Program-made: the position numbers and the translations under genes | Shown: positions 1 to 49,065 of the stretch, piece by piece | How positions within the stretch are numbered: position 1 is the stretch's first letter | Layout of the letters: each line of letters starts with the position of its first letter | Assembly: GCA_027491165.1 (NCBI GenBank) | Contig: JAIXWS010000075.1 | Coordinates: 1-49,065 of the forward strand | DNA: 49,065 bases | From: Sphingobacteriales bacterium | GTDB lineage: Bacteria > Bacteroidota > Bacteroidia > Chitinophagales > Chitinophagaceae | Reading direction: 5' to 3' | The notes under the pieces: generated by a model | Told to the model about the DNA's origin: nothing | Seen by the model: the letters and a program-made list of their open reading frames with translations, nothing else | Database searches by the model: none

Positions 1-1212
1 ATAGCTAGCTAAATTTTCATTGCGATCAGAAGAGGCATTTTTCAGCACATGGTTCATCCCCTCAATGATATAATACTTGGCCTTGGGCTGTGCTTGACGA
101 AGGTTTTCAGCATCAGCCACCAAAACTTGCAGGTCTGTGCTGCCTTGCAAAATCAATACGGGAATCTGAAGTTTTTTAATTTCCTTTTGAGGTTCGAATG
201 CCATCCAAGAAATTAAATAGGGTTGTACAGATGGATGAAATAAAGCGGCTAGATTTTGATCTTCAACTTTTAGCGTTTTGCCTTTTTTCAATTGGCTCAA
301 TATGGAATCTGCAAGCGCACTAGAACGAGGTAAATTCGTTTTTACTTGCCGACTAATAACCTTTGCTATATTGTCTCCAGCACCAGCTATGGAAATATAC
401 CCATCAATTTTTTCTTTGTTTGCCAATAACATGCCTATTAAGGCCCCTTCACTATGCCCTGCAACAAATATTTTTCCAAATCTATTATCTGATTTGATTT
501 TTCTGACAAAAAGCAAGGCATCATGTACAAAATCATTAATCGTTAGATCCGCACCCAAGCCTGCAGCAGCATGACTTTCACCCACCCCACGTTTATCAAA
601 TCTTAGCGATGCGATACCGGCCATTTGTAAAGAATCTGCCAACATTTTAAAGGCATCAGTCTGCATTCCTTTTTGATTGCAATTTCTATCAGTAGCTCCC
701 GAACCAGCAATGATGAGTACTACATTGGGCTTGGAATTGCTCTTAGGCATTGCCAAAGTACCATAAAGCGTATCGCCATTTTGGGTAGTTACTGTAAAAT
801 TTGATGGGCTTTTACCGTCATTGGGGACATTAGCTCCTGCATCTGGCATAGGACGTACTTGCAAAGCGCTCCATTCGTTTTTTTCGTTCAAGGCAATAAC
901 AATTTCAAAAGTGGCTTTTTCAAAAACACCCTTAAACACTGATCTGGTATTCGATTCCGAACCTATACTGGTAGATGTCAGATGACCGACCTGGCTAACT
1001 AGCGAAATCATCATTTCTTTTGTTTTCACTTCAGACAATGCAGCCTTCAGGTTTGGCGCAAACAAAGCGTACAGACTATCCGCCTGCTGATGGTTGTAGT
1101 AGCGTTGAAATTTTTCGATTGCCAAGCCATAAGCCTCCTGCTTTTGTTGCGCTTGTGTCATAGTATTGGCCAAAAAAAGTAGTAAAACAATATTCCAAAT
1201 TTTTAATTGCAT
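1..1212 (-). CDS. Secreted alpha/beta hydrolase with N-terminal DUF3887-like domain (3' end outside window)
   Basis: The frame is open from an ATG at 1212 to the window edge (404 codons), so only the last residues are missing. The protein begins with a signal peptide (about residues 1-22, ending in TQAQ), followed by a DUF3887-like domain (about 25-130) and an alpha/beta-hydrolase fold of the serine aminopeptidase/S33 type. The catalytic triad is visible: Ser254 in GHSEG, Asp360 in QGSTD and His388 in GMNH. Export to the periplasm or beyond is inferred from the signal peptide. The family cleaves small esters or acyl/peptide bonds, but the substrate cannot be read from sequence. It is divergent from lon, with 236 bp between the two starts. 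Confidence 0.85.
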   Translation of the reverse strand, partial: MQLKIWNIVLLLFLANTMTQAQQKQEAYGLAIEKFQRYYNHQQADSLYALFAPNLKAALSEVKTKEMMISLVSQVGHLTSTSIGSESNTRSVFKGVFEKATFEIVIALNEKNEWSALQVRPMPDAGANVPNDGKSPSNFTVTTQNGDTLYGTLAMPKSNSKPNVVLIIAGSGATDRNCNQKGMQTDAFKMLADSLQMAGIASLRFDKRGVGESHAAAGLGADLTINDFVHDALLFVRKIKSDNRFGKIFVAGHSEGALIGMLLANKEKIDGYISIAGAGDNIAKVISRQVKTNLPRSSALADSILSQLKKGKTLKVEDQNLAALFHPSVQPYLISWMAFEPQKEIKKLQIPVLILQGSTDLQVLVADAENLRQAQPKAKYYIIEGMNHVLKNASSDRNENLASY

Positions 1213-1448
1213 TAAAGGATGTTGTAGGCTAGGTTATAAAAATAAAATGAAAAATTTATATTGTAAAAGACTCATTTTCAGGAGCATTTTTTATGTGGCA
1301 AAGATAACAAGATAGACTGCTATTTTTTCAGTTTTTTGCCTTTGGCATAAGGATTGAACGAATAGATTACTTACATTTTGAGCATCCTATCTTTATAGCT
1401 TTGACATTATGTCGGTATTTTTAAATTTTAAAAGACTATTTTCTCAAT

Positions 1449-3857
1449 ATGAAATCGATGATAGATATGATGTTTGGACAAAATGACCAAGAAATGGAGT
1501 TTATGCCCATTGTACCCCTTGGTGAGGATGAACTCAATGACGACGAAAAGAAAAACTTACCAACCGAAATACCCTTGATAGCCCTTCGCAATACCGTATT
1601 ATTTCCTAATGTCGTATTGCCCATTACCGTATCGAGAGAGAAATCGGTAAAAGCTATCGAATTTGCTAATGCCCATGGAAAATGGATTGGTGTTTTGGCG
1701 CAAAAAGACATGGCCAACGAAGACCCAACTGCCGAGGATATCTATACAACGGGCACCTTGGCTAAAATAGTGAAGCAAATCAAAATGCCCGATGGCAATA
1801 CGACCCTATTTATTATGGGTAGAATGCGCTTCGGTATTCAGGAAATGACACAAAGTGATCCCTTTTTCAAGGCGCATATCAAGCTCATGGACGATGTGTA
1901 TCCGAAAAACGATTCTGAATTTGATGCCATTATGTCGTCCATCCGCGACTATTCCGAAAAAATATTAAGCCAGTCGCCCAACTTGCCCAGCGAAGCGGGT
2001 ATTGTGCTTAAAAATATCGAGCAACAATCCTTTTTGCTCCATTTTATTGCCTCCAATATCAATGCCAAACTTACAGACAAGCAAACTTTACTAGAAATTA
2101 ATGACCTCAAAGAAAGAGGAGAAAAACTGTTGCAAATATTGCAAGTAGAGCTGCAATTGGTAGAGCTCAAAAACGAGATAACCAATAAGACCCGCGGCGA
2201 AATGGACAAGCAGCAACGCGAGTACTTTCTGCAACAACAATTAAAATCCATCAAAGATGAATTGGGTGGTGATCCCAATGAGCGTGAGGTAAGGGATTTA
2301 CAAAAACGTGCAGAAGAAATGATCTGGCCAGAGCCAGCCAAAGATTTGTTCCAAAAAAATATTCAAAAACTGGAGCGTATGCACCCCAGTACGCCCGACT
2401 ATTCCGTGATCTATAATCATTTAGATTTGATGTTGGACCTGCCTTGGAGCACTGTTACTGCCGACTCTTATGATCTACCCCATGCACAAAAAGTACTGGA
2501 TGACGACCATTACGGAATGGAAAAAATTAAAGAACGCATCTTAGAATACTTAGCAGTACTCAAGCTCAAAGGCGATATGAAATCCCCCATCTTATGTTTT
2601 GTTGGCCCTCCAGGCATTGGTAAAACCTCTCTTGGGCGCAGCATTGCCAATGCAATCAACCGTAAATATGTGCGCTTAAGCCTTGGGGGTTTACATGACG
2701 AAAGCGAAATCCGTGGACACCGCAAAACCTATATTGGTGCTATGCCTGGCCGCATTATTCAATCGCTGCGCAAAGTAAAATCTGCCAACCCTGTTTTCAT
2801 ACTTGATGAAATTGATAAAATAGGTCGCGACCATCGAGGCGATCCTTCATCAGCTTTGCTTGAAGTGCTCGATCCAGAGCAAAATTCATCCTTTTATGAC
2901 AATTACCTTGAAATGGACTTTGACCTTTCGAAGGTATTGTTTGTCGCTACAGCAAATAGTTTACAGGATATCCAACCAGCCCTGCGCGACCGACTAGAAA
3001 TTATCCAACTCAATGGCTACAGCATCGAAGAGAAAACGGAAATTGCCAAAAAACATTTAATACCGAAACAAAAAGATCTGCACGGACTCAAAAAAACAAG
3101 TCTCAAATTCTCAGATAAGGTATTGCAACAAATAGTACAAGATTACACCCGCGAAAGTGGGGTTCGTGAATTAGACAGATTGCTGGCTTCGGTAATGCGC
3201 AATGTGGCTAAAGATGTGGCCATGGAAGTACCCGTAACAGCCCAAATCACGAACGAAAAAGTAATCAACATCCTCGGCAAAGCGAAATTTAGCAATGATG
3301 TGTATGAGCGCGGATTACCTGCTGGCGTAGCTGTTGGACTTGCTTGGACATCTGTGGGTGGCGAAATTCTTTTTATCGAGACAAACTTGAGTAAAGGGAA
3401 AGGCGGCCTCACCATTACTGGCAATTTGGGCAATGTGATGAAAGAAAGTGCCACAACCGCACTCTCTTATTTGCGTGCTCATGCCGAAGAATTAGACATT
3501 GACGAAAAGCTATTTGAAGACAATAATATTCACATCCATGTGCCCGAAGGTGCTGTACCCAAAGACGGACCTAGCGCAGGCATTACGATGCTCAGTGCAT
3601 TAACATCCCTGTTTACGGGACGTAAATTACGCAACTACCTAGCGATGACTGGCGAAATAACCCTTCGTGGACAAGTACTACCCGTTGGTGGTATCAAAGA
3701 AAAAGTTTTGGCAGCTAAACGCGCAGGTGTAAAGGAAATTATTATGTGCAGCCAAAACGAAAAAGATGTTGAAGATATCAATCCACTCTTTATCAAGGGC
3801 ATTAAATTTCATTATGTCAAAGAGATGAATGAGGTGTTGGAATTAGCGCTGAAATAA
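1449..3857 (+). CDS. lon: ATP-dependent endopeptidase Lon
   Basis: 802 residues, full length for LonA. An N-terminal LON substrate-binding domain (about 40-240) and a coiled linker are followed by an AAA+ module with Walker [10 protein letters not shown] at 386-394, and then the C-terminal protease domain. The Ser-Lys dyad is present: Ser709 in DGPSAG and a Lys near 752 in GGIKEK. It is a cytoplasmic hexameric protease that degrades damaged and regulatory proteins. The start is ATG 1449; another ATG at 1408 is out of frame. The gene is monocistronic, ending in a strong hairpin terminator. No HrcA (CIRCE) or similar heat-shock operator was recognised upstream. Confidence 0.98.
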
Positions 3858-3871
3858 ATGAAGCAAACACA

Positions 3872-3907
3872 TAAAAAACGCTCCAAGAAATTGGAGCGTT
3901 TTTTTAT
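3872..3907. terminator. Bidirectional terminator between lon and the CPBP gene
   Basis: An 8-bp perfect stem (3879-3886 with 3891-3898, loop GAAA) is flanked by an A-run on the left and a T-run on the right, so it can end transcription of lon on the plus strand and of the convergent CPBP gene on the minus strand. Confidence 0.9.
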
Positions 3908-3990
3908 ATCCCTAGCACAATAGCAATCCTGACCGCCTATGCTTTGTGCATGAATTCTATTTATCTGATATCCATCTTAAAAATGATTTT

Positions 3991-4932
3991 TTACAAATGC
4001 AAATAACCGGACCGCCCTAAAAAAGCAAATAACTCCATCAAATAGGCAATGCCCAAATGCACGATGATTCCACCATAAATTGACTTTGTTCGGTAAGCAA
4101 TTACACCCAGCAGTAGCCCTCCAAAAAAAGAACTGATTGTTTCACCCAGAGGTTTACCAAAATGAATAGTAATATAATATACACACATCGGAAGAATGGC
4201 TCTGTGACCAAATTTAGTGGCAAATGCTAAAATAACAAAGCCACGAAAAAAGAACTCTGTAAACAAAAAATCGGAGCCATAAATAAGCTCGTAAATAGCG
4301 ACCAAAAATGTATACTGCCCATGCGATTCGGAAATGTATAATTTGGTGTAGCGAGGATAGGTTTCTAAAAAATCGGGCTGTGTGCCTGCCCAAAACAACA
4401 ATGGAATCATCATTGTTAGCAAAATGAAATACGGCTTTAAATCGACGCCTTTCATTTTGAAACCATAATAATTTTGATTGCGCCTATCAACAATATACCA
4501 ATAAACAAAACAGGGAATCATCAGCATAAAAAAGCCTCCCAAATTGTATCCTGCTTTGTGGTAAAAATTATAGAGTTCGCCTGATGTTTGCCCAAAAATA
4601 TATTTGCCATATTCTATATCAGCACCCCGAACCGCAAACAAAAAAATGACTAAAAAATTGAGTAGCCACCAATTGAACGACTTTAAAAAATGAAGGTCAC
4701 GCTCTGCAATACCTTGCAAAATAAAAGTGCCTATAAAAGCAATAGCGTACATCTGACAATATCGAAAAACTTGAATCGTCAGATTATGCTGACTTTCGAT
4801 ATAGCGTTCGTAAAAACTATCGTGATAGGCTATTTGAATCAAAACGGCACCTAAAGCCACACTCAAAAAAAATGCAAGCCAATTAAAATGCTGTTTATAA
4901 TAATCGCCGAGTAGGGAAAGAATTTTTTTCAA
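3991..4932 (-). CDS. CPBP-family (CAAX protease/Abi-like) intramembrane protein
   Basis: 313 residues with about eight hydrophobic segments. The C-terminal half carries the CPBP/Rce1-like signature: TEFFFRG at 225-231 (family motif EExxxR), His257 in YYITIH (family FxxxH) and His292 in VHLGIA (family HxxxN/D). The family comprises glutamic-type intramembrane proteases, some linked to bacteriocin self-immunity. Here the first Glu of motif 1 is Thr225 and the Asn/Asp of motif 3 is Ala296, so activity may be changed or lost. The gene is 27 bp downstream of bcp on the same strand and may be cotranscribed with it. The physiological role is unknown. Confidence 0.8.
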   Translation of the reverse strand: MKKILSLLGDYYKQHFNWLAFFLSVALGAVLIQIAYHDSFYERYIESQHNLTIQVFRYCQMYAIAFIGTFILQGIAERDLHFLKSFNWWLLNFLVIFLFAVRGADIEYGKYIFGQTSGELYNFYHKAGYNLGGFFMLMIPCFVYWYIVDRRNQNYYGFKMKGVDLKPYFILLTMMIPLLFWAGTQPDFLETYPRYTKLYISESHGQYTFLVAIYELIYGSDFLFTEFFFRGFVILAFATKFGHRAILPMCVYYITIHFGKPLGETISSFFGGLLLGVIAYRTKSIYGGIIVHLGIAYLMELFAFLGRSGYLHL

Positions 4933-4959
4933 AAAAAATACATTTAAATAACCTGAATC

Positions 4960-5421
4960 CTAGCTCCAAAATGCCAGTATTTGCTCGGTATGGTTCTTAG
5001 TATCCACCTTTTCAATTATGTGTACAATCTTTCCTTTTTCATCAATTAAAAAAGTTACACGACTAGTACCCATGTATGTTTTACCCATAAATTTTTTTTC
5101 TCCCCACAGTCCATAATCAGCAACTATTGTCTTTTCCTCATCGGCAACTAGCGTAAAGGGCAATTTGTATTTATCTTCAAATTTCTTGTGCTTTTTTACC
5201 TCATCCACACTTACACCCAACACCACGATTCCTTTATTGGTTAGTGCACTAAAATTATCGCGCAAATTGCAAGCTTGCGCTGTACAGCCCGGCGTATCAT
5301 CCTTTGGGTAAAAATAAAGGACAACTTTTTTTCCCTTAAAATCTTTTAATGAAACGGGAAGACCATTTTGATCATTGGCAACAAATGCTGGGGCTTTATC
5401 CCCTATTTTGAGATGGCTCAT
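4960..5421 (-). CDS. bcp: Thioredoxin-dependent thiol peroxidase (Bcp/PrxQ)
   Basis: 153 residues, the usual length for the BCP/PrxQ peroxiredoxins. The peroxidatic Cys46 lies in DDTPGCT and the resolving Cys51 five residues later, the classic atypical 2-Cys spacing. It reduces H2O2 and organic hydroperoxides in the cytoplasm, using thioredoxin. The gene is divergent from the flavin reductase gene, sharing an 85-bp promoter region. It probably forms a two-gene unit with the CPBP gene downstream. Confidence 0.95.
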   Translation of the reverse strand: MSHLKIGDKAPAFVANDQNGLPVSLKDFKGKKVVLYFYPKDDTPGCTAQACNLRDNFSALTNKGIVVLGVSVDEVKKHKKFEDKYKLPFTLVADEEKTIVADYGLWGEKKFMGKTYMGTSRVTFLIDEKGKIVHIIEKVDTKNHTEQILAFWS

Positions 5422-5451
5422 GATGATTAATTTTGCTGCAATATAATACGA

Positions 5452-5481
5452 TTGAGCGGATTAGATTTGTGCCTACATTTG
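5452..5481 (+). promoter_or_regulatory. Bacteroidota-type promoter for the flavin reductase gene
   Basis: TTG (5452-5454), a 19-bp spacer and a perfect TAnnTTTG box (TACATTTG, 5474-5481). This matches the known -33/-7 elements of the Bacteroidota primary sigma factor. The start codon lies 25 bp downstream. Confidence 0.8.
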
Positions 5482-5506
5482 TTTGCAAAGAAAATAATAT
5501 TCCGTC

Positions 5507-6379
5507 ATGAGAATTATACCCAGTGAAGTAAAAACATCTGAATTACACGCTTATCTTTTAGGTGCTGTTTCGCCCCGCCCCATATGCTTCGCCAGCACCA
5601 TTGATAGCGAAGGTAATCCCAACCTTTCGCCATTCAGCTTCTTCAATGTATTTGGCAGTAAGCCACCGATACTTATTTTTTCGCCTGCACGTCGTGTACG
5701 CGACAATACGATCAAGCATACACTTGAAAACGTATACGAAAACATGGAGGTAGTGATCAATATGGTCAACTATAATATTGTACAACAAATGAGCCTCGCC
5801 AGTTGCGAGTATCCAAAGGGTACAAGTGAATTTGAAAAAGCCGGATTTACACCGATCAAATCCGATATGGTGAAACCTTTCCGTGTCAAAGAATCGCCCG
5901 TAAGCCTTGAGTGCAAAGTGATACAAGTCATCGAAACAGGTAAAGAAGGCGGTGCAGGAAATCTGATTATGTGCGAAGTGTTGTGTATGCATATTGATGA
6001 TCATGTCTTGGACGAAAACGGAAAAATAGACCCCCATAAAATTGATCTTGTTGCCCGTATGGGTGGCGATTATTATTGCCGTGCATCAGGAAATGCCGTA
6101 TTTGAAGTGGCTAAACCCAATCTTAAATTAGGCGTAGGCATTGATGCTTTGCCTGATCATATCAAACACAGTACCGTCCTTAACGGTAATCACCTAGGCA
6201 TTTTGGGCAATTGCAGCGAGATTCCGGCCTCATCCGAGATTGTGCATGATGGGCGATTAGAACAAATCCTTAGTGATTTCTCAGATAGAGCACAACGTGT
6301 CAATGCCCTACAACATTATGCCAAAGACCTCCTTGATGAAAATGAAATTGATAGGGCCTGGCAGATATTGTTATTGTAG
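5507..6379 (+). CDS. Flavin reductase family protein (FMN-binding split barrel)
   Basis: 290 residues. The N-terminal ~200 residues match the flavin-reductase-like FMN-binding split barrel: an early SPRPICFAST segment followed by SPFSFFNVFGSKPP. The remaining ~90 residues are the C-terminal extension seen in the long Bacteroidota members. The family uses NAD(P)H to reduce free or bound flavin, often for a partner monooxygenase. No partner is adjacent; the FAD monooxygenase Kmo 1.8 kb away does not need one. It has its own promoter and a hairpin terminator, so it is monocistronic. Confidence 0.9.
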   Translation: MRIIPSEVKTSELHAYLLGAVSPRPICFASTIDSEGNPNLSPFSFFNVFGSKPPILIFSPARRVRDNTIKHTLENVYENMEVVINMVNYNIVQQMSLASCEYPKGTSEFEKAGFTPIKSDMVKPFRVKESPVSLECKVIQVIETGKEGGAGNLIMCEVLCMHIDDHVLDENGKIDPHKIDLVARMGGDYYCRASGNAVFEVAKPNLKLGVGIDALPDHIKHSTVLNGNHLGILGNCSEIPASSEIVHDGRLEQILSDFSDRAQRVNALQHYAKDLLDENEIDRAWQILLL

Positions 6380-6386
6380 GTCTCAT

Positions 6387-6418
6387 TTCTTCATTCCTCA
6401 ATAGTGAAGAAGTTTTTT
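6387..6418 (+). terminator. Terminator of the flavin reductase gene
   Basis: A 7-bp stem (6387-6393 with 6405-6411) around an 11-nt loop is followed within two bases by six T residues (6413-6418), just 8 bp after the stop codon. Confidence 0.75.
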
Positions 6419-6672
6419 GAGAAGTGAGCATTTTCAATTTCTTTAAACAAACGTGGAGCAATGCCCTGAGGAATCGAAAGGTTGCACCGACAGGTCAAGT
6501 AACATTCTTTAGGCTTTACCAAAAACCACAACTCGCTATTGTAATTTTTCTTGCACTCATCCGCAATCGGTTTCCCCTCCAAGGAGGGGAAGCGCACAAT
6601 GTGACAAATCACTACATCCACAACTCCTCCTTGTATAAATAAAAACAAGCCAATCAAAATTATCTAGTGCCT
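6419..6672. other. Non-coding gap with a small palindrome
   Basis: No convincing gene. Short frames on both strands lack homology I recognise. A perfect inverted repeat, CCCCTCC-AA-GGAGGGG, lies near 6575-6590. It resembles the CCCTCC-AG-GGAGGG palindrome near 28872, suggesting a low-copy dispersed intergenic element. Confidence 0.45.
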
Positions 6673-6701
6673 TTGCGTGAAACAAAAACTATTTACCTTT
6701 A
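6673..6701 (+). promoter_or_regulatory. Promoter of ruvB
   Basis: TTG (6673-6675), an 18-bp spacer and TACCTTTA (6694-6701, one mismatch to TAnnTTTG). The box ends only 9 bp before the ruvB ATG, so the leader would be a few bases at most. Confidence 0.65.
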
Positions 6702-6710
6702 CGCTGTAAT

Positions 6711-7736
6711 ATGGACAATCCCAATCTTCAAGCCAACAATAGCAATAACCCTGCCGATAAGGAATACGAAAACAGTATCCGACCGCAGAGTATTGAAGAT
6801 TTTTCGGGTCAACCACAGCTGATTGAAAATCTTCGCATTTTTGTCAAAGCCGCCAACCAACGTGGTGAAGCCCTAGACCATATTTTGTTTCATGGGCCTC
6901 CGGGATTGGGCAAAACAACTTTATCCCGCATTGTAGCCAACGAATTAGGAGCCAATATCAAAGAAACGAGCGGCCCTGTGATAGAAAAACCAGGAGATTT
7001 GGCGGGTATTTTAATAGCTCTTGAGCCCCGTGATGTTTTGTTCATTGATGAGATACACCGTTTGAGTACAGTAGTAGAAGAATACCTCTATGCTGCCATG
7101 GAGGATTTTCGGATAGACATTATGATTGATAGCGGTCCTGCTGCTCGATCGGTACAAATCAATTTAAATCCTTTCACGCTGGTGGGTGCCACCACGCGAT
7201 CGGGCCTGCTGACGGCTCCCTTACTTTCTCGATTTGGTATCAAATCTCGCCTAGATTATTACAACACGGATGTTTTGCAAGGTATTATTTTGCGATCGGC
7301 ACATTTGCTGCATGTAAAAACCACCTCGGATGCCGCCTTAGAAATCGCCCGACGCAGTCGAGGCACTCCCCGTATTGCCAATGGGCTTCTGCGCCGAATG
7401 CGCGATTTTGCGCAAGTTTTAGGTAATGGCGTTATTGATATGGGTATTGCAGAACATGGTCTTCGAGCCCTGAATGTGGATGCCAATGGCCTTGATGAAA
7501 TGGACAATCGTATCCTTACCGCATTGATTGATAAATTTAAGGGCGGACCTACAGGTATTAGCAATATTGCTACCACAGTAGGCGAAGAAGCAGGAACAAT
7601 TGAAGAAGTATATGAACCCTTCCTCATTCAAGAAGGCTATATTATCCGTACGCCACGTGGCAGAGAAGCTACTGAAAAATCCTACAAACATCTCAAAAGA
7701 ACAGGATGGCGAGGCGATAGCCCTTCATTGTTTTAA
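6711..7736 (+). CDS. ruvB: Holliday junction branch-migration helicase RuvB
   Basis: 341 residues, standard length. Walker [10 protein letters not shown] is at 62-70 and Walker B FIDEIH has D113/E114. The sensor region (GATTRSG), the C-terminal winged helix and the closing RGREAT segment are all intact. RuvB hexamers pump DNA through RuvA-bound Holliday junctions during recombination and repair. ruvA and ruvC are not adjacent, as is common in Bacteroidota. ATG 6711 is supported by the promoter box just upstream. No operon partner is seen downstream. Confidence 0.98.
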
Positions 7737-8139
7737 GACCTCAACATTAAAATAGGTCCTTTACCATTTTATGAAAAATAGCCTATCCAATAGCCTCCTT
7801 AACTTTTATTATTAAAGAGCCTTCTAAAAATTTACAGGAGCCTTTACGATTGAAAGGCAATGCCAAAGCTATAGGCTTGACTTTTATTTTCCTAAGTTGA
7901 GCAATTGTACTTTTCAATAACACAACTAATTGTATGCAAAAAGTATACATCAGCAAATTCCATATTATTGGCTCCTAATATCCACAAATGCTTTAAAAAC
8001 AAAACCGATTATATTTTAAGAAAACCAAATCATCAACACAAAAATGATGAAATCAATACAATGGGGGATTGTAGCCATTAATCACCAAAAAAATCAAGGC
8101 CAAGCCTCAATTAAAATGAATAGTTAGCAAATAGTCTTT
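7737..8139. other. 432-bp gap before kmo, nothing recognised
   Basis: AT-rich sequence with stops in all frames and no RNA gene I can recognise. Only a weak 5-bp stem (GACCT/AGGTC, near 7737-7759) follows ruvB and could assist termination; it lacks a proper T-run. Confidence 0.5.
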
Positions 8140-8147
8140 TACATTTG
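8140..8147 (+). promoter_or_regulatory. -7 box of the kmo-recJ promoter
   Basis: A perfect TAnnTTTG (TACATTTG) 21 bp before the kmo ATG. No clear TTG is found at the expected -33 position. Confidence 0.55.
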
Positions 8148-8168
8148 TAGCCAATAGAAAAGACAACT

Positions 8169-9548
8169 ATGGCTAGAGAAATAAGTATATTAGGAGCAGG
8201 TTTGGTAGGTTCTTTATTGGCAGTAATATTGCGCAAGAAAGGGCATCAAGTCAAAATTTATGAACGCCGACCAGACATGCGTAAAGTAAGCGGCTATGCC
8301 GGTCGTTCTATCAATCTGGCCGTAAGTGTACGTGCATGGAAAGCCCTCGAATTGGCGGGCATTAAAGAAGATATTGAACCAATAGCCATACCCATGTACG
8401 GTCGCAGTTTGCACATGCCTGATGGCAGTAGCGCTTACCAACAATATGGCAAAAACAATGAAGCCATCTACTCGGTGAGCCGTGGTGAACTGAATCGAAA
8501 ATTGATGGATGTTGCTGAAAAGCACGGGGTTGAAATCCTATTTGACCATCGTTGTACAGGGGTAAATTTAGCTACCAACGAATTAAGCTTTGAAGTATTA
8601 GGCACTGCAAAAAAAGAAAATGCTGATTTGCTTTTTGGTGCTGATGGGGCTTTCTCTGCGCTAAGAATGAGCTATGGATTTTCTGATAGGGTTAATACCT
8701 CACAAAACTATTTGGAGCATGGCTATAAAGAATTAACAATTCCAGCTTCAGCAGCAGGCGGATTTTTGATCGAAAAAGAGGCTTTACACATTTGGCCAAG
8801 ACATAATTACATGCTCATTGCCTTACCCAATATGGACGGCAGCTTTACCTGTACCTTATTTTTCCCTTTTGAGGGCGCACCTTCTTTTCAATCTTTACAA
8901 ACGCGCGAGGACATTAGTCATTTTTTACAAAGCAGTTTTCCAGATGCTTACGCATTATCGCCTACAATGGTAGACGACTTTATCAATAATCCTACAGCAT
9001 CACTCATTACAACAAGGGTATTCCCATGGCATTTTGGCGACAAAAATGCTTTAATAGGTGATGCGGCACATGCTATTGTTCCTTTTTATGGACAAGGGAT
9101 GAATTCTGGCTTTGAAGACTGTACTGTACTATTGGATTTAATCGAACAATATGGAGAAGATTGGTCGCGTATCCTTCAAGAATATGAAACGAAACGCAAG
9201 CCAAACGGTGATGCTGTGGGCGAATTAGCCTTGATGAACTTTATCGAAATGCGCGACAAAGTAGCCGACCCCGTTTTTTTAGAAAGAAAAAAAATCGAAA
9301 AAGAATTGGGGAAACTGTTTCCTAAAGAATTTATCTCGGTGTACGAGATGGTATCTTTTAGCCATACCCCTTATGATACGGTAATGAAATGCATAGCTGC
9401 ACAAGACGAATTGCTCGGCAAGGTGATGTCTGCGGGCCACTTTGACGAATTAATAGCCAGCGATGCATTTAAAAACCAACTCAGCACATGGATTAAAAAC
9501 TACCACGCATCGGTACAACAATTAGATTTTGGCACTACAACAAATTAA
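8169..9548 (+). CDS. kmo: Kynurenine 3-monooxygenase
   Basis: 459 residues, the usual KMO length. The FAD Rossmann motif GAGLVGSL lies at residues 8-15 and the second FAD motif GDAAHAIVPFYGQGMNSGFEDC is in the middle; both are diagnostic for KMO within the FAD aromatic hydroxylases. The enzyme converts L-kynurenine to 3-hydroxykynurenine with NADPH and O2. In Bacteroidota the pathway leads to quinolinate/NAD or to tryptophan breakdown. Tryptophan 2,3-dioxygenase is encoded 13 kb away; kynureninase is not in this window. The gene's 3' end overlaps recJ by 20 bp, suggesting cotranscription. Confidence 0.95.
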   Translation: MAREISILGAGLVGSLLAVILRKKGHQVKIYERRPDMRKVSGYAGRSINLAVSVRAWKALELAGIKEDIEPIAIPMYGRSLHMPDGSSAYQQYGKNNEAIYSVSRGELNRKLMDVAEKHGVEILFDHRCTGVNLATNELSFEVLGTAKKENADLLFGADGAFSALRMSYGFSDRVNTSQNYLEHGYKELTIPASAAGGFLIEKEALHIWPRHNYMLIALPNMDGSFTCTLFFPFEGAPSFQSLQTREDISHFLQSSFPDAYALSPTMVDDFINNPTASLITTRVFPWHFGDKNALIGDAAHAIVPFYGQGMNSGFEDCTVLLDLIEQYGEDWSRILQEYETKRKPNGDAVGELALMNFIEMRDKVADPVFLERKKIEKELGKLFPKEFISVYEMVSFSHTPYDTVMKCIAAQDELLGKVMSAGHFDELIASDAFKNQLSTWIKNYHASVQQLDFGTTTN

Positions 9549-11247
9549 TAAACGCTGGGCCTTAAAACCAGCAAATACAAGCACAATAAGCACCTTGCAG
9601 GATGGCCTCAACATACATCCTGCACTATGCCGATTATTGGCTTTGCGTGGTATTAATAATTTTGACGATGCCAAAGATTTTTTCAGACCAGAAATAAACC
9701 AATTACACAACCCTTTTTTAATGAAGGGTATGCAAGAAGCCGTAAACCGCATCAGCGATGCTATTGAATGGAATGAAAGAATAATGGTGTACGGGGATTA
9801 TGATGTAGATGGCACGACCTCCGTTGCGGTGATGTATTCTTTTTTGCGCGAGCGATACAAGGGACAATTATCTTTTTATATCCCTCATCGCTATCGCGAA
9901 GGCTATGGCGTATCTAAGCAAGGAATAGACTTTGCCATCGCCAATGGCTACACTTTAATGATCACCCTTGACTGTGGCATCAAGTCGGCAGAGCTGGTGG
10001 CTTATGCCAAAGAAAATGGCATAGATGTGATTATATGCGACCACCATACGCCCGACGAAATTTTGCCGCCAGCATTTGCCATATTGAATCCCAAACAAAA
10101 AGATTGCCCTTACCCTTTTAAAGAATTGAGTGGCTGTGGCATTGGATATAAATTGATTTGTGCTTTGGCGCAAACTTGGACATTGCCTGCCGAAAGTACC
10201 ACCTGCTATTTAGATTTAGTAGCCACTAGTATCGCGGCAGATATCGTTCCTGTAGATGGCGAAAACCGCATCCTTGCCTATTATGGCATCAAGATGGCTA
10301 ACGAAAACCCTTCACTCTCCATCAAAACCTTAAAGGATATTTCAGGCTTAATCAAGACCATTACCCTTTCAGATTTAGTGTTTGCCATAGGGCCAAAAAT
10401 TAATGCCGCAGGCAGAATGGATGATGCTAAAAAAGCGGTGGATTTATTCATAGAACAAAACCCTGAGCATATAAAAGCACTTGCTGCCGAACTCATGTCG
10501 GATAATACCGACCGCAAAGAAGTAGACAAAAATATCACCGAAGAAGCGCTGAGCATTTTAGAAAATGATCCCATGCTAGCGCGTAAAAAATCGACTGTAT
10601 TATATAAAGAACATTGGCATAAAGGGGTGGTAGGCATTGTGGCTAGCCGCCTAATTGATTATTGCTATCGACCCACTATTGTATTGACATCAAGTAATGG
10701 GAAAATATCTGGCTCTGCCCGCTCTGTGATGGGATTTAATGTATATGAGGCCATACACGAATGTCGAGAATTGTTGGAAAATTATGGGGGTCATTTTTAT
10801 GCTGCAGGTATTACGATGCTTCCCGAAAATTACCCACTGTTTGTAGAAAAATTTGAACAGGTTGTATCCGACAGTATTGCACCACACATGCTTACTCCTG
10901 AGATAGAAATTGATGCTGAGATAGAGTTGGAAGATATCAAACCAGCATTTTACAAAATCATCAAACAGTTCGAACCTTTTGGACCGAACAACATGCGCCC
11001 GGTATTTTGCACACGCAATGTGCGCGACTACCAAGGCAATTCGCGTATTGTCAAAGAACAGCATATTAAATTTGTTCTGAGCAATGGCCGTGGAACTATT
11101 GTGGATGGTATTGGATTTAAAATGGCTGAAAAATTCCGATACACCAGCCCTGGCGCTTTTGATATTGTGTATACACTGGACGAGAATGAATTTAATGGTG
11201 TCACCAAATTACAAATGAAGGTAATAGACATTCGCCCTGCGTATTAA
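9529..11247 (+). CDS. recJ: Single-stranded-DNA-specific exonuclease RecJ
   Basis: 572 residues. The DHH-family motifs are present: YGDYDVDGTTS (motif I), DCGI, and ICDHHTPDE carrying the DHH triad, followed by the DHHA1 domain with GGHFYAAG and the OB-like C terminus. It is a Mn/Mg-dependent 5'-3' exonuclease in recombination and mismatch repair. The start is a TTG (MALQQINKRWALKP) lying inside the 3' end of kmo; there is no ATG near the conserved NKRW segment, so a non-ATG start with translational coupling is the best reading. The gene ends at a strong bidirectional terminator. Confidence 0.95.
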   Translation: MALQQINKRWALKPANTSTISTLQDGLNIHPALCRLLALRGINNFDDAKDFFRPEINQLHNPFLMKGMQEAVNRISDAIEWNERIMVYGDYDVDGTTSVAVMYSFLRERYKGQLSFYIPHRYREGYGVSKQGIDFAIANGYTLMITLDCGIKSAELVAYAKENGIDVIICDHHTPDEILPPAFAILNPKQKDCPYPFKELSGCGIGYKLICALAQTWTLPAESTTCYLDLVATSIAADIVPVDGENRILAYYGIKMANENPSLSIKTLKDISGLIKTITLSDLVFAIGPKINAAGRMDDAKKAVDLFIEQNPEHIKALAAELMSDNTDRKEVDKNITEEALSILENDPMLARKKSTVLYKEHWHKGVVGIVASRLIDYCYRPTIVLTSSNGKISGSARSVMGFNVYEAIHECRELLENYGGHFYAAGITMLPENYPLFVEKFEQVVSDSIAPHMLTPEIEIDAEIELEDIKPAFYKIIKQFEPFGPNNMRPVFCTRNVRDYQGNSRIVKEQHIKFVLSNGRGTIVDGIGFKMAEKFRYTSPGAFDIVYTLDENEFNGVTKLQMKVIDIRPAY

Positions 11248-11297
11248 TGGCAAAACCTATTGATACCAATACTGAAAATACTAACCCACAAGAAGGC

Positions 11298-11333
11298 AAA
11301 AAAAAGCCACAACAATGATGTTGTGGCTTTTTC
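11298..11333. terminator. Bidirectional terminator between recJ and rocD
   Basis: A perfect 11-bp stem (11304-11314 with 11319-11329) around a 4-base loop, with an A-run before and T residues after, serving the two convergent genes. Confidence 0.92.
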
Positions 11334-11356
11334 AATTCAAAGACATTGTAAGGTTT

Positions 11357-12598
11357 TTAGACAAACTGTCCTAAACTCTCTTCTATAATATCAATACACT
11401 CGTCGATTTGTTTGCGGGTAATCACTAAGGGTGGTGCGAACCTAATTTTATCGCCATGAGTGGGCTTGGCCAATAGACCGTTTTCCATCATGCGCAAGCA
11501 AAGATCCATTGCAGCATCATCACCCAAGCTGTCGTGCCCTATGACCACTGCCGTAAACAATCCTTTGCCCCGCACTGCCTTGATATAAGGGCTATTGAGG
11601 GCTTTCAGTTTAGCCCTAAAATAATCGCCTTGCGCAATAGCATTTTCGCACATTTTTTCTTCTTTCAGCACTTTCAAAGCCTCGATAGCTACGGCACAAG
11701 CAAGGGGATTACCACCATAAGTGCTGCCATGCTGCCCAGGTTTAATCAGCATCATGATTTCATCGTCGGCCAATACTGCCGAAACGGGAATGGTTCCACC
11801 CGATAAAGCTTTACCGAGAATCACAATATCAGCGCGTACATCTTCATGATCGCAAGCAAGTGGCATGCCTGTGCGGCCTAAGCCGGTTTGTATTTCATCG
11901 GCAATAAAGAGCACATTAGCTTCACGGCAAAGGGTTGCTGCCTCAGAGAGGTAACCTTCATCGGGCACTACCACACCTGCTTCGCCTTGAATAGGCTCTA
12001 TCAAAAAACCTGCCACATTAGGGTCTTTCAATGCTGTACGTAAAGATTCAATATTGTTGTAAGCCACGGTTTCGTATCCGGGCATAAAAGGTCCGTAATT
12101 GATTTGAGATGAGGGGTCGTTGCTAAATGAAATAACATTGAGGGTACGTCCATGAAAATTATTTTCACAGACCAATATTTTTGCGGCACCTTCAGCGATA
12201 CCCTTTACTTCATATCCCCAACGACGTGCCAATTTGATGGCCGTTTCTACGGCTTCTACACCGGTATTCATGGGCAAAACTTTGTCATAGCCAAAATACG
12301 CTGTAATGTATTGTGCATATTCACCCAATAAATTATTGTGAAAAGCTCGGGAAGTAAGCGTTAATTTTTGTGCTTGCTGCACCAATACATTAATAATGCG
12401 CGGATGACAGTGTCCCTGATTGACTGCAGAATAACCTGATAAAAAATCGAAATATTGTTTACCATCTACATCCCATACATGCACCCCTTTACCCTTATCT
12501 AAGACAACAGGCAGGGGGTGGTAATTATGAGCTCCATGTTCTTCTTCGAGCTGGAGATATTGTTGAGATTTTGGAGAAATATGCGTAGTTGCTAACAT
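11357..12598 (-). CDS. rocD: Ornithine--oxo-acid aminotransferase
   Basis: 413 residues, fold-type I PLP class III aminotransferase. The PLP-binding lysine is Lys263 in LGKALSGG, with Asp234 in ADEIQTG contacting the pyridine nitrogen. The N-terminal [10 protein letters not shown] and [15 protein letters not shown] segments are characteristic of ornithine rather than acetylornithine aminotransferases. It converts ornithine and 2-oxoglutarate to glutamate semialdehyde and glutamate, linking arginine/ornithine to proline and glutamate. It stands alone, with its own promoter box immediately before the ATG. Confidence 0.96.
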
Positions 12599-12603
12599 GG
12601 CAA

Positions 12604-12611
12604 CAAAGGTA
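12604..12611 (-). promoter_or_regulatory. -7 box of rocD, 5 bp from the start codon
   Basis: On the minus strand TACCTTTG (perfect TAnnTTTG) ends 5 bp before the ATG. If used, the transcript would be essentially leaderless. No TTG lies at the expected -33 distance. Confidence 0.55.
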
Positions 12612-12768
12612 GAAACTTAAATGATAAAATAGGAGCCAACAACATAAGTGTACTCTATGATTGTGTTAAAAAAAAGATGTAATATGCATTATCTAATGGC
12701 TTTTGTTAGGGTTTCAGTGGTACAAAATTTGGAGCAGTATTTTATAGCCATTTACTGATACATAATTG

Positions 12769-15447
12769 ATGAAATATTCTCGCTTTTTAATTTTTACAGT
12801 ACTATTTCTACTCCATCATGCGGTGGGGGCACAAAATAGTACTCCAAAAGCTAAAAATGGACAAGCAGTATTCGACCCTAAACTTCAAATATCAGCCGAT
12901 GACATTCTTGCTCGCCCAGCTCGAAAAGCGCAAGATGCTCAAATAAAAGCCTTTGTAGATTCCTTTTTGAAGATTGGCAAGGAACAGACAGGCAACCCAA
13001 ATGCCAGGAAAAAATATAGCATCAAAGGGATTGTTCGAGATGTCAATACTAACGAAGGTATACCCTTTGCGCAAATTCGATTTCCAAAAAGCACCATTGG
13101 TAGCAGTACAGAGCTAGATGGCACATTTACCTTTGACTATAATTATGCCCCAAGTGACACTTTACTAATTAGTGCGGTTGGATACAAAGGCAGCTTCAGA
13201 TTAATCGATCAAAATGTTCAAGATATTAATCTAGAGATCGACCTAGCTCGCAGTGAAAATCTCTTGCGTGAAGTCATTATTAAACCAGGAGAGGATCCGG
13301 CGATTGCTTTGGTGAAAAAAATTATTGCTGCCAAACCCAATAACAATCCTGACAAGTACGACAACTATAAGTATGAACTGTATAACAAATTAGAATTAGA
13401 TCTGGTGCGAATGAGCCGCGCACAATTCAGCAAAATACCCTTAATGAAGCCCTTTGCTTTTGTATTTGACAACGTAGATTCTTTTTCTGAAAAAAAACCA
13501 TTTCTACCGGTATTCCTCACCGAAACATTATCTGATTACTACTTTCAACGCAGCCCCAAAAAGACAAAAGAATTTATAAAAGCGAGCCAAATAAAAGGTA
13601 TCGAAAACGAAAGTGTCACCCAGTTTCTTGGTGGCATGTACCAACAAATCAATTTGTATAGCAATTTTATTGACGTGTTCGACAAGCAATTTGTCAGTCC
13701 GATCAACAACAGCGCAACCAACTATTATCGATACCAAATCAAGGATACTCAATATGCTTACGGTCATAGAATTATCTTAGTACAATTTGCCCCTAAGCGA
13801 GCAGCCGAAAACTGCTTTATCGGTGATTTTTGGGTAGTAGATTCCATATTTGCTCTGCAAAGGATAAGCCTTGATATTGCAGCAGATGCGAATATTAATT
13901 TGGTGAATAGAGTAAGTTTGTACCAAGAATTTGCACCTGTAGGCGACACACTATGGTTCAATGTAAAGGATAAATTTATTGCTGATTTTACGATACCCTA
14001 TGGCGGCAAAAAGATGCCAGGTTTTATAGGTCGCAAAACGACCTCTTACAAAAATGTGTTGCTTAACGATACGGTTGTGAGCAATTTGGTCAATGATAAG
14101 AAACTAAAACAAGATGTAATCATCTCGGAAGGCGCACGCAATAAGGGCAATGAATTTTGGAATATCATGCGCCATGATACACTGAATAAAAATGAGAAAG
14201 CCATCTATTCCATGATCGATACGCTCAACGCAATGCCCCTTTTCAACCGTACCAAAAACGTAATTTCTTTCTTGGCCAAAGGCACACAGAATGTGGGTAT
14301 ATTTGAGTTTGGGCCTTATTGGGCCTTGTATAATACCAATCCAATAGAAGGCCATCGTTTCCGATTTTCAATGGGCACTACGCCCAAATTGTTTAAAGAT
14401 ATTTACCTCAATGGCTATGCCGCTTATGGCACTAACGACCAAAGATTCAAATACAAACTATCCGGATTATGGCTACTAGATCGCCATCCAAGGCACCGCA
14501 TTTATGCTGCTTACACCAGCGACCTAGATCGAAGTATTAGTTATTATAGCGAGGCTGCAACGGATAACTTTTTTAGCAACTTGGTCCGTAAACGATATTT
14601 GCCCTTCAAATTAGCCTTTGTAAAAGATGCACGATTTGAGCATTACAAAGAATATTTCAATGGATTTAGTCACGAACTTACTTTTTTGCGCAAAGAGTTT
14701 AGCCCTTACGCACCTTTGCCCTCAAACAGCATTTTCAGAAACGAAAATGGAATCCAATCAAACAATGTAGTCAATTCTGAAGTGGGTATTAAACTAAGAT
14801 TTGCCTACAAGGAGCGCTTTCTGGAAGGAGACTATTATCGCTTTAGCATTGGCACTAAATACCCCGTTGTCTCTGTACGTTTTGCTCTTGGACTCAAGAA
14901 TGTACTCAACAGCGGTTATGAATATCAGAAGCTGAGCATCAATGTTTCGGACTATCTAAAACTGCCACATTTGGGTACCATTACTTATAATGTTTTTGCA
15001 GGTAAACACTTTGGCACCTTACCCTATCCACTTTTAGAGGTACATCCTGGCAACGATTTTTATTATTACAATCAATATGCCTTTAGCATGATGAACCGCT
15101 TTGAATTTTTGAGCGATACCTATGCAGGATTTATGTTTGAACACAATATTGGTGGAGGCATTTTTAATTATGTCCCTTTACTCAAAAAAGTAAAACTACG
15201 CCAATTTTATACTGTAAAATCGGCTATAGGTAGCCTCAACGAAGCCAATAAAAAACTGAACTTAAATCAAGGATTTGACTTTAAAACATTACAAGGCAAT
15301 CCTTATTTAGAAATAGGCACGGGTATTGATAATATTTTTCAGATGTTCCGTATCGACTTTGTATGGCGCGTAGCACCAACTCCTACAGCCAATGAGCCCC
15401 TCGAAAAACGCTTTGGCATTTTCGGTAGTTTTAAAGTGGGATTTTAA
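12769..15447 (+). CDS. DUF5686 outer-membrane protein with carboxypeptidase-like regulatory domain
   Basis: 892 residues from ATG 12769 (a TTG one codon upstream is less likely). A signal peptide (to about VGAQ) precedes a carboxypeptidase-regulatory-like beta-sandwich (about 80-155, from SIKGIVRDVNTNEG). DUF5686 follows directly, starting near EVIIKPGEDPAIALVKKII, and continues to a C terminus rich in alternating aromatic strands that ends in Phe, as in outer-membrane beta-barrels. This architecture is common in Bacteroidota and resembles TonB-dependent receptors without a plug. Function is unknown; a surface or envelope role is inferred. It is convergent with the beta-helix lipoprotein, and their stop codons overlap. 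Confidence 0.85.
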   Translation: MKYSRFLIFTVLFLLHHAVGAQNSTPKAKNGQAVFDPKLQISADDILARPARKAQDAQIKAFVDSFLKIGKEQTGNPNARKKYSIKGIVRDVNTNEGIPFAQIRFPKSTIGSSTELDGTFTFDYNYAPSDTLLISAVGYKGSFRLIDQNVQDINLEIDLARSENLLREVIIKPGEDPAIALVKKIIAAKPNNNPDKYDNYKYELYNKLELDLVRMSRAQFSKIPLMKPFAFVFDNVDSFSEKKPFLPVFLTETLSDYYFQRSPKKTKEFIKASQIKGIENESVTQFLGGMYQQINLYSNFIDVFDKQFVSPINNSATNYYRYQIKDTQYAYGHRIILVQFAPKRAAENCFIGDFWVVDSIFALQRISLDIAADANINLVNRVSLYQEFAPVGDTLWFNVKDKFIADFTIPYGGKKMPGFIGRKTTSYKNVLLNDTVVSNLVNDKKLKQDVIISEGARNKGNEFWNIMRHDTLNKNEKAIYSMIDTLNAMPLFNRTKNVISFLAKGTQNVGIFEFGPYWALYNTNPIEGHRFRFSMGTTPKLFKDIYLNGYAAYGTNDQRFKYKLSGLWLLDRHPRHRIYAAYTSDLDRSISYYSEAATDNFFSNLVRKRYLPFKLAFVKDARFEHYKEYFNGFSHELTFLRKEFSPYAPLPSNSIFRNENGIQSNNVVNSEVGIKLRFAYKERFLEGDYYRFSIGTKYPVVSVRFALGLKNVLNSGYEYQKLSINVSDYLKLPHLGTITYNVFAGKHFGTLPYPLLEVHPGNDFYYYNQYAFSMMNRFEFLSDTYAGFMFEHNIGGGIFNYVPLLKKVKLRQFYTVKSAIGSLNEANKKLNLNQGFDFKTLQGNPYLEIGTGIDNIFQMFRIDFVWRVAPTPTANEPLEKRFGIFGSFKVGF

Positions 15448-16862
15448 TAGGCACCCATATTGGTGCCACCAGCAATATCATCAAGATTGGTTCCAAAGAA
15501 TGGCGTAATGCCTGCATTCGCAGCTGGAGAACCACTCCTAAGGCGGTAATTCCATTTATCGTAATCTTCAAACTTGGGATCTTCATTAAATTTGCAGCCA
15601 GAAAAAGAGACAAGTGCATTGACTTCCTTCGCTTTGATTAAGCAATTTTGAAAGAGTACATCGAAAGATCCTGAACCTTTCTGATTACAAATCAGTTCGT
15701 TTTCAAGAGAGCCAAAGAGAATACTATTGCGAACTGTGATTTTTAAATTACCTGGTATAAATCCGCTTTGGCTCGTGTCTAGATAATTCAGCAAACTCAT
15801 GACTGGCGATTCAGAATGATTAACCCATTTTGTACCATAGGTAACGAAAGTGCATTGTGTAAAATCAAATATTCCACCCTGAAAAATACCAACATTTTGC
15901 GCACCACAAGTGTTGATCAAACTGTTACGCATTTGCACCTTACCCCCAAAGCTCAACAATCCATAGCCAATCGAATTTTGAATAATGCAATTGTCTATTT
16001 GCACACCATCAGCAGCATTGGCAAGACTTTTATTATTATCGACTTGGATAGCTGCTGCTTGTACAAAACTTGTTCCGAGCCGAGTACTGTTGCCACAATT
16101 TTTTAATAAGGTCCATTTCAACTTATTGTTTTTACTATTTGCTGTAAAGTACAGCCCACCCCATTCACCAGGCAAATCCAGATAAGAAAAATAACTACGA
16201 TCAATCCGATCACTCTGAAAAATGACACTATCTTTCTTCGTTCCGTTAATCAATAATGTACCCTCTACAAATAAACGCGAATTAGGATGTACATATACTC
16301 TACAACCAGGATTAATCGTTAAAGTTTGGTCTTTTTCAACAAGGGCATTATTGATAATAACATAAGGCAGCACATTATCCCAAGTTTGCGTAGATAATAC
16401 GCTATCAAAAACATAACGTGCATTTTGTCCGTAAGCAACCACTGGTACGGAAAATTCTTTGCCATTTAAAGTTGCAATCAATTTGTCTTCTACTACAAAA
16501 GGCGAAAGACTAGAATTAGGATCTATAGTAACGGTACTATAGACATATAAACTATCACGCGCGGCCAATTCTTGGTCTTTTACTTCATTACCCGAAATGC
16601 CATTGACATTCAGCTTAAAGGAAGAACTATTACCCTTAGCCAAGCGTACACTACTCAGTTTTATGGGTTGATTTTGCTCATTAAAAATTTTGATTTTGTA
16701 AGTAGCGCTACCCAATGAGGCAAATACCGTATCAAATAACAAGGTATCGGTCGAAAAGCGCAGAGTGCCGCCATCATTTAGCAATTGGGTCTTTCTACAA
16801 GAGCTAGAAAAAAGGCTGAGCGTTACAAATAACAGAATGATAAAAAAGCTAAAAAGGCGCAT
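15444..16862 (-). CDS. Lipoprotein with right-handed beta-helix repeats
   Basis: 472 residues. The N terminus is a lipoprotein signal with the lipobox Cys at residue 22 (FSSSC). About residues 30-160 look like a beta-sandwich. From about 180 onward there are short repeated strands with stacked Asn/Ser/Gly (for example VYVHPNSRLFVEGTLLINGT, DNCIIQNSIGYGLLSFGG, NSILFGSL), typical of parallel beta-helix (pectate-lyase-like) proteins. No catalytic set is recognisable, so it may bind rather than cleave polysaccharide. It faces the DUF5686 gene tail-to-tail; a shared function is unproven. Confidence 0.75.
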   Translation of the reverse strand: MRLFSFFIILLFVTLSLFSSSCRKTQLLNDGGTLRFSTDTLLFDTVFASLGSATYKIKIFNEQNQPIKLSSVRLAKGNSSSFKLNVNGISGNEVKDQELAARDSLYVYSTVTIDPNSSLSPFVVEDKLIATLNGKEFSVPVVAYGQNARYVFDSVLSTQTWDNVLPYVIINNALVEKDQTLTINPGCRVYVHPNSRLFVEGTLLINGTKKDSVIFQSDRIDRSYFSYLDLPGEWGGLYFTANSKNNKLKWTLLKNCGNSTRLGTSFVQAAAIQVDNNKSLANAADGVQIDNCIIQNSIGYGLLSFGGKVQMRNSLINTCGAQNVGIFQGGIFDFTQCTFVTYGTKWVNHSESPVMSLLNYLDTSQSGFIPGNLKITVRNSILFGSLENELICNQKGSGSFDVLFQNCLIKAKEVNALVSFSGCKFNEDPKFEDYDKWNYRLRSGSPAANAGITPFFGTNLDDIAGGTNMGAY

Positions 16863-17036
16863 AACAAATAGAGAAGGAAAAATTTGTGAGAGTGAAATTA
16901 AAGATTTTTACACTGAATAAGCCTGTAATAAACGAAACAGCACTCTTTTTGTTGTGCCAACAACATTTTTTTGCTCGAACCCTTACTGAATAGGTGAAAT
17001 GAACTATTCAATAGGTATGTATCGAGGCATCATTTT

Positions 17037-18158
17037 TTAAACTAAACCCAACAATTTCTTCGTAAAATTATCCCAACTGTATTGCTCTTTTTCGATTTTA
17101 ATGTTTTGCTCAAGCTCTGGAATAGAATAGGGTTCAAAAAAACGAATGATAGCGTCAGCAATAGCTTTTGGATTGGGCTCTGCCACAAAACCGACTTTGC
17201 CATCGGGTACATTCTCAGCCAAGCCGCCTACATTGGTGACCACCATTGGTTTTTCAAAATGATAAGCAATCTGTGTAATACCGCTCTGAGTGGCAGTTTT
17301 GTAGGGTTGTACAATTAAATCAGCTGCACAAAAATAGTAGCGCACTTCGTCATTAGGGATAAAATTGGTGAAGAGCTTTACGGCACTTTGCAATTGATAT
17401 TGTTCTATCAATTGGGTATACAATTCCTCATCACCATAAAATTCACCAGCAATAATCAACTTTACATCTTGATTTTTTATTCGTTCATCGTTCATAGCCT
17501 CGATCAACCAATCAAGCCCTTTGTATTTGCGGATAAAACCAAAAAACAAAAGATATTTTTTGGAAGGATCTAAGCCCAATTTGCCCAGAGCCTCCTCTTG
17601 GGTAACTGCTGAACCATAATTGTCGTATAATGGATGTGGGGTGTATATAGAAGGCTTAATGCTAAAGCTTTTTAAGTCATTCAACACTTCACGACTCATG
17701 GCCACAAAAGCATCCACAGGCTTGAGAAAATACTTAGTAAAGGCCACATCACCAAACCGCTTTTCGTGCGGAATAACATTATCAGTAATGCTGATGATTT
17801 TGGTGTGTTTATTGCCACGGACAATACGCAATATTGTACCCAAACAAGGCCCCATAAAAGGCAGCCAAAAACGAACAATGATTAAGTCGGCATGTTCATT
17901 TTTGATTTTATTTCCTTGAATGAACCAATTGAGCGGATTGATAGAATTAATCACACTCTTTATGTTTAAGCCTGTTGGTGCAGGCTCATCGGTAAACTGA
18001 GATTTTCCAGGAAAAAGAAATGAAGGATACTGCAAGGAAAAGGAATAAATAATGACTTCGTGACCCTGAGCCTGCAGCACTTCTGCCATACGCTCATTAA
18101 ATGTAGCGATACCGCCACCACGCAGGGGATGAGCCGAACCAAGGACAATTATTTTCAT
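17037..18158 (-). CDS. Glycosyltransferase family 4 (GT-B fold)
   Basis: 373 residues. The N-terminal GT4 glycine-rich loop is RGGGIATFNERMAEVL (about 13-28), and the C-terminal donor-site segment is YHFEKPMVVTNVGGLAENV, including the family EX7E-like acid region. It transfers a sugar from a nucleotide or lipid donor to a growing glycan on the cytoplasmic face. It is the last gene of a run with RfbF, RfbG, HddA and HddC, 12 bp after hddC, so a heptose or deoxyhexose donor is a reasonable guess; the acceptor is unknown. Confidence 0.88.
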   Translation of the reverse strand: MKIIVLGSAHPLRGGGIATFNERMAEVLQAQGHEVIIYSFSLQYPSFLFPGKSQFTDEPAPTGLNIKSVINSINPLNWFIQGNKIKNEHADLIIVRFWLPFMGPCLGTILRIVRGNKHTKIISITDNVIPHEKRFGDVAFTKYFLKPVDAFVAMSREVLNDLKSFSIKPSIYTPHPLYDNYGSAVTQEEALGKLGLDPSKKYLLFFGFIRKYKGLDWLIEAMNDERIKNQDVKLIIAGEFYGDEELYTQLIEQYQLQSAVKLFTNFIPNDEVRYYFCAADLIVQPYKTATQSGITQIAYHFEKPMVVTNVGGLAENVPDGKVGFVAEPNPKAIADAIIRFFEPYSIPELEQNIKIEKEQYSWDNFTKKLLGLV

Positions 18159-18170
18159 TATTTTCTATTG

Positions 18171-18869
18171 CTAGTTTTCAGTTTTTACAAAATCAATTTG
18201 TGCTTGAGCGTAATCTTCTGGCACACCAATATCTATAAAATAGTTAGCCGTTTCAAACCCAAAAAATAATTTTTCGAACACAAACCTTTCTAAATAATCT
18301 TTTTCAAAAGAGAATTGCGTTCCTAGGTTTTTCTCTTCAAAATGCTTTTTATCAATGATGTATACGCCGCCATTGATTAATCCATGAGCATAAAATTTTT
18401 TCTCTTGAAACGATTGAACACAATGCCTTTCGTCTATCTCTACCAATCCATAACGCTCAAAATGCTCCATTGATTTTAAGGCCAAAGTGGTACATGATTT
18501 ATGGCTTGAATGAAAAGCTGACATTGCATTCAAATCAACATGAAACATGGTGTCTCCATTCAAAACAAAAACATGTTGTGCTCTTGCTTTTTGCATCGCC
18601 AAGGCAATACCACCACCAGTACCTAATGGCTCCTTTTCAATCACGATTTCTATTTCAAATTCCCAATCGGTTCCGATCAACCAATTCTCTACCATTTGGT
18701 GCATATAACCCAAAGAAAGAATGACACGAGTGCACTTTTGTGTCTCCAAATATCGAAATAAATGAAACAAAAATGGCTGGCCTGCGACCATGGCCATACA
18801 TTTGGGCATAGCGCCAATAGTACTTTGTAGCCTTGTACCCAAACCACCTGCTAATACGATACACTCCAC
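18171..18869 (-). CDS. hddC: D-glycero-D-manno-heptose 1-phosphate guanylyltransferase-like nucleotidyltransferase
   Basis: 232 residues, starting at GTG 18869. The nucleotidyltransferase signature is LAGGLGTRLQ at 6-15, with PKCMAMVAGQPFLFHL typical of the HddC group and the metal-binding Asp in LNGDTMFHVD. HddC makes GDP-D-glycero-alpha-D-manno-heptose from heptose-1-phosphate and GTP. The assignment is strengthened by the GHMP heptose kinase immediately upstream (26-bp gap). Related mannose-1-P or glucose-1-P transferases cannot be fully excluded by eye. Confidence 0.82.
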   Translation of the reverse strand: MECIVLAGGLGTRLQSTIGAMPKCMAMVAGQPFLFHLFRYLETQKCTRVILSLGYMHQMVENWLIGTDWEFEIEIVIEKEPLGTGGGIALAMQKARAQHVFVLNGDTMFHVDLNAMSAFHSSHKSCTTLALKSMEHFERYGLVEIDERHCVQSFQEKKFYAHGLINGGVYIIDKKHFEEKNLGTQFSFEKDYLERFVFEKLFFGFETANYFIDIGVPEDYAQAQIDFVKTEN

Positions 18870-18895
18870 TTTTAGTACTTTATAGTTTTAATAGA

Positions 18896-19918
18896 TTACA
18901 CTTGCCAGCTAGACAATCCCTTTTCTGTAAATTGATATTCTCGAAAATCACCACCAAAATGTTGCAATGCTTTTTTTACATTATATCGGGTATTGTCTGG
19001 GCAATAAAACATCATAAATCCGCCACCACCTGCACCCGTGATTTTACCTCCAGTAGCACCAGCCTTTAGAGCAGCAGTATATATTTCATCCATTGCCGTG
19101 TTCGAAATCCCTTGTGCCATCTGCTTTTTGTAGCGAAAACCAAAATCAAGAATGGGTCCAATTTCATCAACATTTCCTTTGAGCAAAGCTTCTTTCATCA
19201 TGCGCGCCTGTTCTTTTAATTGGTGCATGGCTTCAATCGATTGTTGATTTTTTTCTATTACATTTTGACTTTGCGCTTCGATTATAGTAGAAGACAATCG
19301 GCTAGTTGCTGTAAAATAAAGGAGCAAATTATTTTCAATTTCGTGTAGATATTGGGGTTTTATGTTGAGCGGATTAACGATTACTTTATTCCCCGCATAA
19401 AATTCCATAAAATTCACCCCACCAAATGTAGCCGTGTATTGATCTTGTTTTCCTCCTGCCATTTTCAATTCTTCGCGCTCAATAATATAGGCGGTATGTG
19501 CAATATCATATTCACCAAAAGGAAGTTGTAACCACTCTACAAAAGCACCTAAAATCGCAACCATCAAGGTAGATGATGTACCTAGCCCTGAACCTGCAGG
19601 CGCATCTACATAAGTGGTTAATCGAAAGCCTGAATTAACTTTTCCAAAATTACGGACAACATAATTGTAAATGCCCTTAGCTAAATCCAAGGTGCCATCA
19701 ATAGGCAACTCATCAACTAATTGATGTTCACATTTTTCATTTCGGTCGATCGCATCAATAATAATCGTGTCTGTAGGCAACAGCTCGATAGTAGCAAATG
19801 CATATAAAGAAATGGTAGCATTGAGCACAGCGCCGCCATATTCATCGCAATAGGGGCTAACATCAGTTCCACCGCCAGCCAAACCAATACGTAATGGAGC
19901 CTTGCTTCTATAAATCAT
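18896..19918 (-). CDS. hddA: GHMP kinase, D-glycero-D-manno-heptose 7-phosphate kinase-like
   Basis: 340 residues. The N-terminal motif APLRIGLAGGGTDVSPYCDEYGG is typical of HddA and related sugar kinases. The GHMP ATP loop is PAGSGLGTSSTL, and the third motif is ITGAGGGGFMMFYC near the C terminus. HddA phosphorylates D-glycero-D-manno-heptose 7-phosphate at C1 to give the 1,7-bisphosphate. The isomerase GmhA and phosphatase GmhB needed before and after this step are not in the window and must be elsewhere if the pathway is complete. It is 17 bp downstream of rfbG. Confidence 0.85.
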   Translation of the reverse strand: MIYRSKAPLRIGLAGGGTDVSPYCDEYGGAVLNATISLYAFATIELLPTDTIIIDAIDRNEKCEHQLVDELPIDGTLDLAKGIYNYVVRNFGKVNSGFRLTTYVDAPAGSGLGTSSTLMVAILGAFVEWLQLPFGEYDIAHTAYIIEREELKMAGGKQDQYTATFGGVNFMEFYAGNKVIVNPLNIKPQYLHEIENNLLLYFTATSRLSSTIIEAQSQNVIEKNQQSIEAMHQLKEQARMMKEALLKGNVDEIGPILDFGFRYKKQMAQGISNTAMDEIYTAALKAGATGGKITGAGGGGFMMFYCPDNTRYNVKKALQHFGGDFREYQFTEKGLSSWQV

Positions 19919-19935
19919 TGGCGTGTTTTAATGGA

Positions 19936-21015
19936 TTAGGCAAGACCAAAATATTGTTCTATTTGTTGTTTGCATTTTTGCGAAGCTGAATGCTCTTTAT
20001 CGGCATACCATTCGGCAGTCCACCGAATGGCCGTAGTGGCATCTAAAGTAGGGTTCCATCCAAGTAGTGTTTTGGCTTTACTACTATCAAGCATCAGCAA
20101 TTGTGCTTCGTGCACAGCATTTGGATTTTCTGCTTTTTGATAGGCTTCGGGTTTATTAAAAACCGAAAGGAAAATTTGGGTTAATTCTTCAACTGTTTTT
20201 TCGTCGCTTATTTCTGGACCAACATTAAAAGCAGTGCTTAATTGTTGGGGTTGAGTTTGCATTTTGGCCGCCAATAATAGATAAGCTCCAATAGGCTCTA
20301 ATACATGTTGCCAAGGGCGCACAGATGCTGGATTACGCAGTTGCACTTTATCTCCAAAATCAAGAGCACGGACAATATCAGGCACAATTCTGTCCACACT
20401 TCGATCACCTCCACCAATTACATTACCTGCCCTAACTGCGGCAATCGCTTTTTGGTGTTGCGTATATTTTTCTGGGTTAAAAAAGGACTGGGTATAGGAG
20501 GAAATAATGAGTTCGGCAACCGCTTTACTAGCAGAATAGGGATCATATCCGCCTAATTTGTCTTGCTCTGTAAATGCCTGTCCACGCTCGGGGTTATCAT
20601 AAACTTTATCGGTGGTAATCATTACAGCAATACAAGGAGACGACATCATTCGAATGGCTTCTAACACATGAGCTGTACCCATGCCATTAATCGAAAAAGT
20701 ATCGATAGGTGCGTCGTAACTGGGTCTTACCAATGCTTGTGCTGCTAAATGAAAAACAAAATGAGGCTCGAAACGAACCAATTCGGTTTGTAATTTATGG
20801 AGATCACGCACATCTGCAATCACAGAAGAATAGCATAATTCATCGCCATTAATTTCGTTATACAAATCATTGGCGTGTTCAGGCGCAAGAGAATATCCTT
20901 TTACTTCGGCACCGAGCCAATGTAAAATTTGCAACATCCAAGCGCCTTTAAAACCGGTATGCCCCGTCAGAAATACGCGCTTTCCTTTAAATGTTTTTTG
21001 GAGGAGGTCAATCAT
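19936..21015 (-). CDS. rfbG: CDP-glucose 4,6-dehydratase
   Basis: 359 residues, standard length. A short-chain dehydrogenase/reductase fold with the NAD loop GHTGFKGAW near residues 18-26 and the catalytic Tyr-x3-Lys in YDPYSASK; the TTDKVYDN segment supplies the active-site Thr/Asp. It converts CDP-glucose to CDP-4-keto-6-deoxyglucose, the branch point to 3,6-dideoxyhexoses and other CDP-6-deoxy sugars. Its partner RfbF is directly upstream (28-bp gap). No downstream enzyme (E1/E3, epimerase, reductase or aminotransferase) is present in the window. Confidence 0.95.
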   Translation of the reverse strand: MIDLLQKTFKGKRVFLTGHTGFKGAWMLQILHWLGAEVKGYSLAPEHANDLYNEINGDELCYSSVIADVRDLHKLQTELVRFEPHFVFHLAAQALVRPSYDAPIDTFSINGMGTAHVLEAIRMMSSPCIAVMITTDKVYDNPERGQAFTEQDKLGGYDPYSASKAVAELIISSYTQSFFNPEKYTQHQKAIAAVRAGNVIGGGDRSVDRIVPDIVRALDFGDKVQLRNPASVRPWQHVLEPIGAYLLLAAKMQTQPQQLSTAFNVGPEISDEKTVEELTQIFLSVFNKPEAYQKAENPNAVHEAQLLMLDSSKAKTLLGWNPTLDATTAIRWTAEWYADKEHSASQKCKQQIEQYFGLA

Positions 21016-21043
21016 TTATTGCTCTATTAAACTAAAAAAAATT

Positions 21044-21817
21044 TTACCAATTTTTCCAAGCAGGTTGATTCAACCACATCTCTTCAAGTTCTTCTCGTTC
21101 GCGTATAGTATCCATACATTTCCAAAAACCATGATGACGAAAAGCGGCTATTTGCGCATCTTTTGCAAGGTCATTCATGGGTTGGCGCTCCCACATTACC
21201 TCATCTGCATCCTGATGCAAATACTGAGCAATACTGGGCTCTATCACAAAAAAACCGCCATTAATCCAAGTGCCACTGTCAGCAGGCTTTTCTTCAAAGC
21301 CATTAATAGCGCCGTTATCTTCCATATTAATCACACCAAAGCGACTATTGGCTTGTATCGCCGTCATGGTACAAATCTTACCTGTCGTTTCGTGAAAATG
21401 AATAAGTTGATTAATGTCGACATTACATAAACCATCTCCATAGGTAAGCATAAAACGTTCGTTGCCTATGTAGGGCAAAACCCTTTTTAACCGGCCCGCC
21501 GTCATGGTATCCAAACCCGTTTCAATGAGGGAAACCTTAAAAGGTTCGGCAAACTTATTATGCACCTCAAAGGAATTGTTAGACAAATCCACTGTCACAT
21601 CGGCATTGTGCATAAAGTAATTGATAAAATACTCTTTTATCATGAAGCCTTTATAACCAAGGCAGATAATAAATTCGTTATGACCAAAAGCGGCATAGCT
21701 TTTCATAATGTGCCACAGTATTGGTTTACCACCAATTTCTATCATGGGCTTGGGGCGTAAAACAGATTCTTCTGCTATACGAGTTCCGCGTCCTCCTGCA
21801 AATAGTACAACCTTCAT
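21044..21817 (-). CDS. rfbF: Glucose-1-phosphate cytidylyltransferase
   Basis: 257 residues. The signature loop is FAGGRGTRIAEES (about 6-18), followed by RPKPMIEIGGKPILWHIM, which separates RfbF from the dTDP- and UDP-forming relatives. The TYGDGLCNVD segment holds the metal-binding Asp. It forms CDP-glucose from glucose-1-phosphate and CTP, the substrate for the adjacent RfbG. It starts 21 bp after tryptophan 2,3-dioxygenase on the same strand, without a recognisable promoter in between. Confidence 0.96.
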   Translation of the reverse strand: MKVVLFAGGRGTRIAEESVLRPKPMIEIGGKPILWHIMKSYAAFGHNEFIICLGYKGFMIKEYFINYFMHNADVTVDLSNNSFEVHNKFAEPFKVSLIETGLDTMTAGRLKRVLPYIGNERFMLTYGDGLCNVDINQLIHFHETTGKICTMTAIQANSRFGVINMEDNGAINGFEEKPADSGTWINGGFFVIEPSIAQYLHQDADEVMWERQPMNDLAKDAQIAAFRHHGFWKCMDTIREREELEEMWLNQPAWKNW

Positions 21818-21838
21818 ATTGAATGACCTTTTTTACTA

Positions 21839-22870
21839 TTAATTATAACCTAAATCTTTTTGTAATTCTTGAGGCAATGCGGGCAAAGAATGCCTTGGCA
21901 ACAAGAATGAAGACAGCTCGGCCATTTCTTTAAAAATATAATGCGAGTCGGCCGCCGATTTTAAATATTCGGCACCAGTACTGCCTCCAGTACCCACGCG
22001 CTTACCAATGGTACGCTGCACCATATGAATATGCCTATGGCGCCACATAGACATGAGTTGGTCTATTTCCAACAAGGTGCTTAACAACTCAAAGGGCAAA
22101 TGAAGCATGGGCTGATCGCGGTAGAGCATAATAAACAATGCACTGCGATTGGCTGCTCTGCTAAAGCTTCTACCCTCGGGATAAGCTTCTTGAGTGCCAA
22201 AAAGCTTTTCGTAGCTAGTCAAATTATTGATTTCGTTTTCAGACAAGCTATCTGCGTAGGCTGTTTTATACACCTCCCAAAAAGAATCTGTCCCTCTTTC
22301 TTTCCAATATTGATGATTTTCTGTAAAGGGCATGCGCTCTAACCAGCGGTTGAGCAATACCAATAAGGACTCATCAGTCTCTGCTTTTTTTACGCGGTCT
22401 ATATCTGCGCTGTTTAATTGGGAAAGATAATAACCCTTTCCAAAACGCTGCTCATAGGCAAGGCCCAATTTTGCTTCTATAATTTTGAATTGGATACTTT
22501 GGAAGCCCGATGCAGGACGAAGCAAATCTCTAAAGTCAAGGAAATCTAAAGGTGTCATCGTTTCCACAACCGCCATTTGATTGACACAAACTTCCAAAAT
22601 TTTACACACGCGTTTAATGCGCTGCACTGCATTAAAAATATCTGGGGAATTATTGGGTATTTCGGTCTGTTTAAAAATACCAGCAACAATTTCCAATTCG
22701 TGAAGAATTAATTTGAACCACAATTCATAAGATTGATGGATGATAATGAACATCATTTCATCATCGGCACGAATACCTTCTTTGCCACTTTCGGTGACTT
22801 GCGCTTCTAATATTTTATCAAGCTGTAAATATTCGCTGTAATAAACAGGTGGCCTATGCTTTGCAGACAT
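21839..22870 (-). CDS. kynA: Tryptophan 2,3-dioxygenase
   Basis: 343 residues. Family hallmarks are EMMFIIIHQSYELWFK near the N terminus, the substrate-binding segment FRDLLRPASGFQS, the distal heme-ligand region MWRHRHIHMVQRTIG and the substrate loop GTGGSTG. It is a heme enzyme that opens the indole ring of L-tryptophan to N-formylkynurenine, the first step of the kynurenine route (kmo lies at 8.2-9.5 kb). It has its own promoter box and is followed after 21 bp by rfbF, so it heads the sugar-nucleotide run; this pairing is probably transcriptional rather than functional. Confidence 0.97.
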   Translation of the reverse strand: MSAKHRPPVYYSEYLQLDKILEAQVTESGKEGIRADDEMMFIIIHQSYELWFKLILHELEIVAGIFKQTEIPNNSPDIFNAVQRIKRVCKILEVCVNQMAVVETMTPLDFLDFRDLLRPASGFQSIQFKIIEAKLGLAYEQRFGKGYYLSQLNSADIDRVKKAETDESLLVLLNRWLERMPFTENHQYWKERGTDSFWEVYKTAYADSLSENEINNLTSYEKLFGTQEAYPEGRSFSRAANRSALFIMLYRDQPMLHLPFELLSTLLEIDQLMSMWRHRHIHMVQRTIGKRVGTGGSTGAEYLKSAADSHYIFKEMAELSSFLLPRHSLPALPQELQKDLGYN

Positions 22871-22899
22871 TATGGGTATATGTTGGATTAAGAATGCAG

Positions 22900-22907
22900 C
22901 AAATGTA
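22900..22907 (-). promoter_or_regulatory. -7 box upstream of tryptophan 2,3-dioxygenase
   Basis: A perfect TACATTTG on the minus strand, 29 bp before the ATG. TTC sits near the expected -33 distance. It is the only good promoter match found for the six-gene minus-strand run ending at 17037. Confidence 0.6.
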
Positions 22908-22972
22908 TGCTTCTCATTGAAAAATCGAAAACAAAAAATGGGAGCGATATTCTTCGGTTAATGAAAAATATT

Positions 22973-23926
22973 TTAGAATAGCTTTTCTAAAACATTTTGG
23001 ATCACGTGCGGTTTGCCCAAAGTATAAAAATGTAAAATTGGTGTGCCCTTTTGCAACAAGTCCTTACACTGAGCCAAAAGCCATTCTTCTCCGATTTGTT
23101 CGCAGGCAGCATCCGTTTTAGCTTTGAGCATTTCTGTTGTCAATTCGATGGGGATATCTACGTTAAATACACTCGGAACAATACTCAATTGTTTTTTGTT
23201 TGTAATCGGTTTGAGCCCTGGTATGATGGGAATATTCAAATTGTTTTCTCTACATTTTTGCACATAATTGTAATAATGTGCGTTGTCAAAAAACATCTGA
23301 GTGGTAACATATTCTGCACCCAATTCTACTTTACGTTTGAGGTAATAAATATCTGTATCGAGATTAGGGGCTTCAATATGCTTTTCGGGATAGCCTGCTA
23401 CACCAATACAAAAATCGCTTTTTAGACCATCAATAATATCTGACTCTTGATATTGCCCCTTGTTCAATTCCATAATCTGGCCCACCAATTCCTCCGCATA
23501 TCTATGTCCATGAGGATGTGCTGTAAAAAATTTTTCATTAGCAGCAGCATCGCCCCTCAGCGCCAATACATTGTTTACACCCAAATAATGCAAATCAATG
23601 AGCGCATTTTCAGTTTCTTCTTTACTAAAACCACCACAAATCATATGAGGCACGGCATCAACATTATACCTGTTGATAATGGCAGCGCAAATACCAACCG
23701 TACCCGGCCGTTTACGAATTTCTACACGCTCAAAATTACCATCGCTGCGCTTTTTAAACATTTGCTCGGCACGGTGATAAGTAACATTAATAAAAGAGGG
23801 CTTGAATTCGACAAACGAATCCAAAACTTTAAATAGGGAATCAATACCTCGCCCTTTGGCCGGTGGCAAAATTTCTAATGAAATAATAGGCTTGGTAGCT
23901 TGACGAATATGGTCTGTTACTTTCAT
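22973..23926 (-). CDS. metF: 5,10-methylenetetrahydrofolate reductase
   Basis: 317 residues from ATG 23926; a longer frame from a TTG at 23944 is possible, but the MKVTDHI start fits the family. It is a TIM-barrel flavoprotein, with the active-site Glu in SLEILPPA near residue 20, FINVTYHRA, LALRGDAA and the CIGVAGYPEKHIEAP segment. It reduces methylene-THF to methyl-THF for methionine synthesis, using FAD and NAD(P)H. With AhcY (45.6-46.9 kb) it supports the methyl cycle. It is upstream of kynA on the same strand, but a 102-bp gap with a promoter separates them. Confidence 0.96.
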   Translation of the reverse strand: MKVTDHIRQATKPIISLEILPPAKGRGIDSLFKVLDSFVEFKPSFINVTYHRAEQMFKKRSDGNFERVEIRKRPGTVGICAAIINRYNVDAVPHMICGGFSKEETENALIDLHYLGVNNVLALRGDAAANEKFFTAHPHGHRYAEELVGQIMELNKGQYQESDIIDGLKSDFCIGVAGYPEKHIEAPNLDTDIYYLKRKVELGAEYVTTQMFFDNAHYYNYVQKCRENNLNIPIIPGLKPITNKKQLSIVPSVFNVDIPIELTTEMLKAKTDAACEQIGEEWLLAQCKDLLQKGTPILHFYTLGKPHVIQNVLEKLF

Positions 23927-24028
23927 GTGTACAAGATTGCTCAATACAGCGCGTAAAAATAATCGTTAAAAACGACATTGAAGGCAGAGAATAATTTATT
24001 CTTCAAAAAATAAACCCTTTAATTCAAT

Positions 24029-24036
24029 TACTTTTG
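24029..24036 (+). promoter_or_regulatory. -7 box of the TPR gene
   Basis: A perfect TAnnTTTG (TACTTTTG) 26 bp before the GTG start. No clear -33 TTG is seen. The same octamer precedes the DUF2480 gene and ahcY. Confidence 0.5.
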
Positions 24037-24062
24037 CTATCCAATTCAACAAACTTATATTC

Positions 24063-24902
24063 GTGAATAAAGCGCCCATCATATCCGTAATTGTTGCCCT
24101 GCTATTGGTTGCAGGTATTTATTTTGGAGGCAATACCACCCCACCGAAGCCCAAAGAGCGCTCTGAAAAAGCATCGGGCGCCTCCATGAATGAATCGATT
24201 AAAAGCATTGATGTTGACTCACTTATAGTAGCTTCTAAAAAAAGTTTAGCACAACATGCACTTGGCGAGCTACAAGCGGTGGATGTACAAATGCGCAAGG
24301 TGACCGACTCGGCACAATTAGCACCATTATTTAGCCAATATGCCCAAATATGGCAAGAGCATAAGCAGTTTCCACTAGCCGCTTATTTTTATTCTTTGGC
24401 TGCAAAATTGGAAAACTCAGAAAAAAAGCTCACCTTCGCCGCCCAATTGTTTTTAGACCTCGCCAGAAAAGAACCTACTGCGGAATTGCAAAATTGGGAA
24501 GCAAGCAATGCTATTAACGCTTTCAAACAAATTTTGATATTGAATCCTTCAAACGATTCGGCAAAATTATCCCTCGCAGAATGTTATTTTGGTACGGGCG
24601 AAGCAATGAAAGGAGTAGTGCTGGTAAAAGAAATTACGGCTAAAGAGCCCGAAAATAAATCAGCGAATTTATTGCTAGGGCAACAAGGATTAATATCCCA
24701 ACAGTACGACAAAGCAAAACAACGTTTTGAAACCGTACTGAAAAATGAACCTAAAAATGTAGAAGCCATGCTGGGACTGGCAGAAGCTTTGAAAGGATTA
24801 GGTGAAATTGAAAAAGCAAAACAGCTTTTAGAAGAATGTAAAAAACTAATCGATAATCCTGCTTTTGCAAAAGATATCGAAGAATATATTAAAACTTTTT
24901 AA
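24063..24902 (+). CDS. Tetratricopeptide-repeat protein with N-terminal membrane anchor
   Basis: 279 residues from a GTG start. One hydrophobic segment (about 5-22, IISVIVALLLVAGIYFGG) would anchor it with the bulk outside the cytoplasm, or act as an uncleaved signal. Helical TPR-like repeats occupy about 95-275, clearest in NPSNDSAKLSLAECYFGTGE and NEPKNVEAMLGLAEALKGLGE. TPRs mediate protein-protein contacts; no enzyme domain is present. The gene is followed 23 bp later by the small ribosomal-type protein and then RNase G. The specific role is unknown. Confidence 0.85.
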   Translation: MNKAPIISVIVALLLVAGIYFGGNTTPPKPKERSEKASGASMNESIKSIDVDSLIVASKKSLAQHALGELQAVDVQMRKVTDSAQLAPLFSQYAQIWQEHKQFPLAAYFYSLAAKLENSEKKLTFAAQLFLDLARKEPTAELQNWEASNAINAFKQILILNPSNDSAKLSLAECYFGTGEAMKGVVLVKEITAKEPENKSANLLLGQQGLISQQYDKAKQRFETVLKNEPKNVEAMLGLAEALKGLGEIEKAKQLLEECKKLIDNPAFAKDIEEYIKTF

Positions 24903-24925
24903 TAACAAATTAAATCATTCAGATT

Positions 24926-25015
24926 ATGCCTTGTGGTAAGAAAAGAAAACGTCATAAAATTGCAACCCATAAACGCAAAAAACGTTTAAGAAAAAACCGT
25001 CATAAGAAAAAATAA
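24926..25015 (+). CDS. 29-residue AURKAIP1/COX24 (mS38/bS22-like) small ribosomal protein
   Basis: A tiny, strongly basic frame: it begins MPCGKKRKRH, continues KIATHKRKKRLRKN and ends RHKKK, with 18 Lys/Arg among 29 residues. The KKRKRHKIATHKRKKRLRKNRHK pattern is that of the bacterial members of the AURKAIP1/COX24 family, related to mitochondrial mS38 and actinobacterial bS22, which bind the decoding region of the small ribosomal subunit. Family assignment is from recognition of the conserved pattern. It lies 23 bp after the TPR gene and is probably cotranscribed with it. Confidence 0.85.
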   Translation: MPCGKKRKRHKIATHKRKKRLRKNRHKKK

Positions 25016-25099
25016 ATAGGGTTTATTAAAACTCTTTTTCGATAGAAGGCTTTTTATCAGGCTTTTTACTCAATATTTTGTTTCAACACAATGACAGTC

Positions 25100-25150
25100 C
25101 CTTACATAGTGTATATCTCCCAAAATTTGGAGGATGTGCACCATGTAAGG
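25100..25150 (+). ncRNA. Long imperfect hairpin in the leader of RNase G
   Basis: 8-bp stem (25100-25107 with 25143-25150), one mismatch, 3 bp (25109-25111 with 25139-25141), then a lower-quality helix including G-U pairs and one bulge (25112-25120 with 25129-25138), closing on an AT-rich 8-nt loop. About 20 pairs in 51 nt. No T-run follows, so it is not a normal terminator. It lies 92 bp upstream of the RNase G start and may be a leader structure. Transcription is inferred. Confidence 0.55.
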
Positions 25151-25242
25151 TTACTCATTTGTAGGTATCTCAACCAAGCATTCCAATAGCAAATTTACTG
25201 AGCGAAAAGAGTATTCATTCTTTTTAAAAAACGACGGTAGCA

Positions 25243-26796
25243 ATGAATAAAGAACTTATTATCAATGCTTCAGGCGATGTAGTAGAAATTGCATTGCTGG
25301 AAGATAAGAAATTGGTAGAGCTACACTACGAACAAGGTCAGGACGATTTTGCGGTTGGAGATTTATTTCTGGGAAAAATTAAAAAATTAATGCCCGGGCT
25401 TAACGCTGCATTTGTGGACGTGGGTTACGAAAAAGACGCCTTCCTTCATTATACCGACCTCAGCCCTCACTTTAATTCGTTAGTCAAATTCTCCAAACAA
25501 TCAATTGAGGGAAACCGAAGCTGGGGAGATGATTTTACCAAATTCAAATTAGAACCTGTTATTCAAAAAGCAGGAAAAATTACAGAGGTTATTAACCAAA
25601 AACCGGAAGTAATTGTTCAAATTCTGAAAGAACCCATCTCGGCCAAAGGCCCTAGATTGAGTTGCGAAATATCTTTACCCGGTAGGTTTTTGGTGCTGAC
25701 ACCATTCAACGACATGGTATCGGTATCCCGCAAAATACACTCTGCAGAAGAGCGTAAAAGATTACAAAAAATTGTTGAGGCCGTTAAGCCCAAGAATTTC
25801 GGTATGATTGTACGTACTGCTGCCGAAGGCAAAGGAACTGAAGAGCTCCATGCCGATGTTTTTGAATTGGTAAAAATGTGGGAAACCATCCAAACCAATC
25901 TTAAAGGTGCCAAAGCACCCCAAAAAATATTAGGCGAGCAAACCAAAACCACCTCTATTCTGCGCGATTTGCTCAACGAAAGTTTTCAACGGGTAGTCTC
26001 TAACGACAAGCGTATTGCTGACGATGCAAGAGAATACATTACCCGGGTTGCGCCAGAAAAAGCAGAAATTGTTTCTTTTCACAGCGGAGGTGTAAATATT
26101 TTTGAACAATATGGTGTAAGCAAACAAGTTAAATCTTCCTTTGGCCAAACCATCAGCATGGGTAGTGGTTCTTACCTCATTATCCAGCATACCGAAGCCC
26201 TGCATGTTATTGATGTAAATAGCGGTACGCGTAGCGCAGATGCAGGACAAGAACAAAATGCCTTAGCAACCAACCTAGAAGCGGTAGCAGAAATAGCCCG
26301 CCAAATGCGCCTACGCGACCTTGGCGGTATTGTGATTGTCGATTTTATCGACATGAAACTACCCGATAACAAGAAGCAGGTCTTGGATGCTATGGAATTG
26401 GCCATGACGCCCGATAGAGCCCGACATACCATTTTACCGATTTCCAAATTTGGTTTGATGCAAATCACTCGTCAGCGCCTCCGCCCCGAACTCAACATCA
26501 ATACCTCTGAAGAATGCCCAACTTGTAAAGGCACGGGTAAAATTGGTCCATCCATTCTTTTATCAGACAATATTGAGCGAGACCTCAGCTATTTAGTAGA
26601 TCAAGGACATAGAGAATTGCTGCTCAAAGCACATCCTATAGTGGCAGCTTACCTTACGAAGGGGATTTTATTTACTTCACTACGCTCTAAATGGGGCCGT
26701 AAATACAAAACAAAATTGGCTGTTGTAGCCGATAACAGCTACCCCATTACCCAATACCGATATTTCGATACCAACAACGATAGTATCAATCTCTAA
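25243..26796 (+). CDS. rng: Ribonuclease G/E family endoribonuclease
   Basis: 517 residues, RNase G size (no RNase E scaffold tail). An N-terminal S1 domain (about 35-130, with LFLGKIKKLMPGLNAAFVDVGYEKDAFLH) precedes the RNase H-like catalytic core with its two Mg-binding Asp residues in ALHVIDVNSGTRS and VIVDFIDMK. The Zn-link CPTCKGTGK is followed by the small domain. It cleaves single-stranded AU-rich RNA in mRNA decay and rRNA maturation. The ATG is at 25243. A long hairpin in its presumed leader suggests possible autoregulation, as known for enterobacterial rne. It ends in a terminator. Confidence 0.96.
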   Translation: MNKELIINASGDVVEIALLEDKKLVELHYEQGQDDFAVGDLFLGKIKKLMPGLNAAFVDVGYEKDAFLHYTDLSPHFNSLVKFSKQSIEGNRSWGDDFTKFKLEPVIQKAGKITEVINQKPEVIVQILKEPISAKGPRLSCEISLPGRFLVLTPFNDMVSVSRKIHSAEERKRLQKIVEAVKPKNFGMIVRTAAEGKGTEELHADVFELVKMWETIQTNLKGAKAPQKILGEQTKTTSILRDLLNESFQRVVSNDKRIADDAREYITRVAPEKAEIVSFHSGGVNIFEQYGVSKQVKSSFGQTISMGSGSYLIIQHTEALHVIDVNSGTRSADAGQEQNALATNLEAVAEIARQMRLRDLGGIVIVDFIDMKLPDNKKQVLDAMELAMTPDRARHTILPISKFGLMQITRQRLRPELNINTSEECPTCKGTGKIGPSILLSDNIERDLSYLVDQGHRELLLKAHPIVAAYLTKGILFTSLRSKWGRKYKTKLAVVADNSYPITQYRYFDTNNDSINL

Positions 26797-26833
26797 AAAA
26801 AACCCGCAGCATTTTGTTTGCGGGATTTTTTTT
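26797..26833 (+). terminator. Terminator of rng
   Basis: CCCGCA (26803-26808) pairs with TGCGGG (26819-26824) across a 10-nt loop, followed by A and eight T residues. It begins right after the stop codon. Confidence 0.85.
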
Positions 26834-26879
26834 GTTTGTCGCTTTGACCAGATCATTAGAACTATGCTTTGAAGGTGTT

Positions 26880-26990
26880 TTTGCACACAAAGACGCAAAG
26901 AAGCCCGAAAGGCTTTTTGTATGTTTAGTGGGGCTCGCTACGCTCGCCCCAGACGCTGTCTTTCCATGGAACGCTCTAGCGTGTAGCCTT
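26880..26990. repeat. Cluster of small palindromes downstream of rng
   Basis: A motif CACACAAAGACGCAAAG (26884-26900) is followed by AAGCC-cgaaa-GGCTT plus T-run (26901-26918), a GC-rich hairpin with GGGGC/GCCCC ends and two GCTCGC copies (26930-26950), and a perfect ACGCT-ct-AGCGT palindrome (26971-26982). The compact stem-loops and GC content above the surroundings suggest a degenerate dispersed intergenic repeat. The AAGCC hairpin could also be a second terminator for rng. Confidence 0.5.
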
Positions 26991-27068
26991 ATAACAGAAT
27001 AACTTGTCACATTTCCTAACAGTTCGAAAGAATAAAATAAGCTATTTTGCAGCAAATTAAATACAGCT

Positions 27069-28094
27069 ATGGAATTTAGCGCACAACAACTAGCCGATTT
27101 ATTGCAAGGAACAATTGAGGGCGATGCCCAAGTAAAAGTCAATGCCCTTTCGAAAATAGAAGAAGGCATAGCCGGTTCTGTTTCCTTTTTAGCCAATCCA
27201 TTGTATACCCAATACATCTACAATACAAAAGCCTCTTTGGTGATTGTCAATGCTGATTTGGAACTCACCGCACCTGTATCGGCAACTTTATTGCGCGTGC
27301 CTAGTGCTGAGCAGGCCTTTGCCAAATTGTTGGAAATGTACAATCAAATTAAGCTCAACAAAACAGGGATTGCAGCGCAGGCTTATATTTCAGACAAGGC
27401 AACAATCGGAGAAAATATTTATGCCGGACCTTTTGCCGTTATAAGCGATGGGGCCAAAATTGGCAAAAATGTCAAAATCTATCCGCAGGTTTTTATAGGC
27501 GATAATGTGGTGATTGGTGATAACACAACGCTTTTTGCAGGGGTGAAAATTTACTCTGATTGTGTGGTAGGCAAAGATTGTATCATTCATTCAGGTACTG
27601 TAATTGGCAGTGATGGTTTTCGCTTTAATCCGCACAACGAAGGCAACAAAAAAATTCCACAAATAGGTAATGTTATTATCGAAGATGATGTAGAAATAGG
27701 CGCCAATTGCGCGATCGACCGCGCCACATTAGGTTCTACCATCTTGCGCAAAGGCGTGAAATTTGATAATTTCATTCACATAGCCCATAATGTAGAGGTA
27801 GGTGAAAACTGTTATTTTGCAGCACATACCGTAGTCGCAGGCTCTACCAAAATAGGTAAAAACTGTATGACGAGCGGGCAGGTAGGTATTGTAGGGCATT
27901 TGCAAATAGCAGACGGCACTATTGTTACCGCACAATCGGGGATATCCAAAAGCATCACCAAAAGTGGCGAAGTATTGATGGGTTCGCCCGCCTTTGATGC
28001 GAATAAATACCGCAAAGCCTTTGTGCATTTCCGCAACCTCGATGCGATGGCGCAACGCATTAATGCCTTAGAAAAGCAATTGAAAGAACAATAA
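27069..28094 (+). CDS. lpxD: UDP-3-O-acylglucosamine N-acyltransferase LpxD
   Basis: 341 residues, standard length. The N-terminal uridine-binding domain is at about 1-100 and a left-handed beta-helix of hexapeptide repeats at about 105-290 (for example [20 protein letters not shown]), then a C-terminal helix. The catalytic His is in [11 protein letters not shown]. It N-acylates UDP-3-O-acylglucosamine, the third step of lipid A synthesis, in the cytoplasm. The stop overlaps the next start (TAATG), indicating coupling with AtpZ; a functional link to ATP synthase is not expected. lpxC/fabZ, often next to lpxD, are absent here. Confidence 0.97.
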
Positions 28095-28309
28095 TGAGCG
28101 ACCAAAAAGAAAGCAAGCGCGAGCTAATGCAATATGCAGGCCTAGCCACACAATGGTTGGTCATGCTGGGCTTGGCAGTATGGGCGGGTATGGCTATCGA
28201 TAAAAAAGTGAGCGAAACATCTCGGCTGTTTACCATTGCATTACCCCTAATAGCCTTGACCATTTCGCTATGGCAATTGATTAAAAAACTGAACAAACCC
28301 CGTAAATGA
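28094..28309 (+). CDS. atpZ: AtpZ/AtpI-family small membrane protein
   Basis: 71 residues with two transmembrane segments (about 14-34 and 43-62) separated by a short loop, and a charged N terminus; the GLATQWLVMLGLAVWAGMAIDKK segment is typical of the AtpZ family. Family members help assemble the F0F1-ATPase c-ring or mediate Mg/Ca uptake and normally precede atpB. The gene overlaps lpxD by 1 bp and the next gene by 4 bp (ATGA), so the three are translationally coupled. Confidence 0.85.
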   Translation: MSDQKESKRELMQYAGLATQWLVMLGLAVWAGMAIDKKVSETSRLFTIALPLIALTISLWQLIKKLNKPRK

Positions 28310-28683
28310 AAAAATACTACCTGCTGATCATTTTATTGCTTTCCATACTCTTATTCGGACTCATTTATCTTTGGTGCGGGCAGCATCCCGAGTACGATAT
28401 GATAGCCCTGATGGTGGCCAATTGGCTACTCGCTGGACTCAGTGTTGTTTCTTATTTTATGCTGCAAAGCAAACTCAAAGCCGAGCGTCCGCAGGTTTTT
28501 GTAAACGGCGTATATGGCTCTACCCTATTGCGTTTGATGGTCTGTATGGGCAGTATATTTGTCTATCTTTACTTCAATCAGGGGCATTTACACAAACCCA
28601 GTATTTTTGCCATGATGGGATTATACATTGTGTACACCGTCATTGAAACTATGGGCTTGGCGAACATGGCGAAGAAAAAATAA
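28306..28683 (+). CDS. Four-helix membrane protein, AtpI-like
   Basis: 125 residues with four predicted membrane helices (about 5-23, 34-53, 70-88 and 98-117). I do not see a diagnostic motif. Its position directly after AtpZ, size and topology match the small AtpI-like protein found between atpZ and atpB in Bacteroidota ATP synthase loci. Here atpB does not follow; a repeat-rich gap comes next. If it is AtpI-like, it would assist F0 assembly in the inner membrane. The function is inferred from context alone. Confidence 0.6.
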   Translation: MKKYYLLIILLLSILLFGLIYLWCGQHPEYDMIALMVANWLLAGLSVVSYFMLQSKLKAERPQVFVNGVYGSTLLRLMVCMGSIFVYLYFNQGHLHKPSIFAMMGLYIVYTVIETMGLANMAKKK

Positions 28684-28935
28684 AATGATGGGCTATCAGC
28701 TTCTTTCACCTTCTTCGGCTTTGGGTTCCGGCTGTCCGCTTGTAGTCCTCGCTGCGCCCAAAAAGCTTGCTGCGGGCTACCGCTGCCATCCGGCAGCCGC
28801 CGGGCAAAACAATGCTGGTTTAACATCAACATTGACTCAATCAGTTGCTTCCTATAAACCCAGCCCTAAGCCCTCCAGGGAGGGAAAACCGAGTTTGGAT
28901 TATTGTAACACTTTGGTGTTACATTGGTGTAACGA
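28684..28935. repeat. GC-rich intergenic repeat region after the AtpI-like gene
   Basis: A block at about 28700-28810 is clearly GC-richer than its surroundings and contains a perfect CGCTGCC-atc-CGGCAGCG-like stem (GCTGCC 28782-28787 with GGCAGC 28792-28797). The sequence style (repeated GCTGTCCGCT, GCTGCGGGCT, CCGCTGCCATCC) resembles dispersed intergenic repeats I know from Bacteroidota chromosomes. A CCCTCC-AG-GGAGGG palindrome follows (about 28870-28884), similar to the one near 6580. No gene is supported. Confidence 0.55.
28905..28933 (+). promoter_or_regulatory. GTAACAC inverted repeat upstream of the SprT-like gene
   Basis: GTAACAC (28905-28911) and GTGTTAC (28916-28922) form a perfect 7-bp inverted repeat with a 4-bp spacer; a third near-copy, GTGTAAC, follows at 28927-28933 in direct orientation. 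It lies 45 bp before the start codon. The arrangement suits a dimeric repressor operator or a small hairpin; I do not recognise the regulator. Confidence 0.4.
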
Positions 28936-28977
28936 TTATCATAAAAAGCATTTTTAAAAATTAATCTTTCTTCAACA

Positions 28978-29601
28978 ATGAAAAAGGAACGCCCTTTTTC
29001 CGAATTAATTCCTTTCCTGCCTCCCAACACCTTTGAGGAGGTCATTCAGTATTTTCAAAATCATACCATACACCTTACCCTTACCCGCGAACGTAAAAGT
29101 GTATTGGGTGATTACCGCCATCCCACACGCGATGCGCCGTACCACCGCATCAGCGTCAATGCCACCCTGCATCAATATAGTTTTCTCATTACCTTGTTAC
29201 ACGAACTCGCACATATGCTGGTTTTTATCCAATACCAAGGCAAGGTGATGCCGCATGGCAGCGAGTGGAAAAATCAATTCCAGAAAATGCTGATACCCTA
29301 TGTAGGCAAAAACTTCTTTCCAAAAGACATTGAAGCAGCCTTGATACGCTACCTCAACAACCCAAAAGCCAGCACTTGCACCGATACTCATTTATATAAA
29401 GCCCTCTATCGGTACAACCACAACAAAGAAGGTTGGACTTTGCTAGAAGATTTAGCCCTTGGCTCCCATTTTAAAATAGAAAATGGCCATTGCTATCAAC
29501 TTCTAGAAAAGCGCCGCAGTCGCTATCGTTGTCAGGAACTAAAGAGTGAGAAAATGTATCTTTTCCCAAGTATTTATGAAGTGTATCCACTAGATTTATG
29601 A
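28978..29601 (+). CDS. SprT-like zinc metalloprotein
   Basis: 207 residues. The zinc motif HELAH is at 75-79 within LLHELAHMLVF, with a likely third ligand His93 in MPHGSEW, the SprT/Spartan pattern. The C-terminal part has a Cys-rich segment (CYQLLEKRRSRYRC) that may form the short zinc ribbon seen in the family. SprT-like proteins are presumed metalloproteases; the eukaryotic relative Spartan degrades DNA-protein crosslinks, but the bacterial role is uncertain. The gene is preceded by a repeat-rich gap and is probably transcribed alone. Confidence 0.85.
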   Translation: MKKERPFSELIPFLPPNTFEEVIQYFQNHTIHLTLTRERKSVLGDYRHPTRDAPYHRISVNATLHQYSFLITLLHELAHMLVFIQYQGKVMPHGSEWKNQFQKMLIPYVGKNFFPKDIEAALIRYLNNPKASTCTDTHLYKALYRYNHNKEGWTLLEDLALGSHFKIENGHCYQLLEKRRSRYRCQELKSEKMYLFPSIYEVYPLDL

Positions 29602-29635
29602 TGATAATCATAGAGAGTATCGATAGCAAATCGGT

Positions 29636-29664
29636 TTGATAATCGATTAATAACTTTATCTTTG
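29636..29664 (+). promoter_or_regulatory. Promoter of the fatty-acid desaturase gene
   Basis: TTG (29636-29638), an 18-bp spacer and a perfect TATCTTTG (29657-29664) that ends 7 bp before the ATG. The predicted transcript has almost no leader. Confidence 0.75.
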
Positions 29665-29671
29665 TTGTCTT

Positions 29672-30739
29672 ATGGCATTACCAAAATTTTCAAAAGGAAA
29701 TAACTCTTTTAGCCATGAGCTTAAAGAGCGTGTCTATCAATATTTTGAAGACAATAAAATAGCCAGCACAGGCAACGCAGAATTATACTTCAAGGCAATA
29801 TTCTTACCCTTGTTATACATCGGCACCTATGTACACATAGTGTTTTTCACGCCCCCTACCCTTTGGGCTTTGCTCGAATGTGCTTTTTTAGGCTTGGTGG
29901 TAGCCGCAATAGGTTTTAATATTATGCATGATGGTGGTCATGGAAGCTTTAGTACTAAACCTTGGCTCAATAGAATAGCCTTCTTTTCGCTGAACTTATT
30001 GGGGGGTAGTGCCTTTATGTGGAATATGAAGCACAATGTGATACACCATGCGTACACCAACATTGATGGATTAGATGACGATATTGATGCCAAGCCATTT
30101 TTGCGCATGGCTCCAACACAGCCTAAATTAGGGATGCACAAATACCAACATATTTACTTTTGGTTTCTATATTGCCTCCTATATATGTTCTGGGTGTTTT
30201 TTACCGATTACAAAAAATACTTCCGCAAAAAAGTAGGGGATATCGCCTTGAAAAAAATGAGCACCCAAGACCATATCATTTTTTGGGCATCGAAAGCCTT
30301 TTTCTACAGCTACATTATTGTGTTCCCGATTATTAAGTTTGGCTTTTTCCCTTGGTTAGCTGGCTTCCTAGCTTTGGCACTTACCGGCGGATTTGTATTG
30401 AGTATTGTATTCCAATTGGCACATACCGTCGAAGATGCAAGCTTTCCTGTACCCGATGCTTTAACCCAAAAATTAGATGATGAATGGACAGTGCATCAAT
30501 TGAAAACGACCGCAAATTTTGCAACCAATAATAAAATCATCAATTGGTATGTAGGTGGACTGAACTTCCAAGTAGAGCATCATTTGTTCCCAAAAATTTC
30601 GCACGTCCATTATCCTGCCATCAGCAAAATTGTGAAAAAAACCTGTGAAGAATTTGGGGTGGGTTATATCGAATACCCTAAAATGGTAAACGCTATTGCA
30701 TCGCATGTGGCGCACCTCAAAATGGTGGGTAACGCCTAA
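29672..30739 (+). CDS. Membrane fatty-acid (acyl-CoA/linoleoyl-CoA type) desaturase
   Basis: 355 residues. Three His boxes of the membrane di-iron desaturases are present: HDGGH (86-90), HNVIHH (121-126) and QVEHHLFP (300-307), plus HTVED at 251. QxxHH in the third box is typical of front-end/linoleoyl-CoA-type enzymes, though no cytochrome b5 domain is fused. Hydrophobic segments place it in the inner membrane. It would insert a double bond in membrane acyl chains with O2 and an electron donor. The position of the double bond cannot be told from sequence. It is monocistronic, with a strong promoter. Confidence 0.93.
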   Translation: MALPKFSKGNNSFSHELKERVYQYFEDNKIASTGNAELYFKAIFLPLLYIGTYVHIVFFTPPTLWALLECAFLGLVVAAIGFNIMHDGGHGSFSTKPWLNRIAFFSLNLLGGSAFMWNMKHNVIHHAYTNIDGLDDDIDAKPFLRMAPTQPKLGMHKYQHIYFWFLYCLLYMFWVFFTDYKKYFRKKVGDIALKKMSTQDHIIFWASKAFFYSYIIVFPIIKFGFFPWLAGFLALALTGGFVLSIVFQLAHTVEDASFPVPDALTQKLDDEWTVHQLKTTANFATNNKIINWYVGGLNFQVEHHLFPKISHVHYPAISKIVKKTCEEFGVGYIEYPKMVNAIASHVAHLKMVGNA

Positions 30740-30775
30740 GTATCTTTCTTTAAAAATTAGTCGAATTCGCATTTT

Positions 30776-31915
30776 ATGTTATTTGCTGATGTTGTAGGAC
30801 AAAGTGCAGCAAAAGCACATTTATTGGGTATGTGGCAGCAAAACCATTTGCCCCATGCCCTCTTAATTAATGGCAAAGAAGGCACCGGAGGCTTGGCATT
30901 AGCCTTGGCTTTGACACAATTTCTAATGTGCGAAGACAAAAGCAAGGAAGATGCTTGCGGTAAATGCCCCAACTGTCAGAAAGCTGCAAAAATGGAGCAT
31001 GCCGATGTACACTATTCGTTTCCAACGATTAGAAATACTGAAAAGAAAATAGAACCCCTTAGTAATAATTACCTAAAAGAATTCCGGAAATTTACGCTCA
31101 GCCATACTTATGGCACTACCTACGAATGGCTGCAATTTATCAATGCCGAAAACAAACAGGGTAATATCTCGGCCGAAGAATGTCGCATCATTATCGAAAA
31201 ACTCAACCTCAAAGCTTATGAAGGTGGTTTAAAAATAATGATCATCTGGCGGCCAGAATACCTAGGCAAATCAGGTAATATCCTATTGAAATTAATAGAG
31301 GAACCACCCGCTGATACCCTAATCATATTGGTGTCAGAATCTGTGGAAGAAATTTTACCGACCATTTTATCGCGGGTGCAGCTCATAAAATTACCCCCTA
31401 CTCAAGCGACCGAAATAGAAAAAGTGCTTGCTAGCCAGCATAAACTCGAAGCATCTAAAGCCAAACAAATAGCAATGATGGCCGATGGCAGTTACACAGA
31501 GGCTTTGACTTTGTTGCAACATATTGAAAATGATCTTTTCCCAATGGCCAAACAATGGTTTAATATGCTCTTTACCCAAAACGGCATTGGTGTATCCAAA
31601 TTTGTAGAAGAATTAGCCAAAAAAGGGCGTGAACAACAAAAAAGCTTCTTACAATACGTCATTCATTTATTAGAAGCTACTATTCGCCATCGCTATACCC
31701 ATAGGAGTATTCTTGCTAATGAAGAACTGGCTTTTGTGCAAAAACTTTCCGCAACTGCATTATCCTTCGAAGCCATACAAAGCCTCATTGAAGACCTAGA
31801 CAAAGCAAGCTATTGCATCCAAAGAAATGCGAATGGTAAAATTCAATTGCAAGCGCTTAGCATCAAAATGATGTACGCTATTCAGAATAAAAAAGTATCT
31901 TCGCTTGTTCAATAA
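30776..31915 (+). CDS. holB: DNA polymerase III delta' subunit
   Basis: 379 residues. The N-terminal clamp-loader AAA+ fold begins FADVVGQSAAKAHLLGMW; the zinc site has Cys52, Cys61, Cys64 and Cys67. The P-loop region GKEGTGGLA (33-41) has Gly where the Walker Lys should be, as expected for a delta' subunit that does not hydrolyse ATP. The sensor region (LLKLIEEPP, SRVQLIKLPP) is conserved. It forms the stator of the replicative clamp loader. ricT lies downstream, the same neighbour as in Bacillus. Confidence 0.93.
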   Translation: MLFADVVGQSAAKAHLLGMWQQNHLPHALLINGKEGTGGLALALALTQFLMCEDKSKEDACGKCPNCQKAAKMEHADVHYSFPTIRNTEKKIEPLSNNYLKEFRKFTLSHTYGTTYEWLQFINAENKQGNISAEECRIIIEKLNLKAYEGGLKIMIIWRPEYLGKSGNILLKLIEEPPADTLIILVSESVEEILPTILSRVQLIKLPPTQATEIEKVLASQHKLEASKAKQIAMMADGSYTEALTLLQHIENDLFPMAKQWFNMLFTQNGIGVSKFVEELAKKGREQQKSFLQYVIHLLEATIRHRYTHRSILANEELAFVQKLSATALSFEAIQSLIEDLDKASYCIQRNANGKIQLQALSIKMMYAIQNKKVSSLVQ

Positions 31916-32024
31916 TTTTTTTTAAAACAATCCAGTTTGAGAACAAATTATGGGGGCTTTGGCTGTTTATTGCACCATGGCAAACATATGATTGGGAAAA
32001 AACTGTTAAGATAAATAGACTATA

Positions 32025-33452
32025 ATGGGATGTGGAAACTGTGGCTCTGGAGCCAATGGTAAGCCCGCTGGATGCAAAAGTAATGGCGGTTGCAGCAGTG
32101 GCGGATGCAATAAAATGAATGTATTTGATTGGTTAGGCACAATCCCTTTACCGGGCGGAGCCAAGCCCTTTTCGATAGTTGAAATCTCCTTCAACAATGG
32201 TAGCCGTAAAGAATATTTTAAAAACAATTCTGCGATAACAGTAAGCAAAGGTCAATGGGTAACTGTTGAGGGTGTAGGCGGATATGATATGGGCCAAATA
32301 AGCCTGACTGGAGAATTGGTGAAATTGCAAATGAAAAAATATGGCGTGCAAGACCAAACTGCACTCAAGCGGGTTATGCGCATATCCACTACCGAAGATT
32401 TAGAAGCATACAATGAGAGCAAATTGCGCGAAAAAGAGATCATGGTGCGCAGCCGTGCTATAGCCAAAGAATTAAAAGTAGATATGAAAATTGGTGAGGT
32501 AGAATTGCAGGCCGATGGCAAAAAAGCAACATTCTTTTATACTGCCGAACATCGCGTAGACTTTCGTGAATTGATAAAAGTATTTGCCACAGATTTTAAA
32601 ATAAAAGTAGAAATGCGCCAAATTGGTGCACGACAAGAAAGTGGTAAAGTAGGCGGAATTGGTTCTTGTGGTCGCGAATTATGCTGCAGCACTTGGCTTA
32701 CCGATTTCAAATCAGTAAACACTACCGCTGCACGTTACCAGTCTTTGTCTATTAATCAAACAAAATTATCAGGACAATGCGGACGCCTAAAATGCTGCCT
32801 CAACTACGAGTTGGACACTTATATGGACGCCCTGCGCCATTTCCCGAGCAATGCCGATCACATCCAAACAGCGCAAGGAAAAGCAAACCTTATCAAAAAG
32901 GATATCTTCCGAAACCTCATGTGGTATGCTTTTTCGGGTAGTAGTAAACATTATCCCATGACTATTGAGCGCGTAAAGGAAATTATCGATCTCAACAAAC
33001 AAGGGATTTTCCCCGAAGAGCTACAAGCAGTAGAATTAGAAGCTACTGCCAAAGAAAAACTCAAAATTGATGTGGGCTTCGTAAACGATGTAGGCCAAAT
33101 AACCCTCAAAAATTTAGAGAAGAAAAAATCAAAAAGTAAAAACAAGAAGCCCAACAAAACTGCTGCAAGCAACTTGGGCAACAGACCCGAGCAGAAACAA
33201 AACAAAGCGTCAGGCACTGAAACAGCCCCTAAAAACAATAATCCCAAACCTAGGGAAAACAGGCCTAATCCTGCACGAACCGATACAAATGTGCAAAATA
33301 CTACCGCAGAGGCAAAACCTATCCATAACAATAATCCAAACAAGGCATCTGGCAACAATAGAATTAGAAACAATAGAAAACCAAGGCCAGAAGCTGCGAC
33401 CAAAACAACAGAAGGGAATGACAAAGCCGCTAGCCCCTCTACAAATGATTAA
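32025..33452 (+). CDS. ricT: PSP1-domain protein RicT (YaaT)
   Basis: 475 residues. A Cys-rich N terminus (C3, C6, C17, C23, C28) precedes a PSP1 domain (about 70-270) with conserved SCGRELCC (C215, C220, C221) and QCGRLKCCLNYE (C252, C257, C258). After about residue 370 there is a low-complexity basic tail rich in Asn, Lys, Pro and Ala, probably disordered. In Bacillus, RicT with RicA and RicF binds Fe-S clusters and affects RNase Y-dependent mRNA processing; whether this holds in Bacteroidota is unknown. The holB neighbour is conserved across phyla. Confidence 0.93.
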   Translation: MGCGNCGSGANGKPAGCKSNGGCSSGGCNKMNVFDWLGTIPLPGGAKPFSIVEISFNNGSRKEYFKNNSAITVSKGQWVTVEGVGGYDMGQISLTGELVKLQMKKYGVQDQTALKRVMRISTTEDLEAYNESKLREKEIMVRSRAIAKELKVDMKIGEVELQADGKKATFFYTAEHRVDFRELIKVFATDFKIKVEMRQIGARQESGKVGGIGSCGRELCCSTWLTDFKSVNTTAARYQSLSINQTKLSGQCGRLKCCLNYELDTYMDALRHFPSNADHIQTAQGKANLIKKDIFRNLMWYAFSGSSKHYPMTIERVKEIIDLNKQGIFPEELQAVELEATAKEKLKIDVGFVNDVGQITLKNLEKKKSKSKNKKPNKTAASNLGNRPEQKQNKASGTETAPKNNNPKPRENRPNPARTDTNVQNTTAEAKPIHNNNPNKASGNNRIRNNRKPRPEAATKTTEGNDKAASPSTND

Positions 33453-33470
33453 TCAATTTGTTATTTCAAT

Positions 33471-33512
33471 AAAAAAATCCCTTGACATCAAAGTATGTCA
33501 AGGGATTTTTGT
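33471..33512. terminator. Bidirectional terminator between ricT and porQ
   Basis: A 13-bp perfect stem (33476-33488 with 33495-33507) around a 6-nt loop, preceded by seven A and followed by T residues; the two genes converge here. Confidence 0.93.
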
Positions 33513-33538
33513 TAGAAGCCATAAAAGGTAAACAACCT

Positions 33539-34636
33539 CTATGGCTCCCAATTAGGATATTCGGCTTTCCAGGTTTGCCCACCACTTACAAATTTATTGA
33601 GGGCAATATTGATCCCCAATTCGTTGTAAGCACCGGCAATACTGTAAAAAGACCTTGCATAATGCACCTGAAACTTTTGGAGATAAATGCTGGCACCAAA
33701 AGAATATCCTGCGCCACCCTTTTTATCATCAAGCGCCATTTCTTTGCGTCGCATGTGGTTATAAGCTAGGGTTAAACCCACCCGCTTACCTAAAGTTATT
33801 TCGCCCCCAAAAATAAAATGCCGAAAAAGCTTATCTGTAAAATTACTTTTTGTCGAACTAGTATCGGCAGAACCAAAAACAGAAGTATTCTTTTTGTCTT
33901 CAGGATTATCGTAGCGTACATCCCAAGTATACAAATGGTGAACAGTGCTAAACAAACGAAGCGGTAAATGCTTGAACCTTTTTGAAATGCCCAATTGCAA
34001 ATCGAATGGCAAAGGTTCATTATTGAATTTTCCTGGAGTGTATTGCTTGGCCATAAAACCCATATTCTTGGCCACCATCCCAATCGTCAAAAAATTGGCT
34101 GTATCTTCGTAAGCAATACCCACATCGGCCAAAATAGCTAGAGCGCTTACATCGGCTAATCGGCTCTGTGCCATTTTTAGAGTGGCACCATAACGCCAAC
34201 GCTCTTTATATTGTTTCGAGGCCGCTAGTGAAATAGCATAATCATTTGCCTTGAAAGTACCCGTCTGATTGCCCATATTATCTGTTTGGGCAAAAGAACC
34301 ATAATTAAGGTATTGCACGCCAAGCGCAAAGGCTGTATTGAGCTTGGGAGCATAATAGCCATAAGCCACATTGGTATTACTGATGCCCGAATAAAAATTA
34401 TTGTAATTGAAGGATGCTTGGTTGTGCAATGCTGGCCGCATTAATGCAGGATTTTGCAAAGCGAGATTAACATCGGGCGTAGGATTGGCTACATTGATAC
34501 CACCCAATGCCGTTACGTGAGGCGAATTGGGCAATCGCAAATATTCAAAAGCAAATTGTGCACCATTTACTTGTGCTTTTGCAGTGCTACAAATGAGCAC
34601 AAGTAAAAGGGCAACATAAAAGTTTTTGGGAATCAT
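33539..34636 (-). CDS. porQ: Type IX secretion system protein PorQ
   Basis: 365 residues with a signal peptide (to about AKA-Q). After it comes the PorQ opening pattern FEYLRLPNSPHVTALGGINVA, then NLALQNPALM; the rest is rich in beta-strands like FadL/PorV-type outer-membrane barrels. PorQ is an outer-membrane partner of the type IX secretion system, with PorU/PorZ in the attachment complex of Porphyromonas. The cargo-type sorting domain on the dehydrogenase at 37.7-39.1 kb is consistent with an active system. The gene is single and not near other por/gld genes in this window. Confidence 0.92.
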   Translation of the reverse strand: MIPKNFYVALLLVLICSTAKAQVNGAQFAFEYLRLPNSPHVTALGGINVANPTPDVNLALQNPALMRPALHNQASFNYNNFYSGISNTNVAYGYYAPKLNTAFALGVQYLNYGSFAQTDNMGNQTGTFKANDYAISLAASKQYKERWRYGATLKMAQSRLADVSALAILADVGIAYEDTANFLTIGMVAKNMGFMAKQYTPGKFNNEPLPFDLQLGISKRFKHLPLRLFSTVHHLYTWDVRYDNPEDKKNTSVFGSADTSSTKSNFTDKLFRHFIFGGEITLGKRVGLTLAYNHMRRKEMALDDKKGGAGYSFGASIYLQKFQVHYARSFYSIAGAYNELGINIALNKFVSGGQTWKAEYPNWEP

Positions 34637-34686
34637 GATTTAAAAACGAAAACAAGCTTCAATTATTGTTACAAAATCAGTACAAT

Positions 34687-35514
34687 TTATTGTCCGTTTA
34701 AACGATTCAAATCTTCTATTAATAAGTGACTCACCCCTGTGTTAGAAAAACCACCATCATGGAATAGATTTTGCATCGTTACCATTTTGGTATAATCGCT
34801 AAACAAAGAAATACAATATTGTGCGCATTGGTCGGCATCGGCATTACCTAATGGCGATAATTTTTCGGCATAATCAATAAAGGCATTGAATCCCGAAACG
34901 CCACTACCCGCAGTTGTTACCGTAGGCGATTGCGAAATGGTATTAACACGTACCTTTTTAGCAAAACCATATTGATAACCAAAGCTACGGGCAATACTTT
35001 CTAATACAGACTTTGCATCAGCCATATCATTGTATCCTGGGAAAGTACGCTGCGCAGCGATATAAGAAAGTGCCACTACCGAACCCCACTCATTTATAGC
35101 ATCACATTTCATGGCAGTCTGTAAAACTTTATGAAAGGAAAGAGCTGAAATGTCTAGCGTTTTAAGAAAGTTATCGTAATTGGTTTCGGTATAAGGAATA
35201 GCCTTTCTTACATTAGGCGACATCCCTATTGAGTGTAAAATAAAATCAAATTTACCGCCTACATGTTCCATTCCTTTGGTAATCAAATTTTCCAAATCGG
35301 GTATAGAAGTAGCATCGGCAGCTATTACGGGTGCATTATTACAAAGTGCAGCCAATTCGTTAATCTTGCCCATGCGCATAGCGATTGGAGCATTGGTCAA
35401 TACAATTTGTGCGCCTTCGGCAACAGCGTTGAGGGCTACTTTCCAAGCGATAGAACGCTCATCTAATGCGCCAAAAATGATACCTTTTTTTCCTTGTAAT
35501 AATTGATGTGCCAT
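34687..35514 (-). CDS. fabI: Enoyl-[acyl-carrier-protein] reductase FabI (NADH)
   Basis: 275 residues from ATG 35514; a longer frame upstream (to 35736) runs through the promoter and is not needed. It is a short-chain dehydrogenase fold with the FabI opening GKKGIIFGALDERSIAWKVA and the catalytic Tyr161-x6-Lys168 (YNDMADAK), with Tyr151 upstream as in the family. It reduces enoyl-ACP in the last step of each fatty-acid elongation cycle. It is the target class of triclosan-like inhibitors. It is monocistronic, divergent from the DUF4249 gene. Confidence 0.97.
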   Translation of the reverse strand: MAHQLLQGKKGIIFGALDERSIAWKVALNAVAEGAQIVLTNAPIAMRMGKINELAALCNNAPVIAADATSIPDLENLITKGMEHVGGKFDFILHSIGMSPNVRKAIPYTETNYDNFLKTLDISALSFHKVLQTAMKCDAINEWGSVVALSYIAAQRTFPGYNDMADAKSVLESIARSFGYQYGFAKKVRVNTISQSPTVTTAGSGVSGFNAFIDYAEKLSPLGNADADQCAQYCISLFSDYTKMVTMQNLFHDGGFSNTGVSHLLIEDLNRLNGQ

Positions 35515-35549
35515 TGAATCTGTTTTTGTTTGAATGAAATTTGGTAGTG

Positions 35550-35579
35550 TAAAAGTAACAATTTGAGCGCAAGTAGCAA
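35550..35579 (-). promoter_or_regulatory. Promoter of fabI
   Basis: On the minus strand: TTG (35577-35579), a 19-bp spacer and TACTTTTA (35550-35557, one mismatch). It lies 35 bp before ATG 35514 and inside the longer upstream frame, which supports the shorter start. Confidence 0.7.
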
Positions 35580-35702
35580 TTGGCTGAAGCAAAATAAGCA
35601 AAAGCAACTTTTGGAAATGTTTAGCAATTATACCCCCGTAAATTATAGGAAGTCTATTTCGCTTTGCCCTACCTTTGTTGCCATCCTTTGCAATAGCAAA
35701 TC

Positions 35703-35710
35703 TATATTTG
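35703..35710 (+). promoter_or_regulatory. -7 box of the DUF4249 gene
   Basis: A perfect TATATTTG that ends 7 bp before the ATG; a TTG lies upstream with a somewhat long 22-bp spacer (35678-35680). A near-leaderless transcript is predicted. Confidence 0.6.
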
Positions 35711-35717
35711 TACCCAT

Positions 35718-36512
35718 ATGAAATCAGGCATAGCATTCAGTATTTTATGTATCGCATTAGCACTTTTCAGTGCTTGCGAAAAAGTGATCAACATTGATCT
35801 GAAAAATGCAGCGCCTAAGGTGATTATTGAAGGAACGATAACAGATGACCCATTTACTTTAAGCCATACCATTTTGGTAAGCAAATCAAACAGCTTTAGC
35901 TCTAATGGCAAAAACAACCCTGTATCGGGTGCGCTCGTCATCGTAGAAGATGTTACCAGCAATATCATTGATACACTGGAAGAAGTCAACCCAGGTCAGT
36001 ATACAACACAAAACATTACGGGCATAGAAGGACATACTTATAAATTAAGAGCCATAGTAGATGGCATAGCCTATACTGCGAGTAGTACCATGCCGAAAGC
36101 CGTATCCTTAGACAGTTTATATATCCAAACTTTACCTTTTTTTGGCCAAGAATTCAAACAAGTCATTCCCGTTTTTAAAGATCCAGTCGCTCAAGAAAAT
36201 TATTATCGTTTTTCTTTAAGAGTAAATGATAGTGTACAAAACGATTTTGAAGCGTGGGATGATTTAATCACTAATGGAAAAGTAAACTCTCGTCCACTGA
36301 ACATCAACGCGCAGGAACTTTTAGATGGTGATGACACTGTGTATGTGCGTATGAATTCGACCGAAAAAGCGATGTATGATTTCTTCTACACCTTAGAAAA
36401 TGCTTCTGGCGACGGACAAACACCCGGCAACCCACTATCCAATATCTCTAATGGTGCCATTGGTTATTTTGGTGCGATTACAGTGCGCGAGCGCTATGTC
36501 ATTGTACCTTAA
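35718..36512 (+). CDS. DUF4249 lipoprotein
   Basis: 264 residues. The lipoprotein signal has its lipobox Cys at 20 (LFSAC). The following segment KVINIDLKNAAPKVIIEGTITDD, with PVSGALVIVED and GQYTTQNITGIEGHTYKL, matches DUF4249, a beta-rich Bacteroidota family often encoded just after TonB-dependent receptors. No receptor is adjacent here, and the protein is at the short end for the family. The likely location is the outer-membrane periphery. The function is unknown. It is convergent with the GSCFA gene, overlapping by 4 bp. Confidence 0.85.
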   Translation: MKSGIAFSILCIALALFSACEKVINIDLKNAAPKVIIEGTITDDPFTLSHTILVSKSNSFSSNGKNNPVSGALVIVEDVTSNIIDTLEEVNPGQYTTQNITGIEGHTYKLRAIVDGIAYTASSTMPKAVSLDSLYIQTLPFFGQEFKQVIPVFKDPVAQENYYRFSLRVNDSVQNDFEAWDDLITNGKVNSRPLNINAQELLDGDDTVYVRMNSTEKAMYDFFYTLENASGDGQTPGNPLSNISNGAIGYFGAITVRERYVIVP

Positions 36513-37489
36513 AGTTTCGCCTCGAAAAAGGCAATGGCGTCAGACAAATCTAAATAGGAATGTACGCTTTGTGCAGCACGTGCCTTAGCGGCATATTTAG
36601 CACAAAAATCTTGATGAGCTTGCGTATGGGGAAAGCGTGGCCGATGATTTTGAGCAATGTTTATGTCCAAAATATCCTTCATCCATTCACTTGTTTCGGG
36701 CGCAATACAATATTCGGTAAATGCCTCCCAAACATAACTAGTAGCGGCAAAATTAGGATGCACCATATCCACATCATAAAAGCGATAATCGCGCAAGACA
36801 TCCATCACCAACTCGTAAGCTGGGAAATAATGAGCGAAGGGAAATTGGGCACACAATTCGTGCACCGCTTCTATTAGTCTTGCTTTACTGCGATTATTAT
36901 CCACTACCCCATCACGGATATGCCGCACAGGGCTAATGGTAAACAAGACTTTAGCTTTGGGATTTTTTGCTTGCAATAATTGAAGTGTTTCGGATAATGC
37001 AGCAACTATTTCTTCGATGCTCAATAGTTTTTTCTCAAACCATTGACTGGGTGCACGATGATTATTAGCCACCGCTTTATTGCCCTCTTTAAGGTAATAT
37101 TGAAAAGCTGAACCAAGTGTAATCATTAACCAATCGGCCTCTTGGATACAAGCAGCAGCTGCTGCTTGTTCTACATTAATATTCTGTAAAGCCTGCTCGG
37201 CGTCCATATCTGAAAAACGTGTGTGATGGTCCCAACTGTTCCATAATTCGTTGAGGTAAAACAAATCTGCTGCTGCATACCGCCGACCCATCAAATAGCC
37301 ATTGAGGCTATCGGCCACACTGAGCGGATTAAACAAAATACCATTGGGATTACTACAGATGCGAAAACGATGTTGCGCCAAGCGATCGGCAATATGCTCT
37401 GTAAAGCAAGAGCCCATCAACAAAATTTTATCGCTGTATTGGATAGGCTTGGGTAGCAAAGGGATATTGATATCGAGCTGAAATTTCAT
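36509..37489 (-). CDS. GSCFA-domain protein
   Basis: 326 residues. The name-giving motif GSCFTEHIADRL is at about residue 27, with NPNGILFNP, a central LGSAFQYY segment and a late DMVHPNFAATSYVWEAF block. GSCFA is a presumed SGNH/GDSL-like hydrolase fold, in which the Ser of GSCF and the Asp/His of the last block would form the triad; activity has not been established for this class as far as I know. No signal peptide is visible, so it is probably cytoplasmic. It has no operon partner. Confidence 0.9.
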   Translation of the reverse strand: MKFQLDINIPLLPKPIQYSDKILLMGSCFTEHIADRLAQHRFRICSNPNGILFNPLSVADSLNGYLMGRRYAAADLFYLNELWNSWDHHTRFSDMDAEQALQNINVEQAAAAACIQEADWLMITLGSAFQYYLKEGNKAVANNHRAPSQWFEKKLLSIEEIVAALSETLQLLQAKNPKAKVLFTISPVRHIRDGVVDNNRSKARLIEAVHELCAQFPFAHYFPAYELVMDVLRDYRFYDVDMVHPNFAATSYVWEAFTEYCIAPETSEWMKDILDINIAQNHRPRFPHTQAHQDFCAKYAAKARAAQSVHSYLDLSDAIAFFEAKL

Positions 37490-37718
37490 ATAAGAATTGT
37501 AGGCTTAAAATTAGAAAAAGACAAGCCTAGCTTAGGAGTAAATTTACACTATTGGATAAACGAAACTGATTAGAGACAAAGATATTCAGCCCTTTAAATT
37601 ATTAAGAGCAAGTAGATGGAGTTATATCCCGTTTTTTGCATAGAGATGCTCTTTTAATTGAAAATAAATAGAACATTCTAAACAAGCAAGAGCAGGCAAT
37701 TGGGGTCTATTCATTTGC

Positions 37719-39137
37719 TTACAACCTCACCCATTTTAAAACTTTCTTAGCTCCGCCTTTATTTATTTCCACAAAATAAATCCCTTGAGATAAATGATCA
37801 GCATCAATGTATAGGGTATGCTGACCTTTAGCATAAGACTGAGCGCTTAGTTCTTTTATTAAGGCACCATTTATGTTGATGATTTTTACAGTCACGAATT
37901 GTTGGCTAGCCATATAAAAGGATAATTTGCCATTTCCAGTACTTGGGTTAGGATAAAGGTTATCTCCTTCACCTGTTTCGCTATTTTCCTCTTGGATAGT
38001 AGTACTGATAGGGATATTAGATCGCAACAATACAAATCGATTGGGTGTTTCCGTCATTGCATACAGCTTGCCATCAGGCGCTTGTCGCACATCTCTAAAA
38101 CGTGCATAGCCATTCATGCTTCTTGTTGATGAAACTCTCTTGTTATCCTTCATTTTTAACCAATGTATATGTGTACCTGCCAATGCTCCGATTAAAATAT
38201 CAGCCTCATTAATAGGCTGACCATTTCTAATGAAAGTCATTCCGCTCGGCGCAATAGAAGGCACCCAATAAGTAAGGGGAAGTTCCATACCTGGCAAGGT
38301 TGTATCAGGCGTAATAGGAGTACCGTCATAGTTAATACCAAAGGTAACTTTAGGCCAACCGTAATTTGTATTTGGCTTAATCAAGTTGAGCTCGTCTCCT
38401 CCTCTAGGTCCATGCTCATGGGCATAAATTTCGCCCGTTGCTGGGTTCATCGCCATTCCTTGAATATTTCTATTGCCCCAACAATAAATCTGGGGTAAAG
38501 TATTGGGCACGCCTACTAAAGGATTAGTAGCGGGTACAGTTCCATCATCGTTAAAGCGCAATACCTTACCAAAATGGTTGTTCATTTTTTGTGCACTATC
38601 CTGAACTCCTCTATCTCCAACCGACATGTAAAGGAAATTATTTTTGTCAAAAACAATACGACTTCCAAAGTGTTGACCAGAATTACGTATAGGCAATGCT
38701 CTGAATAATTCTGTGAAGCCCTGCAGCTCGTTGCCTACAAGCCTTCCTCTACCTAAAGCGGTTGTTTGACCACTACCCACAGCAATCGAATAAGTAATAT
38801 AAACAAAATTGTTGCTGCTGAAATTGGGATGTAAAGCAATGTCTAATAAACCACCCTGCCCTACTTGAGCTATAGTTGGCAATCCGCTTATTTCCGTTAG
38901 TGTGTTAGCAGAAATATTAAAACGAAATACTTTTCCTCTTCTCTCCGTAAAAAGGACTTCATTACTATTGATAAAGGTAAATCCCCAAGGAACATCAATG
39001 TCCTTTATCAGCACCTTATCTTCAAATAATTCAGGTGGTTGGGATAAGGCCACATTTGCATAAAATGTAAGTGCACAACAAACAAACAAAAATCCAAACT
39101 TGACTTTTTTTGTAGCAATGGAAATAAACTTTTTCAT
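37719..39137 (-). CDS. Secreted PQQ-dependent sugar dehydrogenase-like beta-propeller with type IX sorting domain
   Basis: 472 residues. A signal peptide (about 1-32) is followed by a six-bladed propeller of the soluble glucose/sorbosone dehydrogenase family, with family segments IDVPWGFTFI, GQGGLLDIALHPNF, NSGQHFGSRIVFD, YCWGNRNIQGMA and EHGPRGGDELN. The last ~75 residues (from LYPNPSTGNGKLSF to VLKWVRL) are a Por-secretion C-terminal sorting domain, so export through the type IX system and surface attachment or release are predicted. Family enzymes oxidise aldoses with PQQ; the true substrate is unknown. Confidence 0.9.
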   Translation of the reverse strand: MKKFISIATKKVKFGFLFVCCALTFYANVALSQPPELFEDKVLIKDIDVPWGFTFINSNEVLFTERRGKVFRFNISANTLTEISGLPTIAQVGQGGLLDIALHPNFSSNNFVYITYSIAVGSGQTTALGRGRLVGNELQGFTELFRALPIRNSGQHFGSRIVFDKNNFLYMSVGDRGVQDSAQKMNNHFGKVLRFNDDGTVPATNPLVGVPNTLPQIYCWGNRNIQGMAMNPATGEIYAHEHGPRGGDELNLIKPNTNYGWPKVTFGINYDGTPITPDTTLPGMELPLTYWVPSIAPSGMTFIRNGQPINEADILIGALAGTHIHWLKMKDNKRVSSTRSMNGYARFRDVRQAPDGKLYAMTETPNRFVLLRSNIPISTTIQEENSETGEGDNLYPNPSTGNGKLSFYMASQQFVTVKIININGALIKELSAQSYAKGQHTLYIDADHLSQGIYFVEINKGGAKKVLKWVRL

Positions 39138-39483
39138 AGGCTTAATGTAGGATTACAGTTAATTAATGACTTAATTTTAGTACGTTAAAAATAAAGAATG
39201 ATGACAATACTGGCAAAACAAATTTTGCTATTTTAATGGAGAAGAACATGAATATTTTACGGTAAAAACATAAAAATACCCAAAATTCAATTGGACTATG
39301 GCCAAAATTTGTCCCTCCTCTTTTGGATGTTCCGAAGGGCATCTCGAAGCACAGATGAAGTGGATTTGTAATCCACCCTAGATGACCCAATCATGCAGCA
39401 ATGATAAAGACGAAAAATCCTTAGAAAAACAATTTTACCATCTACTTATCAATCTTCTTCATGCCAATTCGTGGTAATTGAAT
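39138..39483. other. 370-bp gap with two small hairpins
   Basis: No supported gene. A perfect GTGGATT-tgt-AATCCAC hairpin (39360-39376) follows a weaker GATG...CATC stem (about 39327-39344). GTGGATT/AATCCAC palindromes with this style occur as intergenic repeats in other Bacteroidota, so this may be a remnant of one. The last ~25 bp carry the DUF2480 promoter. Confidence 0.45.
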
Positions 39484-39491
39484 TACTTTTG
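39484..39491 (+). promoter_or_regulatory. -7 box of the DUF2480 gene, decides its start
   Basis: A perfect TACTTTTG. It falls inside a longer upstream frame beginning at 39478, so translation must start at the ATG at 39508, 16 bp after the box. Confidence 0.6.
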
Positions 39492-39507
39492 CAACAGAAC
39501 AATTTTT

Positions 39508-40017
39508 ATGGAAACCATCGTCAATAAAGTGGCCGAAAGTGGCATTCTTACCCTCGATTTAGCCAAATACATGGCCACAGAGCAGGATATAGCTAGTTTC
39601 GATTTGAAGCCCTTCTTGTTTAGAGAAATGATATTGCGCGAAAAAGATTACCGAGAAGCCTTGAAGGAACATGATTGGAGCAGCTTTGAACAAAAGCATG
39701 TGCATATCTATTGCAGTGTAGATGCTATCATACCCATGTGGGCCAATATGTTGGCTGTTACCTATTTACAACCGATTGCAAAATCTGTTTTTTTCGGTAG
39801 CAAAGAAGCATTAGAACATCATTTACTGCTGCAACACATTGCACAAATAGACACGAACGAATACATCGACAAGCGGGTAGTGATTAAAGGCTGTGGCGAT
39901 ATCCATATTCCTGCACAAGGTTATGTAGCGGTATCAGCTTTGCTACAACCCCTAGTTAAATCGCTGATGTATGGTGAACCTTGCTCTACAGTGCCCGTTT
40001 ACAAAAAGAAAAACTAA
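39508..40017 (+). CDS. DUF2480 family protein
   Basis: 169 residues from ATG 39508. The N-terminal METIVNKVAESGILTLDL and the segments EHDWSSFEQKHVHIYCSVDAIIPMWA and VVIKGCGDIHIP are characteristic of DUF2480, a Bacteroidota-specific cytoplasmic family without an assigned function. No signal peptide or membrane segment. Just 21 bp separate it from the substrate-binding lipoprotein downstream, so cotranscription is likely. In other genomes it is often near iron-sulfur (SUF) genes, but none are seen here. Confidence 0.85.
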   Translation: METIVNKVAESGILTLDLAKYMATEQDIASFDLKPFLFREMILREKDYREALKEHDWSSFEQKHVHIYCSVDAIIPMWANMLAVTYLQPIAKSVFFGSKEALEHHLLLQHIAQIDTNEYIDKRVVIKGCGDIHIPAQGYVAVSALLQPLVKSLMYGEPCSTVPVYKKKN

Positions 40018-40038
40018 TCTTTGCGTCATCGTTTTTGT

Positions 40039-41655
40039 ATGCGCAACAATATGCTCCTTTTCATTCTTGCTCTTTTAATGGCTACTTCTTGTGGCCATCG
40101 CCAAGCGTCACAAGAAAAGCAAGTATTTAATCTCAACCTTTCGAGCGGCAGCCTCGAATCGCTTGACCCTGCCTACGCCAAAGATTTATACACGATGTGG
40201 ACGACCCATATGCTGTACAATACATTGGTAGAAACAGATTCAAACCTTTACCTAAAGCCTTCATTGGCTAAATCTTGGGAAATTAGCGCCAACGGCTTGA
40301 CTTATACTTTTCATTTGCAGCCTGATGTTTATTTCCATCCCAACCCCTTATTTAAAGGCAAGCGAAAAATGACCGCCGCTGACGTGGCTTTTAGTTTTTC
40401 ACGTATTATCAATCCCGAAATCGCCTCATCAGGTGCATGGATTTTTAATGGCCATGTAAAAGACTCCAGCTCCTTCGAAGCCAAAGACGATAGCACCTTT
40501 GTACTTCATCTCATCGCTCCATTTAGACCAATGTTGGCGATGCTGAGCATGCCTTATTGCAGCATTGTACCGCGCGAAGTAGCGACCCATTATGGCAAAG
40601 ACTTTCGCAGCAACCCCTGTGGCACTGGCCCTTTTCAATACCACAGTTGGGATGAAGGCAATGTACTTTTACTGCACAAAAACAAAGATTATTGGGAGCG
40701 TGATGGCCATCAAAAAAGGCTCCCCTACCTAGCGGCCATTCATATCAGTTTTTACGACAGTAAGGCAACAGAATTTCTCTTGTTTCTGCAAGGCAAACTA
40801 CACTTTACACACAGCTTAGACGGCTCTTTCAAAGATCTTATATTACGCAAAGATGGGCAGCTAAAGCCTGAATATTCTAGCCAGTTCCAACTCAAAAAAA
40901 GCCGCTACCTCAATACCGAATATTTAGGATTCCTCAGCGATACCAACAGCCCTTTATTGCGCCAATCTCCACTCAAAAATAAGCTGGTACGGCAGGCTAT
41001 TAACTATGCTATAGACCGCAAAAAAATAAGTACTTACTTTAAAAATGGTGTGGGTATTCCGGCGACCGGTGGCTTTACCGCACCAGGGCTTGCAGGATTC
41101 GATACAGTTGCGACCTATGGGTATCATTATGATCCAGAAAAAGCGATAGAACTGTTGCGTCAAGCGGGTTATCCCAAAGGAAAAGACCTTCCTGCGCTGA
41201 ACATCCTAAGCCCTGAAAACTATGCCGACATCGTGAATTTTGTGGCGACACAATTACAAGAAGTGGGCATTCCGGCCAAGATAGAAATAATGCAGCCCAA
41301 CATTCTAAAACAACAAATGAGCCGCTCGCAAGCTGTATTTTTCAGAGCCCAATGGATAGCCGATTACCCAGATGCCGAAACCTATTTAGCCTTTTTTAAT
41401 AGTACTTTCCCAGCACCACCCAACTATACAAGATATCATAATCCCGTCTTTGATAAATTATACAATGAAAGCATGAATTTGCCTGATGAGCAACGCTATA
41501 GGGTATATCGACAAATGGATAGCATCGCCATAGCAGATGCACCTTTGGTGCCTTTATTCTACGATCAGCTATTGCATTTTACACAGAATAATGTACAGGG
41601 TTTTAGCAGCAACCCTATGAACTTAATTGACTTGAAAAGAGTGCGATTGAAATAA
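40039..41655 (+). CDS. Oligopeptide-type ABC transporter substrate-binding lipoprotein
   Basis: 538 residues from ATG 40039 (a TTG at 40021 or ATG at 40051 are alternatives). Lipoprotein signal with Cys18 (LMATSC). The body is an SBP_bac_5 (DppA/OppA) domain: SLDPAYAKDLYTMWTTHMLYN, SWEISANGLTYTFHLQPDVYF, MTAADVAFSFSRI, CGTGPFQYHSWDEG, VRQAINYAIDRKKI, QWIADYPDAETYLAFF. It would capture peptides or related solutes for an ABC permease. No permease or ATPase genes are adjacent, so the transporter must be encoded elsewhere. The gene follows DUF2480 closely. Confidence 0.93.
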   Translation: MRNNMLLFILALLMATSCGHRQASQEKQVFNLNLSSGSLESLDPAYAKDLYTMWTTHMLYNTLVETDSNLYLKPSLAKSWEISANGLTYTFHLQPDVYFHPNPLFKGKRKMTAADVAFSFSRIINPEIASSGAWIFNGHVKDSSSFEAKDDSTFVLHLIAPFRPMLAMLSMPYCSIVPREVATHYGKDFRSNPCGTGPFQYHSWDEGNVLLLHKNKDYWERDGHQKRLPYLAAIHISFYDSKATEFLLFLQGKLHFTHSLDGSFKDLILRKDGQLKPEYSSQFQLKKSRYLNTEYLGFLSDTNSPLLRQSPLKNKLVRQAINYAIDRKKISTYFKNGVGIPATGGFTAPGLAGFDTVATYGYHYDPEKAIELLRQAGYPKGKDLPALNILSPENYADIVNFVATQLQEVGIPAKIEIMQPNILKQQMSRSQAVFFRAQWIADYPDAETYLAFFNSTFPAPPNYTRYHNPVFDKLYNESMNLPDEQRYRVYRQMDSIAIADAPLVPLFYDQLLHFTQNNVQGFSSNPMNLIDLKRVRLK

Positions 41656-41731
41656 TCATTTTGTCATACTAAGCGAGTAGGAAGCATAAGAAAAGTTATT
41701 TCTAGACTTCACATAGTAAATAAAAGGGAGT

Positions 41732-43420
41732 CTATAATCGTGCACAATCAAACTGCATCTTCCTTTCGTTACCGTTTTCATCAATTGCGCTTAGTTGCAA
41801 TTTATTTTTGCCCTTGGGGCAATGCTCATCAACGCGATAAAACCAATTATCGCCATGCTGCTCGAAACAAATCCATTGACCATTAATGCTACCTGTAAAT
41901 GATTTTACCGAACTAAGATCATCTGTCACCACAAAACGAATTTCTTTTCCCAAACTTACTGTTACTCCATTTTTATATACTGGTTTGATCACTGGTGCTG
42001 TAGTATCTATTGCCAACCAATAATCACCAAAAGCCCTAACAGATGCGCCGTACCAGCCATTTGTCAAGCTGGCTTTTTTACCAGAAACCTTTTTGCCATC
42101 ACTATATTGTAAGGTTATTTTACTATTCAACGCAAAAGGGATAACTACTTCGGGCTTGATGCTCAAGTCAAAATAATTATGTATTGGTATAACTGGAGTA
42201 CCTATCGAAAAGCTGGAGGAAATACTCTTTGCTTCAGTATTTTTTGAAGTTTCAAAGCAAATATCATGGTACAAAGCGGTAGCGGGTAAAGTAAATTTTA
42301 GATTGGGTGTTTCAAAGTTGTGCTCTTGCTTCGATTTCCATGTTTGGCTGCAAAGAGCAGGAGTACTGTTTTCAGCCCTAATGATTGTGCATTTTATTTC
42401 TGAAGTATTACCCGAAACATCTGTCAATACAATACGAATGGGTGTTGGCCCAAGTTTATTTAAAACAATCTGACCATTACCCTTTTGTTCGAATTGGTAC
42501 AATTTATGGAGTTGATTATTGGGCAAAAGGAACAGACTATTAAACCAAATTCCTGTCTCTTTTTGCAATTTATAATCGGCGCAAGCGTTCAAATAGCGTG
42601 TTTCGTTGTAGCCAATATCATCTAACCTTAGGCTGCCCACCAGAACATTATTGGCATACCATTGCGCAGTATAAAATGACAGGGTATTGGTACTGTTATT
42701 CATATAGTCATTCACGGCAACACCTAAGCTTATTAGATCTGCAGAAACGAATACCGAGTCTTTATTAGGAACAAAAATATCCTGTATTTTTTTTAGAGGT
42801 ACCCGGGTTGGATTTTGGACATAGATACTCTCGTCCCCATTGTAAATGGAAATTTCTGTAGGCAAGGGACTAATGCTATCTTCTATTACAAAACCAAATA
42901 ACTGCGGATTAAGAGGGTGCTCTGATTTACTATCCCGAATTTCAAAATGCAGGTGAGGCGCTGAAGAGCCTCCAGTATTGCCACTCCAAGCTATTTGTTG
43001 TCCTTTTTTTATAGGAAATTTTTGGGCATCAAAACTTAAATCGATCGTCCAACTTTTTTGAGCATATTGCTCCTGGCGCACAAATTTTTGCAATGCCGGG
43101 AAAAAATCGTTGAGGTGCGCATATAAAGTAGTGTAGCCATTGGGGTGTGTGATATAAATGCCATGCCCAAATCCTCCTGGCTCCATTTTAACCCTAGAGA
43201 TATAGCCATCTGCCGCAGCAAAAACAGGAAGATTTTCTTTGCCTTCAGTTCTTATATCGATACCGCTATGAAAATGCCCTGGCCTGCATTCGCCAAAATT
43301 ACCAGCGAGCAAAATGGGTATATTTAAGGGATTGCGAAAATAATTTTGGGGGTAATGATTTGTTTGAGCAAGGGACTTAAATGGCAAAAGCACCAGCAGT
43401 ATGGCTATTTGTTTTATCAT
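41732..43420 (-). CDS. M23 family metallopeptidase with beta-sandwich C-terminal region
   Basis: 562 residues with a signal peptide (to about SLAQ). The M23/LytM domain is N-terminal (about 35-170): zinc-binding HSGIDI near residue 52 (HxxxD) and HLHFEIRD near 154 (HxH), with VFAAADGYISRV and GYTTLYAHLNDF between. The remaining ~390 residues are beta-rich Ig-like segments (FVVTDDLSSVKSF, GKNKLQLSAIDENGNE). M23 enzymes cut peptidoglycan cross-bridges; this could be a cell-wall hydrolase. The C-terminal part may bind partners. The gene stands alone. Confidence 0.92.
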   Translation of the reverse strand: MIKQIAILLVLLPFKSLAQTNHYPQNYFRNPLNIPILLAGNFGECRPGHFHSGIDIRTEGKENLPVFAAADGYISRVKMEPGGFGHGIYITHPNGYTTLYAHLNDFFPALQKFVRQEQYAQKSWTIDLSFDAQKFPIKKGQQIAWSGNTGGSSAPHLHFEIRDSKSEHPLNPQLFGFVIEDSISPLPTEISIYNGDESIYVQNPTRVPLKKIQDIFVPNKDSVFVSADLISLGVAVNDYMNNSTNTLSFYTAQWYANNVLVGSLRLDDIGYNETRYLNACADYKLQKETGIWFNSLFLLPNNQLHKLYQFEQKGNGQIVLNKLGPTPIRIVLTDVSGNTSEIKCTIIRAENSTPALCSQTWKSKQEHNFETPNLKFTLPATALYHDICFETSKNTEAKSISSSFSIGTPVIPIHNYFDLSIKPEVVIPFALNSKITLQYSDGKKVSGKKASLTNGWYGASVRAFGDYWLAIDTTAPVIKPVYKNGVTVSLGKEIRFVVTDDLSSVKSFTGSINGQWICFEQHGDNWFYRVDEHCPKGKNKLQLSAIDENGNERKMQFDCARL

Positions 43421-43442
43421 TAACCGAAGATAATATTTTGAC

Positions 43443-43476
43443 TAAAAAAAGAGCGTACTCGAGATGAATACGCTCT
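43443..43476 (-). terminator. Terminator downstream of the lipocalin pair
   Basis: An 8-bp stem (43450-43457 with 43469-43476) around an 11-nt loop. On the minus strand it is followed by a seven-T tract, 23 bp after the last lipocalin stop codon. Confidence 0.85.
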
Positions 43477-43498
43477 AAAATAATGGAGAAAGCGATCT

Positions 43499-43975
43499 TT
43501 ACTTCATGTTGGTGAACGTAATAACCGCTGTAGTAGGAAATGAGGAGATGATAGTATCTTTTTTAATTTGTAAGGTTGTAGCATCAAGCTTTACTAAGTC
43601 GCCCGTTAGGCCAGGAATACCCAATTGAGTGGTAATAGATGAACCTGAAATATTTAATTGGGTGTTGTTAGTGATCAAGGACCAGTTTCCATCATTACGG
43701 GGTGAAACATCTGATGGGGCACATTTAGTAGCACCTTCATCTACTGTAATGGTTTTATCGGCATTAAATGTGTACAAATTATCTTTTTGACATTCTTTCA
43801 TTGATTGTGTCAGATCGATTAATCCACCGATAGTAGCACTAGTTAATTTCCATTTGCCATTCTGTAAGGTATCTGCTTTGGTATAGGTAGGGGTTGGGGT
43901 GGTATTGGTTTCAGGCTTTTTACAAGCTATAAAAGCTGTTGCAAGAATCGCAGCAAATAAAATCGTTTTCTTCAT
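43499..43975 (-). CDS. Lipocalin-like lipoprotein, copy 2
   Basis: 158 residues from ATG 43975 (ATG 43981 two codons upstream is also possible). Lipobox Cys18 (FIACKK). The mature part contains the lipocalin-like pattern LQNGKWKLTSATI, then CQKDNLYTFNADKTITVDEG and NDGNWSLITNNTQLNI, and ends in a beta-rich tail. It shares a clear stepwise pattern with the gene 22 bp upstream, showing a tandem duplication. Two Cys (near 63 and 82) may form a disulfide. The ligand and function are unknown; it is likely anchored in the outer membrane. Confidence 0.82.
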   Translation of the reverse strand: MKKTILFAAILATAFIACKKPETNTTPTPTYTKADTLQNGKWKLTSATIGGLIDLTQSMKECQKDNLYTFNADKTITVDEGATKCAPSDVSPRNDGNWSLITNNTQLNISGSSITTQLGIPGLTGDLVKLDATTLQIKKDTIISSFPTTAVITFTNMK

Positions 43976-43997
43976 GAGCATTTTTGTTTGTTTTAAA

Positions 43998-44471
43998 TTA
44001 TTTTAGGTTTGAAAATGTACCTTGAAATTTACCGCTTACGGTACCAAAGGGATCAGGTAAGGTGATCACTGTGTCTTTAGAAAATTCGATACTAGTAGAA
44101 GTGATGCTAACAACATTTAATTTTTCATCACTTTTCACGCCAAAAATGGTGCTTTCTCTCAATACCAATTGAGTATTGTTTTGCTCCAAAGCCCATTTTC
44201 CATCTGTAGTTGTTTGAGGATCACTCGCATTACATTTTAAAGTACTTTCATCAAGACTAAAGCTATTATCTGCATTAAAAAAATAATAATTGTCCTTATC
44301 ACAGTCGCTCATGGCCTTATATAAGTCTTGAGATCCACCACTATTAGTCAATGCTAGTTTTGTTATTTTCCATTTACCTTCTTTAAGTATCAGATCCTTT
44401 GCCTTTTCTTTGGGCTTACAGGCTACAAATGCTATGGAAAGCAAAATAGTAGAAAGAAATATTTTTTTCAT
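43998..44471 (-). CDS. Lipocalin-like lipoprotein, copy 1
   Basis: 157 residues from ATG 44471 (a longer frame to 44522 begins with TTG and is less likely). Lipobox Cys18 (FVACKP). Pattern LKEGKWKITKLAL, CDKDNYYFFNADNSFSLDES, TDGKWALEQNNTQLVL and then KDTVITL, aligned segment by segment with the downstream copy. It is the first gene of a two-gene unit closed by a terminator. The family is related to lipocalin_4-type lipoproteins common in Bacteroidota; no ligand is known. Confidence 0.82.
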   Translation of the reverse strand: MKKIFLSTILLSIAFVACKPKEKAKDLILKEGKWKITKLALTNSGGSQDLYKAMSDCDKDNYYFFNADNSFSLDESTLKCNASDPQTTTDGKWALEQNNTQLVLRESTIFGVKSDEKLNVVSITSTSIEFSKDTVITLPDPFGTVSGKFQGTFSNLK

Positions 44472-44579
44472 AGTGCACGAATAAGATGATTCCAAAGATA
44501 AACAAAAGTTGATTCTAAGCAAGATAGCTCAGGCTTTTATTGCATAAGACTTTATCTTCGCCAAAATTTTACAAACAAT

Positions 44580-45488
44580 ATGTCTTTAATCGTAGTGGGC
44601 ACTATGGCATACGATGCCATAGAAACACCTTTCGGAAAAACAGACCGAATCGTTGGTGGTTCAGCAACTTATGTAGCTTGGTCAGCTTCCAATTTTTATC
44701 AACCTATCAAGCAAGTTTCTATTGTAGGTGGCGATTTTGAGGAAAAAGAAATGACGGAATTAGCTGCACGTGGTGTTGCTTTTGAAGGTGTTGAAGTCGT
44801 AAAAGAAGGCAAAAGTTTCTTTTGGAGTGGACGATACCATACAGATATGAATAGCCGTGATACACTGATTACTGACCTTAATGTACTCGAGCAATTCAAC
44901 CCTATCTTGCCAGATGCCTACCAAGATTGCCAATATTTAATGTTGGGTAATCTTGCACCTGCTGTTCAAAAAAGCGTTATCCATCAATTAAAAAATCGGC
45001 CCAAATTAATTGTTCTTGATACAATGAACTTTTGGATGGACATTGCTTTAGATGAATTGAAAGATGTTTTAAAGCTGGTGGATGTCCTCGTGGTTAACGA
45101 TGGGGAAGCCCGCCAATTAAGCGGAGAATTTTCCTTGGTAAAAGCTGCAAAAGTGATTCGTGCTATGGGGCCAAAATATTTAATCATCAAGAAAGGAGAG
45201 CATGGAGCTTTACTATTTTACAATGAGCACATCTTTTCGGCACCCGCATTACCTTTAGAAGAAGTTTTTGACCCAACAGGCGCAGGAGATACCTTTGCAG
45301 GAGGATTTGTGGGCTACATTGCCCAGCAAGACAACCTATCTTTCGAAACCATGAAAAAAGCAGTGATTGTGGGTTCAGCAATGGCTTCTTTTTGTGTCGA
45401 AAAGTTTGGACCTGAAAGAATGAAAGAAATAAATGCAGCTGATATTGACGCTCGTTTAGCCCAATTTCAAGAATTAGCGCACTTCTAA
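44580..45488 (+). CDS. PfkB-family carbohydrate/nucleoside kinase
   Basis: 302 residues. The family opening VVGTMAYDAIETPFGKTDRIVGGSATYVAWSA supplies the substrate-binding GGS motif, and the C-terminal signature is DPTGAGDTFAGGFVGY with the catalytic Asp and anion hole. It phosphorylates a sugar or nucleoside with ATP; the short form and conserved Met-Asn-Ser-Arg region (YHTDMNSRDTLITDLNVLEQF) are typical of the unassigned Bacteroidota group. ahcY follows 103 bp downstream; an adenosine- or ribose-related substrate is possible but not shown. Confidence 0.9.
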   Translation: MSLIVVGTMAYDAIETPFGKTDRIVGGSATYVAWSASNFYQPIKQVSIVGGDFEEKEMTELAARGVAFEGVEVVKEGKSFFWSGRYHTDMNSRDTLITDLNVLEQFNPILPDAYQDCQYLMLGNLAPAVQKSVIHQLKNRPKLIVLDTMNFWMDIALDELKDVLKLVDVLVVNDGEARQLSGEFSLVKAAKVIRAMGPKYLIIKKGEHGALLFYNEHIFSAPALPLEEVFDPTGAGDTFAGGFVGYIAQQDNLSFETMKKAVIVGSAMASFCVEKFGPERMKEINAADIDARLAQFQELAHF

Positions 45489-45545
45489 GTTTTAATTTTA
45501 TAGAAACATTTTATAATTCTATTCTATTAAAAAGAAATTTAAAAT

Positions 45546-45553
45546 TACTTTTG
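45546..45553 (+). promoter_or_regulatory. -7 box of ahcY
   Basis: A perfect TACTTTTG 38 bp before the ATG, in an AT-rich gap. No clear TTG at -33. No SAH riboswitch-like structure is recognisable in the short leader. Confidence 0.5.
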
Positions 45554-45591
45554 CTTAACTTTTTTAAAAAATACTTAAACAACAATAGGAA

Positions 45592-46920
45592 ATGAGTACA
45601 ATGACAAAATCTACAATTGACTTTTCTTTGGCGCACAAAGTAGCCGATATGAGTCTTGCTGCTTGGGGCCGTAAAGAAATACGCCTTGCTGAAGCTGAAA
45701 TGCCGGGTCTAATGGCCATACGTGAAGAATATGGTGCTAGTCAGCCCTTAAAAGGTGCCCGCATTGCAGGCTGCTTGCACATGACGATTCAAACGGCTGT
45801 ACTTATCGAAACCTTGATTCATTTAGGTGCCGAAGTTAAATGGAGCTCTTGCAACATATTTTCAACCCAAGACCAAGCTGCTGCAGCTATTGCCGCTGCG
45901 GGTATTGGTGTTTTTGCTTGGAAAGGCCAAAGCCAAGAAGAAGCTGATTGGTGTATTGAACAAACCCTATTCTTTGGTAGCGAAGACCGCCCTTTGAATA
46001 TGATTTTGGACGATGGTGGCGATTTGACTAACATGGTTTTTGATCAATATCCTGAATTAATTGCTGGCCTTAAAGGTCTTAGCGAAGAAACAACAACAGG
46101 TGTTCACCGATTATATGAGCGCATGGCGAATGGCACTTTGCCCATACCTGCAATCAATGTCAACGACAGTGTTACTAAATCTAAATTTGACAACAAATAT
46201 GGTTGCCAAGAAAGCTTAGTAGATGCTATCCGTAGAGCTACAGACGTAATGATGGCTGGTAAAATAGCTGTTGTGGGTGGTTATGGCGATGTGGGTAAAG
46301 GTTCGGCATTAAGCCTTCGTGGCGCTGGTGCACGCGTTATCGTTACCGAAATTGACCCAATCTGTGCCTTACAAGCTGCCATGGACGGATTTAGTGTAAT
46401 GCCCATGAAAGAGGCTGTTAAACAAGCCGATATTATTGTTACTGCTTCTGGCTGCCGCGATTTGATTACGGGTGAGCATTTCAAATTAATGAAAGACAAA
46501 GCCATCGTTTGTAACATCGGTCACTTCGATATCGAAATTGATATTGCTTGGTTAAACGACAATTATGGTCATACAAAAGATACCATCAAACCTCAAGTTG
46601 ACTTGTACAATGTTGATGGTAAAGATATCATCATCCTTGCCGAAGGTCGTTTGGTAAATTTGGGTTGTGCTACAGGCCATCCAAGTTTTGTAATGAGCGC
46701 TAGCTTCACCAACCAAACACTTGCTCAGATTGAACTTTGGAAAAATGCAAGTAACTACAACAATGAAGTTTATGTATTACCAAAGCACCTTGATGAGAAA
46801 GTAGCTCGTTTGCACTTGGGTAAAATTGGTGTTCAATTAGAAGTATTGAGCGATGCACAATCTGCATATTTGGGTGTTCCTAAAGAAGGCCCATTTAAAA
46901 GCGATATGTACCGTTACTAA
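45592..46920 (+). CDS. ahcY: Adenosylhomocysteinase
   Basis: 442 residues. Family segments include [39 protein letters not shown], the catalytic/substrate block [19 protein letters not shown], the NAD loop [13 protein letters not shown] and the C-terminal LHLGKIG...YRY tail. It hydrolyses S-adenosylhomocysteine to adenosine and homocysteine, recycling the by-product of methylation; MetF in this window provides methyl-THF for remethylation. The start is ATG 45592; an alternative ATG (MTKST) lies three codons downstream. It ends in a strong terminator. Confidence 0.98.
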
Positions 46921-46942
46921 TCACCATTATTGTATACTTTTG

Positions 46943-46978
46943 AAATCCCGTAAACCAAGTGTTTGCGGGATTTTTTTA
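46943..46978 (+). terminator. Terminator of ahcY
   Basis: A 13-bp stem with one T-G pair (46943-46955 with 46961-46973), 5-nt loop, followed by a T-run. It overlaps the beginning of a longer frame for the next gene, supporting that gene's later start at 46996. Confidence 0.88.
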
Positions 46979-46995
46979 TAAAATTGCTTCCCCGG

Positions 46996-47796
46996 ATGAA
47001 AATACAATTACTTTTCTTGACCATTTTCTTTTGTTTTTTGACCTCTCAATTGCAGGCACAAACCGATACCATTTACTTTAATAAAGATTGGGATACTTGT
47101 GTCAAAAACGAGGCCTATTATACCCGAATTTTAAAAAAAGACTTGAAAGGTTTGGCTGTTGTTGATTATTATCCGAATGGAAAAATAAAGGTGACCGGAA
47201 CCTATGATCTAGATAGCCCAAAAAATAAGCAAGGCTATTTTAAAAGTTTTGATGAAGATGGATTTTTAGAATCGGAGGGTAATTATATCAACAATAAAAG
47301 CGAAGGACTCCACAAAAGCTATAAAACAAAAGGAAAGCTTTGGCTAGAGGAAGAAATGAGCCATGGTCAAAACAATGGTGCACTAAAAACCTATTTCACA
47401 TCGGGCACTATAAAACGCATTGAACAGTATGAGAATGGAAAATTTATTGAGGGCAAATGCTTTGCCACAACAGGCTTAGATACCGCATTTTATCCTTATC
47501 AAGAAATGCCAGAATTTATTGGGGGAGTAGAAGCCTTATATAAATTTCTGGAAAAGAATGTACACTATCCTAAAGCAGCAAGAAAAGCGAAAATAGAAGG
47601 AAAGGTAATTGTTCGTTTTGTTGTTGATGTAGATGGCTCCGTGACAGACATCAAAGTGAAAAAGCGCGGCAACCCCTATTTAGATGAAGAAGCCATTAGA
47701 GTACTGAGCCTTTCGCCAAAATGGAAACCAGGAACAATAGAGGGGAGATTGGTTAAAGTCTTCTATTCAATTCCTATAAAATTTCTACTTCATTAA
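46996..47796 (+). CDS. Secreted MORN-like repeat protein with TonB C-terminal domain
   Basis: 266 residues from ATG 46996 (the frame upstream runs into the ahcY terminator). Signal peptide to about LQAQ. About residues 45-150 hold MORN-like repeats (YYPNGKIKVTGTY, YFKSFDEDGFLESEGNYI, YFTSGTIKRIEQYENG). The last ~90 residues are a TonB C-terminal domain: PEFIGGVEALYKFLEKNVHYP, then GKVIVRFVVDVDGSVTDIKV and LSPKWKPG. Ordinary TonB has an N-terminal membrane anchor; here a cleavable-type signal replaces it, so the protein probably does not transduce energy like TonB. The role is unknown. Confidence 0.87.
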   Translation: MKIQLLFLTIFFCFLTSQLQAQTDTIYFNKDWDTCVKNEAYYTRILKKDLKGLAVVDYYPNGKIKVTGTYDLDSPKNKQGYFKSFDEDGFLESEGNYINNKSEGLHKSYKTKGKLWLEEEMSHGQNNGALKTYFTSGTIKRIEQYENGKFIEGKCFATTGLDTAFYPYQEMPEFIGGVEALYKFLEKNVHYPKAARKAKIEGKVIVRFVVDVDGSVTDIKVKKRGNPYLDEEAIRVLSLSPKWKPGTIEGRLVKVFYSIPIKFLLH

Positions 47797-47809
47797 GCAG
47801 CCAAGTTAT

Positions 47810-48271
47810 TTAAAACTGAACTTCTTTAGGCAAAAATTGCCGAGCATCACCAGCATTACGGATGACATCGCGCACCAGTGAAGAGGAAATGGATGAGTGT
47901 TCGGCCGCAGAAGTAAGAAAAATAGATTCGATTTCGGGGGCTAGACTATGGTTCATATCGGCAATTGCACGCTCATATTCAAAGTCGCTCACAAAACGAA
48001 TACCCCGCAAAATGTATTGTGCATCTATCTTTCGGCAAAAATCAACGGTCAATCCTTGATACGTTTGCACTTCAATTTTGGGTTCGTTTATAAAAATTGC
48101 ACTGATCCATTCTTTACGTTGCTCCAAACTAAACATGGCTTGTTTAGAAGAATTGGTACCAATACCAATGACTAATTTGTCAAATAATCCCATTGCCCGG
48201 TTAATAATATTTACATGCCCCAAGGTAATGGGGTCGAAAGAGCCGGGGAATAAACAAATACGAGCAGACAT
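47810..48271 (-). CDS. coaD: Pantetheine-phosphate adenylyltransferase
   Basis: 153 residues from ATG 48271; a TTG five codons upstream exists but the family begins at SARICLFPGSFDP. Nucleotidyltransferase motif PGSFDPITLGHVNI (TxGH) and the C-terminal ISSSLVRD are diagnostic. It converts 4'-phosphopantetheine and ATP to dephospho-CoA, the fourth step of CoA synthesis. It lies just downstream of rsmD, a pairing seen in many bacteria, with 15 bp between them. It is convergent with the TonB/MORN gene. Confidence 0.97.
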   Translation of the reverse strand: MSARICLFPGSFDPITLGHVNIINRAMGLFDKLVIGIGTNSSKQAMFSLEQRKEWISAIFINEPKIEVQTYQGLTVDFCRKIDAQYILRGIRFVSDFEYERAIADMNHSLAPEIESIFLTSAAEHSSISSSLVRDVIRNAGDARQFLPKEVQF

Positions 48272-48286
48272 AAATAAAAATATCAA

Positions 48287-48826
48287 TTAGGGTTGTATGA
48301 AAAAAGTAAATACTGTAGTACCGTAATTTTTAATTCTGTAAAAATATGGATGCTCTTGATAATCGTTGCGAGGCGTGTGTTCCAGCACAAAAATTCCATC
48401 GGACTTGAGCAATTTTTGGTCAAAAACACATTTGGGTAAATCGTCGATGTTGGTCAGTGCATAAGGCGGGCCGGCAAAAATAAAATCGTGTTGTTCTTTG
48501 CACATGAGCATATATTTAAACACATCCATTTTCACTGCTTTTATATTGTCGATTTTCAGGATTTCAATATTCTTTTTGATAAAAGAAAACATCTGCTCAT
48601 CCTTTTCAACAATAGTCAAGGCTGCCGCACCGCGCGAGGCCAATTCATAGCTTATCGCCCCAGTACCCCCAAACAAATCGAGGGTTTTGAGGGTTTCAAA
48701 ATCCAGCATGTTTTGAAGCATATTAAATAATCCTTCCTTGGCAATATCAGTTGTAGGCCTCGTATAAGGCATTTTGCTGGGCGGATTTATTTTTCTTCCT
48801 CCGTGCTCACCTCCTATTATACGCAT
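48287..48826 (-). CDS. rsmD: 16S rRNA (guanine966-N2)-methyltransferase RsmD
   Basis: 179 residues from ATG 48826. The RsmD opening MRIIGGEHGGRKINPP, TRPTTDIAKEGLFNML and the SAM loop LDLFGGTGAISYELASRGA are clear. The methyltransferase motif IV reads AGPPY instead of the usual (D/N)PPY, so the catalytic Asp is Gly here. RsmD methylates G966 of 16S rRNA in the small subunit. The start overlaps the stop of the upstream DUF3822-like gene by 10 bp and coaD follows, so the three form one unit. Confidence 0.92.
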   Translation of the reverse strand: MRIIGGEHGGRKINPPSKMPYTRPTTDIAKEGLFNMLQNMLDFETLKTLDLFGGTGAISYELASRGAAALTIVEKDEQMFSFIKKNIEILKIDNIKAVKMDVFKYMLMCKEQHDFIFAGPPYALTNIDDLPKCVFDQKLLKSDGIFVLEHTPRNDYQEHPYFYRIKNYGTTVFTFFIQP

Positions 48827-49065
48827 GTATATAATTGTTGAAATAATTGAATTGTTGAGGACCATTCTGGCGCGATAATTTCAGAAATACCAGCCTTTTT
48901 AGATTCAGTGTGGGGCAAATAGTCGCGAAATTTCTGAAGCACGATATGCTGTTCAACACTCGTTGTATTGGCATACAAAGGAAAACTATGGACATCAACG
49001 CCTATTTCATTACAAGCTGCAGTGAGCTGATAAACGATGTCTTCCGCATTTTGAAATTCAAAACA
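48817..49065 (-). CDS. C-terminal fragment of a DUF3822-like protein (5' end outside window)
   Basis: 82 codons are open from the window edge to TAA at 48817, beginning CFEFQNAEDIVYQLTAACNE and ending QLYTCV. The frame overlaps the start of rsmD by 10 bases. In Bacteroidota, a DUF3822 gene usually precedes rsmD and coaD; the position and the AEDIVYQLTAACNEIGVD segment fit, but with so little sequence the assignment rests mainly on context. DUF3822 has no established function. Confidence 0.6.
   Translation of the reverse strand, partial: CFEFQNAEDIVYQLTAACNEIGVDVHSFPLYANTTSVEQHIVLQKFRDYLPHTESKKAGISEIIAPEWSSTIQLFQQLYTCV

Follow-up and report, generated by a model that had tools for sequence, protein, structure and literature searches.

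Enzymes of the RNase E/G family set the lifetimes of messages in many bacteria, and the control of their own amount is best known in Proteobacteria. The DNA analyzed here, a 49,065-nt stretch from a Sphingobacteriales bacterium assigned to Chitinophagaceae (contig JAIXWS010000075.1; hereafter the window), carries a long hairpin ahead of rng, an RNase E/G family gene, and thus raises the question of whether a structured leader RNA sets the level of such an enzyme in Bacteroidota. The hairpin before rng is real and present as a single copy. Comparisons show that its structure is maintained as RNA and linked to the gap between rng and a small ribosomal protein gene of the bS22 type, and it probably helps to set the amount of RNase G made. 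A covarying leader tied to rng would provide a concrete, testable control point in Bacteroidota.

The hairpin and the genes around it

The features of the locus are all located on the same strand (Table 1). The best solved relatives of the 29-aa protein encoded directly upstream of the gap are chain 5 of PDB 7jil, named S22 / L38 by its depositors, and bS22 of 8fmw; 7jil is the Flavobacterium johnsoniae ribosome. A bS22 of F. johnsoniae is mentioned in PMC10618245, and this name is used here for the 29-aa protein. The TPR protein gene is a possible first gene of a bS22–rng operon. The genome is 97.67% complete, and no gene in it other than rng matches PF10150. The active-site, 5'-sensor and Zn-link residues of the rng product, taken from the set given in PMC9841416, align with those of E. 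coli RNase E. An RNase III gene is also present in the genome. In 109 of the 113 rng loci read in the family and genus, a small basic ORF is located directly 5' of rng; one of the four loci in which none was found (L031) ends at a contig edge within the gene.

Table 1. Features of the bS22–rng region in window coordinates.
Feature	Position	Strand	Remarks
TPR protein gene	24063..24902	+	23 bases 5' of bS22 gene, same strand
Small basic ribosomal protein gene, bS22 type, 29 aa	24926..25015	+	structure matches E 9.1e-10, 1.6e-7
Terminator-like short stem	25018..25039	+	7 pairs (one G-U), loop ATTA, then TTTT; directly after bS22 stop; by eye
Weak outer helix, 5' strand AATGA	25090..25094	+	fold of 25090-25160 only
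Conserved hairpin	25100..25150	+	22 pairs in window; covariation in relatives tested on basal 14 pairs
Weak outer helix, 3' strand TCATT	25155..25159	+	fold of 25090-25160; includes kept AUU 25157-25159
rng, RNase E/G family, 517 aa	25243..26796	+	PF10150 E 2e-95; TIGR00757 above cut-off

A first-pass annotation of this DNA, made from the sequence by a model, described a 51-nt, imperfect hairpin of roughly 20 pairs about 90 bp ahead of rng and without a T-run, and this description was borne out in each respect. The hairpin contains 22 pairs in runs of 8, 10 and 4, split by two 1x1 mismatches and closed by a 3-nt loop, and its folding energy is -26.8 kcal/mol compared with a shuffle mean of -8.5 (z -7.72; 0 of 200 shuffles as stable). 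The distance from its end to the rng ATG (25243) is 92 nt. The absence of a T-run holds for the window because the longest T-run in the ten bases 3' of the stem is 3 and because a scan of 24850-25350 found no intrinsic terminator. The terminator-like stem directly after the bS22 stop codon was missed by the stricter terminator rules of both the window scan and the leader scan and was seen by eye only; stems clearly like it were seen, likewise by eye, in three of the six genus members (L009, L015, L017). The order of the gap in the window is a ribosomal protein gene directly 5' and a ribonuclease gene directly 3' of the hairpin.

The first-pass annotation also considered that the sequence might be a repeat with many copies in the genome. 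A genome search with a 151-base hairpin query found the query itself only (next best E 0.52), and a covariance model matched the hairpin place only, on both strands (next best E 1.95). A dispersed, REP-like repeat is thus ruled out by both searches, and no phage relative was found.

Conservation of the fold and its place

By DNA and protein searches, the hairpin region was found in all six genus genomes, and rng in 141 of the 147 genomes from the family. The genus sample was unselected, and the hairpin is located at the equivalent place in all six members. In total, 113 leaders were read: those of 110 of the 141 family genomes with rng, and three more of the genus. The first 27 consisted of the 24 best family matches (L015-L038; rng identity at least 69%) and three from the genus (L009, L012, L014). 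A gap hairpin was recognized by eye in 21 of these 27, and the remaining six (L027, L029, L030, L031, L036 and L037), also judged by eye, had no hairpin or something else in its place. Nineteen of the 21 were aligned; L034 and L035 were kept out, as their stem letters are unrelated. These two leaders come from a single genus (g18); the stem in the gap has 27 pairs in L034 and 25 in L035, closed by a 4-nt loop.

Several lines of comparative evidence point to maintenance of the fold itself. In the 19-sequence alignment, which was built without the use of structure, 94.3% of cells at 12 pairs are paired, compared with 79.7% in shuffles and 32-55% in slid controls; RNAalifold predicts 14 pairs for the same sequences, 13 of which are changed on both sides. 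The set was enlarged to 40 sequences: the 19 chosen by eye from rng leaders, 12 found via the covariance model and nine from the named loci L161-L170, whose anchors were chosen by hand. L168 and L032 are one contig, so L168 was dropped; L171 and L172 were also dropped, as no such hairpin was seen on reading. In this set, where choice by eye or by a structure model favors structure and the shuffled and slid controls leave that bias in, 91.2% of 557 cells are paired, compared with 73.0% in shuffles and 39-58% for slid partners. Changes on both sides occur in all 14 basal pairs (101 such cells vs. 30.5 in shuffles), and 0 of 500 shuffles reach any of five measures. A second MAFFT setting gave 509 of 556 cells paired. 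The first-pass annotation had allowed that the structure might lack conservation; these figures indicate the opposite.

A phylogeny-aware null of our own construction (150 simulated alignments; 3321 column pairs) was more demanding. In the unrestricted test, only one of the 3321 column pairs passes E 0.05, and this is a stem pair; the top 10 include seven stem pairs and three non-stem pairs. When the E-values are scaled by hand to the 14 stem pairs (x 14/3321), 8 of 14 fall below 0.05. Because paired positions change together, selection seems to act on the fold itself in the window's bacterium and its near relatives.

The pairing statistics also bear on which molecule is folded. G-U combinations outnumber A-C combinations 62 to 13 in the stem cells, as expected from the rng strand folded as RNA and not from selection on DNA or on the other strand; the hairpin thus acts as RNA of the rng strand. 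In agreement with this, when covariance model R1 was run on 394 family genomes, 30 were matched at E 0.01, the best match was located in the bS22–rng gap in 29 of the 30, and 28 of those 29 were on the rng strand; the opposite strand scored best at L155. Twelve of the 29 gap-matching genomes are outside the R1 training set, and two training genomes (G002 and G005) were missed by the R1 filters in the family search. A DNA-level feature (operator, inverted repeat) or a mobile repeat is an alternative, since inverted repeats can be of both kinds. Against it stand the single copy, the G-U excess and the predominance of the rng strand; on these comparisons this alternative appears largely refuted and has become scarcely credible.

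On the evidence of these searches, the matches cluster in a Chitinophagaceae group close to the window's genus, one of them being named Flavipsychrobacter (L168). In 298 order genomes, R1 gave seven matches: five known gap sites, G106 and G554, the last from another family (E 4.2e-4). Among 47 of the 80 named loci, the leader matches at E ≤ 0.05 were L157-L160 and L168, which are on training-set contigs, and L165. The match in G106 (L148, G106:C3:29745-29827; E 2.2e-6) is the sole family best match outside the bS22–rng gap; neither gene was found in the 3 kb locus. One of the named loci, L160 (JASGCQ010000025.1), is titled Phycisphaerales bacterium MAG05; its rng is 91% identical to that of the window and its contig has the length and range of a genus member (G005, L016), so that the record is probably mislabeled or mixed.

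The element can be divided into parts that differ in what is conserved. The basal stem of about 14 pairs keeps its letters in part (consensus CCUUACAUC / GAUGUARGG), and the distal stem has variable letters and is still folded (mean z -2.1 vs. mononucleotide shuffles; 28 of 37 below -1). An internal loop rich in U, a short outer helix and an AUU that is mostly unpaired complete the element. Stem length is 10-25 pairs with a median of 19, reaching at least 15 in 38 of 40 sequences and remaining below 20 in 23 of 40; the shortest, in L020, has only 10 pairs. The AUU 3' of the stem (25157-25159; alignment columns 95-97) is kept as A in 33, T in 38 and T in 37 of the 40 sequences, with a predicted probability of being unpaired of 0.62-0.67. 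The 3' flank has the consensus UUUUGYYAUU; since the window has UUACUCAUU there, YAUU is the only part kept. From the bS22 stop codon to the start of the stem there are 34-84 nt (84 in the window), and from the end of the stem to the rng start codon 58-117 nt. That letters are conserved at the stem base and in the 3' flank points to sequence-specific reading, something that RNase III alone would not need.

Candidate roles in a proposed bS22–rng message

The closest known arrangement to the bS22–hairpin–rng order is rpsO-pnp. In E. coli and Streptomyces, a stem-loop likewise lies between a ribosomal protein gene and a ribonuclease gene; there it follows a terminator (PMC5872136), and this intergenic stem-loop is described as an RNase III processing site (PMC5872136, PMC8708148). 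The present case differs in the genes, bS22 and rng, and in the phylum, Bacteroidota, and here cutting by RNase III is suggested by analogy. In addition, the E. coli rpsO-pnp gap has a promoter, whereas none was detected in the bS22–rng gap.

Start-codon occlusion and an internal promoter were considered and rejected. Over 40 leaders, the 15 nt directly 5' of the start codon are predicted to be as open with the hairpin as without it (mean change 0.005, sd 0.032, n=40), so simple occlusion of the start codon is unlikely. With regard to a transcription start downstream of 25150, which the first-pass annotation had named as a possible objection, a scan of the 40 leaders for Bacteroidota-type promoter sites (TTTG/TAnnTTTG) gave no more of them than expected, either upstream (3/40, 3.6 expected) or downstream of the hairpin (4/40, 7.5 expected), arguing against an internal promoter in the gap. 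The open start region, the lack of promoter excess and the lack of a terminator found by the window scan together favor an element of a joint bS22–rng message.

The reading that we tentatively prefer, with close to an even chance of being correct, is that the hairpin is a cis-acting element in the bS22–rng mRNA that controls the amount of RNase G via endonucleolytic processing or decay of the rng part. The two genes would be co-transcribed, partly past the weak terminator-like stem, and RNase III would then most likely cut the long stem, as it does in rpsO-pnp, or the message would be cut beside the stem at the single-stranded YAUU flank. Such a cut would part the ribosomal protein message from the rng message, thereby setting the lifetime of the latter, and RNase G might act on the cut leader as a feedback step. 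The stem of 10-25 pairs and the RNase III gene in the genome are only compatible with RNase III cutting of the stem. Against the processing reading stand the shorter stems (10 pairs in L020, below 20 in 23 of 40), the conserved letters of the stem base and 3' flank, the U-rich 3' flank outside the genus, the single column pair that passes the unrestricted phylogenetic test with three non-stem pairs in its top 10, and the six early leaders in which no such hairpin was recognized by eye.

RNase G itself could instead be the controlling enzyme, as the first-pass annotation supposed with reference to rne. RNase G would bind the hairpin and cut the A/U-rich flank or nearby message, so that rng mRNA falls when the enzyme is in excess, like RNase E with the rne 5' UTR stem-loop. 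In favor of this idea are the tie of the element to the rng leader (29 of 30 matched family genomes) and the kept, mostly unpaired AUU; self-feedback of E. coli rne, pnp and rnc is described in PMC3997798, and structured leaders of other ribonuclease genes, rne-II and Actino-pnp, appear in a table of PMC2864571. The groove residues, by alignment, provide mixed evidence. Of the RNase E groove residues named in PMC9841416, six could be read off the alignment. Three count as retained or basic: Y269, Q22 (here K) and K433 (here R, in a part that aligns weakly). The other three depart from RNase E, with E for R3, Q for H268 and G for Q270, and the same paper describes E. coli RNase G as being without the groove residues. 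In addition, no Rfam rne family matches the hairpin region. RNase G control of the rng leader is a hypothesis, and autoregulation in this direct form is fairly unlikely in our estimate; RNase III processing is at least as likely.

The hairpin might also end or protect the bS22 message and affect rng only indirectly. This is a serious rival, given that 28 of the 34 stems outside the genus have a U-rich tail (at least 6 T in ten bases, with a T-run of at least 4 in 20 of 34). Another terminator-like stem is present upstream in only 10 of 42 leaders under the rule used. In the other leader groups of the family (see below), a terminator-like stem lies within 70 nt of the bS22 stop codon in 12/26, 7/12 and 8/11 leaders, so a terminator after bS22 would be normal. 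However, the terminator rule picks out only 7 of 42 hairpins (L034 and L035 among them) and 0 of 6 in the window's genus, where the fold is kept without a U-run, and letters for which a terminator has no need are conserved at the stem base and in the AUU past the U-tract. These features speak against the hairpin being a transcription terminator or a 3'-end stabilizer, and we consider that role unlikely.

Ribosomal protein operons are often self-regulated, and most of the regulatory sites are located upstream of, or within, the first gene. bS22 could accordingly bind the hairpin as a site between genes and repress its own operon, for which the regular presence of a gene of the bS22 kind directly 5' of rng could be taken as a sign; however, the hairpin is located downstream of the bS22 gene, and this proposal seems to us very improbable.

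RNase G trims 16S rRNA in E. coli (PMC3985665), and the position of the hairpin between a ribosomal protein gene and the gene of such an enzyme is a hint that ribosome production and RNA processing may be connected.

Known ribonuclease leaders and other rng leaders of the family

No Rfam family matches the window at the gathering score. A search of 24900-25300 to E 10 gave 12 matches, all below the gathering score and none of an rne or pnp family; the best match was to mir-1540 (E 0.0042; 25.2 of 90 bits) and lay on the opposite strand. A known Rfam family is thus rejected as the identity of the hairpin. The rne 5' UTR stem-loops are likewise conserved leader hairpins of an RNase E/G family gene. 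The bS22–rng hairpin differs from the rne leaders of Rfam (rne-II and rne5) in being located in an intercistronic gap and in matching no rne family. The Actino-pnp leader (RF01688; PMC2864571) is likewise a conserved structured leader of a ribonuclease gene, of another gene and phylum, and gives no match here. In E. coli, as proposed here, the level of RNase G is set by RNase III acting on rng mRNA; there, however, the sites are in the coding region rather than in a hairpin of the leader (PMC3985665, PMC6872547). The literature searched, which included few subscription papers and bioRxiv preprints, gave no account of a structured rng leader in Bacteroidota. A structured leader of a ribonuclease gene is therefore of a known kind, and the bS22–rng hairpin family is new as far as searched.

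A single structure for all leaders of the family can be rejected, as three further groups, B, C and D, look different; when these were quickly aligned, their folds received little statistical support. Group B (26 of 113 leaders; e.g., L113, L117 and L118) has an AACUUU string, often GCAACUUUACCUUUCC, upstream, complementary to (A)AAGUUGC just before the start codon. The two strings could pair, judging from their complementarity, and thereby close the start region; they define the group and are invariant, which leaves no covariation to test. Candidate pairings in the same gap are UACAGC/GCUGUA beside the start in group C (12 of 113; e.g., L095), and GCUGAA/UUCAGC and UUAUUUGUCA/UGACAACUAA in group D (11 of 113; e.g., L058).

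A broader and rather doubtful proposal is that the sole RNase E/G enzyme of this Bacteroidota lineage is feedback-controlled via a dedicated bS22–rng leader RNA conserved in sequence and structure, and that other genera swapped unrelated structured leaders into the same gap. Structural control of rng would then be older than any one structure.

The region next to the rng start codon has features of its own. GACGGTAGC is located at 25233-25241 in the window, just 5' of the start codon; at the same place in relatives, 21 of the 40 hairpin leaders carry GACGG within the last 16 nt, and several others carry a near variant of it. No pairing partner for GACGGTAGC or GACGG before the rng start was identified. 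In the 113 family loci, with starts placed from the protein alignment, each of the 21 hairpin leaders included has an ATG start codon, group B has GTG (24/26) or TTG (2/26), and group D has TTG in 11 of 11.
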